Source: Prochloraceae cyanobacterium PL24a_bin.78
GTDB taxonomy: Bacteria; Cyanobacteriota; Cyanobacteriia; Cyanobacteriales; JANQIW01
Direction: 5' to 3'
DNA length: 64,000 nt
Assembly (NCBI GenBank): GCA_028281945.1
Contig: JANQIW010000168.1
Coordinates: 1 to 64,000, forward strand
The notes below the pieces were generated by a model. The model had not been told where the DNA came from. It ran no database searches and saw only the letters and a list, made by a program, of their open reading frames with translations. The translations under genes and the position numbers were made by a program. Numbering within the stretch: position 1 is the first letter of the stretch; every line of letters starts with the position of its first letter. Of this stretch, positions 1-64,000 are shown piece by piece.

Positions 1-71
1 CGTATCAAAAATTTTTTCCGAGCCAAAATGCCCTACAACTCAGCTTTTCAGCGATTTTTACTTTACATCAA

Positions 72-283
72 TTTTTCTTGGTGCAAGATCTGAGTTAAAG
101 GCAAGTTGGCACAATTATTGAAGAATATGAAGCTGAAGTTTTTGTAGACGCGCTCATGGGCGGCTTCTCGTCAGAGAGGTTTAATTTAATGATAATACTG
201 GTAAAACTTATGGTTTAGAAACATTATCTAGAAAAGCAATTAATGGTTTTATCTTATTATCAATTATCTTCAAAAAAGGTTAG
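72..283 (+). pseudogene. Decayed DUF4926 protein (toxin-antitoxin-associated family)
   Basis: Translation in one frame gives LVQDLS, a stop, then RQVGTIIEEYEAEVF; after a short insertion another frame gives FNDNTGKTYGLETLS and a stop at 281-283. Together these match the usual DUF4926 core (GQVGTIVE..., ...DNxGKTYALxTL). The two halves are split by a roughly 35-bp G+C-rich stretch (about 144-178) and by stop codons, so this is a relic and not a gene. DUF4926 proteins are known as small partners of putative toxins; any partner would lie left of the window. The family call is from memory of the motif and is moderately sure. Confidence 0.55.
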
Positions 284-396
284 AATTTAAGTTGAATTTT
301 AATCGAAAAAAAGAATCAAACTCAACTATTTTAATGGTTTAAATTAAAGATATAACTAATAATATATAACCAAAAAATTACTAAAAATCTCTCAAC

Positions 397-2553
397 TTAA
401 TTGATATTCTCAACAACTGAAACACTTTGAGTAACACAACCATTGTGAACAAAATCAGTCGGTTTTACTCGATCTAATAAATTTTCTAACTCATCTCCTT
501 CAATTACTTCAGTTTCAATAATTTTTTGAGCAATGGTATCTAATAATTCTCGATTATGATTCAATATAGCTAAAGCCTGTTTGTAAGCTATATCCACAAT
601 TTCTTTGATTTCACGATCAATAGTCTTAGAAGTTTCCTGACTCATAGGACGGCGAATATTACCATTGCCATTACCCAAAAACCCATTACCATTACTTTGT
701 TGGTAAGCTAAAGGACCGAGACTTTTACTCATACCATAAGTAGTCACCATCTTTTCTGCCCAAGTTGTAACTTTCCTGATATCATCAGAAGCACCATTAG
801 TCACGCATCCAAAAACAATTTCTTCAGCGGCACGGCCTCCTAATGAAGTAGCAATTTGTTGACGATATTCTGACTCATCTGTCAAAAAACGTTCTTCTGT
901 AGGCATTTTTAAAACATAACCTAAAGCTGTACCACGAGGCACAATAGAGATTTTTGTTACTTTTAAGCTTCCGGCGGGCATCACTGCACCAACAATGGCG
1001 TGGCCTGCTTCATGATAAGCAACTATTTTCTTTTCTTTCTCAGTAAATACTGAATTCTTTTTCTCTAGTCCTGCAATTACTCGCTCAAAAGCTTCATTAA
1101 AATCTATTTGATTGACTTCTTCTTTTTGTTTCCGTGCTGCTAATAAAGCTGCTTCATTCACTAAATTAGCTAAATCTGCTCCTGCAAATCCAGCTGTGCG
1201 AGTGGCAATTTGTTTTAAATTTATATCTTCTCCTAAAATTATCTTAGAAGCGTATACTTCTAAAATCTTTAAACGTCCTGCTAAATCGGGACGATCGACC
1301 AATACTTGACGATCAAATCTGCCAGGCCGAAGCAGGGCCGCATCTAAAGCTTCAGGGCGATTAGTGGCAGCCAAAACAATTACCGTCGCATCCCCAGTAG
1401 CATCAAAGCCATCCATTTCAGTCAAAAGCTGGTTAAGAGTTTGTTCTCGTTCATCATTGCCACCACTAGCAAAACCATTGCCACCTGCTCTAGACTTACC
1501 AATAGCATCTAACTCATCAATAAAAATTATACAAGGAGCTTGTTCTTTTGCTTGTTTGAATAAATCTCTAACTCTTGCAGCACCTGTACCCACAAATAAT
1601 TCTACAAATTCGGATGCCGAAATACTGAAAAAAGATACTCCTGCTTCTCCAGAAACTGCTTTAGCTAATAAAGTTTTACCTGTTCCCGGTGGTCCTACTA
1701 ATAAAACTCCCTTGGGAATACGTGCACCTATTTTAGTAAAACGCTCCGGATTTTTAAGAAATTCTACTATTTCTTGTAATTCTGTCTTAGCTTCTTCTAC
1801 TCCTGCCACATCCGCAAAGGTAATTTTTGCCGATTCTCCTTCCACATATACCTTAGCTTTGCTTTGTCTAAATAAAAGACTAGCCTTATCATCCTCTTCA
1901 TTACGACTTTGTACGTATCTAAGGGCAAATACCAAAATTAAAGGGGGCACTACCCATGCTAATACGGTGAATAACCAACCATTTTGAGGAGGTGGTGCGG
2001 CGACAAACATTACTCCTTTTTCTTTTAATCGATCAACTAATTGTGGATCTTCAATACGAATGGTGGATAATAATTGATAACCTTGATTGGCGAGTTGCTG
2101 TTGTATTCTAGAAGTTTCTGTTTGAGTGTTATAAAAAGGATTATAAGACCTATCAGAATTAAATAAATTATTTGTTGGCTCAGGAACAAGCACTCCCTCT
2201 TCAGAAAGTTCCGAAAGATCTTGAGAAATCTCCGATAATTCTGTAGAAAGAACCTGAGAAATACCAGAAATATCCTGAGAAATCTTAGAAATATCTTTTA
2301 AAATTTTAGAAATATCTTGTTCTTCTTCAGAATTTGGTATTTTAGATATATAAGTGATTCTGCTAGCTCCGATTCTAGCCTGTTTCACTTCTCCCTTGTC
2401 GACTTGATCTAGAAACTCGCTATATGGTGTTACAGGTATTTCAGAAGATCGAGGAGTTAATTTTGATCCTAAAAAAGCTATTGCTGCTATTAATAAGATA
2501 TATTTCCCTATTTGGAAAAGTTTAGGGGATTGAAATTGTTTTTTTATACCCAT
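397..2553 (-). CDS. ftsH: ATP-dependent zinc metalloprotease FtsH
   Basis: Membrane-bound AAA+ protease that extracts and degrades membrane proteins, in cyanobacteria notably damaged photosystem II subunits. Two N-terminal membrane segments (about 15-30 and 191-213) flank a lumenal/periplasmic domain. Then come Walker A GPPGTGKT (287-294), Walker B IIFIDE (342-347), the second region of homology (about 396-414) and the zinc site HEAGH (514-518). At 718 residues it is longer than the usual 610-660, mostly because of a run of [D/E]IS-type repeats at about 79-119 and an Asn-Gly-rich stretch before the C-terminus. It is transcribed alone, divergent from the methyltransferase. Which of the cyanobacterial FtsH paralogues it represents was not determined. 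Confidence 0.97.
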   Translation of the reverse strand: MGIKKQFQSPKLFQIGKYILLIAAIAFLGSKLTPRSSEIPVTPYSEFLDQVDKGEVKQARIGASRITYISKIPNSEEEQDISKILKDISKISQDISGISQVLSTELSEISQDLSELSEEGVLVPEPTNNLFNSDRSYNPFYNTQTETSRIQQQLANQGYQLLSTIRIEDPQLVDRLKEKGVMFVAAPPPQNGWLFTVLAWVVPPLILVFALRYVQSRNEEDDKASLLFRQSKAKVYVEGESAKITFADVAGVEEAKTELQEIVEFLKNPERFTKIGARIPKGVLLVGPPGTGKTLLAKAVSGEAGVSFFSISASEFVELFVGTGAARVRDLFKQAKEQAPCIIFIDELDAIGKSRAGGNGFASGGNDEREQTLNQLLTEMDGFDATGDATVIVLAATNRPEALDAALLRPGRFDRQVLVDRPDLAGRLKILEVYASKIILGEDINLKQIATRTAGFAGADLANLVNEAALLAARKQKEEVNQIDFNEAFERVIAGLEKKNSVFTEKEKKIVAYHEAGHAIVGAVMPAGSLKVTKISIVPRGTALGYVLKMPTEERFLTDESEYRQQIATSLGGRAAEEIVFGCVTNGASDDIRKVTTWAEKMVTTYGMSKSLGPLAYQQSNGNGFLGNGNGNIRRPMSQETSKTIDREIKEIVDIAYKQALAILNHNRELLDTIAQKIIETEVIEGDELENLLDRVKPTDFVHNGCVTQSVSVVENIN

Positions 2554-2729
2554 TTTATGTAAGTTACCTTGTTTAAGTAATACTACTATTATAGTTGATT
2601 TTGTGTTTTCTCTAAGGAAAATTGAAAACCAATCAAATATTATGAATTTAGACCAATCTTTGGTATTTTTGGTTCATTATATTAAAAATCTATTTCTTGT
2701 TTATTGAATTTATATTGTTATCTTGTTTA

Positions 2730-3647
2730 ATGTCAAATCTTAACAAAATTAAACCATTTCTGAAATGGGCTGGGGGCAAAACTCAACTAATAAATCAACT
2801 TAAAGATATCTTTCCTAATCAATTAGGCAATGGCTTAATTACAAGATATATTGAACCATTTATTGGTGGTGGGGCTGTATTTTTTTATATTGCCAAATCT
2901 TATCAAATCGAAGAATTTTTTATTTCAGATATTAATCCAGAATTGATTTTAGCTTATCAAACTATTCAAAAATATGTTGATGATTTAATCCCTCTTTTAT
3001 TCCAACTACAAACTCAATATTTATCTCTTAATTTCCCAGATAGAACTAATTTTTATTATCAAATTCGATCTCAATTCAATCAAAAACGTCAACAAATAGA
3101 TTTTGACAAATATAATCATGATTGGTTAGAAAGAACAGCTCAAATAATTTTTTTAAATCGTACCTGTTTTAATGGATTATTTCGAGTTAATTCCAAAGGA
3201 GAATTTAACGTACCAGCCGGTAAATATCAAAAACCAACTATTTGCGATCCCGACAACTTAAAAGCCGTTGAAAAAGTACTACAAAAAGCTTTAATTTATC
3301 GAGGAGATTTCCAATTATGCTCTCAATATGTTCATGAAAAATCCTTAGTTTATTTCGATCCCCCCTATAAACCTCTTAATAAAACCTCAAAATTCACCTC
3401 ATATTCAACCCATATATTTGATGATTCAGAACAATTAAGACTACGAGATTTCTATCAGCAACTAGATCAAAAAGGAGCTTATTTAATCTTAAGTAATTCC
3501 GATTCTCAAAATAACAATTCTCTAAATAATTTTTTCCAACAAGCTTACCAAAAATACACCATCAAAAAAGTTAAAGCTAATCGTTCTATTAATAGTAAAA
3601 CAAATTTACGAGGAAAAATAAACGAAATAATTATTACTAATTATTAA
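2730..3647 (+). CDS. D12-class DNA adenine N6-methyltransferase (Dam-like)
   Basis: Transfers methyl groups from S-adenosylmethionine to adenine N6 in DNA. The D12-class signature FLKWAGGK is at residues 10-17, the SAM-binding motif FIGGG at 44-48, and the catalytic DPPY at 210-213. The length of 305 residues fits the family. A TTG start 33 bases upstream is possible, but the ATG at 2730 places the FLKWAGGK motif where it normally lies. No restriction endonuclease gene is next to it, so it is a solitary methyltransferase. GATC would be the expected target by family (inference). Confidence 0.93.
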   Translation: MSNLNKIKPFLKWAGGKTQLINQLKDIFPNQLGNGLITRYIEPFIGGGAVFFYIAKSYQIEEFFISDINPELILAYQTIQKYVDDLIPLLFQLQTQYLSLNFPDRTNFYYQIRSQFNQKRQQIDFDKYNHDWLERTAQIIFLNRTCFNGLFRVNSKGEFNVPAGKYQKPTICDPDNLKAVEKVLQKALIYRGDFQLCSQYVHEKSLVYFDPPYKPLNKTSKFTSYSTHIFDDSEQLRLRDFYQQLDQKGAYLILSNSDSQNNNSLNNFFQQAYQKYTIKKVKANRSINSKTNLRGKINEIIITNY

Positions 3648-3820
3648 TCAATAAATCTTTTAAATAATAAAAAAATTATAAAACAGAAAAAGAGTAAAAT
3701 TATTAAATTAAATATCAATAATATAGATTTTGACAATTAAAGAAAACAAAATAAGTTAAAATTGAAGCTTACAACTTAAAAGATACTTTAATTTCAAAGA
3801 TACTAAGGTGTGAGGAAAAA

Positions 3821-5458
3821 ATGAATAAATTATTTCGCACTGTGATTTTAGCCTCTCCTATAATGTTAGCATCTCAGTTACTAGCATTTAATTCTAGAGC
3901 ATTTGCACAAGAAACACAAATATCTAATAGTTTAAAAACTAGCTATATTCTAGCACAAACTACTAATAATAGTGAAATGATAGACCGAGTTTCTAATTAT
4001 GGTAGAGAAGGTAGAAGAAAAACCAAGAGAAATCAAGTAACATCAGTGTTTCAATTGCGGGATGTTTCCCCAAGAGATTGGGCATATGAAGCATTAAGAA
4101 GTTTAGTAGAAAGGTATGGTTGTATTGAAGGTTATCCTAATAGAACGTTTCGAGGAAATAGAGCTTTAAGTCGCTACGAATTTGCAGCAGGATTAAATGC
4201 TTGTCTCCAACAAATAGAACGTTTACTAGCGTCAACCCAATCTATTCTTCAAGAAGACATAGCCACACTCCAAAGACTAACCAGAGAATTTGAAGCAGAA
4301 TTAGCCGCATTAGGAGCAAGAGTAGACAATCTCGAAGGGCGGGTAGCCTTCCTAGAAGATAATCAATTCTCCGTCACTACCAAACTAGAAGGGGAAGTAG
4401 TATTTGGTGTAGCCGATGCCTTTGAAGGAATAGAAGATTCAGATGATGAAACAGTTTTACAAAACAGAGTACGTTTCTTATTCAATACCAGTTTTGATGG
4501 TACAGATAATTTATTCATTCGTTTTGATTCAGGAGATGCCGCCTTCTTCGATGAAACCACAGATCAAGGTGCTTTTACCTATAGTTTCGACAATGGCAAT
4601 AACGTTGAAATTGGTTGGTTAGCATATTACTTCAATATAGGTGAAGATATCAGAGTTTATGTGCCTACAGTTTTCCCACTTTGGCAAGACATTATTCCCA
4701 CAGTCAGTCCAGTATTAGAAGGTTTTACTAACGCAACTGGAGCTGTTTCTAGTTTTGCTGAATCAAGTCCAATATATAAAATCGGGTTAGCCGCAGGTGG
4801 CGGACTAGCATTAAATATAGATCTAACAGATCATTTTGTACTTAGTGGAGGTTATTTCGGAGGAGATTCATTCGATCCTACAGCAGGAAATGGTCTTTTT
4901 AATGGTGAATACTCAGCTTTAGGACAAATAACATGGAGACCAAATGACAATATAGAATTAGCATTTACTTATGTTAACGCATTCTTTAATGAATTTAGTG
5001 AAGGAAACGAAATATTTGACTTATTTGTAGGGACAGAAAATGCCAGAGCACCTTTTGGTGACGGAGCAGATGTTACCGCTATTACTAACACTTATGGAGT
5101 GCAGGGAGCATGGAGAATTTCCCCAAGATTTGTAGTTAATGCCTTTGGAGGCTTTACCGATGTGCAAAGAACATCTGGTGCTGTTGATGACACAGATGCA
5201 GAAATTTGGTTCTATGCGGTAGGATTGGGTATACCAGATTTAGGGAAAGAAGGTAGTCTAGGGGCATTACTAGTGGGTGCTGAACCTTATTTAGGGGGAG
5301 TAGACGATACCGCGGTTCACATTGAAGCTTTCTACAAGTATGCACTGAATGATAATATTGCCATTACTCCTACCATTATTGTGATTACTGCACCTTTCGG
5401 GGATAGTGATAATGACGCGGCTTTAATCGGTAATATTAGAACTGTTTTCACTTTCTAG
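3821..5458 (+). CDS. SLH-domain OprB-type outer-membrane porin
   Basis: Cyanobacterial Som-type porin. It shows a signal peptide (1-30, ending AFAQ), a single SLH domain (about 78-127) that tethers the protein to the peptidoglycan, a coiled coil (about 130-178) and a long beta-rich OprB domain to residue 545 that ends in the aromatic VFTF typical of outer-membrane barrels. Related cyanobacterial porins are annotated as iron-uptake or carbohydrate-selective porins; the substrate cannot be read here. The SLH-plus-coil part is nearly identical to that of the porin at 49.5-51.3 kb, which shows paralogy. The start follows a GAGGA ribosome-binding site, and a hairpin terminator follows the stop. 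Confidence 0.95.
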   Translation: MNKLFRTVILASPIMLASQLLAFNSRAFAQETQISNSLKTSYILAQTTNNSEMIDRVSNYGREGRRKTKRNQVTSVFQLRDVSPRDWAYEALRSLVERYGCIEGYPNRTFRGNRALSRYEFAAGLNACLQQIERLLASTQSILQEDIATLQRLTREFEAELAALGARVDNLEGRVAFLEDNQFSVTTKLEGEVVFGVADAFEGIEDSDDETVLQNRVRFLFNTSFDGTDNLFIRFDSGDAAFFDETTDQGAFTYSFDNGNNVEIGWLAYYFNIGEDIRVYVPTVFPLWQDIIPTVSPVLEGFTNATGAVSSFAESSPIYKIGLAAGGGLALNIDLTDHFVLSGGYFGGDSFDPTAGNGLFNGEYSALGQITWRPNDNIELAFTYVNAFFNEFSEGNEIFDLFVGTENARAPFGDGADVTAITNTYGVQGAWRISPRFVVNAFGGFTDVQRTSGAVDDTDAEIWFYAVGLGIPDLGKEGSLGALLVGAEPYLGGVDDTAVHIEAFYKYALNDNIAITPTIIVITAPFGDSDNDAALIGNIRTVFTF

Positions 5459-5508
5459 TTGAAAATTATAGTGAATTTGAGAGGAAATTATTTACTTAAT
5501 TTCAATTA

Positions 5509-5547
5509 TAGAGGCGTTGTCTTTTATAGCAATGTCTCTAAATTTTT
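5509..5547 (+). terminator. Rho-independent terminator of the SLH porin gene
   Basis: An 11-bp stem (TAGAGGCGTTG with CAATGTCTCTA, including G-U pairs) with a 10-base loop is followed by AATTTTT. It lies 51 bases after the porin stop codon and before the permease gene. Confidence 0.75.
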
Positions 5548-5585
5548 ATTAAAAGCAAAATAAATAGACTATTTTTTTACTTAAA

Positions 5586-6497
5586 ATGGATAATTATACA
5601 TTATTTTTAAGTTTATGGATTGAAGCACTTCCATTTTTAATTTTCGGGATATTATTATCAAGTTATTTACTAGTATTTGTAGACAAAATTCAACTCCTCA
5701 CTCTTTTCCCTCGCAATCGTTTTTCCTGCGCCATAGTTGGTAGTTTGTTAGGAATTCTCTTCCCCGTTTCTCAATATGGAAATGTGCCTGTAACCGCCCG
5801 TTTATTAATGGAAAATACCCCAGTTTCTTTAGCAATTAGTTTTTTCATAGCGGCACCAACTATTAATCCTTTTACCATCTGGTTAAGCTGGAAAGCTTTT
5901 CCCAATCATCCCCAATTTTTTTGGTTAAGAATAATCTTGGTTTGGGCAATTGCTGTGATTATTGGTTGTTTTTTTAAGCCTCGTCAACAAAAGCAAATTG
6001 AAGGCAAAGATGGGGAGATAATTTCTTTTTCTAAATTAGTTCACTCTAGCACTTTTTTACCATATCAAGAGTTAAATCTATCAGAAAAGCCTTTATCTTG
6101 GAAAGTTAGGGTTTTTTTCAAAAATACTATTGAAGAATTTTTTCGCTTTAGTTTGCTTTTATTTGGAGGGTGTTTTGTTGCTACTATTTTCCAAATTTTT
6201 TGGAATCCTACATGGGCTTTTTCTCCGGGGAAATCTGATTTAACTATCATTTTATTGATGATTTTATTGTCAATATTTTTGCCTCTTAATTCTCTAACAA
6301 ATATCCCTTTTGCTACTACTTTAACTCCTTTTCTTTCTACTGGAAGTTTCTTAGCTTTTTTAATCTTTGGTTCGATTTTCGATTTGAAATCTATTAGTTT
6401 AATGTTGGCTGCTTTTCGATTTAATTTTATTGTTTATTTATTTATTTTGGTTTTTCAATTTACTTTATTGTTCGCTTTATTTCTGGATTTTTATTAA
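5586..6497 (+). CDS. ArsP/DUF318-family membrane permease
   Basis: A polytopic inner-membrane protein of 303 residues with about eight hydrophobic segments. The N-terminal half carries the family pattern (SLLGILFPVSQYGNVPV, then PVSLAISFFIAAPTINP), which in this family surrounds the substrate path. Related proteins export arsenicals or have unknown substrates; no arsenic-resistance gene is nearby, so a specific substrate should not be assumed. It lies 127 bases after the porin gene with a terminator between them, so it probably has its own promoter. Confidence 0.8.
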   Translation: MDNYTLFLSLWIEALPFLIFGILLSSYLLVFVDKIQLLTLFPRNRFSCAIVGSLLGILFPVSQYGNVPVTARLLMENTPVSLAISFFIAAPTINPFTIWLSWKAFPNHPQFFWLRIILVWAIAVIIGCFFKPRQQKQIEGKDGEIISFSKLVHSSTFLPYQELNLSEKPLSWKVRVFFKNTIEEFFRFSLLLFGGCFVATIFQIFWNPTWAFSPGKSDLTIILLMILLSIFLPLNSLTNIPFATTLTPFLSTGSFLAFLIFGSIFDLKSISLMLAAFRFNFIVYLFILVFQFTLLFALFLDFY

Positions 6498-6549
6498 AAA
6501 ATTTATTAGTTATTAACTTTAGTAGTTGAGTATCAATCCAAAACTTCAT
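6460..6549 (-). pseudogene. Truncated DUF5615 (PIN-like) toxin remnant
   Basis: The ATG at 6547-6549 overlaps the TGA of the DUF433 antitoxin gene (ATGA overlap), as in intact DUF433-DUF5615 pairs. It encodes MKFWIDTQL, the canonical start of DUF5615 toxins, then runs into unrelated sequence antisense to the permease gene and stops after 29 codons. All of the catalytic domain is missing. Confidence 0.65.
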
Positions 6550-6773
6550 GCTATTATTTTTGGAATATTGCTGCGTTTTGCTGCAAATAGTAAACAGGCT
6601 TGGATATCTTCAGCTTCTAAGTCAGGGAAGTCTGCTAATATTTCCGATTTTTCTACATTTAAAGCTAACATTTCTAAAATATCTGTCACTCTAATTCTCA
6701 TACCACGAATACAAGGTTTCCCTCCGCATTGTCCAGGATTATATGTGATTCTTTTTAATAATTCTGATTCCAT
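6546..6773 (-). CDS. DUF433-family antitoxin
   Basis: A 75-residue protein almost entirely covered by the DUF433 fold. The motif PGQCGGKPCIRGMRIRV is followed by a helix-turn-helix-like segment (DILEMLALNVEKSEILADFPDLEAEDI), the usual order in this family. DUF433 proteins are DNA-binding antitoxins normally encoded just upstream of a DUF5615 PIN-like nuclease. Here only the first few codons of that partner survive. The gene is convergent with the permease gene. Confidence 0.88.
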   Translation of the reverse strand: MESELLKRITYNPGQCGGKPCIRGMRIRVTDILEMLALNVEKSEILADFPDLEAEDIQACLLFAAKRSNIPKIIA

Positions 6774-6852
6774 TCTTTATATACATTAAATATTTTTTTC
6801 TCTTCTATTATATCAGAAATAATAATATTTTGTCTCTGTTATACAATATTCT

Positions 6853-6896
6853 GTTTCCCTAGGATGAGTGGTAGCCTTATCCCTTGATAGGGAAAC
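6853..6896. repeat. Short inverted repeat between DUF433 and UvrD-like genes
   Basis: GTTTCCCTA (6853-6861) and TAGGGAAAC (6888-6896) form a perfect 9-bp inverted repeat around 26 bases; the right arm can also pair locally as TCCCT-TGAT-AGGGA. It resembles a single CRISPR-like or mobile hairpin, but only one copy was seen. Confidence 0.4.
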
Positions 6897-7035
6897 TAAC
6901 ATACAAAATCTTAATAAAAATTTACATTTAGGAAAAATTCCATCCCCAAAAGAGGTATTTTATATAGAAAATTCTACTAAAATAGAAAACCACGAAACTA
7001 ACCATTACATAACTAACAATAGAAACCCAAAAATC

Positions 7036-9150
7036 CTAAACCATCTCTAACTCCTTACCCTCAAAATCCTTAACAGCATGAATCAAAGATAACAAAGGAC
7101 CAGATTGTTCCGTACCATTCACATCCAAATCACTATGACATAGATAAATTTTCTCCTCCGCCCTAGCCAATAAATCCTTAATAATACCCTTCAAACGTAT
7201 TTGAGAACCTTCAAATTCCTCATCAATAATAGGATTCCCCGACCATTCTTTAAGAAATAAACGTGCACCAAATAGAGCAGAAGCCCCCTCCTTTTCCCAA
7301 AAACTAGAACCCGCATCTAACCAAAAATGCCAACGATGACTACTACGAAGGGAACGATACTGGAAAACATTAGCAAAAACAACAGCATTATCCCTATTAG
7401 CAAAGTTACTTATAGGTCTTGGATTAGCAGTAATAGTCCCTCTACGTAGCAAAAGAATAAAATCAGCAATAGTATCAGTAGGAGTTTTTCTAGTAGGCTC
7501 ATTCTGTTTTAACCTTTTATCCACCTCCCAAAAATGCTGAGCCGTTTCCATCAACTCCCGCAGAGATGACAAACGATCGTAAGTCATATTATTACCATTA
7601 TTAAAAAAATACTTAATAGCCTGATGGAGAATCATAATAGGAGAATAACCAGACTGCTTAATCAACAACTTAGCACTATCAATCCAAGCAACAATTTTCC
7701 GATAAGCAGTAGTCGCCTGATAACCCAACCTATCCCAACGAGAAAAAGAATCCACAGGCAACAAACAAGGCAACTCCAAATCGATATGATAACAATGATC
7801 AGCCAATAAACCCCCACGCACCGGATCGATATCGGAAACAAAACTCCCACCAGAAAAAGTACTACTTAAAATCACCAACATTTCCGCCACAGCATCTTGC
7901 CTAACCAAACGTCCCAAACCAGGATAAACTAAACCTAATAAAGTTAATAATGCCCGAATTAGAGGAGAACTAATAAGAGGACGTTGTTCATTAATAGGCT
8001 TAATAGGAATATCATTTTTAGAAAGAATTTCTATTAAAGTATAACGAGCGATTTCCTCAATACCCGGTGCGATAATGGCAATTTCTTGTGGTTTTACCTT
8101 ATGATTGTTAACAGCATCAATAATCATATCAGCAGTTTTTCGTAATAAATCAGCCCGATTAGAAGTAGTAATTAAGTCAATAGAATTAGATTTCAAAGGA
8201 TTAATAGAAATAGGATCGCTAATTAACTCAATCACTCTTTCTTCCAACTCTATAGCCAAACCATTTTGAGGAGAATCATCATAGTTTTCAACTTGAGTGC
8301 GTCCAGATAATCCACTCAAATAATCAGGATCTGCATTTAAACCAAGACGATTTTTTCCATAAGGATTGTAAGTAAAGACCCCAAAAGCACCCTTATCCAA
8401 GAGCAATTCAAATAAATTACGACAGATAGCCGGATAATCATCCACATCATCAGCAAAAACAGCCTGATAACGACTACTTAAATGCTGTTTATATTTAGGA
8501 TTAGGCAAGAGATATCGCCAATACAAATCATAAATAATTCCATAACTAAGCAACCCTCGCTTCAAACACCACTCGCGCCAACTTACAAGTAAAGCTCCTA
8601 TCTTATTCCAATTCACTTTATCACTCCAAGTAGCCCCTTGAAAACCAGCTTCTAGGATTTTCGGGATATTTTCAGGAGGAATAGAACTAGCCCCGGCCAA
8701 TTGTAGTAAATCCAGATTACGACGAATAAAGAAATATTCACTGCCGAAAGGTTGAATTTCCTCAAGAGTGATTTGGCCACGCCATAATTGAGTAGCCAAT
8801 TCTTGCTCAGTTTCAGGGCGTAATTTGAGAGGAAATTGAGCCTTAAGATTTAATTCCTCGAATAATAAAGGCCAAAATAAAGTCACCTCATCGGATATGA
8901 AACCCAGAGGAGTTTTACACACTACAGGATAACTTTCTGGTATCGCAGAATTCAGAAGTTGCTTTAATTTTCCACGATTATAGGAGTTAGCAGCAAACAC
9001 TAAAATAGCAGGAGTTAATCCTAAAGTAAGATGGCGTTTATAGGGAATGTTGAGGAGTTTTTCTTTTGCCCATTGACTAAATTCTTTTACTAAACGAGTT
9101 GTTTTACCGCTGCGACTAACTCCCCTAATCCAAAGGGATTTTTTACCCAT
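7036..9150 (-). CDS. UvrD/AddB-like P-loop protein (annotated in cyanobacteria as recombinase family)
   Basis: A 704-residue protein that begins with a P-loop (GVSRSGKTTRLV, residues 10-21). A YQAVFADDVDDYP segment (about 226-238) sits where superfamily 1 helicases have their Walker B/DEXQ motif. A later section (about 348-400, KPQEIAIIAPGIEEIARYTL and PLISSPLIRALLTLLGLV) resembles the 2A/2B part of UvrD, Rep and AddB. The altered Walker B (ADDVDD) suggests weak or absent helicase activity. A role in recombination or break repair is an inference from this likeness. It stands alone with no AddA or RecBCD-type partner in the window. Confidence 0.7.
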   Translation of the reverse strand: MGKKSLWIRGVSRSGKTTRLVKEFSQWAKEKLLNIPYKRHLTLGLTPAILVFAANSYNRGKLKQLLNSAIPESYPVVCKTPLGFISDEVTLFWPLLFEELNLKAQFPLKLRPETEQELATQLWRGQITLEEIQPFGSEYFFIRRNLDLLQLAGASSIPPENIPKILEAGFQGATWSDKVNWNKIGALLVSWREWCLKRGLLSYGIIYDLYWRYLLPNPKYKQHLSSRYQAVFADDVDDYPAICRNLFELLLDKGAFGVFTYNPYGKNRLGLNADPDYLSGLSGRTQVENYDDSPQNGLAIELEERVIELISDPISINPLKSNSIDLITTSNRADLLRKTADMIIDAVNNHKVKPQEIAIIAPGIEEIARYTLIEILSKNDIPIKPINEQRPLISSPLIRALLTLLGLVYPGLGRLVRQDAVAEMLVILSSTFSGGSFVSDIDPVRGGLLADHCYHIDLELPCLLPVDSFSRWDRLGYQATTAYRKIVAWIDSAKLLIKQSGYSPIMILHQAIKYFFNNGNNMTYDRLSSLRELMETAQHFWEVDKRLKQNEPTRKTPTDTIADFILLLRRGTITANPRPISNFANRDNAVVFANVFQYRSLRSSHRWHFWLDAGSSFWEKEGASALFGARLFLKEWSGNPIIDEEFEGSQIRLKGIIKDLLARAEEKIYLCHSDLDVNGTEQSGPLLSLIHAVKDFEGKELEMV

Positions 9151-9371
9151 AATTTTCTTAATTTCTTGTTAACATATCTCTAAAGTTATGGCTCTAAAGC
9201 TAAAACTTAAAACTATATAATAACTTAATTTTTTTATTAATTGAAATTTTTCATAGTTAATTGGTATATATCTTTTTTTTACTTTACAATATTAATTATC
9301 GTCAGTATCATCCTTTTAATACTGTTTCTACCCAATAGCTGTAATTAACTTGTAGTTTAATTTATGTTTTT

Positions 9372-10955
9372 ATGAAAATCAAAAATATTTTACCAAATGG
9401 CAAAAAGTGGTTTTCTAGTGCTCCAGAAAAAGCTTTAAATAGAGCTTATAAAGCTGCTTTAAATATTAAACAAATAGAAGATGAACAATTTAATGGTCAA
9501 AAAATATCTCCTGAAAATTCAGATTTTGGTGATAGTGTAAATAGTTATTTTCAATCTGAATTAGAGAAAAATTTGCAAATAATTGGGACAAGATTAACTA
9601 TTTTTAGAACTAGCAGATTGTTTTTAAATGTCTCTGGTTTGAGTTCAGAAAATTCAGAAAGAAAATCTCTGATTATCCAAAAACTTAATTTTATTGATGA
9701 AGTTGTATCTAAATATGAAGCTATTGAAGAAACTGTTTCAGATTTAGTTCCTGTTAAACCTAAAGGTGAAAAACCAGCAGAAAAAAAATTAATTTCCGAT
9801 AATACTGCTATTGTTATGAATCCGAAGGAGTTAAATTCTAAGAAACCTTCTTTGAAAAAGAAAAGTCAACAAAATCCTAAATCCAATCCTAAATCCAATC
9901 CTAAATCCAATCCTAAATCCAATCCTAAATCAAAAACAGTTCTTGATCAAACTGGTATTTTACCTAGATCTTTTTGGCGAACTATTAATCGTATTCAACA
10001 AGAAATTGATCCCAAATCAGATGAAACCGAAGAAGAAGTTATTAAAAAATTTCGTAAATCTAGATTTAAAACTGCTCTTTCAATTAAATTCATTTTGATT
10101 TTAATTATTGTTCCTCTTTTGATTCATAATCTCTCGAAAATTGTCATAGTTAATTTTTTTGTGGAACCTTGGTTCAATCAACATGAACAAGTAATTTTTC
10201 TCAATGAAGATTTAGAAGAAGAAGCAATTATGGAATTAAAACATTTTGAGGAAATGTTGAGATTTAGAGGATATCTTCTTTTAGAAGAAAATCAGGAACA
10301 TTCAGGGAAACATTCTAACCAAGAAGGAGAAAAACATTCAGGAGAAAATTCACGAGAAAATTTAGGAAACGAGAGAGAAAATCTTTCTAAAGAGACTTCT
10401 AAAGAGACTTCTAAACAATTATTAGAATCATCATTGGAAGAGCCATCAGGATTATTAAAAGAACCTAACGAAACTCAAGAACTAAAAGAAAATAAAGAAA
10501 AGATAGAAGAAAATTTAGAAGAAAAACTCCAAGAAAAAGCCGAAGAATTAAAAGAAGAATTTCGGGAAAAAGGAATAGATTCTATTGGTAATATCTTTGC
10601 AGATATTTTTTCTGTGATTGGTTTTGGCATAGTAATTGCTGTTAGTAAAGAAGAAGTTGCAGTTTTAAAATCTTTCCTTGATGAAATGATTTATGGTTTA
10701 AGTGATTCAGCTAAAGCTTTTCTAATTATTTTATTTACAGATATCTTTGTAGGATTCCACTCCCCTCACGGTTGGGAAATCATTTTGGAAGGAATTGCTA
10801 AACACTTTGGCTTACCAGAGAGTAGAGATTTTAATTTCCTCTTTATTGCTACCTTCCCGGTGATTTTAGATACAGTGCTTAAATATTGGATTTTCCGTTA
10901 TCTCAACCGTATTTCCCCTTCTGCTGTGGCAACTTATAAAAATATGAACGAATAG
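9372..10955 (+). CDS. pxcA: Proton extrusion protein PxcA (CemA/CotA family)
   Basis: Membrane protein needed for light-induced proton efflux in cyanobacteria; its plastid relative CemA is in the chloroplast envelope. The N-terminal region (FSSAPEKALNRAYKAA) and the C-terminal four-helix membrane domain are recognisable. Membrane segments lie near 232-262, 405-425, 448-475 and 492-515, and the conserved HSPHGWE is between the third and fourth. At 527 residues it is longer than the typical 420-470. Two low-complexity inserts account for this: five tandem NPKS units encoded by a 12-bp repeat (about 9880-9930) and a Glu/Lys/Ser-rich stretch (about 310-400). Confidence 0.93.
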   Translation: MKIKNILPNGKKWFSSAPEKALNRAYKAALNIKQIEDEQFNGQKISPENSDFGDSVNSYFQSELEKNLQIIGTRLTIFRTSRLFLNVSGLSSENSERKSLIIQKLNFIDEVVSKYEAIEETVSDLVPVKPKGEKPAEKKLISDNTAIVMNPKELNSKKPSLKKKSQQNPKSNPKSNPKSNPKSNPKSKTVLDQTGILPRSFWRTINRIQQEIDPKSDETEEEVIKKFRKSRFKTALSIKFILILIIVPLLIHNLSKIVIVNFFVEPWFNQHEQVIFLNEDLEEEAIMELKHFEEMLRFRGYLLLEENQEHSGKHSNQEGEKHSGENSRENLGNERENLSKETSKETSKQLLESSLEEPSGLLKEPNETQELKENKEKIEENLEEKLQEKAEELKEEFREKGIDSIGNIFADIFSVIGFGIVIAVSKEEVAVLKSFLDEMIYGLSDSAKAFLIILFTDIFVGFHSPHGWEIILEGIAKHFGLPESRDFNFLFIATFPVILDTVLKYWIFRYLNRISPSAVATYKNMNE

Positions 10956-10980
10956 TTAATTCTGGAATCCTGCTAATAGT

Positions 10981-11023
10981 TTGAATCTAAAATCTTCAAT
11001 CTAAAATCTTCAATCTAAAATCT
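10981..11023. repeat. Three tandem 14-bp units after pxcA
   Basis: AATCTAAAATCTTC is repeated three times directly after the pxcA stop region. It is a small tandem repeat with no visible function. Confidence 0.8.
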
Positions 11024-11109
11024 TAAAATAAATAGTTGATTTTTATGAAATTAATCAATGATTAGGTTAATTTAAAGACTAACGAGTTTTCAAGATTGAA
11101 ATTTTAACT

Positions 11110-11205
11110 ATGCCTAATGACGAACTTTTAATGCTTCTTATTTTACTTTTCCCTGGAATTTTACTTTCTTTTATTATTATGGGCACTTTTGCCAAAGGTG
11201 GCTAG
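11110..11205 (+). CDS. 31-residue single-span membrane peptide
   Basis: The reading frame encodes a peptide starting MPNDELLMLLILLFPG and ending GTFAKGG, one clear transmembrane helix with a short polar N-terminus. This layout resembles the small subunits of photosynthetic complexes, but it does not match PetN, PetL, PetM, PsaI, PsaM, PsbM or PsbX sequences that I know. There is no strong Shine-Dalgarno sequence. A hairpin terminator lies about 205 bases downstream on the same strand, which supports transcription. Function unknown. Confidence 0.5.
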   Translation: MPNDELLMLLILLFPGILLSFIIMGTFAKGG

Positions 11206-11300
11206 ATAGGATTTGTTGAAAAAAGCTAAATTATCCCTATCCATGAAGTAATAAACCATAAGTTATTAACAATAATTTATACCCTAAATCATCATTAACA

Positions 11301-11376
11301 ATGGACAATTAATAAATTATAATTAGCAATTTTCTAGGGTTAATAATTAACCATTAATACTTCCACAATTGTCCAT
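11301..11376. repeat. Small palindromic element with 10-bp terminal inverted repeats
   Basis: ATGGACAATT (11301-11310) and AATTGTCCAT (11367-11376) are perfect inverted repeats bounding a 76-bp A+T-rich segment that includes TTAATAATTAACCATTAA-type sequence. It has the form of a miniature mobile or structured intergenic element. Confidence 0.6.
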
Positions 11377-11409
11377 ATTATTATTTCAAATCTCTATAAT
11401 AAAACAGAT

Positions 11410-11445
11410 CCATAAGCCGTACTCATCCAGCTTATGGTATTTTTA
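11410..11445 (+). terminator. Rho-independent terminator
   Basis: A perfect 8-bp stem, CCATAAGC with GCTTATGG, encloses a 12-base loop and is followed by TATTTTTATT. It probably ends the transcript carrying pxcA and/or the 31-codon gene. Confidence 0.7.
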
Positions 11446-11477
11446 TTAATATTAAATTATAAGTATCAGATTAACTA

Positions 11478-11819
11478 TTAATCTTGAGATGGCTTGTTGA
11501 AAGAATCAGTCTGTAATAAATTTTCTTCCAAATCTCTGCGCTGCTCCATTTGCCTTAGAAAATAACCAGTCATCATTGCTGAAGCCAACAAATTCGCTAG
11601 ATTTTCCTTATTAGTGACTACTTGAATATTAAACTCAGAAGAGGGCAACATTCCTAGTAATCCGCGAACGTTTTGTGAAATAATTTGTTTAATTTCTGGA
11701 GTAGCAGATTGAGCAACTTGTTCTAAAGTTTCTGAATTTTGTGATGATAGGTATTCCATTAAGGAGTTTTTTTCTTCTTCTGTTATCTCCCAGTTGGAAA
11801 AATCAGGGTAAAATGCCAT
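11478..11819 (-). CDS. DUF760-family protein
   Basis: A small soluble protein of 113 residues conserved in cyanobacteria and plastids. Family blocks are plain: LMEYLSSQNSETLEQVAQSATPE, then IISQNVRGLLGMLPSSEFNI, then LANLLASAMMTGYFLRQMEQR. The ATG at 11817-11819 was chosen over an in-frame TTG four codons upstream because it fits the usual start. The biochemical function of the family is not established. Single gene with no operon partner visible. Confidence 0.92.
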   Translation of the reverse strand: MAFYPDFSNWEITEEEKNSLMEYLSSQNSETLEQVAQSATPEIKQIISQNVRGLLGMLPSSEFNIQVVTNKENLANLLASAMMTGYFLRQMEQRRDLEENLLQTDSFNKPSQD

Positions 11820-12157
11820 TATAAATCCCAAATTTGGATGTACTTATATTCCAGTTATATTTAAAATTTAACCTTTTCTTTAATTGCTATTAACTTAGCA
11901 ACTAGGATCAGTATAGCATAAATATTATGATCACTGTTAGTAGTAAAGTTGAGATCAATTTGTTTTACTATCTAACTTATATCTAGAATACCGTTAATCT
12001 ATCTTTCTTGAAGCTTGTTATTTCTTTATAATTTTCTTGAACTTATTAAAGTTAGAGTTCGTCATGATACCATTATATATCAAATTAACTATCCTGACAA
12101 TAGTTAGATATGGAGATTAATTCTGAAAAACTTTAACCAATCTAGGCTTGGTGAAAA
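11820..12157. other. Gene-free region upstream of DUF760, downstream of scpB
   Basis: A+T-rich intergenic DNA holding the DUF760 promoter and the scpB 3' end. The only structure seen is a widely spaced 9-bp inverted repeat, TATCTAACT (11969-11977) and AGTTAGATA (12102-12110). No open frame resembles a gene. Confidence 0.6.
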
Positions 12158-12637
12158 TTAAATTTGAGGAAGTGTATCAATTTCAAAATATTGATGAAAT
12201 TTGTCAGTGATTTCTAGCCAATAAGATCTTCCTTCATCTTGGGGGCGTTTGCGAATTAAACCTAATTCCACTAATTCTCCTACTTGTTGATAGGCACTGC
12301 TACCTCTTAACTGGATTAATTCGCTTTGCAAAATTGGGGATTTTAAAGCGATGGCGGCTAGAGTTCGCAATGTGCTGGTTTTGATCTCAGCAGGAATGAG
12401 ATTTTCTAGGATATTTTCAAAACTCGATCGTAATTGAAGGCTATAACCATTGTTTGTCTCTACTACTTCTAAGGCACTATCTCTATGGGCATAGTCGTTA
12501 AGTAATTCGATAATTGCTTCTTCTGCTCGATCGCGTGAACAATTGGCTAATTGGGCAATTTCTGTAAGACTAACTGGTTGCCCTTTCAGATAAAGAATGG
12601 CTTCAATGGTTGTTGCTAATTTAGGATTTTTTTGCAC
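12158..12637 (-). CDS. scpB: Segregation and condensation protein B
   Basis: Kleisin-associated subunit that joins ScpA and SMC in the bacterial condensin needed for chromosome compaction and segregation. The 159 residues contain the two winged-helix domains: LATTIEAILYLKGQPVSLTEIAQLANC at the N-terminus, and LRTLAAIALKSPILQSELIQLRGSSAYQQVGELVELGLI in the second half. Both are family hallmarks. Length is within the range for cyanobacterial ScpB. ScpA and SMC are not in the window. The gene reads away from a repeat-filled intergenic region. Confidence 0.93.
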   Translation of the reverse strand: MQKNPKLATTIEAILYLKGQPVSLTEIAQLANCSRDRAEEAIIELLNDYAHRDSALEVVETNNGYSLQLRSSFENILENLIPAEIKTSTLRTLAAIALKSPILQSELIQLRGSSAYQQVGELVELGLIRKRPQDEGRSYWLEITDKFHQYFEIDTLPQI

Positions 12638-12978
12638 CTGAATCTAATTAATTGAATCGGTTACTCTGGCTGATATTATATCATTTTTCTAAAAGCATGA
12701 TATACTTGGGCAGGGTGAGACAAGGGGGACAAGGGGGACAAGGAAGACAAGGAAGAGTGGTTTTAGGTTAGTAATCAGTCGATTTTTGCTAGCTTGAACT
12801 CTATCATCGTTAAAGACAAATTGGGATAATATTACCTTTTTGAAGTAAAAAGTAAAAAGATCGATGTAAAAAGTAAGAATATATACTAACTTCTCCCCAT
12901 TCCTCCCATTCCTCCCATTCCTCCCATTCCTCCCATTCTCCAAAAACCATTCCTCCCATTCTCCAAAAACCATTCTCC
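12638..12978. repeat. Intergenic low-complexity repeats (GACAAGGGG and CCTCCCATT arrays)
   Basis: A gene-free region with two simple arrays: a GACAAGG(G/A) run at about 12715-12757 and, inverted, five or more CATTCCTCC units at about 12899-12973. Between them lies a stretch with an AAAAAGTAAGAAT motif. The G-rich units match the type of array in the dispersed repeats at 18.6, 19.8 and 54.0 kb. The open frame across it encodes only RNGRNG-type repeats and is not a gene. Confidence 0.8.
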
Positions 12979-13830
12979 CTAATCCAGCTTATGCCCTGTT
13001 AGTTTAACAAATATATCTTCTAAATTTGAAGCCCTACTCATATATCCTGTTTTGTCTGGTAAAGAATCCAAATAATGATTAGCATCTTCTAGACTAGGGA
13101 AAAATTTTGATTCCAGACGATCGTCGATTTGTCTTACTAGTAATCCTTTGCCATATTGTGAACGAAGTTTTTCAATTGTTCCTAATTCGATTAATTGCCC
13201 TGCATCCATAATCCCTATCCTTTCGCACAAAAACTCAACTTCTTCCATATAATGAGTTGTTAATAAAATTGTCATGCCCTTACGATTTAAATCTCGGATT
13301 ATTTCCCAAAGACGACGACGAGTTTGAGGATCTAATCCTACAGTTGGTTCGTCTAAAAACAAAATTTGAGGTTGATGTAATAAAGCTCTAGCAATTTGTA
13401 AACGACGCTTCATTCCTCCTGAAAGGGTTTTCACTAATGCCTCTTTTTTCGAGGATAATTCTACATATTCTAACCATTGTGTAATTAATTTTTGTCGATG
13501 AGGATTAGGAATATGGTGCATTCTGCCATGAAATTCTAGATTTTCCCAGACAGTTAAATCACCATCCACACTAATTTGTTGTAAAACTACCCCAATATTT
13601 TGTTTAACTAAATCAGGATTTTGAATCACATCATAGCCAGATATTTTGATTTTTCCTTCAGAAGGTGAAGCTAAAGTAATTAACATCCGAATCGTAGTAG
13701 ACTTTCCAGCACCATTAGGACCTAAAAGTCCAAACATTTCTCCTGCTTTAATAGTAAAAGAAAGATTATTAACTACAGGAATTTTATTATAATATTTATA
13801 AACATTTTCAACAGATACTGCTATATTCAT
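12979..13830 (-). CDS. ABC transporter ATP-binding protein, DrrA type
   Basis: Cytoplasmic ATPase of a type 2 (ABC-2) exporter. Walker A GPNGAGKS is at 37-44, the signature LSGGM at 136-140, Walker B ILFLDE at 156-161, and the switch histidine in LLTTHYMEE. The roughly 80-residue C-terminal extension with the closing segment SNLEDIFVKLTGHKLD is typical of DrrA/NodI-like ATPases. No membrane permease gene is adjacent, so the partner must be encoded elsewhere and the substrate is unknown. The Trp-rich gene lies 27 bases upstream on the same strand and may share its transcript. Confidence 0.9.
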   Translation of the reverse strand: MNIAVSVENVYKYYNKIPVVNNLSFTIKAGEMFGLLGPNGAGKSTTIRMLITLASPSEGKIKISGYDVIQNPDLVKQNIGVVLQQISVDGDLTVWENLEFHGRMHHIPNPHRQKLITQWLEYVELSSKKEALVKTLSGGMKRRLQIARALLHQPQILFLDEPTVGLDPQTRRRLWEIIRDLNRKGMTILLTTHYMEEVEFLCERIGIMDAGQLIELGTIEKLRSQYGKGLLVRQIDDRLESKFFPSLEDANHYLDSLPDKTGYMSRASNLEDIFVKLTGHKLD

Positions 13831-13857
13831 TATTCTTTTGTATTTTTTTTATTAAAC

Positions 13858-14127
13858 TTATTCAATAATAATTAGATCATCATCATCAAAGCTTTGATCC
13901 ATTTGATTTAAAGGAATCCAACCAGCATCCCAAAGAGAATTATCTTTAAGTTGTTGAGCATTGAGCCAGAAACGAACATTTTTATCACAAGATGCTACCA
14001 TTTCAGCAAACACCCATTTACCTTGATTTTTACGGTTGACAACTTGAAAATGTCGCCAACCCCAAGTTTTTTGTTTAGCAGTCCATTTGGAACCTAGCAA
14101 ATACGGAAATTTTTGTTTTTTGGGCAT
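13858..14127 (-). CDS. TIGR02450-family Trp-rich protein
   Basis: An 89-residue protein with the family core LLGSKWTAKQKTWGWRHF, then FAEMVASCDKNVRFWLNAQQL and W-A-G-W-IPL. It has seven tryptophans. This small family occurs in cyanobacteria and some other bacteria and has no established function. It is upstream of the DrrA-type ATPase on the same strand with a short gap, and divergent from the polysaccharide export gene. Confidence 0.88.
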   Translation of the reverse strand: MPKKQKFPYLLGSKWTAKQKTWGWRHFQVVNRKNQGKWVFAEMVASCDKNVRFWLNAQQLKDNSLWDAGWIPLNQMDQSFDDDDLIIIE

Positions 14128-14179
14128 TTTTTGGTAATAATTAAAATTACATTATATTTCGGTGATTTTTAAGAAAACT

Positions 14180-15694
14180 ATGATTAGTCAATTACTTAAA
14201 ACAAGTTTACCTATTTCTATTATTAGTTGTTTATTGGTTTCTGGCCTACCATTGCCAATTTTGGCTCAGGAAGCCCCTTTAAAACCAGTTAGCCCAGAAA
14301 ATTTAGGAGATTTCGATCCTCCTTCCTCGAATTTGGAGCCAATTAACCCAGAAAATTTTGGTAATAATGGATCTTCCTTCTCTGATTTTAATTCAAATTT
14401 TAATTCAGATTTTAATTCTAGTTCTCCTTCTGAAACCGATTATACCCTTGGTGCAGGCGATCGTATCAGAGTAGATATTTTCCAAGTCGAAGAATACAGT
14501 GGAGAATATAGGGTATTAGTAGATGGAACTGTGAGTTTACCTTTAGCAGGAAGAGTATCTGCTAACAACTTAACCATTACAGAATTTACTAATATAGTAT
14601 CTCAAAGATATGGACAGTATTTAAGAAGACCATTAGTTACGGTAACCGTTATTGAACCAAGGCCTCTTTCCATTGCTATTGCTGGAGAGGTAAATAACCC
14701 CGGTGCTTATACAGTCAATTTGGAACAAAAATTCCCTTCTGTTACAGATCTAATTCAATTAGCAGGTGGCATCACAACTACTGCCAATATTCGTGAAGTT
14801 GAAATTAAGCGAACCATTAGTAACAGGGAACAAGTGATGGTAGTTAACTTATGGGAATTAATCCAAAATGGAAATATTAATAAAAATATTAGTCTTAGAG
14901 ATGGAGATACTATTTTTATTCCTACTGTAGACGAGATAGATGTTGCACAAGTTCGTCAATTAGCAGCAGCAAATTTTGGATTACAAATCGATAAAACTAT
15001 CAATGTTGCCGTTATTGGAGAAATAAGTCGCCCAGGAACTTATGAAGTAAATCCCAATGAAAGTGAAAATGAAAAACAACAATTACCCAGATTAACCCAA
15101 GCTATAGCCCTAGCAGGAGGAATTAAACCATTAGCTAACATTCGCAAAATAGAAGTCCGTCGTTTAACTCGTACAGGGGAACAAAAGAAAATAGAAGTTG
15201 ATTTATGGCAATTATTGGAGACAGGAAATATCGATGAAGATATTATTTTAGCTGAAGGGGATACTATTTTTATTCCTACAGCAGAAGAAATTAGGAAAGA
15301 AGAAGTAGAAACTTTAGCCTCAGCAAGTTTTTCTCCAGATACAATTACCGTAAATATTGTAGGAGAAGTGAGAAATCCAGGTAGTTTGGAAGTTCCACCT
15401 AATACTCCTTTAAATCAAGCAATTTTAGCAGCAGGAGGTTTTGATAAGAGTCGAGCTGAAGAAAATAATGTAGAATTAATACGTCTCAATCCCAATGGGA
15501 CAGTAGAAACAAAACTTATCCAAGTTAACTTTGCCGATGGAATTGACGAGTCAGTTAATCCGGTTTTACGTAATAATGATGTTGTTGTCATCAATCGTAC
15601 TAGTTTGGCAAGGACAACTGATGCTTTAGGAACAGCTTTTAGTCCTTTAGGGGGTCTTTTTTCAATATTTAGAATTTTTGATATAGTTTTCTAA
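14180..15694 (+). CDS. Wza-like polysaccharide export protein with SLBB repeats
   Basis: Outer-membrane/periplasmic channel component for capsule or exopolysaccharide export. A signal peptide (about 1-30, ending PILAQ) is followed by a Ser/Asn-rich linker, the polysaccharide export domain (YTLGAGDRIRVDIFQVEEYSG...), and three SLBB-type repeats, each opened by a similar phrase (IAGEVNNPGAY, VIGEISRPGTY, IVGEVRNPGSL). The ATG at 14180 was chosen over a GTG 18 bases upstream because it opens the signal peptide. The tyrosine kinase gene begins 26 bases downstream, so the two form the classic Wza-Wzc export pair. Confidence 0.93.
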   Translation: MISQLLKTSLPISIISCLLVSGLPLPILAQEAPLKPVSPENLGDFDPPSSNLEPINPENFGNNGSSFSDFNSNFNSDFNSSSPSETDYTLGAGDRIRVDIFQVEEYSGEYRVLVDGTVSLPLAGRVSANNLTITEFTNIVSQRYGQYLRRPLVTVTVIEPRPLSIAIAGEVNNPGAYTVNLEQKFPSVTDLIQLAGGITTTANIREVEIKRTISNREQVMVVNLWELIQNGNINKNISLRDGDTIFIPTVDEIDVAQVRQLAAANFGLQIDKTINVAVIGEISRPGTYEVNPNESENEKQQLPRLTQAIALAGGIKPLANIRKIEVRRLTRTGEQKKIEVDLWQLLETGNIDEDIILAEGDTIFIPTAEEIRKEEVETLASASFSPDTITVNIVGEVRNPGSLEVPPNTPLNQAILAAGGFDKSRAEENNVELIRLNPNGTVETKLIQVNFADGIDESVNPVLRNNDVVVINRTSLARTTDALGTAFSPLGGLFSIFRIFDIVF

Positions 15695-15720
15695 AAAGTA
15701 AGGAGTGAAATTTAATAACA

Positions 15721-18321
15721 ATGGCAAATCATAATTCTCCATTCCCTAATGGCAATGGCAACGGTCATGGCAACGGCAATGGCCATTATCACAATGGTAA
15801 CGGTAATGGTAATGGTAACGGTAACGGACATTATCACAATGGCAATGGCAATGGTAATGGTAACGGTAACGGACATTATCACAATGGCAATGGCAACGGC
15901 AACGGCAATGGCAATGGCAACGGACATTATTATGCCAACGGTAACGGCAATGGTAATGGTAATGGCAATGGTAATGGTAATGGTACTACCGTAGCTTATA
16001 AAAATGGCAATGGTAAGACTAACGGCAATGGTAAAACCAATGGCAACGGCAACGGCAACGGTAATGGTTTCTATCAAATTTATCCTGTACCATTAGTCAA
16101 TCCATATAACCCTTATAATTTTACAGAAGAAGAAGAAGGTATCGATCTTCGTCAAATAGTTTCCGTCATTAAACACCGTTTACCAGTAATTTTAACTGTT
16201 CTAATCGGTATGAGTACGACAATTGGAATTTGGGCTTTCAACCAAAAACCAAGATATGAAGGTAAATTTCAGATTTTAGTAGAACCAGTAACAGAACAAT
16301 ATAATATTTCTAGTGTTCAAGAGTTATGGTGGAATCAGGTAGATTATGAAACTCAAACCAAAGTTTTACTAAGTCCTAAGGTTTTACAACCAATCATTGA
16401 GAATCTAAATGAAAGATATCCTGACTTAGAATATGGAAAACTGATCTCAGAACAGTTGAAAATAACTAAATTAAAAGATACAAAAATTTTACAGGTATCT
16501 TTTGAAGATGAAGATCCAGAAAAAATTAAGTTTGTTTTAGATAATTTATCCCAATCTTATCTAAATTATTCTTTGGAGGAAAGACAAGCAGAGTTAAATC
16601 AAGGTATTAAGCACGTTAAAGACAATTTACCTGAATTACACGCAAAAGTCGATCGCTTACAAGGAAGATTACAAAACTTTCGACAAACTCACAATTTAAT
16701 AAAACCAGAACAACAAGCGGCTGAGTTATCTCAACGTTTAACTAATTTAGAATCTCAATATTTAGAAACCCAAATAAAATTAAACGAAACAACATCTCTT
16801 TATAATATCCTACAACAACAATTAGGTTTAGAACCAGAACAGGCAATCGCAGCTAGCTATTTAAGTGAATCACCTCGCTATCAAAACTTGCTAGGGGAAT
16901 TACAAAAAGTAGAGGTAGAGTTAGCTTTACAATCAGCTTTATTCCTACCTGATAGCCCAAATATTCAAGTTCTTGAAGAGAAAAAAAATAACATATTACC
17001 CCTTTTAAGAGAAGAAGCGAATACCTTATTAGGAAATCAGTTTAATAATAATTCCGAAGATCATCTTTCTTTTGCAAGCCCAAGTACCTTACGTTTAGAA
17101 TTAAATCAACAATTTATTCAAGCGGCTAACGAAATTAAAATATTAGAATTGCGCTATCAATCATTAGCACAAGCAATTCAAAGTTTAAACCAAGAAATTA
17201 ATCAAATACCAGTTTTAGCTCGTCAATATACTGATTTACAAAGAGAATTAACTATTGCTACAGAAAGTTTAACCCGCTTTTTGGCAGCAGAGGAAGAATT
17301 AGAATTGGATGCAGCTCAACAAGCTATACCTTGGCAGCTCATTTCTCCACCTAAATTACCAGAAGATTCTATTTATCCTCAAACACAACAAAAGGTAGTT
17401 TTAGGATTAATTGGTGGTTTATTATTTGGATTAGGAGCAGCATTCTTAGCAGAAAGACTAGATCCTAAGTTCCATTCCCTTGAAGAAGTTAAAGAAAGCA
17501 CAAAATTACCAATTCTTGGGGTTATTCCTTTAGAGAAAAATATTAATTCTTTCCAAGAAATTATCCGAAATGGATTAAATCAACTGCAAATTACTGTTAG
17601 GAATAATGATGATAGTTCTCCCAAGACTACTACTTCTTCTAACAAAAGCAAAAGTAAAAGCAATCATTATAAATCCTCACAATTTTTGGAATCTTTCCGC
17701 TCTCTAAACACTAATATTCGCTTATTAGGTTCTGATAGTCCTTTAAATTCTTTAGTAATTAGTTCAGCAGAACCTTTTGAAGGTAAATCTACTATGAGTG
17801 TTAACTTAGCTCAGGCAGCTGCAGCTATGGGGCAAAAGGTACTTTTAATTGATGCGGATCTTCGTAAACCAAGAGTTCATGAAATTTTGGGTTTATCTAA
17901 TGAAGCTGGCCTTAGCAATGTGATTGCAACTAATGTGGATCCTAATGAAGTGATTCAACAAGTACCTCATTGGGAAAATCTTTATGTTTTAAGTGCAGGG
18001 GAAATTCCACCGGATCCTACTCGTCTTTTGGCTTCTAAGCGGCTTAAACAGGTTGCAGAAGATTTAAGGGAGAATTATTCTTTTGATTTGATTATTTATG
18101 ATACTCCTCCTGTATTGGGTTTCGCTGATGCCAGAATTTTGGTACCATATACAACTGGTATGGTTTTAGTTGTTAAAATCGGCCAAACCGATCGTCCTGC
18201 ATTAAAACAAGTTATTGACCAATTAAAGACATCTCAGGTGTCTATTTTAGGGATGATTGCTAATGGTGTTAATCGCCGGGATTCGGGATCTTATTATTAC
18301 TACGATCGTTATTACAGTTGA
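15721..18321 (+). CDS. Wzc-like polysaccharide co-polymerase and tyrosine autokinase with Asn-Gly repeat
   Basis: Inner-membrane regulator of polysaccharide chain length and export. After a low-complexity Asn-Gly-rich N-terminus (about 10-116, with three HYHN interruptions) comes a Wzz domain with membrane segments at about 154-172 and 555-578 and a long periplasmic coiled coil. The cytoplasmic BY-kinase domain follows: Walker A around EGKST (about 688-692), Walker A' LIDADLRKP (about 708-716), Walker B LIIYDTPP (about 790-797). The C-terminus carries the autophosphorylation tyrosine cluster SYYYYDRYYS. AAGGAG lies just upstream of the ATG. The N-terminal repeat is unusual for the family. Confidence 0.95.
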   Translation: MANHNSPFPNGNGNGHGNGNGHYHNGNGNGNGNGNGHYHNGNGNGNGNGNGHYHNGNGNGNGNGNGNGHYYANGNGNGNGNGNGNGNGTTVAYKNGNGKTNGNGKTNGNGNGNGNGFYQIYPVPLVNPYNPYNFTEEEEGIDLRQIVSVIKHRLPVILTVLIGMSTTIGIWAFNQKPRYEGKFQILVEPVTEQYNISSVQELWWNQVDYETQTKVLLSPKVLQPIIENLNERYPDLEYGKLISEQLKITKLKDTKILQVSFEDEDPEKIKFVLDNLSQSYLNYSLEERQAELNQGIKHVKDNLPELHAKVDRLQGRLQNFRQTHNLIKPEQQAAELSQRLTNLESQYLETQIKLNETTSLYNILQQQLGLEPEQAIAASYLSESPRYQNLLGELQKVEVELALQSALFLPDSPNIQVLEEKKNNILPLLREEANTLLGNQFNNNSEDHLSFASPSTLRLELNQQFIQAANEIKILELRYQSLAQAIQSLNQEINQIPVLARQYTDLQRELTIATESLTRFLAAEEELELDAAQQAIPWQLISPPKLPEDSIYPQTQQKVVLGLIGGLLFGLGAAFLAERLDPKFHSLEEVKESTKLPILGVIPLEKNINSFQEIIRNGLNQLQITVRNNDDSSPKTTTSSNKSKSKSNHYKSSQFLESFRSLNTNIRLLGSDSPLNSLVISSAEPFEGKSTMSVNLAQAAAAMGQKVLLIDADLRKPRVHEILGLSNEAGLSNVIATNVDPNEVIQQVPHWENLYVLSAGEIPPDPTRLLASKRLKQVAEDLRENYSFDLIIYDTPPVLGFADARILVPYTTGMVLVVKIGQTDRPALKQVIDQLKTSQVSILGMIANGVNRRDSGSYYYYDRYYS
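15748..16068 (+). repeat. Hexanucleotide repeat encoding (Asn-Gly)n in the kinase gene
   Basis: GGCAAT/GGTAAC-type hexamers run nearly unbroken for about 320 bp in frame, encoding Asn-Gly pairs. A longer period of about 39-60 bp is marked by repeated GGACATTATCACAAT blocks. The unit is six bases, so gain or loss of copies keeps the frame. Confidence 0.95.
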
Positions 18322-18582
18322 GGTTTTTGTGGATAGACCAATTATTATTTCGACTCTACTACTAACCATAGTGTGATTCGTTCGTCTTAAACCAATTGAG
18401 GCATTGTTCCAAGCTAGAATCTAGAATAAATAATTTAGAATATAAATTAAGATTTGATGTTTCTAGATCTTGATCAATGCTTGCTCCTATATAAGGTGAT
18501 TTGGGAGAAAGACGGCAAGGGAATTTTTAAAATATTAAGTGATAAATAATTAGTAAGTGAGTAATCAACAATAAGTAATATG

Positions 18583-18740
18583 GTTTTTCTTTAACTATGA
18601 TAGACACCCTCATGGGGGAATGGGGGAATGGGAGAATGGGAGATTGGGTGATGGGGAGAATTCTGTATTATCATCGATCTTCTTAATTCTTACTTGAGAC
18701 TTAATCAACTCTATTAACCTTAAAGACTTTCTTGATATAA
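18583..18740. repeat. Dispersed repeat, copy 1
   Basis: 158 bp starting GTTTTTCTTTAACTATGATAGACACC, continuing through a GGGGGAATGGGAGAATGGGAG array and ending at CTTTCTTGATATAA. Outside the G-rich core it is nearly identical to 19768-19909. Confidence 0.9.
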
Positions 18741-19767
18741 CTAACTTATTTTTAACATAAAGTACTTGTTGATTACTCTCTAATGTTTACTTAAGATAAT
18801 ATTTATAGTAATCATTCAATTAGTTTTTACTACGTATTTGGGTACAAGGGAATAGATTTTATCTCTAAAAACTTGGTTAAAACTATTTTTGTACTCCTAG
18901 AATTTATGGAGATTGCTATAAGTAATTAATTAACCTTGACAACTTAATAAACCTGTAGGTATTCAATAGATTTAAATTTACTCGAGGTGATGGTATTTTT
19001 TTGATCAAATCATGAAATCTCCATAGCCTTGAGAATAAATCGCTAAAAACAAATTCCTACCCGTCAAAGTGTCTGACGTGACTCCACTCCCCCACGGTAG
19101 AGAATGGACATCAATCCGTGAAGCGGGGAGGAATGTAACAAGTTTTGGTCGTGCAAGTTACTGTTGCTAGGGTAGAGTTCTATGAGTAAGGGTACTGAAC
19201 TGTTGACTGATTTCTCGTAAGTAGGAATGGCGAAAACACGAATGATACGCCAAGCAAAAAAGCATACTGAAAGTAGAAGAATTAATATGGTAATTTTTCT
19301 ATCAAGACTAAAGTATTACTTAAACCTAAACAAAAGATAATTTAAGTTCAAAATTTAGTTATTGGCACTCATAAGTAAGTCGGGAAAAAGACAGGCTCTA
19401 AGGAACTCGTTAAAGGTTTATTAGGAACGAAGTAACTTATTTAAGGCTCTCCATGGTTAATTAATTTTTGAGAGGAAAGTTTTTTATTTTTTATATAAAA
19501 TCAAACTAATTCAAGATTAATCATAACCAGTATCAATTATGGCGATCATTAGTAATATAACCAGTAATATAAATCTATTTTTGTAAGTTATAAGCTTTAA
19601 TATTAATCCAAAAAAGCTAATTTAATAATTTAGAATTTTAAATATATAATTGATATGAAGAGTAGGTATCCAGCCGCAAGCCTGAAGTAAGAAAGATATT
19701 CTCAAGAAGCAAAAGCTTTCTGTAATAAGAAAGATAGGCAGACGTGAGAATAGGCAGATCTAATATC

Positions 19768-19909
19768 GTTTTTCTTTGACTATGATAGACACTCTCGTGG
19801 GAGAATGGGAGAATGGGAGATGGGGAGAATTCTCTATTATCATCGATCTTCTTAATTCTTACTTGAGACTTAATCAACTCTATCAACCTTAAAGACTTTC
19901 TTGATATAA
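19768..19909. repeat. Dispersed repeat, copy 2
   Basis: 142 bp matching copy 1 at both ends with a shorter G-rich array. It sits where domain IV of the group II intron would be, so it may have inserted into the intron. Confidence 0.9.
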
Positions 19910-20130
19910 ATATCTGGAAAAAATTAAATTAGTCGATGATTATAATTAATTAATTAATATAATTTAGATTTCCAGAAAAGATAAGCCGAGAGCCGGATGA
20001 GGTGAAAATCTCACGTCCGGTTCGGAAGACGAGTGGTAATTGTGAGATTATCTCTTAGTTTAATTTATTACTAATTGGTTTAGTATTCTTTATTCGTGGT
20101 TCTGTTAAAGAGAGAAAAAAAAGAATTAAA

Positions 20131-20550
20131 ATGATAGCAACGGAAGTTGGAGAAAATATTGAGAATAGACTGCAAAAATATTTTCAAGAAAGAGCGTATG
20201 AAATTAGCTCTATAGATGAAGCCCAAAATCAGATCACCTTTTCTGGTTTAGTTAGGCCAAGTTGGTTTCTGGCGGTATTTTTAAGCTTTTTAGCAGCTTG
20301 TGGATTGCTTTGTTTTGGATTAGTCTTATCTTTGTTATATCCATCGCTGGGAAATCTTTTTCTTTTTTTAACATTATTTGCTCCCACTGCTGGGGTATTT
20401 TATTGGAGAGGCGCCAAGCGCATGGAACAAGTTTTGTTACAAATTAAACCTTTTGAGGAGGAGAACAAAGCTTTAATTACTCTAACTGCTCACCGGGATG
20501 AGATTATTCAATTTAAACAAGAATTTTCTTTTGAAGAGTGCAATGAGTAA
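20131..20550 (+). CDS. Probable cytochrome b6f cofactor assembly protein (CCB1-like)
   Basis: A 139-residue membrane protein with two close hydrophobic segments (about 46-66 and 70-90) between polar ends. The phrase FSGLVRPSWFLAVFLSFLAACGLLC, and then AGVFYWRGAKRMEQVLL, resembles the family annotated as cofactor assembly of complex C subunit B, which helps attach haem c(n) to cytochrome b6. I rely on memory of the family, so the name is tentative; the membrane topology is clear. It follows the intron and has no operon partner. Confidence 0.55.
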   Translation: MIATEVGENIENRLQKYFQERAYEISSIDEAQNQITFSGLVRPSWFLAVFLSFLAACGLLCFGLVLSLLYPSLGNLFLFLTLFAPTAGVFYWRGAKRMEQVLLQIKPFEEENKALITLTAHRDEIIQFKQEFSFEECNE

Positions 20551-20765
20551 TATACTCTATAGTTAGAAGACAAAGGCTTTGATCTCAATTATTTGGATAG
20601 AAACTACAAATATTTTTCCCTGAATCATTTGTAGAGTTCTGTTTTTAAAATTAATTGTTAAGATCTCCGCCTGCTTCTGTTTTTAGTTAATTCCTTGAGA
20701 ATACAAATCTCAATTTGCCATAGTTGATGTGGAGTAGAGCAGTTGATTTTCTGCCCTTTCTCCTA

Positions 20766-21104
20766 TCAGCTACTGACAAGAGTTAGAGAATTTATATTAG
20801 TAGCATTATTAACTTTTGGTTTTTGCGGTCTAATAGCTCTTAAACTAGGGAAGAGAAAATGATTTTCTTCAACATATTGTGCCCCAAACAATCCTTTTTC
20901 TGCCCAGAAATATCTATCGGTTGTGTGCTCGTTTCGTTTTACTATTAATAATGCTGGAGGGTGAATGCCTATGGATTGAATATATTTACGTGCTGCTGTC
21001 ACCGGTTTGTCTTCACCACTTTCAATATTGTATTGAGGGACTAATTCGAGTATCTTTCGTCCTTCGAGACGCCGGCGACTCTTGCGTTTGCGTTTACGTG
21101 CCAA
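20766..21104 (-). CDS. DUF3155-family protein
   Basis: A 112-residue cyanobacterial protein with a strongly basic N-terminus (ARKRKRKSRRRLEGRK) followed by a conserved core including YIQSIGIHPPALLIVKRNEHTTDRYFWAEKGLFGAQY. The start is a TTG: no ATG is in place, and a strong GGAGG ribosome-binding site lies about eight bases upstream. The basic arm suggests nucleic-acid binding, but the family function is unknown. Confidence 0.9.
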   Translation of the reverse strand: MARKRKRKSRRRLEGRKILELVPQYNIESGEDKPVTAARKYIQSIGIHPPALLIVKRNEHTTDRYFWAEKGLFGAQYVEENHFLFPSLRAIRPQKPKVNNATNINSLTLVSS

Positions 21105-21438
21105 TCTAATTACCTCCTTTTCGGCTAATAGTTGTAGTAGAAGTTACAAAAGCCGTGGCAATTATATCCGTTAAATTTTAAAAAATCAACCCCCTATTAA
21201 AATTAATTCTAAATTCTTCTAAGCCTTATTCCTGGGGAGATTTAGGGTTTTTTGACCTGTAAAGTTGATGATGAAGATTAAAAAAATATAATATTTCGTT
21301 ACTTATTTTAATATAATGGGATTTTTCTAAAATCAGGGTTTATCAGTATAGCATTAAGTTTGGGATGATTACAAGGTTGTTTTCAGATTTAGTTTTGTAA
21401 AGATCCATAAGATAAATCTCAGATTATGGTATGGGTTT
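21105..21438. other. Gene-free region between histidine kinase and DUF3155
   Basis: A+T-rich intergenic DNA carrying the GGAGG site and promoter of the DUF3155 gene and the 3' end of the histidine kinase gene. No repeat or RNA structure was recognised. Confidence 0.5.
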
Positions 21439-23127
21439 TCATCTCGATTCTATTTCGGTAATTTCAATCACATTATTTTCTGAGTTAACTGTATTCATAA
21501 CAGGTAAGTGGTAAAGTGGCACAGTAAAAGTAACTGTTGAACCTAAACCCTCTCCCATACTATAAAAGGAGATTTTGCCTCCCATTGCTTCAATTAATTT
21601 CTTAGAGATAGATAAACCTAATCCAGTTCCTCCATAAGCTTTAGTTCGAGAGCCATCTACTTGGAAAAACTTTTCAAATAATAAATGTTGTTGTTCTAAA
21701 GGGACTCCAATACCAGTATCTTTCACACTAATCTTGACCATGCCGGGAAATTCTTGTTGATGACGACGGATAGTTTTCTTCACAACCTCAGCACTAACGG
21801 TGATTTCACCTTCATGAGTAAATTTGATGGCATTTCCTACCAAATTAAAGAGAACTTGTAACAATCTTTGGAAGTTTCCATATAAAACTATAGGGGTAAG
21901 AGTTTGAGTATGCTGCAATTTAAATGTAATATTTTTGTTTTTCGCTTGAGGTAAGGCAAATGTTTCTAGACTTTTTAGTAGTTTTTGAAGATCAACAGAG
22001 GTTAATTCTAAAGACATTTTACCGGCTTCAATTTTAGCAATATCGAGAATATCATTAATCAAATTGAGGAGATGGATCGCAGATTTATAAGCTTCTTCGA
22101 TAAATTCTTTTTGTTCTTCTGGATCTTCTGCCATATCATCTAAAATTAATTTGAGAAAACCAATTATGCCATTGAGAGGAGTCCGTAATTCATGACTGGT
22201 ACTAGCGAGAAATTCGCTTTTGAGACGTGAAGCTTGTTCAGCAGCAAAGGTTGCTTCTTCTAATTCTTGATAAATTGTGGCGTGAGCAATAGCTGTTCCT
22301 ACTTGATCTGCTAATTCCTGAACTAATTCAATTTCTGTTTGAGACCAAATTCGATATCCATCGCATTGCATTAAAGCGATTAAGCCATTACGTTGATTTT
22401 GATAGAAAGTAGAAACCAATAAAACTGATTTTTCTTGATATTTTCCTTCCTGAAACTGATCCACGATTACAGGCGATCGAGTAGAAATGGCCTGAGAAAA
22501 ATAAGGTTCATCTTCTAAATCTAATCGGTATCCTAAGATAGACTTTAATGATGGTTGACAGTATTCTGCCTTAATATCGAGGATTTTTAGTTCATGGTTA
22601 TAAGAAATCATTAAACAACGACTTAAATTAAGAACATCACCTAGACTTTCTACTGTTTCCTGCCAGATTGTTTCTAAATGAAGAGTTCTACGTATTTTTT
22701 GGGCGATATTAGTTAAGATTTTTTGACTTGGATCGGGATTTACTGGTAAGGGTGAATTAGCTAAAATTCCATTTTCATTTTTATTAAGAAGATGTCCTAA
22801 AACTAAAACAGTTTTTACTTCTCCTTGTGAAGGTAAAATAGGAGTTATCATCAATTCAAACGAAAAAGTTTGGTCTTGATACTGAAATATACAATTACAT
22901 TTTTCTGGAATTCTCCTAGCAATAACTCTTTGAAGAATTTGATTGTAGGTTTCTAAATTAGCAGGAATGAGCTTATTTTCTGAGCTAGTATTTTGTTGAT
23001 CTCCATCATCTAAACCATATTCTTGTAATTTATCCCAGTAAAAAGATAAATATTCACCTTCCTGATTTTGGATAAAGACTAATTCACTCCCTAGATTTTG
23101 ACAAAAAATATAGTTAGAGTCTAACAA
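21439..23127 (-). CDS. PAS/GAF sensor histidine kinase
   Basis: A soluble two-component sensor of 562 residues. The N-terminus (1-120) looks like a PAS domain. A GAF domain spans about 150-290 and includes the phytochrome-like phrase LVSTFYQNQRNGLIAL. The dimerisation/phosphoacceptor region has SEFLASTSHELRTPLNG (His near 311), and the catalytic ATPase has the N box (QVLFNLVGNAIKFT), KDTGIGVP and GGTGLGLSIS. No bilin-binding Cys motif is evident and no receiver domain or response regulator is adjacent, so its partner is unknown. The start is TTG; no earlier ATG was found. Confidence 0.92.
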   Translation of the reverse strand: MLDSNYIFCQNLGSELVFIQNQEGEYLSFYWDKLQEYGLDDGDQQNTSSENKLIPANLETYNQILQRVIARRIPEKCNCIFQYQDQTFSFELMITPILPSQGEVKTVLVLGHLLNKNENGILANSPLPVNPDPSQKILTNIAQKIRRTLHLETIWQETVESLGDVLNLSRCLMISYNHELKILDIKAEYCQPSLKSILGYRLDLEDEPYFSQAISTRSPVIVDQFQEGKYQEKSVLLVSTFYQNQRNGLIALMQCDGYRIWSQTEIELVQELADQVGTAIAHATIYQELEEATFAAEQASRLKSEFLASTSHELRTPLNGIIGFLKLILDDMAEDPEEQKEFIEEAYKSAIHLLNLINDILDIAKIEAGKMSLELTSVDLQKLLKSLETFALPQAKNKNITFKLQHTQTLTPIVLYGNFQRLLQVLFNLVGNAIKFTHEGEITVSAEVVKKTIRRHQQEFPGMVKISVKDTGIGVPLEQQHLLFEKFFQVDGSRTKAYGGTGLGLSISKKLIEAMGGKISFYSMGEGLGSTVTFTVPLYHLPVMNTVNSENNVIEITEIESR

Positions 23128-23457
23128 AATTTACACCCATTAATAAAATAAACTATTTTTAAGTGCTGTTTATAAAATAATTTACTTGTATTTTTTAGTA
23201 TTGAGAATTAATAATATTTAGTGGACAGAAGGAAGAAACAGCAAAACCCTTATGCCTTAATTAACATAAATAATTTAGCCTCTCAAAGGCTGTAGATCTT
23301 GGGAATTCATCTCAATTTTTTTCTGTAGCTATATTAGCTTAAGATTTTTGCTATATGGAAATTATCTAGATTAAGGTCAATCATTGCCATAATAGCACTA
23401 AAACCACAAATTTAAGAATAAGATGAAAATCTATCAATCCATGGCCTATGGGTAGAT
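23128..23457. other. Gene-free region upstream of the histidine kinase
   Basis: Intergenic DNA with the promoter of the kinase gene. It includes a 17-codon reading frame at 23412-23465, opening with an ATG that overlaps the stop of the neighbouring RHH gene; this may be the relic of a partner gene. Otherwise nothing was recognised. Confidence 0.5.
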
Positions 23458-23688
23458 TTAATCATTCCATTCACCTTTAGGAGGAACGGGAGGATTGCGT
23501 CCAAAACTACGAGTGAGATCATCATCTCTTTCTCGTTCGCCTTTAAGCCATTGTTTGATTGCCGTTTCAATCACTTTACTAGGATCGCTAGTTAAATGAT
23601 TGATTTGATCTAACAATTCTGAATCCAAATTAATCGTGATCTCCACTTTCTCAGTGTTACGCTGAGATTCGACAGCATTGTTGTTCAT
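23458..23688 (-). CDS. Ribbon-helix-helix antitoxin-like protein (CcdA/CopG type)
   Basis: A 76-residue protein. Residues 14-50 (EKVEITINLDSELLDQINHLTSDPSKVIETAIKQWL) form the strand-helix-helix of the MetJ/Arc/CopG fold, followed by an acidic and proline-rich tail (NPPVPPKGEWND) of the kind that binds a toxin. Such proteins repress their own operon and neutralise a toxin encoded immediately downstream. No intact toxin gene follows. The assignment to CcdA, as opposed to other RHH antitoxins, is approximate. Confidence 0.75.
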   Translation of the reverse strand: MNNNAVESQRNTEKVEITINLDSELLDQINHLTSDPSKVIETAIKQWLKGERERDDDLTRSFGRNPPVPPKGEWND

Positions 23689-24326
23689 AAGTTTGTAGTG
23701 CTGATTGTATTATTTAGATTGTGACCTACCCCACCCGCCAAAATGGGGATTCCTACTCAAAAAATTGCCGAAAAACGAGAGCAGTTTTTTGGTCTTATAC
23801 TTGAGGAATAGGCTACTTTATTGTTACCTTCGGGTAACCTCTTGGCTAGGAGAAGGTAGAAATCACGGTTATCACAAAATACTTAATATGTGTCTGACTT
23901 GGTTGTCGTCATAGACTCGCCCTAGGTCGTGCCCCCATCATAGCATAAACCGCTAGTTTCGTGCTATCATAGGAATTTGTTTTGACACCATCTTTAAAAT
24001 GTTTCTGTGGCATTTTTCCTTGTTTTTTGGTAACAATAGAGTAAACCTATAATGTTAACTTAGGTTGGAAAAAATGATAACCAGATCAAGTATAATTGTT
24101 AATCATAACTTAATTGATTTTACATAGAAAAGGGCATTAATTCCATAAATAAGCCGGAATCTATTGCCATTAGAGGACTTCAAGATGATTTCAAGATAAT
24201 TTCTATAATACTAATTATTCTCAGTTTTTCCAGAAAACTTCTCAAACTCATACTTTTTGGGAAAGTTACAATAAATTAAAGATTGTTAAAATTTGCTAAC
24301 TCTATTATTAAAACAAAATTAATTTT
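23689..24326. other. 638-bp gene-free region upstream of lepA
   Basis: No convincing gene. It contains CCCCACCCGCCAAAATGGGGA at about 23732-23752, a perfect hairpin with a TTCG tetraloop (GTTACC-TTCG-GGTAAC, 23823-23838), and a loose inverted repeat around CATAGCA/TGCTATCATAGG (about 23939-23974). These G+C-rich hairpins stand out from the A+T-rich surroundings and may be mobile-element debris. The 3' part should hold the lepA promoter. Confidence 0.55.
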
Positions 24327-26135
24327 ATGACTGATGTTCCTGTCTCTCGCATCCGCAATTTCTCCATTATTGCCCACATCGATCATGGCAAATCTACTCT
24401 TGCTGATCGGATGTTACAAATGACTAAAACCGTAGCAGTAAGGGAGATGAAGGAACAATTCCTAGACAATATGGATTTAGAAAGGGAGCGAGGTATAACT
24501 ATTAAGCTACAAGCGGCTCGAATGAATTATACCGCTAGTGATGGCTTACAATACGTTCTCAATTTGATCGATACTCCAGGTCATGTGGATTTTACTTATG
24601 AAGTGTCTCGATCGCTTGCTGCTTGTGAAGGGGCATTATTGGTAGTAGATGCGTCTCAGGGTGTAGAAGCTCAAACTTTGGCTAATGTATACCTAGCCTT
24701 AGAAAATAATTTAGAGATCATTCCTGTATTAAATAAAATCGATCTTCCAGGTGCTGAACCGGAAAGGGTGGCGGAAGAAATAGAAGAAGTGGTGGGGCTT
24801 GATTGTACTGATATTATTAAGGCTTCTGCAAAAGAGGGTATTGGGGTGGATCAGATTTTAGAATCCATTGTCAAGTTCATACCTCCTCCTGAAGATACGG
24901 TAGATCGTCCTTTAAGGGCTTTGATTTTTGATAGCTATTATGATGCCTATCGCGGTGCAATCGTTTATTTCCGAGTCATGGATGGCAGTATCAAAAAAGG
25001 CGATCGAGTGAAGTTGATGGCTTCAAAAAAGGAATATGAAGTGGATGAGTTAGGGGTGCTTTCTCCTTTCCAAATCCAAGTAGATGAACTTCATGCAGGA
25101 GAGGTGGGTTACTTTGCCGCCGCTATCAAAACAGTGGAAGATGCAAGGGTTGGGGATACTATTACCTCGGCTGTTAAACCGGCGGATTCTCCTTTGCCTG
25201 GGTATACGGAAGCTAAACCGATGGTATTTTGTGGTTTATTTCCCACGGATTCCGATCAATATGAGGATTTAAAGGATGCTCTTGAAAAGCTAAAACTCAA
25301 TGATGCTGCCCTTTCTTTTGAACCTGAAACTTCTAGTGCTATGGGTTTTGGTTTCCGTTGTGGCTTTTTAGGTTTGTTGCATATGGAAATCGTTCAAGAA
25401 AGACTTGAGCGTGAGTACAATTTGGATTTGATTACTACTGCTCCTTCGGTAATTTATCGGGTGACTACGAATGATAAAGAGGTTTTGGAAATTGATAACC
25501 CCAGTCAGTTACCTGCTCCTCAATTTCGAGAAAAAATCGAAGAGCCTTATATCAAAATTGAGATGATTACCCCTGAAATTTATGTAGGTGCTTTGATGGA
25601 GCTTTGTCAAACTCGTCGGGGTGTATTCAAGGATATGAAGTATTTTACTCCTACTCGTACTTCTTTGATTTATGAGTTGCCTTTGGCTGAGGTGGTGACT
25701 GACTTTTTCGATCGTCTCAAGTCTCAAACCCGTGGTTATGCCAGTATGGAGTATCAGTTGATTGGCTATCGGGAAAATAATTTGGTGCGGTTGGATCTTA
25801 TGGTTAATGGGGATCCTGTGGATGCTTTGGCGATGATTGTTCATCGGGATAAGGCTTATTATGTGGGGCGGGCTATGGCTGAAAAGCTTAAGGAGTTAAT
25901 CCCTCGTCATCAGTTTAAGGTGCCTATTCAAGCGGCCATCGGTAGCAAAATTATCGCTAGTGAGCATATTCCGGCACTTCGTAAGGATGTTTTGGCTAAG
26001 TGTTATGGTGGTGATATCTCTCGTAAGAAGAAGTTATTACAAAAGCAAGCTAAGGGTAAAAAGCGTATGAAGGCGATCGGGACGGTTGATGTTCCTCAAG
26101 AGGCTTTTATGGCTGTTTTAAAGTTGGAAAGTTAA
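24327..26135 (+). CDS. lepA: Elongation factor 4 (LepA)
   Basis: Ribosome-bound GTPase that acts in initiation and remobilises or back-translocates stalled ribosomes. The N-terminal GTPase domain has AHIDHGKST (G1), RGITI (G2), DTPGHVDF (G3) and NKIDLPGA (G4). Domains II, III and V follow. The LepA-specific C-terminal domain ends with [24 protein letters not shown]. At 602 residues the protein has normal length. Its codon use and G+C content look slightly higher than in neighbouring accessory genes, as expected for a conserved translation factor. It is followed by a hairpin terminator. Confidence 0.98.
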
Positions 26136-26165
26136 GGGAATTTAAGGGATATATAAAAACTTTTT

Positions 26166-26189
26166 GGGATTTTTTTAATCCCTTTTTTT
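26166..26189 (+). terminator. Rho-independent terminator of lepA
   Basis: GGGATT and AATCCC pair around a T-rich loop and are followed by seven T residues, about 30 bases after the lepA stop. Confidence 0.85.
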
Positions 26190-26216
26190 AGGGTTTATTC
26201 TTTTATTGACTAATGA

Positions 26217-26498
26217 TTAAATAGAATTTAATTCATCTCCTAATTTATTCTTTGCTTCCATCAGTTCATAAGTATTTTGTAATCTTAGAAAATAACCTTC
26301 TGATAGTCCAAAGTAATGACATAAGCGTAAGTCAATCTCGGCAGTAATAGGAAGAGTTCCTTTAATAATATCATTAATCTGATGAGGAGATACTTTAATA
26401 GCATTAGCTAAAGTATTTTGATTCATCCCTAACTCTTCTAAAAATTCATACTTAAGTATGTCTCCTCCATGGGGGTTTTTTATTTGTTTTTCTAACAT
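26217..26498 (-). CDS. HigA-family antitoxin (XRE helix-turn-helix), orphan
   Basis: A 93-residue DNA-binding antitoxin. The family layout is clear: an N-terminal GGDILKYEFLEELGMNQNTLANAIKVSPHQINDIIKGTLPITAEIDLRLCHYFGLSEGYFLRLQNTYEL, similar to HigA/VapI proteins (usual PGEIL is GGDIL here). HigA is normally preceded by a RelE-fold HigB gene; the 330 bases upstream contain no such frame. It may control other genes or act as a leftover antitoxin. It is convergent with lepA across a terminator. Confidence 0.88.
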   Translation of the reverse strand: MLEKQIKNPHGGDILKYEFLEELGMNQNTLANAIKVSPHQINDIIKGTLPITAEIDLRLCHYFGLSEGYFLRLQNTYELMEAKNKLGDELNSI

Positions 26499-26830
26499 AA
26501 TTCTTAATGATAATTTTAGTATTTAGTCTAAAAGTAGATCTTATATTTATTAGATAAACTTTTGTATCAATAAGTAAAGATACTTAAAAATTTGTTTAAA
26601 TTTATTTCATAATTGTTTTCATAACAAAAATATATAGCTATTATTGTATTAAATTGGTATTTTAAGATATAAGGTTAATTATCATATTTGTTTATCTTAG
26701 TTATAAAAAAACTATAGATACTAAACTAAGGAGATCTATCTTAGAATTTCTTTAAAATGCCTTATTTCTAGTATTTTACCATAAATTTAAACTTAATGAA
26801 ATTATGAATTTATAGGAGTATTTAACAATT
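26499..26830. other. Gene-free, very A+T-rich region
   Basis: Divergent promoter region between the orphan HigA gene and a hypothetical membrane protein. No RelE/HigB-like frame, tRNA or repeat was found. Confidence 0.55.
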
Positions 26831-27358
26831 ATGAGTAAATGGGGATGGGGAGAGACTATTGGGTTCGCAAGTCTAATTATAGCAATCATAAGTATAATTA
26901 CTGCTGTTACAAATGATGAAATAAGATGTTTTTTGAAACTGGATTTATGCCAAATAGATCAACCACCACAATCACCAATACAACCAACAACACAACGACC
27001 AATACAATTAGAATGGGGGAATCTATCCGATTATTTTGTGATTAGCAGAGTGAATATACAAGGTGGATTTGGACAAGCTGATTCTAAAGTAAATTTCTTA
27101 GTTAAAGCAAAAGGTGATTTCATTGGTTCAATGTATGCTTATGCCTATGATGAAGATGGGGTAAAGATTTGTGATCCAATTTTGGGATTACGAGGATGTA
27201 ATGATGAATTTATAATACATCTCTCTACTAGATCTAATTCTTCTTTCGACGATCCATTGAAGGATTTTTGGCAAAAAGGGGAGGCAGATAGAGCTTCACT
27301 TTATGTTCCTTATAATACTAAGAAAATAAGATTTGTTTTTGTTCAAAGAAATTTTTAA
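26831..27358 (+). CDS. Hypothetical single-span membrane protein
   Basis: I do not recognise this 175-residue protein. It has one N-terminal membrane helix (about 9-27, IGFASLIIAIISIITAV), a Pro/Gln/Thr-rich linker (about 43-60) with short PIQPTTQ/PIQ repeats, and a C-terminal predicted beta-rich domain of about 110 residues that contains two cysteines near each other (CDPILGLRGC). The shape suggests an anchored extracytoplasmic domain. It lies between HigA and the YgiT-like gene in an accessory patch. Its start has AGGAG upstream. Confidence 0.6.
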   Translation: MSKWGWGETIGFASLIIAIISIITAVTNDEIRCFLKLDLCQIDQPPQSPIQPTTQRPIQLEWGNLSDYFVISRVNIQGGFGQADSKVNFLVKAKGDFIGSMYAYAYDEDGVKICDPILGLRGCNDEFIIHLSTRSNSSFDDPLKDFWQKGEADRASLYVPYNTKKIRFVFVQRNF

Positions 27359-27395
27359 AGCTTGATAGATGAAAATTTCATAAAAGAAATAAATC

Positions 27396-27596
27396 TTAAG
27401 TTACTTTATAAGATTTATTTTCACTTAAAATTACTTCTTGTAAACACTCTACTATTTGAGGAGAAAAAAATTGTTCCCCTGTCTCCTCATTAACTCTTGC
27501 TGGAACATTTTTTACCAAAACTAACTCCCCATTAATTTCTAAAGAATAAGTAACTAATTTATTAACTAAATAATTTTCTTCATCATGAATATTCAT
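27396..27596 (-). CDS. YgiT-type antitoxin-like protein without zinc finger
   Basis: A 66-residue protein matching the middle of YgiT/MqsA-type proteins: VTYSLEINGELVLVKNVPARVNEETGEQFFSPQIVECLQ. The CxxC zinc pairs usually present are replaced (NEETGE in place of a CxxCG), a variant common in cyanobacteria. These proteins normally follow a DUF4258-type toxin; here only the toxin's last codons remain upstream. Its ribosome-binding site AGGAGG is formed by the terminal Arg-Arg codons of that remnant. Confidence 0.72.
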   Translation of the reverse strand: MNIHDEENYLVNKLVTYSLEINGELVLVKNVPARVNEETGEQFFSPQIVECLQEVILSENKSYKVT

Positions 27597-27601
27597 GGAA
27601 A

Positions 27602-27685
27602 TTACCTCCTAACTGTAAAGTTATTGCTCCAATATTCCTCTGTAGGTTCATACAAAGTGATAATTTTTAGTAAAGGACGAGATAG
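27602..27685 (-). pseudogene. C-terminal remnant of a DUF4258-type toxin
   Basis: Immediately upstream of the YgiT-like gene, one frame reads LSRPLLKIITLYEPTEEYW and ends NNFTVRR-stop at 27602. The phrases RPL and IITLYEP...W...RR are the conserved C-terminus of DUF4258 toxins. An in-frame stop lies at 27686-27688, and the residues that normally separate RPLH from IITVYEP are missing, so the gene is both truncated and internally deleted. Confidence 0.65.
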
Positions 27686-27787
27686 TTATTCCATTGTATC
27701 AGATCTTCATTAATTATGTACAATTATTATACTAGATACTTTAGAGCTTATACTTTAGAAAAAAAATAAAATCAACTTGTATAAACT

Positions 27788-28294
27788 ATGGCAAATATTA
27801 TGCTAGAAAATCTCATCATATATTTTATTTATAAAACTAAAGGCTATATCACCAAACGGCAACTGGTATGTTTTATTTATTTAGCAGATTTATATATGGT
27901 GAAATGGACAGAAAAACAATTAACTCCACTAGATTGGCGTTATAGTGGGGATTTACCTTACCATGAAGAAATTGATAATATTTTAAATAAATGGCTGGAT
28001 CAGAATTTACTTAGATTAGAAACGGAAGGTAATACAGCTTTAATGATATTAAACCAAGATAATTTAGATTTAGATAGAATAAAATTTCCTAAAAGTTTAG
28101 ATTTGATGTTAGATAATATTAGAACAGAATGGGCTGGTTTAACCAAAGAGCGAAACGAGGCTTTACAAGATTATATTCGTACAACAGAACCAATCCAAGA
28201 TATTCAGACTAAATCTCATAATAATCTAGGACAAGAGATAAGGCTTAATCTTAAATTAGAAAGAAAGAAGTTGATGAAAGAATTAGGAATTTAG
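27788..28294 (+). CDS. Panacea/SocA-like (DUF4065-type) protein, possible antitoxin
   Basis: A 168-residue protein. Residues 4-70 (LENLIIYFIYKTKGYITKRQLVCFIYLADLYMVKW..., PLDWRYSGDLPYHEEIDNILNKW) follow the pattern of the Panacea domain: a helical start, K-x-x-L-x-x-x-x-YLAD, then a W-x-Y-x-G-P-like turn. Panacea proteins are antitoxins able to pair with many unrelated toxins. The C-terminal part is charged and probably helical. The next gene starts six bases after the stop, so the two are translationally linked. The domain call is by eye. Confidence 0.6.
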   Translation: MANIMLENLIIYFIYKTKGYITKRQLVCFIYLADLYMVKWTEKQLTPLDWRYSGDLPYHEEIDNILNKWLDQNLLRLETEGNTALMILNQDNLDLDRIKFPKSLDLMLDNIRTEWAGLTKERNEALQDYIRTTEPIQDIQTKSHNNLGQEIRLNLKLERKKLMKELGI

Positions 28295-28300
28295 TTAGAC

Positions 28301-28852
28301 ATGGCAGGAAAACAACCAAGACAAGGATGGATTTATACTATTAATTCTGATGAATTTTGGTTTAAAGATAAATCTTTTTTAGATAAAAAGAAAGAGCAAC
28401 CTATTTATAGTATGAATTTTGGTGGATCTACTTATTTAGTTTGGAAGAATAATAAATCTCAACAAGGGAAAAATTCTCTTCAAACTTTAACAGTAATTCC
28501 TTTGACTGTTGAGACTACTTGGGTTGGTTTACCAACAACTTACCCCATTACAGCTACAAAAAGAAACCAACTTTCTACGAATTTTTATGGGTTAATTCAT
28601 CAAGTATGTATTATTGATGGTAATCTTTTTCAAGATAATTTAGGAAATTGGCTACCTCGCATTGGGCAATTAGACAAAAATGATAAGGAAAAAATTGAGG
28701 AAAGATTATCTTATTATTTAAGTTCTAATAGAATTTCCCATACAGATCAATTTAAAAACCATATTTCTCCCAAATTATTAGAAAAAATTTATGAGAATCT
28801 CCAAGGAGAGAAAAAAGAAGAAATCCTTAAGAATTTATTAGATGAGTTTTAG
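28301..28852 (+). CDS. PemK/MazF-like protein, possible toxin
   Basis: A 183-residue protein. It starts QGWIYTIN and later has VIPLT (about 66-70), LPTTYPI, then HQVCIIDGNLF...IGQLDKNDKEKIEERLSYYL. This order matches the PemK/MazF endoribonuclease fold: W-x-V/Y-x-N start, V-V/I-P-L-T strand, then Q-V-x-x-I-D and I-G-x-L. The usual RPVLVVS phrase is replaced by STYLVW. It carries an extra C-terminal helical tail. It follows the Panacea-like gene with a six-base gap, as expected for an antitoxin-toxin pair. Activity is unproven. Confidence 0.55.
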   Translation: MAGKQPRQGWIYTINSDEFWFKDKSFLDKKKEQPIYSMNFGGSTYLVWKNNKSQQGKNSLQTLTVIPLTVETTWVGLPTTYPITATKRNQLSTNFYGLIHQVCIIDGNLFQDNLGNWLPRIGQLDKNDKEKIEERLSYYLSSNRISHTDQFKNHISPKLLEKIYENLQGEKKEEILKNLLDEF

Positions 28853-29076
28853 GATGTTTGAGGTTAAAATTTTATATGTTATGATCTAAATGTCCATAAT
28901 TGTTTGGTATATCTAGAATTTATAGACAGATATTTATTATGGTTATTTTCTTGATTATTTGATTTAAATCTATATTTAAGAAGCAATTTTGACAGATTTT
29001 TTATTTTCTGTATTGTATTTATCATTTTATCAAAAAAAATTAAATTTGTTATTTTATTTTAACAATAGAACTATTC

Positions 29077-30897
29077 ATGAATTACTTAACCCCCATTTGG
29101 ATATCTCTAAAAACGGCTACTACTGCTACAATTATTACTTTTTTCTTAGGCATAATAGCTGCATGGTGGATGTTAGGGTATCGGGGTAAATTTAAGGCAA
29201 TAATCGAGGGTTTATTAACGGCTCCTTTAGTACTTCCTCCCACAGTAATGGGATTTATTTTACTACTTTTGTTTGGTAGAAATGGGTTTATTGGAAAAAT
29301 TTTAAATTATTTTGACCTTACAATTATTTTCACTTGGTATGCTACAGTTATTGCTTCAACGGTTGTAGCTTTTCCTTTAATGTATAAAACAGCTTTAGGC
29401 GCATTCAAACAAATTGATTCTAATCTTCTTGCTTGTGCTAGAACCCTTGGTGCATCAGAGTGGAGGATTTTTAGACAAATTATATTACCTTTAGCTACCC
29501 ATGGCTTGATTGCTGGAACCATACTGACTTTTGCTCGAGCTTTGGGGGAATTTGGGGCAACTTTAATGTTAGCGGGTTCCATTCCAGGGAAAACCAATAC
29601 TATTCCTATTGCGATTTTCTTTGCGGCTGAAAGTGGAGATATGGATCGAGCTTTATTTCTCACTTTGATTATGTTAGGAATGTCTCTAGGGGTAATTGGA
29701 GCTGTTAATTATTGGACGGAAAATAACAGATATGGCAAATCGAAATTTCCTAAATTTTGGATGACTCAAGCCAAACCAGGAAAAAAATCTGTGAATTATC
29801 CTCTTCCCAAAACTGAATTTGAATTAATTGTCAAGATTGAAAAACAACTACCCGGATTTTTATTAGATGTTGCTTTTAAGACGAATCAGGTACCATTGGG
29901 TTTGTTAGGTGCTTCTGGTGCGGGAAAAAGCCTGATTTTACGGTCTATTGCTGGTTTGGAAAATCCTGATAAGGGCTATATTATTCTCAATGGAAAAACA
30001 TTATTCGATTCCTCTAAAGGGATTAATTTACCGCCTCAAGATCGAGCTTGTGGTTTTTTGTTTCAAAATTATGCCCTCTTTCCTCATTTAACTGTTGCGG
30101 AAAATATTGCTTTTGGTATGCCTAGGGAAAATTCTCTCAGGGAAATTAAACAAGAGGTAGAATATCAATGCACAGCAGTGGATTTACCTGGAATGGGCGA
30201 TCGTTATCCTAGTGAACTTTCAGGAGGACAACAACAACGGGTGGCTTTGGCAAGAGCGATGGCTAGTAAACCAGAAATTCTCCTTTTAGATGAACCTTTT
30301 TCTGCTTTAGATACTTATTTAAGAGATAGACAAGAAAAACTTCTTAGAAAAAATCTAACTCATTATCAGGGAATTACTCTATTTATCACTCATAATTTGG
30401 AAGAAGCTTATCGCGTATGTCCAAATCTTTTGGTTATTGATGGCGGAAGAATTATTGGTTATGATGATAAGCATAAAATTTTTGACTATCCTTATAATTT
30501 TAGAACTGCACAACTGACTGGGTGTAAGAATTTTTCTCGAATTACTGTAATAAATAAACACAAAGTTAATGCTATTGAATGGAACTGTATTCTCGATGTT
30601 GCCGAACCTATTGGTAATTCTAATTACATAGGTATTCGCGCTCATCAACTTATTTTTCCTAATAACGATAACGATAACAATGATGAGGTGAATAGTTTCC
30701 CTTGCTGGTTAGCTAATATTAGTGAAACTCAACATCGGATGACTTTATATCTAAAATTACACCAACCTGCTAGACATTCTGATGATTATCATATCCAAGC
30801 TGAAGTTTTTAAGAATAAATGGTTGAAATTAAAAGATCGTCCTTTTCCTTGGAATGTTCAACTTAATCCAGTGCGAATCATGTTACTTCATGGATAG
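29077..30897 (+). CDS. modBC: Fused molybdate ABC transporter permease/ATPase (ModB-ModC)
   Basis: Molybdate importer with both core parts in one chain. Residues 1-215 are the ModB permease with five to six membrane spans and the EAA loop (ARTLGASEWRIFRQIILPL); the closing section includes FARALGEFGATLMLAGS, typical of ModB. Residues about 255-470 are the ModC ATPase: Walker A GASGAGKS (about 280-287), LSGGQQQR (about 382), Walker B LLLDEP (about 403). A C-terminal part of about 110 residues resembles a TOBE molybdate-binding region. Such fusions are known in cyanobacteria. No modA is in the window. Confidence 0.93.
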   Translation: MNYLTPIWISLKTATTATIITFFLGIIAAWWMLGYRGKFKAIIEGLLTAPLVLPPTVMGFILLLLFGRNGFIGKILNYFDLTIIFTWYATVIASTVVAFPLMYKTALGAFKQIDSNLLACARTLGASEWRIFRQIILPLATHGLIAGTILTFARALGEFGATLMLAGSIPGKTNTIPIAIFFAAESGDMDRALFLTLIMLGMSLGVIGAVNYWTENNRYGKSKFPKFWMTQAKPGKKSVNYPLPKTEFELIVKIEKQLPGFLLDVAFKTNQVPLGLLGASGAGKSLILRSIAGLENPDKGYIILNGKTLFDSSKGINLPPQDRACGFLFQNYALFPHLTVAENIAFGMPRENSLREIKQEVEYQCTAVDLPGMGDRYPSELSGGQQQRVALARAMASKPEILLLDEPFSALDTYLRDRQEKLLRKNLTHYQGITLFITHNLEEAYRVCPNLLVIDGGRIIGYDDKHKIFDYPYNFRTAQLTGCKNFSRITVINKHKVNAIEWNCILDVAEPIGNSNYIGIRAHQLIFPNNDNDNNDEVNSFPCWLANISETQHRMTLYLKLHQPARHSDDYHIQAEVFKNKWLKLKDRPFPWNVQLNPVRIMLLHG

Positions 30898-30959
30898 TAT
30901 TATGTTTTACTTGGATGTATAAATGTATAATTTAGGATTATATTTATTCAATATTTTTG

Positions 30960-32168
30960 CTATTTTCTTATTATTTTTTCATATTTAGCTGAAATATTTT
31001 TCCAAGTATATTCTTCCTCTATCATATCTCTCCCATTACGGGCTAATTTTTCTCTTAAATCAGGATTGTCAAATAAACGACTAATGGCTTCTACATATTC
31101 ATCTAAATTATTCGCACGCAAAGCACGTAAAGGCACCTGAGGAGTATCTACTTGAATTCCTTCTAAACCTCGATCGCTTCCTACGACTGGAGCACCGGCT
31201 GCCATAGATTCGAGAGTTTTTATTTTCATACCAAAACCTGTTCGCAAAGGTACGACGGAAACAGTAGCCATATGAAGGTATTCTACCACAGAAGGGACTC
31301 TACCTGTCACAGTAATGGCGGGATTTTCTGCTAATTGTCTTACTTCTTGTGAAGGTTTAGAACCGACTAAAATTACACTTACATTAGGATATTTCGTTTG
31401 TAACCTAGGTAAAATTTCTCTACTTAAAAAACAAGCTCCATCAATATTCACAAAATAATCTAATCCTCCCACAAAAACTAATTTATATCCTCCCGGATCT
31501 GCTGTTCGATAAGGAAATTGATCTAAATCTACTCCATTAGGAATCACAGTTACTTTGGCTTTGGAATTAAAATTTTTCATTTGTTCTTCATCTTCATCTG
31601 TGGTAACTACTACTTGAGAGAATTTACTAAGATAGTTTTGTTCATAACGTCGCAAAAGAGGGAGATAAAGACGATCGCGTTTAGGGTTATCAGAGGTGTT
31701 AGTTTCCAATTGATTTTTACAAGTGCGATAGAGGGAACTATGAATATTTACCACTGTATTAATACTTTTTTGCCATTGAGGGCGTATATATATTTGATTA
31801 ACACTATGTTCACAGGTAATCGCATCGAATTTTTGTAATTTAACAGCATGATCAATCCAAGATTGCATTTCCTCAGAATAGAGATAAAGTACATTAGGGG
31901 GAATCCCTTTGAACAAAAAGGTACTAAAATTATTTAATTTATCGATAAAATTTGTACTTTTTTCCGAAGGGCGAGGAAAAATTACCAATTCTTCCACATA
32001 ACTTTTTAATTCTTCTATTTCTTGTTCTTTAATATCTTCAACACTTTGAGTTATTAAGGTAACTGAATGATTTGGAAAAATATATTTTAATAAGTTAAAA
32101 GTTCTATTATGAGTTCCTCCTCTAGTTGGAGGATAAGGAAAAGTTGAGCTAATAGCGAGAATTTTCAT
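30960..32168 (-). CDS. Glycosyltransferase family 4 (GT-B fold)
   Basis: A 402-residue sugar transferase. The N-terminus (MKILAISSTFPYPPTRGGTHNR) carries the Gly-rich donor loop of GT4 enzymes; the C-terminal half has VIPNGVDLDQFPYR, LVFVGGLDYF, VTGRVPSVVEYLHMATVSVVPLR and the GMKIKTLESMAAGAPVV motif that binds the sugar nucleotide. It lies 106 bases downstream of the GDP-mannose dehydratase gene on the same strand, so it may use a GDP-sugar derived from that enzyme (inference). Confidence 0.92.
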   Translation of the reverse strand: MKILAISSTFPYPPTRGGTHNRTFNLLKYIFPNHSVTLITQSVEDIKEQEIEELKSYVEELVIFPRPSEKSTNFIDKLNNFSTFLFKGIPPNVLYLYSEEMQSWIDHAVKLQKFDAITCEHSVNQIYIRPQWQKSINTVVNIHSSLYRTCKNQLETNTSDNPKRDRLYLPLLRRYEQNYLSKFSQVVVTTDEDEEQMKNFNSKAKVTVIPNGVDLDQFPYRTADPGGYKLVFVGGLDYFVNIDGACFLSREILPRLQTKYPNVSVILVGSKPSQEVRQLAENPAITVTGRVPSVVEYLHMATVSVVPLRTGFGMKIKTLESMAAGAPVVGSDRGLEGIQVDTPQVPLRALRANNLDEYVEAISRLFDNPDLREKLARNGRDMIEEEYTWKNISAKYEKIIRK

Positions 32169-32274
32169 GATTATTTTACTTTATTTTTTATATAATTAAT
32201 AAACAACTATTCATAATTAAAATTAAATTGTATAGACAAAGATAATCTAATCATCAATATATTATTACCACCAA

Positions 32275-33243
32275 TTATTTTTTGGTATTTAACTTCGCTT
32301 CAATCATCATTTTTACAATATCAGGCATTTTATATTGAGCTTGCCAACCCAATATTTCTTTAGCCTTAGAAGGATTACCTCTACTAATTGCTAAATCAGT
32401 AGGACGTAATAAACTGGAATCTGAAATCACATGATCTTGCCAATCAATATTAAAATACTTAAATGCTTCAGCGACTAGATCTTCTAACTTATAACTGCTT
32501 CCAGTGGCAATAACATAATCACTCGGATTGTCTTGCTGCAACATTAGATACATAGCTTCCACATATTCAGGTGCCCAACCCCAATCTCGTTCAATACTAA
32601 TATTCCCTAATTGTAATTTTTCTGGTGAACCATTCCCAATTTGGCAAGCCGCACTAATAATTTTTTGAGTTACAAATCTTTCTGGGCGTAAAGGAGAATC
32701 ATGATTAAATAATATTCCAGAGCAGGCAAATAAACCATAAGCTTCTCGATAGTTAGCTACCTGCCAAAAAGCAGTAGATTTAGCAACAGCATAGGGGCTT
32801 CTGGGGCGAAAAGGGGTATTTTCCTCAGCAGCGCAATCCCCAATATCTCCAAAACATTCACTGGAACCAGCGTTATAAAATTTAATTGGGGCACCTGTAA
32901 AACGAATTGCTTCTAGAAGATTTAAAGTGCCAGTCGCGATACTTTCTAAGGTTTCCACTGGTAGTTGAAAAGAAAGCCCTACTGAACTTTGCCCGGCGAG
33001 ATTGTATATTTCATCAGGCTCGATTTTCATCAGGATTTGTAAGACACTACGAAAATCATTAAGAGCGACGGATTCTAATTTTATTTGATCCCGTATTCCT
33101 AAATAATTTAAGTTTTTAAAAGGAGACATTTGAGCATCTCTTGATGTGCCACATACAAGATATCCTTTATTTAATAGAAATTTGGCTAGATAAGAGCCAT
33201 CTTGGCCGGATACACCACATATTAATGCTTTTTTTTGAGTCAT
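32275..33243 (-). CDS. gmd: GDP-mannose 4,6-dehydratase
   Basis: Converts GDP-D-mannose to GDP-4-keto-6-deoxymannose, precursor of GDP-fucose and GDP-rhamnose. It is an extended SDR enzyme with NAD(P)-binding GVSGQDGSYLA (10-20), the SSE phrase (127-129) and the YxxxK pair (Y151, K155). The TSRDAQ and GDIGDCAAEENTPFRPRSPYAVAKS blocks fit Gmd. At 322 residues it is slightly shorter than usual. The glycosyltransferase at 33260 precedes it by 16 bases on the same strand. No GDP-fucose synthase is seen in the window. Confidence 0.9.
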   Translation of the reverse strand: MTQKKALICGVSGQDGSYLAKFLLNKGYLVCGTSRDAQMSPFKNLNYLGIRDQIKLESVALNDFRSVLQILMKIEPDEIYNLAGQSSVGLSFQLPVETLESIATGTLNLLEAIRFTGAPIKFYNAGSSECFGDIGDCAAEENTPFRPRSPYAVAKSTAFWQVANYREAYGLFACSGILFNHDSPLRPERFVTQKIISAACQIGNGSPEKLQLGNISIERDWGWAPEYVEAMYLMLQQDNPSDYVIATGSSYKLEDLVAEAFKYFNIDWQDHVISDSSLLRPTDLAISRGNPSKAKEILGWQAQYKMPDIVKMMIEAKLNTKK

Positions 33244-33259
33244 TGAATATAGATTTTTA

Positions 33260-34189
33260 CTAATGAGTTTTTTCTTGAATTAATAATCCTTTGATTACTG
33301 AAGTTAAATAACCTATTTGACAGTAAGCATAGGCTATATTATCAAATCTCAGAGCAGGATTGCCAATATATTTTAAAGATTTATAAATGCCTCTGATTAA
33401 TCTTTCTCCACCACGGCTGAATTGAGATATTCCTGTTATACCTGCAACTTCTTCTCGATAGTATTCGCTAATTCCTTGCCACCAAGCCCGTTTTAAATGC
33501 CAATTTGGTTTTATTCTTTCTGGTTGCACGTTATGTTCTACTAAGGCATTTGGTAAATAAGCTACTTGCCAACCATTTTTTAGGGCTAATTCTGTCATAT
33601 ATAATTCTTCATTGGATAGTAATTTTTTTCCTATTCTCCCTAAATTTGCATCAAAACCTCCTATTTCTTCTAAAAATGTTTTTCTAATGGAGTAATTTAA
33701 ACCTCTAGGTGTTAAATTTGGTTGTTCAATGAATACCATTTCTGAACCTAAATCATAGTATCCTAAATTTCCTGATAATTCTGGTGAAATCCATTGGGGT
33801 TGAGTTACTCCTGAAGGCCAAATTAATGTGACTTTACCTCCTGCTATTGCTAATTTTTCATTTTTTTCATAGGCATCTATCAGAACACTTAACCATTGTT
33901 TACTGGCAATAGCGTCATCATCCAAATAGGCAAGGATTGGTGCATTAGTAGCTTTGGCTCCTGTATTTCTGGCGACGCTTAAACCTAACTTTGATTCGTA
34001 AATATATTTAAGATTGGGATGATTTGGCAATCTTTCTTGAACGATTTCTTTTGTACGATCGGTTGAAGCATTATCGATTACTAATACTTCATAATCACTA
34101 CAATCTTGTTGGAGTAAGCTATCAATGGCTGGCCCTAGATAGTTTTCTCGGTTATGGGTACAAATGATAGCTGCTATTTTGGAATTCAT
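33260..34189 (-). CDS. Glycosyltransferase family 2 (GT-A fold)
   Basis: A 309-residue inverting sugar transferase. KIAAIICTHNRENYLGPAIDSLLQQ opens the nucleotide-binding fold; DNASTDRT and ARNTGAKATNAPILAYLDDDA give the metal-binding DxD-like acidic cluster. The conserved GGFDANLGRIGKKLLSNEE follows. It is the first gene of a minus-strand trio with gmd and a GT4 enzyme, divergent from the rhamnose gene set with only 73 bases between starts. Confidence 0.92.
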   Translation of the reverse strand: MNSKIAAIICTHNRENYLGPAIDSLLQQDCSDYEVLVIDNASTDRTKEIVQERLPNHPNLKYIYESKLGLSVARNTGAKATNAPILAYLDDDAIASKQWLSVLIDAYEKNEKLAIAGGKVTLIWPSGVTQPQWISPELSGNLGYYDLGSEMVFIEQPNLTPRGLNYSIRKTFLEEIGGFDANLGRIGKKLLSNEELYMTELALKNGWQVAYLPNALVEHNVQPERIKPNWHLKRAWWQGISEYYREEVAGITGISQFSRGGERLIRGIYKSLKYIGNPALRFDNIAYAYCQIGYLTSVIKGLLIQEKTH

Positions 34190-34262
34190 AATAAAAGTTA
34201 TCGCAGGATCGAAACTTAGTGTAAATTATATTTGTATCTAATTGTAGAATTTTTTAGAGATA

Positions 34263-35255
34263 ATGCCTAAAGTTAGTGTGTGTATCCCTACTTATAATCG
34301 CTCTCATTATCTAGTATATGCCTTAAAGAGCGTTCTTAATCAAAGTTTTGACGATTTTGAGCTAATTATCTGCGATGATGGCTCCATTGATGATACTCCA
34401 GAAATTATTGGTAACTGGCAGGATTCTCGCATTCGCTATATCAGACATCCAAAAAATATTGGCCGTAGCCGTAATATGCGCTCAGGTTTTGAAAATGCTT
34501 CGGGTGATTATTTTATCAAATTTGATGATGATGATGCTTTAACTCCTGATTTTTTAGCTAAAACCGTGGAGATTTTAGATAGTAATAATAATGTTGATTT
34601 TGTTTGTACTAGTCATTGGATTATTGATGGTAATAATAATCGCGATGATGATGCTACTCAAGCCAATATTATTAAATGGGGAAAGGATAAATTATCTCAG
34701 GATATAATTCCTAATTTAATGTTAGAAACTTTTGCAAATCAAAGTTTACAAGTAGGCTCTACTTTATTCCGTCGTTCTTGTTTAGAAACTGTTGATTATA
34801 TGCGCCCTGAAGCCGATGGTTGTGAGGATTTTGATTTATTAGTTCGCTTGGCTATTGCTGGTTTTCAAGGTTATTTTTTGCCAGAATTATTGATGGAATA
34901 TCGCATTCATGGTGGGCAAACTAGTTTAAAACAAAATCTCCATTTTTTATCTTCTAAGGTGTTTTGTATTGATAGTTATCGATTCCCTGATCCAGAATTG
35001 GAAAAGTTACGTTTACAAAAATTGGCTTCTACAAAACAAGATTTTGGTTTGCGTTTAATTGAAAAAGGTGAAACTGAAAAAGGGCGAAAGTTATTACAGG
35101 AATCAATGGAATTTTCTGGGAATTCTCGTCGTTCTCAATTAGGTTTAATTCTTTCTTATTTACCAGTTAATTTAAGGCAATTTGTTTTGGAAATATTCCG
35201 GAAACTTAAACCTCAAGATTATAGTGATCGAGTTAGAAAAGTTGTTAGTAATTAA
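34263..35255 (+). CDS. Glycosyltransferase family 2 (GT-A fold)
   Basis: A 330-residue sugar transferase. It has VSVCIPTYNRSHYLVYALKSVLNQSFDDFELIICDDGSIDDTPE, then GRSRNMRSGFENASGDYFIKFDDDD with the catalytic metal-binding aspartates, and ADGCEDFDLLVRLAIAG. It opens the plus-strand cluster that continues, after 122 bases, with the dTDP-rhamnose genes; a rhamnosyl or related transferase role is an inference from position. No membrane span is apparent. Confidence 0.92.
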   Translation: MPKVSVCIPTYNRSHYLVYALKSVLNQSFDDFELIICDDGSIDDTPEIIGNWQDSRIRYIRHPKNIGRSRNMRSGFENASGDYFIKFDDDDALTPDFLAKTVEILDSNNNVDFVCTSHWIIDGNNNRDDDATQANIIKWGKDKLSQDIIPNLMLETFANQSLQVGSTLFRRSCLETVDYMRPEADGCEDFDLLVRLAIAGFQGYFLPELLMEYRIHGGQTSLKQNLHFLSSKVFCIDSYRFPDPELEKLRLQKLASTKQDFGLRLIEKGETEKGRKLLQESMEFSGNSRRSQLGLILSYLPVNLRQFVLEIFRKLKPQDYSDRVRKVVSN

Positions 35256-35377
35256 GCTAACAATTAAACCAACAATTAACCTAAAAATTAATCGAAATTT
35301 GATAAAATCTGTTTCAAAAAATCTAAAATTTTTACCAAAAAAATAACTAACAATTGAACTATTAATTAGTAAAAAAA

Positions 35378-35923
35378 ATGAACATTATTCCTACAGAAAT
35401 ACCAGATGTATTAATTATTGAACCTCAAGTATATGGAGACGATCGAGGTTTTTTCTTTGAAAGTTATAACCAAAAAAAATTCCAAGAAAAGACAGGATTA
35501 GATCTTAAATTTGTACAAGATAATCATTCTCGATCAGTTAAAAATGTGCTACGAGGATTGCATTATCAAATCAAAGAAGCCCAAGGTAAATTAGTAAGAG
35601 TAGCAGTAGGGCATATATTTGATGTAGCAGTAGATATTAGGAAAAATTCTCCTACTTTTGGAAAGTGGGTGGGATGCGAATTAACAGCAGAAAATAAAAG
35701 ACAATTATGGGTACCAGAAGGATTTGCCCACGGTTTTTTAGTAAGATCTGAAATCGCCGAAGTTTTGTATAAAACTACCAATTATTATGCTCCAGATTAT
35801 GAAAGATCTATTATTTGGAATGATCCAGAAATAGGAATATCTTGGTCTCTAGAATCAGAGCCAATCCTATCAGCAAAAGACCAAAAAGGTAAACTCTTTA
35901 AAATGGCAGAGGTTGTCGCATGA
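35378..35923 (+). CDS. rfbC: dTDP-4-dehydrorhamnose 3,5-epimerase
   Basis: Third step of dTDP-L-rhamnose synthesis. The 181-residue cupin enzyme has VLIIEPQVYGDDRGFFFESYN, FVQDNHSRSVKNVLRGLHYQ with the active-site His, and VAVDIRKNSPTFGKW, followed by the lid phrase WVPEGFAHGFLV. The stop overlaps the start of rfbD by four bases (ATGA), indicating translational coupling. Confidence 0.96.
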   Translation: MNIIPTEIPDVLIIEPQVYGDDRGFFFESYNQKKFQEKTGLDLKFVQDNHSRSVKNVLRGLHYQIKEAQGKLVRVAVGHIFDVAVDIRKNSPTFGKWVGCELTAENKRQLWVPEGFAHGFLVRSEIAEVLYKTTNYYAPDYERSIIWNDPEIGISWSLESEPILSAKDQKGKLFKMAEVVA

Positions 35924-36789
35924 AAAGAATATTACTGATAGGAATTAACGGACAAGTAGGGCAAGAATTAAAACAAACCTTAGCACCTTTAGGAGAAATA
36001 ATCGGATTAGGAAGACAACAATTAGATTTATCTCAATCCGAAAAAATTCCCCAAGCAATATCAGAAATAAAACCAGAAATCATAGTCAACGCAGCAGCTT
36101 ATACCGCAGTAGATAAAGCAGAAAGTGAAACAGAATTGGCAAATATTATCAATGGAATTGCCCCAGAAATAATGGCATTAGAAGCAGAAAAAATAGGAGC
36201 AAAACTAGTCCATATTTCCACCGATTATGTTTTTAATGGAGAAAAAAATACCCCATATTTAGAAGAAGATCCAACTAATCCACTTAGTATTTATGGCAAA
36301 ACAAAATTAGCAGGAGAAGAAAGAATTCAAAAAAATTGTCATCAATATATTATTCTAAGAACAGCTTGGGTGTATGGTAATTATGGTAAAGGAAATTTTG
36401 TCAAAACCATGCTACGTTTAGCCAAAGAAAGAGAACAATTAAGAGTAGTAGTAGACCAAATCGGCAGTCCAACTTGGGCAAAAAATATCGCCGAAACTAT
36501 TACTAACCTCTTAAAAAATGAAGCAACAAATGGTATTTATCACTTTACCAATAGTGGAGTAGCTAGTTGGTATGACTTTGCCATAGCCATATTTGAAGAA
36601 GCCAAACAACGAGGAATTCCCCTCAAAATTAAAGAAGTTGCACCAATTACAACCGCAGAATATCCAACCCCCGCCCATCGACCTAAATATTCCGTACTTT
36701 CCAACAAAAAAGTAACTGAAATTGCAGGAAAATATGCCCCCCATTGGCGAGAATCACTCCGAGAAATGTTAGATAATTATCAACAGTAA
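35920..36789 (+). CDS. rfbD: dTDP-4-dehydrorhamnose reductase
   Basis: Final step of dTDP-L-rhamnose synthesis; reduces the 4-keto group using NAD(P)H. SDR-type enzyme of 289 residues with LLIGINGQVGQEL at the N-terminus, VNAAAYTAVDKAE, HISTDYVFNGE and the YGKTK active-site tetrad segment, then the substrate loop ILRTAWVYG. It overlaps the rfbC stop codon by four bases, which implies coupled translation. Confidence 0.96.
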   Translation: MKRILLIGINGQVGQELKQTLAPLGEIIGLGRQQLDLSQSEKIPQAISEIKPEIIVNAAAYTAVDKAESETELANIINGIAPEIMALEAEKIGAKLVHISTDYVFNGEKNTPYLEEDPTNPLSIYGKTKLAGEERIQKNCHQYIILRTAWVYGNYGKGNFVKTMLRLAKEREQLRVVVDQIGSPTWAKNIAETITNLLKNEATNGIYHFTNSGVASWYDFAIAIFEEAKQRGIPLKIKEVAPITTAEYPTPAHRPKYSVLSNKKVTEIAGKYAPHWRESLREMLDNYQQ

Positions 36790-36971
36790 ACTCAAGTATT
36801 TCAAAGATGTATTAATCAATAGAATCTTCAAGGTAAATTCAAAGGAAAAATTATTAAATTATGCAACTACTTAAAAATAGTAAATCGAAGAAATAATCTA
36901 TCAAAAACAAAATCTAGTATATTAAATCTAGTATATTAACAAAAAACTTAACAAAACAGGAAAAACTAATA
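36790..36971. other. Spacer with 14-15-bp tandem duplication before rfbA
   Basis: AAATCTAGTATATTA is repeated twice at about 36910-36939 just upstream of the rfbA start. No gene is present. Confidence 0.6.
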
Positions 36972-38045
36972 ATGAAAGCACTCATTCTCTCCGGCGGAAA
37001 AGGCACTCGTTTACGCCCATTAACCTATACTGGTGCCAAACAATTAGTGCCAGTAGCAAACAAACCAATTCTTTGGTATGGAATAGAATCAATAGTAGCA
37101 GCCGGAATCACAGATATTGGCATAATTATTAGCCCAGAAACAGGAGAAGAAGTCAAAACAAAAACAGGAAATGGTGAACAATTTGGAGCAAAAATTACCT
37201 ACATTCTTCAAGCAAAACCAGAAGGATTGGCACACGCCGTTAAAGTCGCTCAAGACTTTTTAGAAGACTCTCCTTTTATCATGTATTTAGGAGATAATTT
37301 AATCCAAGATGATTTAAATACATTCCTAAATAACTTCAAAAATAAAACCTTAGATGCCTTAATTTTATTACGCACAGTTTCCAATCCAAGTGCATTTGGA
37401 GTAGCAAAAATAGACGAAAAAGGTAGAGTAATTCAGTTAATAGAAAAACCAAAAGAACCACCATCAAACTTAGCATTAGTAGGAGTATATTTCTTTTCTA
37501 AAACCATACACGAAGCAATTGCTAACATTAAACCATCACCAAGAGGAGAATTAGAAATAACCGATGCCATTCAATATTTAATCGAACAAAACAAATCAGT
37601 AGAAGCTCAAACATTAGAAAATTGGTGGTTAGATACAGGGAAAAAAGACGATCTTTTAGAAGCAAATAGAATCATCTTAGATACCCATTTAAAATCCAAT
37701 ATTCAAGGAGAAATAGATTCCTCAAGTCAAGTAATTGGAAGAGTAGAAATAGGAGAAAGATCGAAAATAATTAATAGTACAATTAGAGGCCCAGTTACTA
37801 TTGGAAAAGACTGTTATTTAGAAAATAGTTTTATTGGCCCATATACAAGTATCGCCGACAATACAACCTTAAAAGAAGTAGATTTAGAACATAGTGTTAT
37901 TTTACAAGGAGCAAAAGTAATCGATATTTCAGCCCGAATTGTAGATAGTTTAATCGGGCAACGTGCTAACATCAAAGAAAGCAAACAAAGACCAAAAGCC
38001 TTACGATTTTTAATCGGAGATGATTCAGAAATAGAATTACTATAA
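36972..38045 (+). CDS. rfbA: Glucose-1-phosphate thymidylyltransferase, long form
   Basis: Makes dTDP-glucose from glucose 1-phosphate and dTTP. The N-terminal nucleotidyltransferase domain has LSGGKGTRLRPLT (7-19) and the metal-binding MYLGDNLIQDD. A C-terminal left-handed beta-helix (about 250-357, with QVIGRVEIGERSKIINSTIRGPVTIG repeats) identifies the 355-residue long form. In this class some members are annotated as dTDP-glucose pyrophosphorylases of antibiotic or archaeal type. It sits in the rhamnose cluster between rfbD and a glycosyltransferase-like gene. Confidence 0.93.
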   Translation: MKALILSGGKGTRLRPLTYTGAKQLVPVANKPILWYGIESIVAAGITDIGIIISPETGEEVKTKTGNGEQFGAKITYILQAKPEGLAHAVKVAQDFLEDSPFIMYLGDNLIQDDLNTFLNNFKNKTLDALILLRTVSNPSAFGVAKIDEKGRVIQLIEKPKEPPSNLALVGVYFFSKTIHEAIANIKPSPRGELEITDAIQYLIEQNKSVEAQTLENWWLDTGKKDDLLEANRIILDTHLKSNIQGEIDSSSQVIGRVEIGERSKIINSTIRGPVTIGKDCYLENSFIGPYTSIADNTTLKEVDLEHSVILQGAKVIDISARIVDSLIGQRANIKESKQRPKALRFLIGDDSEIELL

Positions 38046-38105
38046 AGTCAAAAATAATCAAAAATAATCAAAAATTTAAAAACAAAAAAATAAAGAATAA
38101 TAATC

Positions 38106-39014
38106 ATGAATACCCCAACATTATCAGTAATCATTCCCATGCGAGATGGAGTGCCAGTAGAATGGTTAAAAGAATTAGCAAACGTCAAAGGAAATGTTGA
38201 ATTTATCTTAGTTTTCCCCCCATCAGTAAAGCAATTTCCAAACGATATAGATAACCGTATTAAACAAATAAATAGCCCCATACAAGGAGAAGTAACCCAA
38301 AGAATTACTGCCTTATTAAACGCATCAGGAACCTACGTTTTATCCATTAATTGTGATGAATATCTTTATCCAGATATAGAACAATTAACCCTTCAATATT
38401 TTCAAAAATTTCCTAATAATTGGTTTATCAGATTAAGAACTAAATATTATGAATATGGTAGCCAAGCAGAATTAGTTAAAGAATGGGAAAAATTTCCAGA
38501 AATTGAAAATATTAAAATTAAAACAACAGAAAATAAAGAATTATCAGAATTAGAAACCATGCGAGAAATTCCTATTTCTCCTATAGAAAATAAATTAGAT
38601 TTAATGTGTATGTTTCGCCCTTTTCCAGGTAGAAAAGATTTAAACGGACCCCATCAAGAAAACTTTGATAAAAAGATTTGGAAAAATAGTATTGTTCAAG
38701 AAAATTTGCAAGATATCGTTAAATTATTTACAATTTTTGGCCCTTTTAAATACATACCCTTTTGGTGTGCCGATCGACTTTTAGGATTATCCACCCAAGC
38801 AAAATTATACGAAAAAGAATTAGTAAAACAAGGACAAATAGTTGCCCATTGGTTGCCATTACCAGCACAAATTCGCACCGAAAATAACCCTCCAGAATAT
38901 CGAGGCAAAAATAGACGTTATGTCTTAGCAGAAGTATTTTTATTAAGAATTTATCCTCAATATGGATATTTTTGGAATCTAATTCTTTCTCAATGGAGAA
39001 GTTTAATTAAATAA
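38106..39014 (+). CDS. Divergent glycosyltransferase-2-like protein
   Basis: A 302-residue protein of the rhamnose cluster. The start LSVIIPMRDGVPVEWLKELA and then RITALLNASGTYVLSINCDEYLYPD mirror the first and second blocks of GT2 enzymes, with NCDEY in place of the usual DxD. The rest does not match a family I know. A sugar-transferase role is likely from fold and place but unproven. Position between rfbA and rfbB, with short gaps, suggests co-transcription. Confidence 0.6.
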   Translation: MNTPTLSVIIPMRDGVPVEWLKELANVKGNVEFILVFPPSVKQFPNDIDNRIKQINSPIQGEVTQRITALLNASGTYVLSINCDEYLYPDIEQLTLQYFQKFPNNWFIRLRTKYYEYGSQAELVKEWEKFPEIENIKIKTTENKELSELETMREIPISPIENKLDLMCMFRPFPGRKDLNGPHQENFDKKIWKNSIVQENLQDIVKLFTIFGPFKYIPFWCADRLLGLSTQAKLYEKELVKQGQIVAHWLPLPAQIRTENNPPEYRGKNRRYVLAEVFLLRIYPQYGYFWNLILSQWRSLIK

Positions 39015-39047
39015 AATATAGCTATCAATAATAGAAAAAAAATAACT

Positions 39048-40169
39048 ATGATTAACCCAATTGAAGTCAATAATATCAACCAAAATATCCACCAAAATCG
39101 TCGAATTTTAATCACCGGAGGAGCCGGATTTATCGGTTCAAATTTCGTTCATCATTGGGATAATACTCATCCTCAATCCAGAATAGTAGTATTAGATGCC
39201 CTCACCTATGCAGGTAATCTTCAAAATCTAGCTTCATTACAAGGAAAAGAAAATTTTCGCTTTGTGAAAGGAGATATTGGCGATCGTTCATTAATCGACC
39301 AGCTTCTCACCGAAGAAAAAATCGATACCATCGCTCATTTTGCCGCAGAATCTCACGTCGATCGATCCATATTAGGACCAGATGCCTTTATCCATACTAA
39401 TGTTGTAGGAACATTTACCCTTTTAGAGAGCTTTAGACAACATTGGTTATCCCAAGATAAACCAGAAAATTATCGATTTCTTCACGTTTCCACAGATGAA
39501 GTCTACGGTTCTTTAGAACTAGACGATCCAGCATTCACAGAAACCACCCCTTATGCACCCAATAGTCCCTATTCAGCATCCAAAGCAGGAAGCGATCATC
39601 TTGCCAGAGCTTATTACCATACCTATAAACTCCCAACCATAATCACCAACTGCTCCAATAATTACGGACCATATCATTTTCCAGAAAAGTTAATTCCCCT
39701 AATGTGCATCAATATGTTATTAGGAAAACCCTTACCAGTATATGGAGACGGACAAAATATTAGAGATTGGTTATATGTAGAAGACCATTGTCAAGCATTA
39801 GAATTAGTCATTCACCAAGGAAAAACTGGAGAAACATATAATATTGGGGGAAATAATGAAGTAAAAAATATAGATTTAGTAAAAATATTATGCCAACTAA
39901 TGGATGATTTAGCAGATGAATTTGGAGAAAAATTACCCGTAAAACCTTGTGAAGAACTCATTACCTTTGTCAAAGATAGACCAGGGCACGATCGACGTTA
40001 TGCCATCAACTCAACTAAAATCCAGACAGAATTAGGATGGAAACCCAAACAAACCCTCCAAAGTGGATTAAAGAAAACAATTGAATGGTATCTCAATCAT
40101 CGTGATTGGTGGCAACCATTACTATCAGAAGAATACCTTAAATATTATCAAAAAGTGTATAACTTATAA
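39048..40169 (+). CDS. rfbB: dTDP-glucose 4,6-dehydratase
   Basis: Second step of dTDP-L-rhamnose synthesis, forming dTDP-4-keto-6-deoxyglucose. Extended SDR enzyme of 373 residues: [17 protein letters not shown] binds [15 protein letters not shown] is the family block, [11 protein letters not shown] holds the catalytic Thr-Asp-Glu, and [11 protein letters not shown] gives the YxxxK pair. It completes the set rfbC-rfbD-rfbA-rfbB. Its stop lies six bases from that of the convergent gmk gene. Confidence 0.96.
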
Positions 40170-40175
40170 AAAAAC

Positions 40176-40823
40176 CTATTTTAAAACTTTAGAATCACCA
40201 AAAATTGCTACTTCAACCTTTTGGAGAGCAACCTTCAAATCATCATTAACAATATTAATATCAAACTCATCACAAGCAGCAATTTCCGCCTTAGCAGTTT
40301 CCATGCGTCGATTAATAGCAGTTTCAGAATCCTTCCCTCGATCACGCAATCGTTGTTCTAATTCTTCCATAGAAGGAGGCAAAATAAAAATCAGTAAAGC
40401 ATCAGGAAAACTATCTTTAATTTTTCGTGCACCAATCACCTCAATTTCCAAAACAACAGAAACACCCTCATTAATTTTCCCCTCTACATTAGAGCGAGGA
40501 GTGCCATAATAATTACCAGCATATTCTGCCCATTCTAAAAACAAATTATCTTTAATCTTGGCTTCAAAATCTTCTCTAGTCAGGAAAAAATAATCCTTCC
40601 CATCCACTTCACCAACCCGAGGTTGACGAGTAGTAGCAGAGATGGATAAAAATAAATCAGGATGATTTGCCTTTAAAGCTTTTAATAAAGTACCTTTACC
40701 AACACCACTAGGCCCTGTTAGCACAATCAATTTCCCCTGAGTGCTCAAATTTTTTCCAAATATTTTACTTAGAAAATCCTTGAATCGATCAAAAATAGAG
40801 TTGTTTTGTTGATTGTCGAGCAT
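40176..40823 (-). CDS. gmk: Guanylate kinase
   Basis: Phosphorylates GMP to GDP with ATP. The P-loop LTGPSGVGKGTLL is followed by SISATTRQPRVGEVDGKDYFF (GMP-binding), FLEWAEYAGNYYGTP and VVLEIEVIGARKI. An in-frame extension would give 247 residues, but the ATG at 40821-40823 gives about 215, closer to the family norm of about 190-210, so it is preferred. The remA-type gene lies upstream on the same strand, an arrangement also known in Bacillus and many cyanobacteria. Confidence 0.95.
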   Translation of the reverse strand: MLDNQQNNSIFDRFKDFLSKIFGKNLSTQGKLIVLTGPSGVGKGTLLKALKANHPDLFLSISATTRQPRVGEVDGKDYFFLTREDFEAKIKDNLFLEWAEYAGNYYGTPRSNVEGKINEGVSVVLEIEVIGARKIKDSFPDALLIFILPPSMEELEQRLRDRGKDSETAINRRMETAKAEIAACDEFDINIVNDDLKVALQKVEVAIFGDSKVLK

Positions 40824-41085
40824 ATTTAACAATAATAATTTAGTTATAGCAGTGGATAATTTTGATGAAAACTTTCCTAAAATCCAAACTTTTTTTCGAG
40901 AAAAAATAAATAATATCAATTTGCTTATATAAAAACCAATAGCTAATACTGGTCAACTAAAGCTATCTTAGCTTAGATCAAATTTTCAAAAATAATGATA
41001 GACTAGAAAAATTATATCTTTAACAATCCTCCCTATCTTCTCCATCTTCTCCCTCAATATCTAACACTATGAAAGCAAAATGATA

Positions 41086-41352
41086 CTAGTTATTATGGCT
41101 ATTAGACTCCTTATTAATAACAAAACGATGTGCTACCGTTTCAGGTTGAATCGCTGAAAGAATAATATGATTAGAATCAGTGATAATAACCGCACGAGTG
41201 CGTCTTCCATAAGTAGCATCAATTAATTGCCCACGATCGCGAGCATCTGTAATAGTTCGTTTAATAGGTGCAGACTCTGGGCTAACTATGGCAATAACTC
41301 GATTAGCACATACGATATTTCCAAAGCCAATGTTGATTAGCTGTATTTCCAT
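41086..41352 (-). CDS. remA: RemA/DUF370-family regulatory protein
   Basis: An 88-residue DNA-binding protein. Family features: [68 protein letters not shown]. In Bacillus subtilis RemA activates extracellular-matrix genes; the role in cyanobacteria is not established by this sequence. It lies upstream of gmk on the same strand with about 260 bases between them, a widely conserved neighbourhood. A link to the nearby polysaccharide genes would be speculative. Confidence 0.93.
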
Positions 41353-41664
41353 AACAAAAATTCGTGCAGCTACTTAAAATATATAATCTTCATGTTATCT
41401 GTTCAAATTTAACCTAAAAGCAGTCAAAGTTACTTAATTATGGAAATTATAGCTTTTTTTTCAGTTTTTTTCGATTTTTTGCCAAAATTAAAGATTATCC
41501 CAAATTGTCTTTAAAGATGATAGAGTTAAAGCTCTTTTTGGACTGCTGATTTCCAACCCAAAACCTATCTCCCTTGTCCTCCTTGTCTCCCTTGTCCCCT
41601 TTCTCTCCCCCTAACCATTGTATGTCATACTTTTGAAAAAACGATATTATCCCTTAATAAGAAG
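41353..41664. repeat. Intergenic region with CCTTGTC low-complexity repeat
   Basis: Divergent promoter region between remA and rqcH. At about 41572-41609 it contains a CTTGTC(C/T)(C/T)-type array, the reverse complement of the GACAAGG run seen near 12.7 kb. No gene is present. Confidence 0.7.
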
Positions 41665-43404
41665 ATGCAAACCGTTGATTTTACTAGCCTTGTTGCTGTT
41701 TGTGGAGAATTAGCTCAAGATTGGATTCCTGCAAAATTAGAACAAGTATATCAAAAAGATCGTAATACCATTGCCATAAGTTTGCGAACGATGAAGAAAA
41801 GAGGTTGGCTAGATATTTCATGGCATCCTACAGCAGCTAGAATTTGTCTAGGAAATGCACCACCAAAAGTTCCAGATACTTTTACTTTTAGCGAACAATT
41901 ACGAGCTAAATTAAAAGGATTTGCTTTAATTAATCTTGAATTTATTGCCCCATTTGAAAGAGTATTAGATTTTCAATTTGCTAATCGTCCAGGGGAATCA
42001 CCATTATGGCATCTTTATGTAGAAATTATGGGGAAATATAGTAATGTAATTTTAACTAATGCTGAAAAAGAAATTGTTACTGTTGCTCATCAAGTTAATG
42101 CCAGTCAATCCCGAATTAGAACGGTAGAAACTGGACAACCTTATGATTTGCCGCCTAATCTTACTAAAACTATTCCTAGTCTCAATGAATCACAATCTTT
42201 GTGGCAAGAAAGAGTTAGTTTAATTCCTAAAAAAATTAAATCTCAACTTATTAGTAATTATGCTGGTTTAAGTCCTTCTTTGATTCAACAAATGTTAGCT
42301 GTTGCTTCTATAAATCCAGATCGAACAACGGATAAAATCGAAGCTAATGAGTGGGAAAAACTATTTCAATTGTGGCAAAAATGGCTTCAAGCTTTAGAAA
42401 CTTCTACTTTTAAACCAGGTTGGACTAAGGATGGATATACGGTAATGGGATGGACAATAATTGAACCACTGGAAAGTATTCAAATTTTACTAAATAGCTA
42501 TTATACAGAGAAAATAGATCGAGAAATCTTTCAACAATTACACCATCAACTTACTCAAAAAGTTAACAATATTCTTAGCAAATTAAAACAAAAAGCTCAA
42601 TCTTTTCAAAACCGTTTAAAACAATCTGATGATGCTGATTCACATCGAGAAAAAGCGGATTTATTAATGGCTTATCTTCATCATTGGCAACCAGGAATGA
42701 AATTAATTAAACTTCCAGACTTTGAAACAGGTAAAGAGGTAAAAATTGCTTTAAATCCTGAAAAAAATGCTGTTCAAAATGCCCAAGGTTTTTATAAGCT
42801 TCATCAAAAGTTAAAACGTGCTCGCGATGCTGTTTCACCTTTATTAGAAGAAGTAATTACTGATATTAATTATTTAGAACAAATCGAAACTAATTTAACT
42901 CAATTACAGGATTATAATTTTCGAGAAGATTTAGAAACTTTAGAAGAAATCAAACAAGAATTAATCGAACAAGGATATTTAGAAAATACTTCTAAAAGAG
43001 CTTTTAACTCTAATCATACTTCTCAACCATATTTATATAAGACTCCTACTGGATTTGAAGTATGGATTGGCAGGAATAATCGACAAAATGATCAATTAAC
43101 TTTTCGTACGGCAAATGAATATGATCTCTGGTTTCATACTCAAGAGATTCCAGGCAGTCACGTTTTATTAAGACTAAAACCAGGGGAGATACCAGATGAA
43201 AATGACTTACAATTTGCGGCAGATTTAGCTGCTTACTATAGTAAAGCTCGATCGAGCGAAGTAGTAAGTGTAGTATATACTGAGCCTAAATATGTTTATA
43301 AACCCAAAGGTGCCAAACCCGGAATTGCAGTATACAAAAGAGAGCGAGTGATTTGGGGAAAACCTCAGAGAGGGCATATTATATCTAATAAATCTAAAGC
43401 TTGA
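41665..43404 (+). CDS. rqcH: Rqc2 homolog RqcH (NFACT family)
   Basis: Ribosome-quality-control factor that binds stalled 50S subunits with peptidyl-tRNA and directs alanine tailing of the nascent chain. The N-terminal NFACT-N domain (FTSLVAVCGELAQDWIPAKLEQVYQ) is followed by helix-hairpin-helix segments, a central coiled coil (about 290-330 and 400-440) and the NFACT-R domain (TPTGFEVWIGRNNRQND, DLWFHTQEIPGSHVLLRL). The length of 579 residues is typical. Older annotations call it fibronectin-binding protein A, which would mislead here. Confidence 0.94.
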   Translation: MQTVDFTSLVAVCGELAQDWIPAKLEQVYQKDRNTIAISLRTMKKRGWLDISWHPTAARICLGNAPPKVPDTFTFSEQLRAKLKGFALINLEFIAPFERVLDFQFANRPGESPLWHLYVEIMGKYSNVILTNAEKEIVTVAHQVNASQSRIRTVETGQPYDLPPNLTKTIPSLNESQSLWQERVSLIPKKIKSQLISNYAGLSPSLIQQMLAVASINPDRTTDKIEANEWEKLFQLWQKWLQALETSTFKPGWTKDGYTVMGWTIIEPLESIQILLNSYYTEKIDREIFQQLHHQLTQKVNNILSKLKQKAQSFQNRLKQSDDADSHREKADLLMAYLHHWQPGMKLIKLPDFETGKEVKIALNPEKNAVQNAQGFYKLHQKLKRARDAVSPLLEEVITDINYLEQIETNLTQLQDYNFREDLETLEEIKQELIEQGYLENTSKRAFNSNHTSQPYLYKTPTGFEVWIGRNNRQNDQLTFRTANEYDLWFHTQEIPGSHVLLRLKPGEIPDENDLQFAADLAAYYSKARSSEVVSVVYTEPKYVYKPKGAKPGIAVYKRERVIWGKPQRGHIISNKSKA

Positions 43405-43551
43405 GAGATTAATCTCAAAAAATTTAATTTTTTTTAAGAAAAGTTTGTGTATTCTGTTACAATGATTGTTAAGAAATCTTTTAGGTGTCCTTATTTTGGA
43501 AAGCGCGATGGAGATTTCCTCAAGATCTAATCACAACAACTTTTTCATCCT

Positions 43552-43579
43552 ACCAGTGCTATATTTGTACTGGTTTTTG
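43552..43579 (+). terminator. Hairpin terminator downstream of rqcH
   Basis: ACCAGT pairs with ACTGGT around an 11-base loop and is followed by TTTTTG. It lies about 150 bases after the rqcH stop, in front of the convergent DUF2335 gene. Confidence 0.7.
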
Positions 43580-43594
43580 TATTATTAATATATT

Positions 43595-44158
43595 TTAGTT
43601 ATCTTTTTTGGATTCAGAGTTTTTTAAGACTTTTAGTTTTTGGATTCTCTCTTCTTTACGAGTATTATTATTTGATACAAATAATCCAATTACAGATAAA
43701 GCTGTTCCTCCAACAATTGCAGTAGCCGTTAATTCACGATCATTCATTGCAAGAAAAACCGCACTTCCAAATAAAAAAAAAGCTAAGACAGCACCTATTA
43801 TTAGTCCCCATTTAGATTTAAAAATATCACTTTGAATAATATTCTTTTCCATGTCTCTACGATGCTGATTTTGCTCTTCTAACATAATCAAAAGTCTATT
43901 TGCCGATCCAGGTAAAACTTCTTCATATCCTTTGAGAATTTCAGGAGGGGGAATTGGCCCAGAAAAACTAGAGGCAGCTACACTAAAGATATTGGTAACT
44001 ATTTCTTGTTTTTCTTTAGGAAGAGAAGAAGGTAAATTTTCTAATATATTTAAATTTGAATCTGAATCTTTAACTGGATTATTCAATTTAGATTCAGATT
44101 GTTCGGGTGGTAAATCTATATTTTGTTTTGATGATGGTCTTTCTTCTTCAGAATTCAT
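43595..44158 (-). CDS. DUF2335-family membrane protein
   Basis: A 187-residue protein. After a polar, disordered N-terminus, the family block FSGPIPPPEILKGYEEVLPGSANRLLIMLEEQNQHRRDME is plain, and two membrane segments follow (about 118-136 and 143-162). DUF2335 is a family of bacterial membrane proteins of unknown function, sometimes on mobile regions. The 88-residue gene lies 11 bases upstream on the same strand, so both are probably one transcript. Confidence 0.85.
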   Translation of the reverse strand: MNSEEERPSSKQNIDLPPEQSESKLNNPVKDSDSNLNILENLPSSLPKEKQEIVTNIFSVAASSFSGPIPPPEILKGYEEVLPGSANRLLIMLEEQNQHRRDMEKNIIQSDIFKSKWGLIIGAVLAFFLFGSAVFLAMNDRELTATAIVGGTALSVIGLFVSNNNTRKEERIQKLKVLKNSESKKDN

Positions 44159-44169
44159 TTCAACTTAAA

Positions 44170-44436
44170 TTATTTATTCTGGTTGTTGAGAAACTCATAA
44201 AGTGCTTTTTGAAACTCTTCTGAGTTTGAATACTCCATCATAACTTCTCTCATATCATCTCCAACAGCTTGCCAATCTGAATAAATAGCTAAGGCATCTG
44301 CTTCTTGTGGAGTCAAGACATCAGGCTCATTAAAATAATACTGGGATAGAGTATTACCAAAATCAAATAATCTAGCAATTCCTTCTAGAAAAGAAGGTCG
44401 TGCCAATAAGAGGGAACGTACTTTAGAGGTATTCAT
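44170..44436 (-). CDS. Hypothetical protein, upstream partner of DUF2335 gene
   Basis: An 88-residue soluble protein of unknown function. It opens MNTSKVRSLLLARPSFLEG and contains LFDFGNTLSQYYFN and ADALAIYSDWQAVGDDMREVM. Similar short proteins occur in cyanobacteria next to varied genes. There are no catalytic motifs. The short gap to the DUF2335 gene suggests joint function. Confidence 0.65.
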   Translation of the reverse strand: MNTSKVRSLLLARPSFLEGIARLFDFGNTLSQYYFNEPDVLTPQEADALAIYSDWQAVGDDMREVMMEYSNSEEFQKALYEFLNNQNK

Positions 44437-44834
44437 GGTAATAAGTTAACCAATCAATTTAATCTTCTTCCATTATATCAAATATGTTGGAAGCACGCTT
44501 TTATTGTTCTACTCTACGTATTTACCTCATCTAGGGCTTGTTACTTCTTGGTAATTTTGGGAAAAACCTTTTTGATAGCATCTAATGGTTTAGAGTAACT
44601 GGTGTTAATTTCAGTAATATCCCGTATAACTTTAAGAAAAAAAAGTAAATAATTGTATAGCAACCTAGAGAATCCAACATGACAAGGAAAGAAACGCCAT
44701 ATGATGTTATCCCAGAAATTTAAAATTATGTTATAATGCCAATCAACTGATTAGAATAATTGATTATCATATTAATCTAATCGTATTAGACATGGTGTTG
44801 TTTAATTAAATTTGATGAGGAGTTGAAATAAATT
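44437..44834. other. Gene-free promoter region of the DUF4114 protein gene
   Basis: Holds a GTTATAAT -10-like box at about 44730 and an inverted repeat GATTAGA (44751-44757)/TCTAATC (44776-44782) shortly upstream of the coding region. GAGGAG precedes the ATG at 44835. No gene was recognised. Confidence 0.55.
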
Positions 44835-47444
44835 ATGTCTGATAATTTACAAATAATTACGGCAGAAGGAACTACAACAGTAGCACCTTCAGAAACATTA
44901 CCACTTACTATAACCTATACAACAGAAACTGATGATCCAGCTGAACCTGTTGATCCAACCTTAGTTGGGATCGGATTGCGTTTACATTTTGATTCTACTT
45001 TCTTAGGTTTTGATCTAGCAGAAGATTTAAGCGATGTTTTTGAATTTGCTTTGACTACTGATCCCCAAGTTTTACCCGATACAGAAGATTTCGATGGGGA
45101 TGCAAGTACAGATAGTTTTTTATTGGTAACTTGGGCAGATATCGCAGGGAATTGGCCTGGAGTAGTCCCACAAGATTTATACAACATTGAATTTACCGCC
45201 CCTGATACTGTAGGAACAACAACCCTCAATTTTACTGCGTCTTCATTAGCAGCAGGATTTGAACTAAGTGCTGAACCTGTAACATTTACAGTGAATAATT
45301 CTCCCGTTGTTGATGAAGAGATTGAGGATATAGATACAACTATCAATTCTCCTATTGATGATATTAACTTATTTGATGTTTTTGGTGATGCTGATGATGC
45401 CGAGGCAGATTTAACCTTCGCTGTATCTGAAAATACCAATCCTGAGTTATTAACCACTACGATCGATCCAGTTACAGGTCTTCTTTCTCTAGAATTGGCT
45501 CCTGATGCTTCTGGTACAGCCACAGTTACTGTAGAAGCAACTGATACCCTTGGAGGTGTTGCTACTGAAAGCTTTAGTGTTGTAGTTCCTCCTTCTGATA
45601 TACCTGTAGTTAATCTTAGTATTGATGCAGTAGAAGGCCTAGAATCAGATGCCCCAACTTTTACCCTTACTGCAACCACTGATATACCAGTAACTGGAGA
45701 TCAAACTGTTGAGTTGGCATTAGAAGGTGAAGCTGAAGATGGAGATTTTGTCGATCCTATCCCAGCGGTAATTACTATTTTAGATGGAGAGACTACTGGA
45801 GAAGTAACAGTAACTATCGTAGATGATGTTGATGCAGAAGGTAATGAAGACGCAACATTTACTATTGCCAATCCTAGTGATGGTTTAGCTTTGGGTGCAA
45901 TAACCACATTAACTTTTGATATTGATGATGATGAAAATAGTGCTCCTTTCTTAAATCCTATCGCTGTTGCTGGATTTGAAGATGAGGAAGTTATTTTTGC
46001 TGTTGACGATTTTACTAATGCTTTCCTAGATCCTGATGATGAGGACGATCTTGTCTCAATCACTATTGTAATTCCTGAAGAAATTTCTCCTATTCTTGAT
46101 GGGGATCTTTCAAATGGTGAGCTTTTAAATGATGATGAATTTATTACTGAAGAAAATAATATAATTCTAACTGCTGATTTAGATGATCTAACCTTTACAC
46201 CGGCTCCTGATTCAGTTGATGATGTTGTTTTCAGTGTTACTGGTTCTGATGGTGTTTTAGATTCTCCTTTTGCTGATGTTGTTATTTCTTTAATAGAAGT
46301 TAACGATCCACCTAGTTTCACTCTACCAGAAGATCCAGACCTAGTCTTTACTCCAGGAAGTGAAGTAACTATTGAGAGTTTTGCGACAGAAATTAGTGCA
46401 GGCCCAGCTTCTGAAGTTGGTCAAACTTTAGCTTTCGACGTTGCAGTTGAAGATGATGAAGATATTATCTTTACTGAAGATGGTTTACCAGCTATTGAAA
46501 TAATTACTGATGAAACAGGAGCAATCATAGGAGGGGATCTTACCTTTACTTTAGCTGATCCCACTGTAACTGATCCAGTAGATGTTGTTTTTACGGCTCT
46601 TTCTCCTACTGATACAGGTATTCTTCCCTTAATTGACGGAACTACTCTGATTGAAGGTCTTGTTTTCGATGCTACTCCAGCGGTAGAAGGTGTGGCAACT
46701 GCTACTGTTACTCTTTCTGATGATGGTGGTACTGAATTTGAGGGAATTGATATCAGTCCTGAGCAAAGTTTCACTATTACTAGCATTAATAATGTGCTTA
46801 TTAGCGTGGAAAATGATATCGCTTCAACAAGTGATGCTTTATTTGACAACCTTGTTGGTTTATATGAAGTTGTAGATGAAGATGGTGGTATTGAATTTGC
46901 AGGTAACGAAGCATTAGGACTACCTTCTGGAATTATTTCTCCTGATGGTGTTTTAACTCCCGATGATGAGACTCTTGATGTTATTCCTTTAGGAGCATCT
47001 GCATATGCTCAGGCAATCTTTGACAATGACTTGGATGGTGAATTCGATGCTGATAGCAATGGAGTCTTTATTCCTGACTTTGAGATTCGAGCAGGTTCAA
47101 ATGGAGATCCTCTTTTAAATACTACTTCTGGTGATGTTGTGGTTGATGGAGACGCTTTCTATGCACCTTTTGTTCTTGCTAATTCTGGTGCTCTTGGATT
47201 TGAAGGATTCTTCGCTCAAGAATTAAGTGAAGCTAGTGTGTTTAACAATCCTGCTGAAATTATTGAGGATCAAGTTGCTTACTTCACTTTCGTAGATGCA
47301 AACCCAGATGGTGTGGAACATATCGCCCAATTAAGTAGTGGTGCGTTTGGTTTTGAAGATTTACCAAGCAATATCATCGGTTTTGAAAGCGATAATGACT
47401 TTAATGATGTTGTATTCGATTTAGGTTTTGCTGTAACTGCTTAA
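44835..47444 (+). CDS. Secreted acidic adhesin-like protein with cadherin/Calx-beta and DUF4114 domains
   Basis: An 869-residue protein made of beta-sandwich modules: a cohesin-like N-terminus, cadherin-like repeats (NNSPVVDEEIEDIDTTI, NDPPSFTLPEDP), a Calx-beta-type module (about 250-360, VVNLSIDAVEG...VTIVDDVDAEGNEDATF), and a C-terminal DUF4114-type calcium-binding end (FESDNDFNDVVFDLGF). There is no signal peptide, which fits type I secretion. I find no lysine, no cysteine, only two arginines and no methionine after the first; the protein is extremely acidic. A role in surface or matrix binding in calcium-rich medium is inferred. Confidence 0.88.
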   Translation: MSDNLQIITAEGTTTVAPSETLPLTITYTTETDDPAEPVDPTLVGIGLRLHFDSTFLGFDLAEDLSDVFEFALTTDPQVLPDTEDFDGDASTDSFLLVTWADIAGNWPGVVPQDLYNIEFTAPDTVGTTTLNFTASSLAAGFELSAEPVTFTVNNSPVVDEEIEDIDTTINSPIDDINLFDVFGDADDAEADLTFAVSENTNPELLTTTIDPVTGLLSLELAPDASGTATVTVEATDTLGGVATESFSVVVPPSDIPVVNLSIDAVEGLESDAPTFTLTATTDIPVTGDQTVELALEGEAEDGDFVDPIPAVITILDGETTGEVTVTIVDDVDAEGNEDATFTIANPSDGLALGAITTLTFDIDDDENSAPFLNPIAVAGFEDEEVIFAVDDFTNAFLDPDDEDDLVSITIVIPEEISPILDGDLSNGELLNDDEFITEENNIILTADLDDLTFTPAPDSVDDVVFSVTGSDGVLDSPFADVVISLIEVNDPPSFTLPEDPDLVFTPGSEVTIESFATEISAGPASEVGQTLAFDVAVEDDEDIIFTEDGLPAIEIITDETGAIIGGDLTFTLADPTVTDPVDVVFTALSPTDTGILPLIDGTTLIEGLVFDATPAVEGVATATVTLSDDGGTEFEGIDISPEQSFTITSINNVLISVENDIASTSDALFDNLVGLYEVVDEDGGIEFAGNEALGLPSGIISPDGVLTPDDETLDVIPLGASAYAQAIFDNDLDGEFDADSNGVFIPDFEIRAGSNGDPLLNTTSGDVVVDGDAFYAPFVLANSGALGFEGFFAQELSEASVFNNPAEIIEDQVAYFTFVDANPDGVEHIAQLSSGAFGFEDLPSNIIGFESDNDFNDVVFDLGFAVTA

Positions 47445-47616
47445 GCTTCTTAAAAAGATTTTTTCTACCTAAGTCAATATCTGATTTCATAAAATATATA
47501 TGATTAATCCTAAACTGCATTTTTACTGTACTTGTAAAATCAGTAAGGGATTTTTTATTGGGAGAATATTATTGAAAAATATTATATAATTAACAAAAAT
47601 ACTTAAGAAATTTTTT

Positions 47617-47952
47617 ATGCAGTTAGGAAATTTATTTGGTTTATTAGATGTGCTACCACCTCTTAGATACAATGTCAACCCCCTATTAGCATTTTTTGTG
47701 GGAATTGTATCTGGTTTTCCTGGTTTAGGACTTCTATTTCTATCTTTAACAGACTTTATTATACCAACGGTTCTGCTTGGATTAATGGTACTTATTGGTG
47801 CTCTTACAGTGCCTCCTATAGCAATTCTTTTAACAGTAGGTTTAGCGAGTCCCTTACTCCCTTTCTATGTTGCCTTTTGTATGTTATTTCAAGGATTTTA
47901 TGGGTTTTTAAGGGCAGCTAATTCAAATCAGAGGAGAGGTGCTTGGGGGTGA
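47617..47952 (+). CDS. Hypothetical small membrane protein
   Basis: A 111-residue protein that I do not recognise. It has three or more hydrophobic spans (about 23-43, 46-62 and 64-95), rich in Leu, Gly and Pro (GFPGLGLLFL, VLIGALTVPPIAILL), and a short basic tail. It follows the DUF4114 gene by 172 bases but with no clear operon link. Confidence 0.6.
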   Translation: MQLGNLFGLLDVLPPLRYNVNPLLAFFVGIVSGFPGLGLLFLSLTDFIIPTVLLGLMVLIGALTVPPIAILLTVGLASPLLPFYVAFCMLFQGFYGFLRAANSNQRRGAWG

Positions 47953-48318
47953 ACAATGTAGTAGAAATTTAGGCATTGGTGATTGACCTAAAATCTCTAT
48001 GGTTAATGGAAAAACTCCTGACGCTAGTTATGACATTTTAAGGAAAAACACTTAGCTACCGTCAAATATTTTAACCCTTGTCTTTAATCCTTTTGATATC
48101 TTTTAGGATTTTGAATAGGGTATATTTTTCGGAGCTTTTTCAGTATTTTCTTTATTGTATTTTTTTACATCTTTACTACCCACTTTCGGCACGTCAAAAT
48201 GTAATATTAAAAGATTACGGCTTCAAAGTCAATTTGTGATCGCAAATCTTAAAAAACTTAGAGTAAAAATACTGATCACGATTGCAAAAAATCTAGATTT
48301 TCTATAATACTTACCATG
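47953..48318. other. Gene-free region downstream of the small membrane protein
   Basis: No coding sequence or RNA was recognised. A short frame (about 47999-48055) has gene-like codon use but no family likeness. The region separates convergent transcripts. Confidence 0.5.
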
Positions 48319-48984
48319 CTACAATTCGACGTGCGGAAGATGGATTATTATGGAAATTATATCGAAAAAATCATTCCAAGGTTGATAAGGTTTATTTTCT
48401 AGGTCAAGGTATTTACTTAATTTATCTCTTGCAAAAACTAGATCAGCTTTACGAGCAATATTAAGATCGGTAAGTGAATCTCCTATGGCGATGGTTTCTT
48501 GTGCTTTATATTGTTTCATCACTTCTGCTTTGGCTACTAATTCTGTTTCACCTTCAAATTCCTGATTGGGTACGACTAAATATTCTTGAGTTAAATCTAT
48601 ATTCATAGCAAAAATAGCAGTAACTCTTTCTATTAATGGTTTATTTCCTTTCAATTTTCGAGTCAAAACTCTTTTAACTATATCTTTTAAGCCACCAGAA
48701 ACTACTATACATTGTATCTTTTCCTCTTCTAGAAACTCTAAAAACTCTTCTAAACCATTACGAATGGGAAATCCATCACTAAATGCTATCATATCAGGAT
48801 AAATTTTAGCTGGGATGGATTGTAATAATTGTCTCACTGCAACTTTTAAATTTATATTTCGAGCGAATAATTCTGGTAAAATTTTTGCAGATAAATCTGG
48901 GGCAAATTCTGAAACCATTTCCACAAAGGTATCTACGGTAGTAATTGTGCCATCGAAATCGCAGAAAACTATTCTTTTTATCAT
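48319..48984 (-). CDS. HAD-IB family phosphatase (MtnX/phosphoserine-phosphatase-like)
   Basis: A 221-residue phosphatase. DFDGTIT (9-15) holds the nucleophile Asp; VVSGG is motif II; the conserved Lys and GDSLTDLNIA (motifs III and IV) follow. The sequence resembles MtnX-type phosphatases of the methionine salvage pathway and phosphoserine phosphatases. No other methionine-salvage gene is in the window, so the substrate is left open. Confidence 0.85.
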   Translation of the reverse strand: MIKRIVFCDFDGTITTVDTFVEMVSEFAPDLSAKILPELFARNINLKVAVRQLLQSIPAKIYPDMIAFSDGFPIRNGLEEFLEFLEEEKIQCIVVSGGLKDIVKRVLTRKLKGNKPLIERVTAIFAMNIDLTQEYLVVPNQEFEGETELVAKAEVMKQYKAQETIAIGDSLTDLNIARKADLVFARDKLSKYLDLENKPYQPWNDFFDIISIIIHLPHVEL

Positions 48985-49534
48985 TAGTAATAAGTAATAG
49001 GTAATAAATATTAAATAGTAAGTACTAATTGAATAGTAGATTTTAAGTTTACTCTTAAGTTTTTTTATCCAGTTATCAAATCTTACTTTTTCTTAATTAT
49101 ACCAAGGTTTGAATCATAATCAATAGTAATTTTTTAAGAATCAATAATAACTCTAATTTAATTTTTATTCAAAAAAATATAAATCTATCTAAGCCTGATA
49201 ACCTTCCTAGTTTAGATTTACAAGGGGTAAAAGTTTTACAAAGTGTCTTTTGACTAGTATGACAATCATTGAGTACAATTACTCAGCCAATAATTATAGA
49301 TATTTCCATCGTGAAAAACCTTCTGATTAGACTAATATACCTTAGGAATTTGGGAGTTTTTAATTATGGATTTTCAATTTAGTAATATGATTTTCGTATA
49401 ATTATCTTTGTAGTTATTGGTAAAGCAAAAAAACTTTAGTAGAATTGATTTTTTCCACTATTTTTTAAGCTATAATAAGCTTGATGATAACGATAATCAT
49501 TCTCATTTTTTGGTGTGTGAGGAGAATCAAAAAA
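48985..49534. other. Regulatory region upstream of the histidine-rich porin
   Basis: 550 bases without a gene. Its right end has a -10 box TATAAT (49471-49476) followed at once by a Zur/Fur-like operator, then a GAGGAG ribosome-binding site (about 49518-49523). No RNA structure was recognised in the left part. Confidence 0.7.
49486..49505 (+). promoter_or_regulatory. Zur/Fur-type operator overlapping the porin promoter
   Basis: GATAACGATAATCATTCTC (49486-49504) matches 17 of 19 bases of the Fur box GATAATGATAATCATTATC. Read in the 7-1-7 frame, 49491-49505 matches 14 of 15 bases of the cyanobacterial Zur pattern TGANAATNATTNTCA. It begins ten bases after TATAAT, so a bound repressor would cover the transcription start. 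Confidence 0.75.
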
Positions 49535-51304
49535 ATGTTTAAAACTAGCTATCCTAAAACTAACTATCAATGGTTAGTAAAATGTTCAACAATACTTCCA
49601 GTAATATTTAGTACAATGTTGCCTATTGCTGCTGTGGCACAAGTTACAGAAAATACAACAGATTCTGAAAGAATAGAGACATTACAAAGAATTGATAGTT
49701 ACTCATCTTATTTAAGAAAAAGATCAAAAAGAAATCAAGTAACAAATGTTTTTCAACTCAGAGATGTATCCCCAAGAGATTGGGCATTTGAAGCATTAAG
49801 AACTTTAGTTGAACGTTATGGCTGTATCGAAGGGTATCCTAACCGCACATTTAGAGGAAATCGAGCCTTAAGTCGTTATGAATTTGCCGCTGGTTTAAAT
49901 GCTTGTCTGCAACAAATAGAGCGTTTACTGGCTTCTAATCAATCAATTGTTCAAGAAGATATTCAACGTTTACAACGGCTACTAAGAGAGTTTGAAGCGG
50001 AATTAGCCTCTGTAGGCGCGAGAGTAGATAATCTGGAAGGGAGAGTGGCTTTTCTCGAAGATAATCAATTTTCCACTACTACCAAGTTAAGAGGTGAAGC
50101 TAGTTTTTCACTTAGTAGTGTTTTTGGAGAAGAATTTGCAGATGATAGTGGTGAAGAATTAGATAGCATTCCAGTATTCGATCACCGAGTGCGTTTTCAT
50201 TTTGATACCAGTTTTTCAGGAGACGATCTGTTAAAAGTACGTTTAGATTCACTAAATACTGTTCCTTTTGGTCCAGGTGAAGAGGGTTTTCCTAATATTA
50301 CCGGTACAAATGAAACTCGTTTAGCTTTCGATGAAAGTACGGATAGTTCTATTGTTGTAGGAAAATTATTATATAGCTTTCGTGTAGGAGAAGTTGGAGG
50401 AGGAAGTCATTCCCATGGTGGAGGAGGACATTCTCATGGTGGTGAAAAAGATAGTAGACACAGTCATGGACCGGGAGATTCCCAACTTTATGTAGTTTTC
50501 GATGCCGTTGGTGGAGAATTTAATGAAAACTTTGAAAACTTTAATGAAGCTTTTGCGGAAGAAATCACTGGTGCTATTTCCCGTTTTGGACGTTTTAATC
50601 CTATTTATTACCAAGGATTAGAAGGTATGGGCTTATCTTTGAATTATCAGTTTAATGATTTAATTGGGGTTTCGGCTGGTTATCTTGCGCCAGATGGTGC
50701 GGTACCAGAAGCTGGAGAAGGTTTATTTAATGGTAGTTTTGCGGCTATTGCCCAAGCAACTGTTGAGCCTACAGAGACTTTGGAATTTGGTTTAACTTAT
50801 GTTCGTGCCTTTTATCCTGGAGACGAAGTTGTGGTTTCTGGGGAAACTGGTAGTGAATTAGCCAATGAGCCTTTTGGAGATATTCCCACCGCTGCGGATC
50901 ATTTAGGATTGCAAGTGAGTTATCAACTGAATTCTTGGTTAACTGTTTCTGGTTGGGGTGGTTTGACTTTAGCTAATGCTGAAGATAATGGTGTTAATGA
51001 TGGGTTTGTGGTGGAGGAAGATGCTGATGCTACTATTTATAATTGGGCGGTTACTTTAGCTCTTCGAGATATAGGGAAAGAGGGTAGTTTATTAGGTTTT
51101 ATTTTCGGGCAACCTCCAAGGGTGAGTTTTAATGAAGGTGGGCCAGATGAGGATGAGGCATGGCATTTGGAGACTCAATATCGTTATCAACTGACTGATA
51201 ATATTGCTATTAATCCAGGCTTTTTTGTTATTCTAAATCCTGAAAATAATGATGAGAATACTGCTATTTATGTGGGTAGTATTCGTACTATTTTTGAGTT
51301 CTAA
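49535..51304 (+). CDS. SLH-domain OprB-type porin with histidine-rich loop, candidate zinc porin
   Basis: A 589-residue porin with a signal peptide (about 1-36, ending AVAQ), SLH domain (about 74-122), coiled coil (about 124-175) and OprB barrel ending TIFEF. An insert at residues about 291-311 carries six histidines in HSH-type pairs (HSHGGGGHSH, RHSHG); the porin at 3.8 kb lacks it. The insert falls between aligned phrases FRVGE and LYVVF and probably forms a surface or periplasmic loop that binds metal. The ATG at 49535 is preferred, since an in-frame upstream TTG start would overlap the operator. The Zur/Fur box suggests induction when zinc (or iron) is scarce. Confidence 0.93.
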   Translation: MFKTSYPKTNYQWLVKCSTILPVIFSTMLPIAAVAQVTENTTDSERIETLQRIDSYSSYLRKRSKRNQVTNVFQLRDVSPRDWAFEALRTLVERYGCIEGYPNRTFRGNRALSRYEFAAGLNACLQQIERLLASNQSIVQEDIQRLQRLLREFEAELASVGARVDNLEGRVAFLEDNQFSTTTKLRGEASFSLSSVFGEEFADDSGEELDSIPVFDHRVRFHFDTSFSGDDLLKVRLDSLNTVPFGPGEEGFPNITGTNETRLAFDESTDSSIVVGKLLYSFRVGEVGGGSHSHGGGGHSHGGEKDSRHSHGPGDSQLYVVFDAVGGEFNENFENFNEAFAEEITGAISRFGRFNPIYYQGLEGMGLSLNYQFNDLIGVSAGYLAPDGAVPEAGEGLFNGSFAAIAQATVEPTETLEFGLTYVRAFYPGDEVVVSGETGSELANEPFGDIPTAADHLGLQVSYQLNSWLTVSGWGGLTLANAEDNGVNDGFVVEEDADATIYNWAVTLALRDIGKEGSLLGFIFGQPPRVSFNEGGPDEDEAWHLETQYRYQLTDNIAINPGFFVILNPENNDENTAIYVGSIRTIFEF

Positions 51305-51405
51305 TTTTCTGGCAATTTGAATCATATTGAAGCGATTTTATAGGCTTTATTTTGATAATTGTTTGATAATTGTGATTCCTGTTTTTTTTTAGATGGTATA
51401 AAAAA

Positions 51406-51450
51406 GGTGATGGTTTTTTAACTTTTAGTTAATATTGCCATCCCTATTTT
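51406..51450. terminator. Bidirectional terminator between porin and Uma2 genes
   Basis: GGTGATGG and CCATCCC arms enclose AAC...GTT pairing, with T-rich sequence on the right and A-rich sequence on the left. It lies between two convergent stops and may serve both. Confidence 0.5.
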
Positions 51451-51469
51451 ATTGTTTTTAAAAATTTAA

Positions 51470-52252
51470 CTAATCTACATCTATGCCTAATGCCCGTAAT
51501 TGTTCTGCTAATTTTTCAGCTTTTTGTTCGGCAGATTCAGCTCGTTGCTTTTGAATTAAAGCTTCTTGTGCAGTATTTTCTATCTGTTGTTTGAGAGTTA
51601 AAACCTCTTCTTCTGGTAAAGGAATAAGATTTTTATTCGCATCAAACCACCGTAACCATTCTCTAGTGATTCCTTTATAATTTCCCTGCCAAACTCCTAA
51701 ATATAATTGGATTGGTTCGATCCATATCATCTTTTCAGTGAGATCTAATTCCTCATAATACTTTTTCATCAACTGAAATACTATTAATTGATCATTATAA
51801 CGATTGTAAACAATATAATAAGGTATCTTTAAAATCTGCTCATAAACTTCCCATTTAGTTGGTGGTTGGTTTATTTTGCGAATTTTTTCCCCTAAATCCT
51901 CATTTTCTGTGCCCGGAGATAATAATTCTATTACTACTATTGGGGTTACTTGTTCGTCCCAAACTACATAAGATAATCTAGAATCTTGTTTTTGATACAA
52001 ACGATCGACTCCTACAACTGCAAACCAATCTGGGCGTTTATACCAATTTGACTTGTTGGAATCATAATATAAATTCATATCCATTGCGGTAAACCTTTCT
52101 TCAGGGGAATAATTTGGTGGTTGAAAGGTTTCTCCTAACATTTGTGGTTGTAAAGCATGAAATTCGTCTGGCAAACCTGGCTCTTCTGGATCTTCACTGG
52201 GGAGATCATACATGGTTGGTAATGGTTTTTTTTGATAATTTTTCTGATACAT
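51470..52252 (-). CDS. Uma2-family endonuclease-like protein (DUF820)
   Basis: A 260-residue protein of a family greatly expanded in cyanobacteria, with a PD-(D/E)XK nuclease fold. Characteristic phrases are NLYYDSNKSNWYKRPDWFAVVG, TPIVVIELLSPGTENEDLGEK and YEQILKIPYYIVYNRYNDQL. A C-terminal coiled coil (about 215-255, LKQQIENTAQEALIQKQRAE) is common in the family. The biological role is unknown; members may act in DNA processing or be mobile-element hitchhikers. Confidence 0.92.
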   Translation of the reverse strand: MYQKNYQKKPLPTMYDLPSEDPEEPGLPDEFHALQPQMLGETFQPPNYSPEERFTAMDMNLYYDSNKSNWYKRPDWFAVVGVDRLYQKQDSRLSYVVWDEQVTPIVVIELLSPGTENEDLGEKIRKINQPPTKWEVYEQILKIPYYIVYNRYNDQLIVFQLMKKYYEELDLTEKMIWIEPIQLYLGVWQGNYKGITREWLRWFDANKNLIPLPEEEVLTLKQQIENTAQEALIQKQRAESAEQKAEKLAEQLRALGIDVD

Positions 52253-53565
<1,313 letters not shown>

Positions 53566-53590
53566 TTGCCAATTTTGGAGCAAGGGGTTT

Positions 53591-53839
53591 TTATTTTATT
53601 GCTTCTTGCTCTACATTCTTAATGAGGGTATCGCTACGCTTATTGTTGTATCCTTGATTGTTATCTTTTTTCTCTTCTGGAAATAATCCTACTAGAAATT
53701 GGTTAATATTTCCTCTGGTATTATAACTTGCTTCACTTAATGGGGATGGTAAAAATCGATCGCCTAGGGAAATAAAGACGATGAATAAGAAGGGTGATAC
53801 TGTGATTAGATTCCAAAAAAGATTTTTAATGGTTGCCAT
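53591..53839 (-). CDS. Small conserved hypothetical membrane protein
   Basis: An 82-residue protein with one N-terminal membrane segment (about 9-27, WNLITVSPFLFIVFISLG) followed by a short conserved stretch (SYNTRGNINQFLVGLFPEE) and a charged tail. I recall similar short proteins in cyanobacteria without a known function. It is convergent with ilvC, with about 25 bases between stops. Confidence 0.6.
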   Translation of the reverse strand: MATIKNLFWNLITVSPFLFIVFISLGDRFLPSPLSEASYNTRGNINQFLVGLFPEEKKDNNQGYNNKRSDTLIKNVEQEAIK

Positions 53840-54149
53840 AGTTAAAAAATTTTTAATTTTATAGGTGATTATCTTGATTTTTGCGTAATTACTCCTATAT
53901 TAAACATTTTTTTAGTATTTTTTTGCAGTGTAATATTTTTTTTATAGTTAATCTGGTTTTTCTTTAATAATGATAGACATCCTCGTGGGGGGAATGGGAG
54001 ATGGGGAGAATGGGAGATGGGGAGAATGGAAGAATGGGAGATGGGGAGAATGGGAAGAGTGGGAGGATTGGGGAGACTTGGAAAAAAAAGAGTGTATCTT
54101 AATCACTTATTACTTATTACTTAATCAACGATGGGGGAATGGGGAGAAA
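53840..54149. other. Gene-free region with dispersed repeat, copy 3 (partial)
   Basis: From about 53955, GGTTTTTCTTTAATAATGATAGACATCC matches the left end of the repeats at 18583 and 19768. It continues into a long GGGGAGAATGGGAGATGGGGAG array to about 54075; the right-end sequence of the other copies is absent. A short frame across the array encodes only low-complexity sequence. Confidence 0.85.
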
Positions 54150-55544
54150 TTACTTATTAATTATTAATCTTCCATAAATATTTTCCAATTGTGCTGCGAG
54201 GGAAATAATGGTTAATTCATCAGTCGGTTTTCCCACTAATTGAATACCTACAGGTAAACCATTCTTATTTAATCCTGTAGGAATAGCAATGGAAGGTAGC
54301 CCAGTTGCATTCATTGGAGGGCAGGGGAAAATCCAATTAATAATTTTTTCTAAGTTTTCTCTAGGATTTGAAGCATCTTCTTCCCCTATTTTAAAGGGTT
54401 CGTGCATATAAGTTGGCAGAAGTAAAACATCATAATACTCGAAAAAAGCAACAATTTCTCTAGAAATAACTTGCATTTGAGTTACAGCTTGTAAATATTC
54501 TCCCGCAGTACCAGATTGTTCTGCAATCCAACGATTCATAGGACTAAGTAAATTTAACGAAATTCCTGTAGCCATTACTCCTGCTTGCCAAACTTTCTGA
54601 AAGGGCTTAATTAGTTTACTAAAGTCAGGACAGTTTGGTTCAACAATATGACTCATATCACTGAGTAATTTGGCAGTTTTTTCCACACTTTCTCGACATT
54701 CTTCTGCTGCATCACCTACAGGCGAAAAAGAACTAGCAAAGGCAATCTTTAATTTTTTGGGAACTCGATTAGCTGCTTCATAAAAAGATATCTCAGGATT
54801 TCCTAACCAATAGGGATCTCCTATGATATACCCTGAGACCACATCTAAAAATGCTGCGGTATCTTGGACCGATCGAGCCATCCCTCCTTGAGTAGCAATT
54901 CCACTTTGATAATCTCCCACAGGGGCATTAGAAATCCTCCCTCTACTGGGTTTCAAACCTACCAAACCACAACAAAATGCTGGCCCTCGGATTGAACCTC
55001 CTCCGTCTGAAGCTGTGGCAATGGCACACAAACCTGCTGCGACTGCTGCTGCGGATCCCCCACTGGAGCCTCCTGGGGTATAGTCTAAATTCCAAGGATT
55101 GCGAGTTGGTAGAAATCCTTGAGGTTCGGTATAGGGCAAAGAACCTACTTCTGAGGTGGCTGTTTTCCCTAGAATAACAAATCCTGCCTGCTTTACTTTA
55201 GTTACAATTCCTTCATCATAAGCACTTATTTTATCTTTTAAGGCTGCTACTCCATAAGTACAAGGCATTTGGTTTACATTGTGGAGGTCTTTAATTCCTA
55301 TGGGTACGCCAAAAAAGGGTGGTAATTCTGTATTATCTTGAATTTTTGTTAGTTGCTCGGTTTTTACTTGTGCATCTGTGATAGCTTCTTCTCGTGCTAC
55401 GTAGTAATAGCTACCTATTTTTGGGTCAATTTTTTCTATTCTTTCTAGGTAAATTTCTACTAATTCTAAAGGAGATATTTGACGATCTCGAATTAGTTTT
55501 GCTTGTTCTACTGCTGGAGTAAAAGCCAATTCGGTTTGATTCAT
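54150..55544 (-). CDS. Amidase (amidase-signature family)
   Basis: A 464-residue hydrolase of amides. The Ser-cis-Ser-Lys triad is visible: Lys in FGVPIGIKDL, the first Ser in PGGSSGGSAAAVAAGL, and the nucleophile Ser in ATASDGGGSIRGPAFCCGLVGLKPSRGR. This resembles GatA but the neighbours are not gat genes, and the closing GLPVGIQLVGKP is common to the whole family. The substrate is unknown. Confidence 0.92.
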   Translation of the reverse strand: MNQTELAFTPAVEQAKLIRDRQISPLELVEIYLERIEKIDPKIGSYYYVAREEAITDAQVKTEQLTKIQDNTELPPFFGVPIGIKDLHNVNQMPCTYGVAALKDKISAYDEGIVTKVKQAGFVILGKTATSEVGSLPYTEPQGFLPTRNPWNLDYTPGGSSGGSAAAVAAGLCAIATASDGGGSIRGPAFCCGLVGLKPSRGRISNAPVGDYQSGIATQGGMARSVQDTAAFLDVVSGYIIGDPYWLGNPEISFYEAANRVPKKLKIAFASSFSPVGDAAEECRESVEKTAKLLSDMSHIVEPNCPDFSKLIKPFQKVWQAGVMATGISLNLLSPMNRWIAEQSGTAGEYLQAVTQMQVISREIVAFFEYYDVLLLPTYMHEPFKIGEEDASNPRENLEKIINWIFPCPPMNATGLPSIAIPTGLNKNGLPVGIQLVGKPTDELTIISLAAQLENIYGRLIINK

Positions 55545-55751
55545 GGGGAGATTAGTTATATTATTAGTTATGGTTGATTGATTCTTTTTGGCTTGACTTT
55601 ATCCTGTTGTTTACTATTTTATCATATTTTCTCAATTTCCATTGTTTTTATTTCTCCTCCATTTGAGAAAGGATAGATAGATTAAAATTTATAACAATTA
55701 TCAGAATAAAAAAAAATTCGTTTTTGGGTTTTTAGTCTTTAATTTTTTCTG

Positions 55752-56519
55752 CTATTGTGTTTCCAAACCGTAACTTTTAAAGATATTTTTAACTGCTTCA
55801 ATTAATTCTGGAGATGGAGGATTAGTATCTTTAAGTTGATAATCATAACCTAATTGTTCCCATTTATATTTTCCCATTTGATGAAAAGGCAATACTTCTA
55901 CTTTTTCAACATTATCTAAAGTGGAAATAAATTGAGCTAAAGCTTGAATATTTGGGATGGGATCGGTAAGATTTGGCACTAACACAAAGCGAATCCATGC
56001 AGGCTTTTTAATTTCTTTGAGATATTTGGCAAATTCTAAAGTTGGTTCAATGGAAACGCTAGTGACATCATGATAAATTTTGGGATCGAAAGATTTGATA
56101 TCTAATAATACTAAATCTACAAAATCTAACACTTGTTTTGCTACTTTTAATTGTACATAACCAGAAGTATCTAAGGTTGTATGAATACCCATTTCTTGAC
56201 AGCGTTGGCAAATTTCTTGGACAAATTCTGGCTGCATTAAAGGCTCTCCTCCTGTAATGGTTATGCCACCTCCGGAAGATTTAAAATAGGATGTATATTT
56301 TTTTATTTCCCTAATTAATTGTTCTACTGTTATTAGTTTTCCATCTTCTAGATGACGACAATCAGGATTATGACAATATAAGCACCTTAAAGGGCAACCT
56401 TGAGTAAAAATAACGAAACGTATACCGGGTCCATCTACTGTTCCACAGCTTTCAACAGAATGAATATATCCACTTTTTTGTCTTTGAAAATCTTTTTCTA
56501 TGGTTTTTGTTTGGTTCAT
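55752..56519 (-). CDS. pflA: Pyruvate formate-lyase activating enzyme
   Basis: Radical-SAM activase that puts the glycyl radical on PflB. GCPLRCLYCHNPDC holds the Cx3Cx2C motif for the [4Fe-4S] cluster; ESCGTVDGPGIRFVIFTQ precedes it; GGGITITGGEPLMQPEF is the SAM-binding motif. The length of 255 residues is normal. It follows pflB on the same strand after 187 bases. Confidence 0.96.
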   Translation of the reverse strand: MNQTKTIEKDFQRQKSGYIHSVESCGTVDGPGIRFVIFTQGCPLRCLYCHNPDCRHLEDGKLITVEQLIREIKKYTSYFKSSGGGITITGGEPLMQPEFVQEICQRCQEMGIHTTLDTSGYVQLKVAKQVLDFVDLVLLDIKSFDPKIYHDVTSVSIEPTLEFAKYLKEIKKPAWIRFVLVPNLTDPIPNIQALAQFISTLDNVEKVEVLPFHQMGKYKWEQLGYDYQLKDTNPPSPELIEAVKNIFKSYGLETQ

Positions 56520-56706
56520 TTTAAATAAAAATTAAACAATTAATAATTTAAATAATTATAGTTAAAGCAGGTAAAAAACTATTTTATAGTATACTTTCTA
56601 ATCTTTTACTCTTTAGAGAAGAAGGTAAAGAAGGTTATTCATTTTCTTCCTTACCTAGCTTATCTATTTTAATGTAAGTCTGGTCTAAACTTTACCATAA
56701 TTTAGA

Positions 56707-58989
56707 TTAAATCCTTTCATGGAAAGTGCGATTAATCACATCTAGCTGTTGCTCACGACTAAGTTTAATGAAATTAACTGCATAACCAGATACCCTAATA
56801 GTTAGTTGTGGATAATTTTCTGGATGTTCCATGGCATCGATTAGGATTTCACGATTAAGAACATTGATATTAATATGATGTCCAGTGTCATGAAAATAGC
56901 CATCAAGGATTCCAACTAGATTATTTACCCTTCCTTCTTCTGTTTTCCCTAATGCTTGAGGCACAATTGAGAAGGTATAAGAAATACCATCTTGGGCATT
57001 CTCATAAGGTAATTTGGCAATGGAGGCACAAGATGCTATGGCACCTTTGGTATCTCTGCCATGCATAGGATTTGCACCGGGGGCAAATGGTTCCCCTGCC
57101 TTACGGCCATCGGGAGTATTGCCAGTTTTCTTGCCATAAACTACATTTGATGTGATTGTTAGAATGGATTGTGTTGGCACTGCTGCTCGATAAGTCTTAT
57201 TCTTACGGATCTTATTCATAAATTGTGTGAGGACATTACAGGCAATTTCGTCTACTGCATCGTCATTATTGCCAAATTTAGGGTAATCTCCTGTGATTTC
57301 ATAATCCACTGCCAATCCTGTTTCATTACGAATCACCTTCACTTGGGCGTATTTAATGGCTGATAAAGCATCCACTACTACTGATAATCCTGCTATGCCA
57401 CAAGCCATGGTACGATACACATCTCGATCGTGTAAAGCCATTTCCAGACGCTCATAACTGTATTTATCGTGCATATAATGGATTACATTAAGAGTATTTA
57501 CATAAAGTTTAGCTAACCAATCCATTAAAAGATCAAACTTAGATACAACTTCTTCATAATCTAATAGATCTGAAGTTATAGGTGCAAAGGGAGGAGCAAT
57601 TTGCTCTCCTGCTTTTTCATCCTTACCTCCGTTGATACTATAGAGTAAAGCTTTTGCTAAGTTAACCCGTGCGCCAAAAAACTGCATTTGCTTACCAATT
57701 TTCATGGCTGAGACACAACAGGCGATTCCATAATCATCCCCATATTCCGGACGCATCAAGTCGTCATTTTCATATTGAATTGAGCTAGTATCGATGGAAA
57801 CCTTGGCACAGTAGCTTTTAAAAGCTATAGGCAATCTTTCAGACCACAAGACAGTTAAGTTTGGTTCCGGTGCAGGACCTAAATTATATAATGTTTTTAG
57901 AAAACGGAAACTATTTTTTGTAACTAACGGACGATTATCTACACCCATTCCCCCAATTACTTCAGTTACCCAAACTGGATCTGCCGCAAAAAGTTGATTA
58001 TATTCAGGAGTTCGCAAGAATCGAACCATTCTTAATTTCATTACGAAATGATCTATTAATTCTTGTGCTTGACTTTCTGTTAAAATTCCCTGTGTTAAAT
58101 CTCTTTCTATATAGATATCTAAGAAGTTTGAAGTCCTTCCTAAAGACATTGCTGCACCATTTTGTTCTTTAACTGCCCCTAAATAACCGAAATAAGTCCA
58201 TTGAATGGCTTCTTGGGCCGTAGCCGCCGGTTTACTTATATCGAAACCATAGTTGGCAGCCATTTCCTTTAACTCTTGCAATGCTTTAATTTGATCGGAA
58301 ATTTCCTCACGCAAACGGATGGTATCTTCATCCATTACATCAACTTCTAAGGATAATTTTTGCTCTTCTTTATCTGCAATTAGACGATCGACTCCATATA
58401 ACGCAACTCGTCTGTAATCTCCTATAATGCGTCCTCGACCATAAGCATCTGGCAACCCTGTAATAATACCTGAATGTCTGGCTTTTCGCATTTCCTTAGT
58501 ATAAGCATCGAAAACCCCATCATTATGTGTTTTGCGATATTTAGTAAAAATTTCATTAGTCTGGGGATCTATTTCATAATTATAGGAGGCTAAAGATTTT
58601 TTCACCACCCGAATACCTCCATAAGGCATAATGGCTCTTTTTAGAGGTTTATCTGTTTGTAGACCGACTATTTTCTCTAAATTTTTATTGATATAACCAG
58701 CTTGATGAGCATTTATACTAGAAGGGATTTTAGTATCTACATCTAAAATTCCTTTTTCTCGCTCTTGATTCATTAATAATTTTACTTGAGTCCAAAGATT
58801 TTTGGTCTCTTCCGTAGCTTCAGTTAAAAAAGATTCATTACCAATGTAAGGATTATAATTTTTTTGAATAAAATCTCTAACATTAATTTCTTTTGTCCAT
58901 TTTCCAGTATTAAAAGAAAACCATTCTTTTCGCTCTATTTGTTCTAAATTACGTGTCGTATTTAATTTGCTTTCTAAGTTGGCAACCAT
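56707..58989 (-). CDS. pflB: Formate C-acetyltransferase (pyruvate formate-lyase)
   Basis: Converts pyruvate and CoA to formate and acetyl-CoA under anoxia. The paired catalytic cysteines lie in GIACCVSAM (about 422-423) and the radical glycine in RVSGYAVNF (about 734). At 760 residues it is a full-length enzyme. In a cyanobacterium it would serve dark anoxic fermentation; only some lineages have it. The activase is downstream on the same strand. It is divergent from a glycerol-dehydrogenase-like gene. Confidence 0.97.
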
Positions 58990-59333
58990 ATTTGTTTTCT
59001 AGTTGTTTCTTATCTTCAACTAGCCTCCTTATCTTTCATTATGTCAAATTTCTTGGTTTTCGATCATTGTTTATGTCTTTTTTATACAATTTTAATTATT
59101 TTTTAAAAAGTTCTGATAAAAGTTTTTGAAGTTAAAATTTAACCTTAATTTTAACAGCTGACTTGGTTAAATAAGTCCAAAAGATATTATAATAGTCAAA
59201 TAAACTTGAGTCATTAATAATAACTAAAAAAGCAATAATGGAGTTAAAAACAAAGAGATACACTTCAAAGAATTTTGGACGATTAACCATTAATTATTAA
59301 CCATTAACCACAAAAAATAGAACCTAATTGGCA
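58990..59333. other. Divergent regulatory region between pflB and the glycerol-dehydrogenase-like gene
   Basis: About 340 bases without a gene. A TATAAT box lies near 59193 facing the plus-strand gene. Direct copies of ATTAACCATTAA occur at about 59282-59307. No FNR or other specific operator could be assigned with confidence. Confidence 0.5.
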
Positions 59334-60488
59334 ATGAATCAAAGTACTGAATTATCAACAAAAACCTCTACAACCTTAAAAACTTTAATCGTAGCTCCTT
59401 CTGTAGTATTAAGAGGAGAAAATGCCATTTCTGAAGCAGGAGAAGAAATATCAAGATTTGGCAATCGCCCTTTAGTAATAAGTGGTGCATCTACTTTAGA
59501 TTTAATTAATCCTTTACTCCAACCAGTTTTTCAAAAATATCAACTCCAATCTTCCCAAGTAAGTTATAATCCCGATTGTTCAGAACAAGTATTAGAATAT
59601 TTAAATGAGAAAGTCGTATCTCATCAAGCTGATTTTATTATTGGTGTAGGAGGGGGAAAAGCCCTCGATACAGCCAAATTAGTAGCCCATTCCCATCAAC
59701 TCCCAATAATTACCATTCCTACTTCTGCTGCCACCTGCGCTGCTTGGACGGCTTTGAGTAATATTTATTCTAACGAAGGCGCTTTTCAATATGATGTACC
59801 ATTAAAATCAGCCCCAAATTTATTAATCTTAGATTACAATTTAGTCAAAACCGCACCTCAAAGAACTTTAATTGCAGGCATAGGAGATTCCATCGCCAAA
59901 TGGTATGAAGCATCAGTCAGTAGTGGAGATTCTACTTCAACTATGATTATAGGTGCAGTACAACAAGCTAGAATCCTCAGAGATATTCTCTTCCAAAAAT
60001 CAAGAGCGGCTTTATCCAATCCTGGCGGGGAAGAATGGCAAGAAGTAGTTGATGCCACTATTTTATTAACAGGAGTCATTGGAGGATTGGGAGGAGCTAA
60101 TTGTCGCACAGTTGGTGCCCATGCAGTTCACAATGGTTTAACTCATATTAAAGCTGCTCATCATGCTTTACATGGAGAAAAGGTAGCTTATGGCATTTTA
60201 GTGCAATTGCGCTTAGAAGAAATGGTGCAACAAAATCAGTTGGCTGCTACGGCAAGGCAACAATTATTGACCTTTTATGAAGACCTTGGGTTACCTAAAG
60301 ACTTGGCAGATTTAGGTTTAAAAGATATTACTTTAGATGAATTATCTCAAGCAGCATCTATTTCTTGTAATCCTAAGTCTGATATTCATAGATTACCATT
60401 TAAGGTAATTCCAGAACAGCTTATGGCAGCTATGGTTTCTACTACTTTGCCTGTTGAAAAAAAGGAACTAATGGCAATTGATAATTAA
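59334..60488 (+). CDS. Glycerol-dehydrogenase-like, iron/zinc-dependent alcohol dehydrogenase
   Basis: A 384-residue metal-dependent dehydrogenase of the GldA branch. The NAD-binding GVGGGKALDTAKLVA is followed by ITIPTSAATCAAWTALSNIY. Metal ligands are in VGAHAVHNGLTHI and HALHGEKVAYG. The ATG at 59334 is preferred over the TTG two codons earlier. Divergence from pflB suggests a role in fermentative redox balance or glycerol metabolism (inference). Confidence 0.88.
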   Translation: MNQSTELSTKTSTTLKTLIVAPSVVLRGENAISEAGEEISRFGNRPLVISGASTLDLINPLLQPVFQKYQLQSSQVSYNPDCSEQVLEYLNEKVVSHQADFIIGVGGGKALDTAKLVAHSHQLPIITIPTSAATCAAWTALSNIYSNEGAFQYDVPLKSAPNLLILDYNLVKTAPQRTLIAGIGDSIAKWYEASVSSGDSTSTMIIGAVQQARILRDILFQKSRAALSNPGGEEWQEVVDATILLTGVIGGLGGANCRTVGAHAVHNGLTHIKAAHHALHGEKVAYGILVQLRLEEMVQQNQLAATARQQLLTFYEDLGLPKDLADLGLKDITLDELSQAASISCNPKSDIHRLPFKVIPEQLMAAMVSTTLPVEKKELMAIDN

Positions 60489-60631
60489 TATTTAGTAAAT
60501 TTTTACCATTAATTTAGCAGTATAAAAATACTTAGGGACAGTTTAATAATTGTCAACCTCTTTTTTGTACTGCCATTATCATTAATTATAATGGTTTATT
60601 AGACCTTTAATTAACTTTAGTGAAGTATATT

Positions 60632-61507
60632 ATGACTGGTAAATCTATTACCAAAGAAAATTTGAAATTGCCTACTCTGACAAAAAAGGTAATTCAAAGG
60701 GCAACGGAAGGATTAAATATTGCCAAGGATACTGCTGTGAAATCTGCTATGGAGAAATCCCAGCAAAGACTACAGGAGATTACAAAAACAGATAGAAGAA
60801 AAATTAAGATTGCAAGCACAATGCGCCGTTTTATAACAAGAATAATAATTAAATCGGCTTTTGATATAAAAGTAGAATATCCAGAAAGAATCCCTCATGA
60901 ACCAGTAATTATTGCTCCTAATCATCTTCATCATATTGATCCCTTTATAATTTTATCTGAAGTACCAGCATTACCTTACTATTATATAATTGGAGATTGG
61001 CGTAGTCTTTACGATAAATGGTGGAAAAGACCTGTGATTAATTTCTTTGAAGGGGTTATTCCTGTTGAGCGTTTGTGGAAAGAAGAAATGGCAGTGATGG
61101 AATCAGCTAAAAATGGAAATGAAGAATTGAAGGATTTAGCTAAAGAAATTGAAGAAAATATTAAATCTACTAATAATCTTCAAGCTTTAAGACAGATGGA
61201 TACTGCTGTACAGAATATTTTAGCAAGAGGAGATGGATTAATACTCTTTCCAGAAGGGCGATTAGGAGAGACAGAAGGGAATTTGCATTTACCCTTCAAA
61301 CGAGGTACAGCCATTTATGCTCTTAGATCGGGTGTTCCCATCATACCTGTGGCAATCATAGGAACAAAAAATTTATCTTTTCGTAAAGAATTAATTATTC
61401 GTTTTGGCAAACCAATCTTAAATTCTCAATCTAAACGCCCTAAGAAAAAGGAAATAGAAGCAGTTTTAAACCAATTAGAAGAATCTTTAGTAGAACTTTT
61501 ATCTTGA
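60632..61507 (+). CDS. 1-acyl-glycerol-3-phosphate acyltransferase-like protein (PlsC family)
   Basis: A roughly 291-residue lipid acyltransferase. The HX4D catalytic motif is in NHLHHIDPF and the substrate-binding block is FPEGRLGETEGNLHLPFKRGTA. A hydrophobic stretch precedes the motif. A longer form from a GTG at 60620 is possible. It lies upstream of an ABC exporter on the same strand, so the lipid made could be that exporter's cargo, but this is only an inference. Confidence 0.85.
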   Translation: MTGKSITKENLKLPTLTKKVIQRATEGLNIAKDTAVKSAMEKSQQRLQEITKTDRRKIKIASTMRRFITRIIIKSAFDIKVEYPERIPHEPVIIAPNHLHHIDPFIILSEVPALPYYYIIGDWRSLYDKWWKRPVINFFEGVIPVERLWKEEMAVMESAKNGNEELKDLAKEIEENIKSTNNLQALRQMDTAVQNILARGDGLILFPEGRLGETEGNLHLPFKRGTAIYALRSGVPIIPVAIIGTKNLSFRKELIIRFGKPILNSQSKRPKKKEIEAVLNQLEESLVELLS

Positions 61508-61636
61508 AATAATTAATACTTATAGTCTATGAATTTAGTTATCTTATTTTGCTTTAACTATTTTTGTGATTAAATTGTCAAGAAAAAATTGTTAAGATAT
61601 AGTAATACTAATATTATTCTGCTATATTTTATTCTA

Positions 61637-63478
61637 ATGTTGAAACAACAAATTAAACTATTTTTCCAAAAAATCACTTCTAAATTTAATACTCCAGCTT
61701 ATAGAGTTATATTTACTACTATTAATCACAACCGTCTTTTAATTGCTATTAACTTTAATGCAAATTTGTTAGCTGGAATTTCAGAAGGAAGTGGTTTTAG
61801 TTTAATTTTTATAGCACTAAAGGTATTAGAATCGGACAAAAGAGAAGACCTACTAAATAATTTTTTATTTAAAAATACTTTTTTGTCAAAAATAATAGAA
61901 TCTTTATCTCAAGGACAGCTATTTATTAGTTTAATTATTTTAGTTATATTGATACAGCTATTACGCAATGGTTTAGAATATTTTGGAGCCGTCACTTCTG
62001 GTTATTTAGGAGCAGAAATACAAGCACAAATGACTGAGAATATTTTTACACAAATTATTTCTTTTAGCTTTCCTTGTGCTAGTAGTTACAAAGTTGGAGA
62101 TTTAACTAACTATGTCAATCAAGCTTCTGTAACAGTTTTGAATCTCATTAGACATGGGAATATGTTTGCTTTATTAGGAATTAAATTAATTATTAATATT
62201 ATAGTTTTAATTCAATTAAAAACGATTTTTTCCTTAATAACTATTATAATTTTTTCATTTTTATTTTTAATCCAAAGAAAAATAATTCCTAAAATAAAAA
62301 AACTATCCTATAAATTAGCAATAATTAGAGCGAATACTTCTAAACAAATTACAGAAAAAATTCAAGCATTGCGAATCATTCATACTTTTGCCACGCAAAA
62401 TCGAGCCATTACTGAAATTCATAAAATAGAAAATGAATTAGTGACAAATTTAAAGTATCAAAGTCTTTTAATTGAGTTAACTCAACCTTTAGTTAGAATA
62501 ATAACTACTATCAGTATGGCTAGTATCTTAATTTTAGGTTTTCTATTTGTGGAAAATTCTACAATAATATTACCAAGTTTAATAACTTTTTTAATACTAT
62601 TGAATTCTTTAGCTAGTCATATTAATGGTATAGCCAGTACGACTAATAGATTGGCTGCAAATTCAGGAAGATTGGCTCGTTTAGAAGAGATTCTTTTTCC
62701 TGATGATAAGGAATTTACTTCTAGTGATGGTCATATTTTTAAGGAATTAAAAGAAGAAATTAAATTTAATAAAGTATCTTTAAAATATTCAAATACAACA
62801 AAAGAAGCTTTAATTAATATTAATTTAAGACTAAAAAAAGGAACAACAACTGCATTAATAGGTAAATCTGGAGCTGGTAAATCTTCCATAGCCCATTTAC
62901 TAATAGGACTTTATCAACCGACAGCAGGTGAAATACTTGTAGACAATATAAAATTATATGAATATAATCCTACTAATTGGTGTAAACATTTAGGGGTAGT
63001 TAGTCAAGATACTTTCATATTTAATCAGAGTATCTTAGATAATATCCGTTATGGATTGCCAGAAGCCACAAAACAACAGGTAATTCAAGCGGCTAGAATT
63101 GCTAATGCTCATGAATTTATTGAAAATTTACCACATACTTATGATACAGTCGTAGGAGAAAGAGGTTATCGTCTTTCAGGAGGGCAACGTCAGCGTTTGG
63201 CATTGGCTCGTGCTATACTTAAACAACCAGAGATTTTCATCTTAGATGAAGCTACTAGTGCTTTAGACAGTTACTCAGAGCATTTAATTCAAGATGCCTT
63301 GGCACAATTTCAAGATAATCGTACAGTTTTGGTAATAGCTCATCGTTTATCTACCATCGTTAATTCAGATTTAATCATAGTTTTGGAAGAAGGCAGGATA
63401 GTTGAATCAGGTAATCATCAAGAATTATTAGCTAAAAAAGGAAACTATGCACAATATTGGCAATTACAATCACTTTAA
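61637..63478 (+). CDS. ABC exporter, fused permease-ATPase (MsbA/HepA-like)
   Basis: About 613 residues: an N-terminal type IV exporter membrane domain with six spans (to about residue 325), then a nucleotide-binding domain with Walker A GKSGAGKS, LSGGQRQR, Walker B IFILDEATSALD and VIAHRLSTI. The ATG at 61637 fits better than an upstream TTG that adds 16 hydrophobic residues. Such half-transporters move lipids or glycolipids; HepA, needed for heterocyst envelope polysaccharide, has this form. The substrate is undetermined. Confidence 0.9.
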   Translation: MLKQQIKLFFQKITSKFNTPAYRVIFTTINHNRLLIAINFNANLLAGISEGSGFSLIFIALKVLESDKREDLLNNFLFKNTFLSKIIESLSQGQLFISLIILVILIQLLRNGLEYFGAVTSGYLGAEIQAQMTENIFTQIISFSFPCASSYKVGDLTNYVNQASVTVLNLIRHGNMFALLGIKLIINIIVLIQLKTIFSLITIIIFSFLFLIQRKIIPKIKKLSYKLAIIRANTSKQITEKIQALRIIHTFATQNRAITEIHKIENELVTNLKYQSLLIELTQPLVRIITTISMASILILGFLFVENSTIILPSLITFLILLNSLASHINGIASTTNRLAANSGRLARLEEILFPDDKEFTSSDGHIFKELKEEIKFNKVSLKYSNTTKEALININLRLKKGTTTALIGKSGAGKSSIAHLLIGLYQPTAGEILVDNIKLYEYNPTNWCKHLGVVSQDTFIFNQSILDNIRYGLPEATKQQVIQAARIANAHEFIENLPHTYDTVVGERGYRLSGGQRQRLALARAILKQPEIFILDEATSALDSYSEHLIQDALAQFQDNRTVLVIAHRLSTIVNSDLIIVLEEGRIVESGNHQELLAKKGNYAQYWQLQSL

Positions 63479-63549
63479 AATTAGGTATTGACTAAAAATA
63501 GATTTTAAATTATATTAATTAATAACACTATCAATATAGGTTTTTATTA

Positions 63550-64000
63550 ATGAAAAAATCTCTTATAATTGGATCTAATAAAGGTATTGGTCTTGAAATA
63601 TGTCGTCAGTTATCTGCTAAAGGGCATCATCTATTAGCAACTTGTAGAAAACGTTCTGTAGAATTAGAACAAATTGAAAATATCACTATTTATGACTCAG
63701 TAGATGTTACTCATGGAGATTCCTTAGTCAATCTTGCATCTCTCATTGGCAATCAAACTCTGGATTGGTTAGTTGTAGTTGCTGGTATTTACAAAACAGT
63801 TACTATTAATCCTCCACTCGATCGTAATGCCATGATAAAACAATTTGAAGTAAATGCTCTCGGCCCTTTGCAAGCAGTTATTGAATTGCTGCCTTGTCTA
63901 AAACCAGAAGGTGCAAAAATCGGTTTATTAACCAGTCGAATGGGATCCATTGCTGATAACACTTCAGGTGGAAACTACGGTTATCGAATGTCCAAAGTAG
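63550..64000 (+). CDS. Short-chain dehydrogenase/reductase, partial (cut by window end)
   Basis: The gene starts at ATG 63550 and runs past the window end. IIGSNKGIGLEICRQLS is the NAD(P)-binding GxxxGxG motif, VVVAGIYKT corresponds to NNAG, and SRMGSIADNTSGGNYGYRMSK supplies Ser, Tyr and Lys of the catalytic triad. It follows the exporter gene by 71 bases on the same strand and probably shares its transcript. Confidence 0.88.
   Translation, partial: MKKSLIIGSNKGIGLEICRQLSAKGHHLLATCRKRSVELEQIENITIYDSVDVTHGDSLVNLASLIGNQTLDWLVVVAGIYKTVTINPPLDRNAMIKQFEVNALGPLQAVIELLPCLKPEGAKIGLLTSRMGSIADNTSGGNYGYRMSKV

Follow-up and report, generated by a model that had tools for sequence, protein, structure and literature searches.

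Two adjacent genes in a cyanobacterial genome bin (Prochloraceae cyanobacterium PL24a_bin.78) raise the question of whether a Panacea antitoxin can be encoded with a divergent MazF-fold toxin in cyanobacteria and, if so, whether that pairing is new. Antitoxins of the Panacea type are known to counteract many unrelated toxins, and an earlier note on this window (the whole stretch of 64,000 nucleotides analysed) had described a Panacea-like gene followed, six bases later, by a PemK/MazF-like gene, calling for profile searches, structure prediction and a survey of co-occurrence. The two open reading frames (168 and 183 amino acids) and their spacing are real, all of the motifs named in that description (TKRQLVCFIYLAD, WRYSG, VIPLT, HQVCIID, and IGQL) are present in the pair, and the second protein does lack the phrase RPVLVVS. 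The antitoxin more likely starts at the ATG at 27800 (MLENL; 164 amino acids) than at 27788, because nearly all relatives begin at the equivalent codon. The pair is not a chance arrangement, since homologues of both genes are found in the same order and with the same spacing in dozens of cyanobacteria. Judged by family membership, predicted fold, gene order, co-occurrence, conserved cysteines and histidine, and patterns of decay, the locus is very likely a type II toxin-antitoxin operon in which PanA guards a PanT of MazF/PemK fold, the window carrying an altered copy. PADLOC, NCBIfam, and PHROGs searches were uninformative for the pair, and scans for promoters, terminators, and Rfam families gave signals no better than chance.

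Table 1. Features of the gene pair and its surroundings, in window coordinates.
Feature	Coordinates	Strand	Basis or remark
panA, Panacea-type antitoxin gene (assigned via relatives)	27788..28294	+	42-52% full-length identity to bona fide Panacea relatives
SGDLPY, at the position of Y-x-x-[GS]-P-W in relatives	27944..27961	+	Antitoxin alignment
panT, gene for toxin of predicted PemK/MazF fold	28301..28852	+	PF02452 matches of relatives; AlphaFold/Foldseek
Lys-rich low-confidence loop, toxin residues 22-44	28364..28432	+	Replaces the CxxxH...Cx2/4C insert and RGxHP of relatives
PLT motif, Thr aligned with conserved MazF Thr	28499..28507	+	Profile alignment with 7bxy, 4hke, 4me7
C-terminal helical extension, toxin residues 126-183	28676..28849	+	DSSP on AlphaFold model
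CcdA/RHH-like ORF, weak	23458-23688	-	E 0.016-0.028
HigA-family antitoxin	26217-26498	-	TIGR02607, 83.7 bits (cut-off 47.7)
YgiT/MqsA-like ORF	27396-27596	-	19.4 bits, just under cut-off 20.2

Families and predicted fold

Profile searches place the relatives of both proteins in the expected families, but leave the window proteins themselves under the Pfam cut-offs. The window antitoxin alone has no Pfam match, including to PF13274 (SocA_Panacea), and the window toxin alone scores 16.8 bits against PF02452 (PemK_toxin; E=0.0081), below the cut-off of 23.1. PF13274 is matched by 23 of the 25 antitoxins in the alignment of the window antitoxin (E <= 0.01; best 3e-10), and antitoxin relatives run singly score above its cut-off; PF02452 is matched by all 26 aligned toxins, the relatives having E-values of 4e-9 to 1.6e-12 and 37-48 bits. 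The identity of the window pair is settled because these relatives, at about 50% identity, match SocA_Panacea and PemK_toxin, and the upstream gene most likely encodes a single-domain Panacea antitoxin (PanA), as judged through its relatives.

PDB searches that used single sequences or the profile of the antitoxin returned noise or no match, and the toxin profile found MazF/EndoA chains weakly (E 0.04). The AlphaFold model of the window toxin (pLDDT 70.4) has MazF structures as its top Foldseek matches (E 5e-5), with TM-scores by target of 0.59-0.76, while for the model of a relative, the L018 toxin (pLDDT 84.7), the PDB matches at E <= 0.001 are all MazF-family toxins (best 4e-5). The window toxin is thus predicted to have the MazF fold. 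The conserved Thr that ends the strand after the RPV strand is present, PLT lying over the AIT of MazF; it aligns with the Thr of VAAIT in Bacillus MazF chains and is conserved in nearly all rows of the family. The extra C-terminal helix proposed earlier appears in the model as several helices (residues 126-144, 150-154, 157-165, and 170-181 by DSSP) with equivalents in the L018 model, which form an addition to the MazF core of roughly 115 residues.

Family anatomy and departures of the window copy

The family toxins are about 200 amino acids long and begin with MAGxxPRQGWIYxINP, followed by C-x3-H-x-[HY]-x-Y and then C-x2-C or C-x4-C, after which come NSSRVxRGxHPYIIW and the MazF core. The Cys/His segment, a zinc-ribbon-like insert that follows the first strand and precedes the RGxHPYIIW strand, has its full set of four Cys and His positions in 39 of 40 distinct toxins, the single exception being the window copy. 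The alternation of Cx2C and Cx4C spacing among toxins that are otherwise similar in sequence fits a metal knuckle, and the insert would be a candidate zinc site. No literature linking MazF with a zinc ribbon was found in open-access full text.

The catalytic pair of MazF consists of the Arg of the RPV motif and the conserved Thr. In an hhalign comparison with the ordinary MazF of the host, the His of RGxHP aligns with that Arg at E 0.002 but with a low probability of 13.8%. The ordinary MazF itself is a 121-amino acid protein encoded on another contig of the host (L088 1318-1978, minus strand), with 71 bits to PF02452 and a 104-amino acid partner upstream. The cyanobacterial family has His in place of the catalytic Arg, and the window toxin reads GGSTYLVW, with no clear equivalent. 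The assignment to the MazF fold holds, and canonical MazF catalysis is not claimed for the cyanobacterial toxins; going by these residues, the toxins may lack ribonuclease activity or have one of a different kind.

The earlier reading of fold and partner is supported, but the window pair is an atypical copy. Its toxin is short of 22 alignment columns in which relatives have RGxHP and the second knuckle, the first knuckle has had its Cys and His substituted as well, and residues 22-41 are modelled with pLDDT below 50. An assembly error behind the missing 22 residues was considered and rejected, as the reading frame is unbroken and the deletion comes together with inserted and substituted residues nearby. 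Identity to the family is highest at the N termini and lowest in three regions, namely the toxin's ribbon, its RGxHP motif, and the antitoxin's variable part; the window branches are long for both genes (1.03 against a median of 0.094, and 1.46 against 0.11). The relatives searched include no other genome of the host's own family.

The antitoxin has changed as well. Family antitoxins read Y-x-x-[GS]-P-W at the WRYSG region of the window protein, so that the WxYSG motif, taken earlier for a Panacea-type signature, is instead a private divergence of this copy. The PW is kept in 38 of 40 pairs; the two without it are the window pair and L049 (Cyanothece UBA12306), and these are also the two pairs with an altered RGxH in the toxin. 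A standalone Panacea domain can neutralise through its globular domain, and a residue beside its second strand (Y56 in the protein studied) matters (Kurata et al. 2023, PMC10440598). By analogy, the Y-x-x-[GS]-P-W segment of the cyanobacterial antitoxins could have a role like that of Y56.

Distribution, decayed loci, and known systems

Co-occurrence of the two genes across cyanobacteria is nearly perfect. Each of the 40 distinct near-full-length toxins is preceded, at a gap of 1-14 bases and on the same strand, by an antitoxin; within this set, the L041 antitoxin includes a stretch of undetermined bases and the start of the L045 toxin is uncertain. Among 60 relatives the toxin was found in seven genomes, with the antitoxin directly upstream in each, and among 386 genomes of the phylum an intact toxin was found in 13, with an adjacent antitoxin in all 13 (hypergeometric 2e-22, kinship ignored). 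Across 84,980 species scanned, relatives turned up in Cyanobacteria only, on chromosomes and on plasmids, including four Nostocales plasmids of which two are conjugative. In two genomes (G022 and G027) the module lies on a different contig from the homologue of the window's neighbouring modBC gene, and the site therefore appears to be non-syntenic. The modBC gene of the window (29077-30897) is one 606-amino acid ORF that resembles a molybdate-type ABC permease and ATPase (ModB and ModC) in fused form; full-length homologues, fused in the same way, are common in related cyanobacteria. The conserved two-gene order, patchy distribution, and presence on mobile replicons are those of a type II operon. 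A phage origin was considered and dropped, as viral contigs searched with the toxin and with the antitoxin, and phage records searched with the toxin, contained no relatives.

Several loci have lost part of the pair. Two further antitoxin matches were found among the 60 relatives: in G039 (locus L014) the antitoxin is kept and the toxin is gutted, so that its opening codons (MAGQ) run directly into what remains of the tail, while an antitoxin is represented in G009 by its first 28-40 codons only. In Nostoc punctiforme NIES-2108 (L037 3950-4426) the first antitoxin codons are fused in frame to the toxin at YIIW, giving a 158-amino acid ORF without ribbon, RGxHP, or antitoxin. The patterns in L014 and L037 fit a toxin that depends on its guard. 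A panA without the MazF toxin is present on plasmid pGM3709_02 of Geminocystis sp. NIES-3709 (L090 148-5419; L082), where the order methyltransferase, panA, 72-amino acid ORF, PIN toxin, and specificity subunit resembles a restriction-modification locus; a partner swap from a MazF-fold to a PIN toxin is possible there. Two Desmonostoc loci (L046 and L048) that look like truncated toxins without antitoxin were discounted, as both end at contig edges. In small genomes of the same phylum (L084 and L085), distant Panacea ORFs directly follow an ORF of 143-290 amino acids, partly membrane-bound in appearance, which would be another Panacea partner.

The pair had also been placed in a patch of other antitoxin genes. 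One good HigA is present, but the two other candidates are weak (Table 1), and none has a recognised toxin adjoining it: no HigB or other toxin frame was found beside the HigA gene, whose flanks translate into short, stop-ridden frames, and no obvious toxin was recognised next to the YgiT-like or CcdA/RHH-like ORF.

The suggestion that the pairing itself is new does not stand. According to the main text of Kurata et al. 2022 (PMC8832971), PemK is among the CDD matches of Panacea-paired toxins, two validated PanTs (from Pseudomonas moraviensis and Bifidobacterium ruminantium) are predicted MazF-fold RNases, and neutralisation and translation arrest were demonstrated for those PanAT pairs. These systems share with the cyanobacterial family a Panacea antitoxin encoded beside a MazF/PemK-like toxin; unlike them as described there, the cyanobacterial family has a ribbon-like insert, a His at the position of the MazF Arg, and helices at the C terminus, and neither "cyanobacter" nor "zinc" occurs in that main text. 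RefSeq likewise names both members on Nostoc plasmid pNLP1 (WP_104910153.1, SocA-domain antitoxin; WP_104910154.1, PemK/MazF toxin). The pNLP1 pair resembles the window pair in family, order, and adjacency, but its toxin has the ribbon (in the Cx2C form) and RGxHP, both of which the window toxin lacks. MazEF and PemIK (Bacillus MazF-EndoA and Staphylococcus MazF; 4me7, 4mdx, 9g7k) share the toxin fold and the position of the PLT/AIT Thr, but the antitoxin here is Panacea rather than MazE or PemI, and the cyanobacterial toxin has 183-205 amino acids rather than about 115, and its catalytic Arg has been exchanged for His or is missing. SocA of the SocAB system is the namesake of the Panacea Pfam family, and SocB is an unrelated toxin. 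The undescribed part seems to be the anatomy of the family, that is the insert, the His, and the helices; the ribbon-less window copy seems to be new as well.

Proposed function and its rivals

In the proposed mechanism, the upstream gene would yield PanA and the downstream gene, translated immediately afterwards, PanT. The toxin of intact relatives consists of the MazF core, the zinc-ribbon-like insert, and the C-terminal helices. RNA binding and cleavage are its most likely activity; the active site would comprise the PLT Thr and the RGxH region, and the ribbon would assist in selecting or gripping the RNA. By analogy with PanAT and MazEF, PanA would bind the toxin directly and keep it inactive, and freed toxin would block translation, probably by cutting RNA. 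Could the two folds instead serve a regulatory pair with no toxin at all? The His that replaces the MazF Arg throughout the family would agree with such a role, but the patchy distribution, plasmids, non-syntenic sites, tight gene order, and patterns of toxin loss are typical of toxin-antitoxin loci and make it very improbable.

The window copy is harder to place, since attenuation, recent decay, and changed function are not separated by sequence. That the locus is decaying, with a toxin already inactive and an antitoxin drifting with nothing left to neutralise, is a tentative but sizeable possibility that concerns this copy alone and is compatible with a toxin-antitoxin function of the family. 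The loss of the Cys/His set and RGxHP in the window copy only, the long branches of both genes, the antitoxin score under the Panacea cut-off, and the nearby orphan antitoxin-like genes, which suggest frequent toxin loss in this part of the window, are all consistent with decay. However, neither frame is interrupted, the start and the spacing are preserved, and residues of the conserved core and C terminus are retained; in simulations of neutral drift to 60-80% identity both frames stayed open in <=0.1% of runs, and the proteins have therefore probably remained under some selection during most of their divergence. A change of function, in which a Lys-rich loop took the place of the ribbon and RGxHP and the antitoxin GPW changed with it, giving another target or specificity, would also keep the frames open, and it agrees with the flexibility of the new loop in the model and with the joint change of toxin RGxH and antitoxin PW in the sole two exceptions among 40 pairs. 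General acceleration can, however, produce two such cases on the longest branches, and this explanation is rather doubtful. More speculative still, and unlikely, is a wider version in which the family represents a new class of MazF-fold toxins guarded by Panacea antitoxins, with a zinc ribbon beside the active site that both targets a specific RNA and docks the antitoxin GPW, so that the joint loss in the window would be a natural re-specification of the interface. Within the preferred reading, a type II operon with an altered copy in the window, that copy is likely attenuated or repurposed, and its toxin is expected to be weakened or altered yet still produced, rather than a long-dead pseudogene.

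With about 40 pairs and two joint changes of toxin and antitoxin motifs, the family would allow a direct test of the contact site, and the same family would allow a test of what a zinc ribbon contributes to a MazF toxin.
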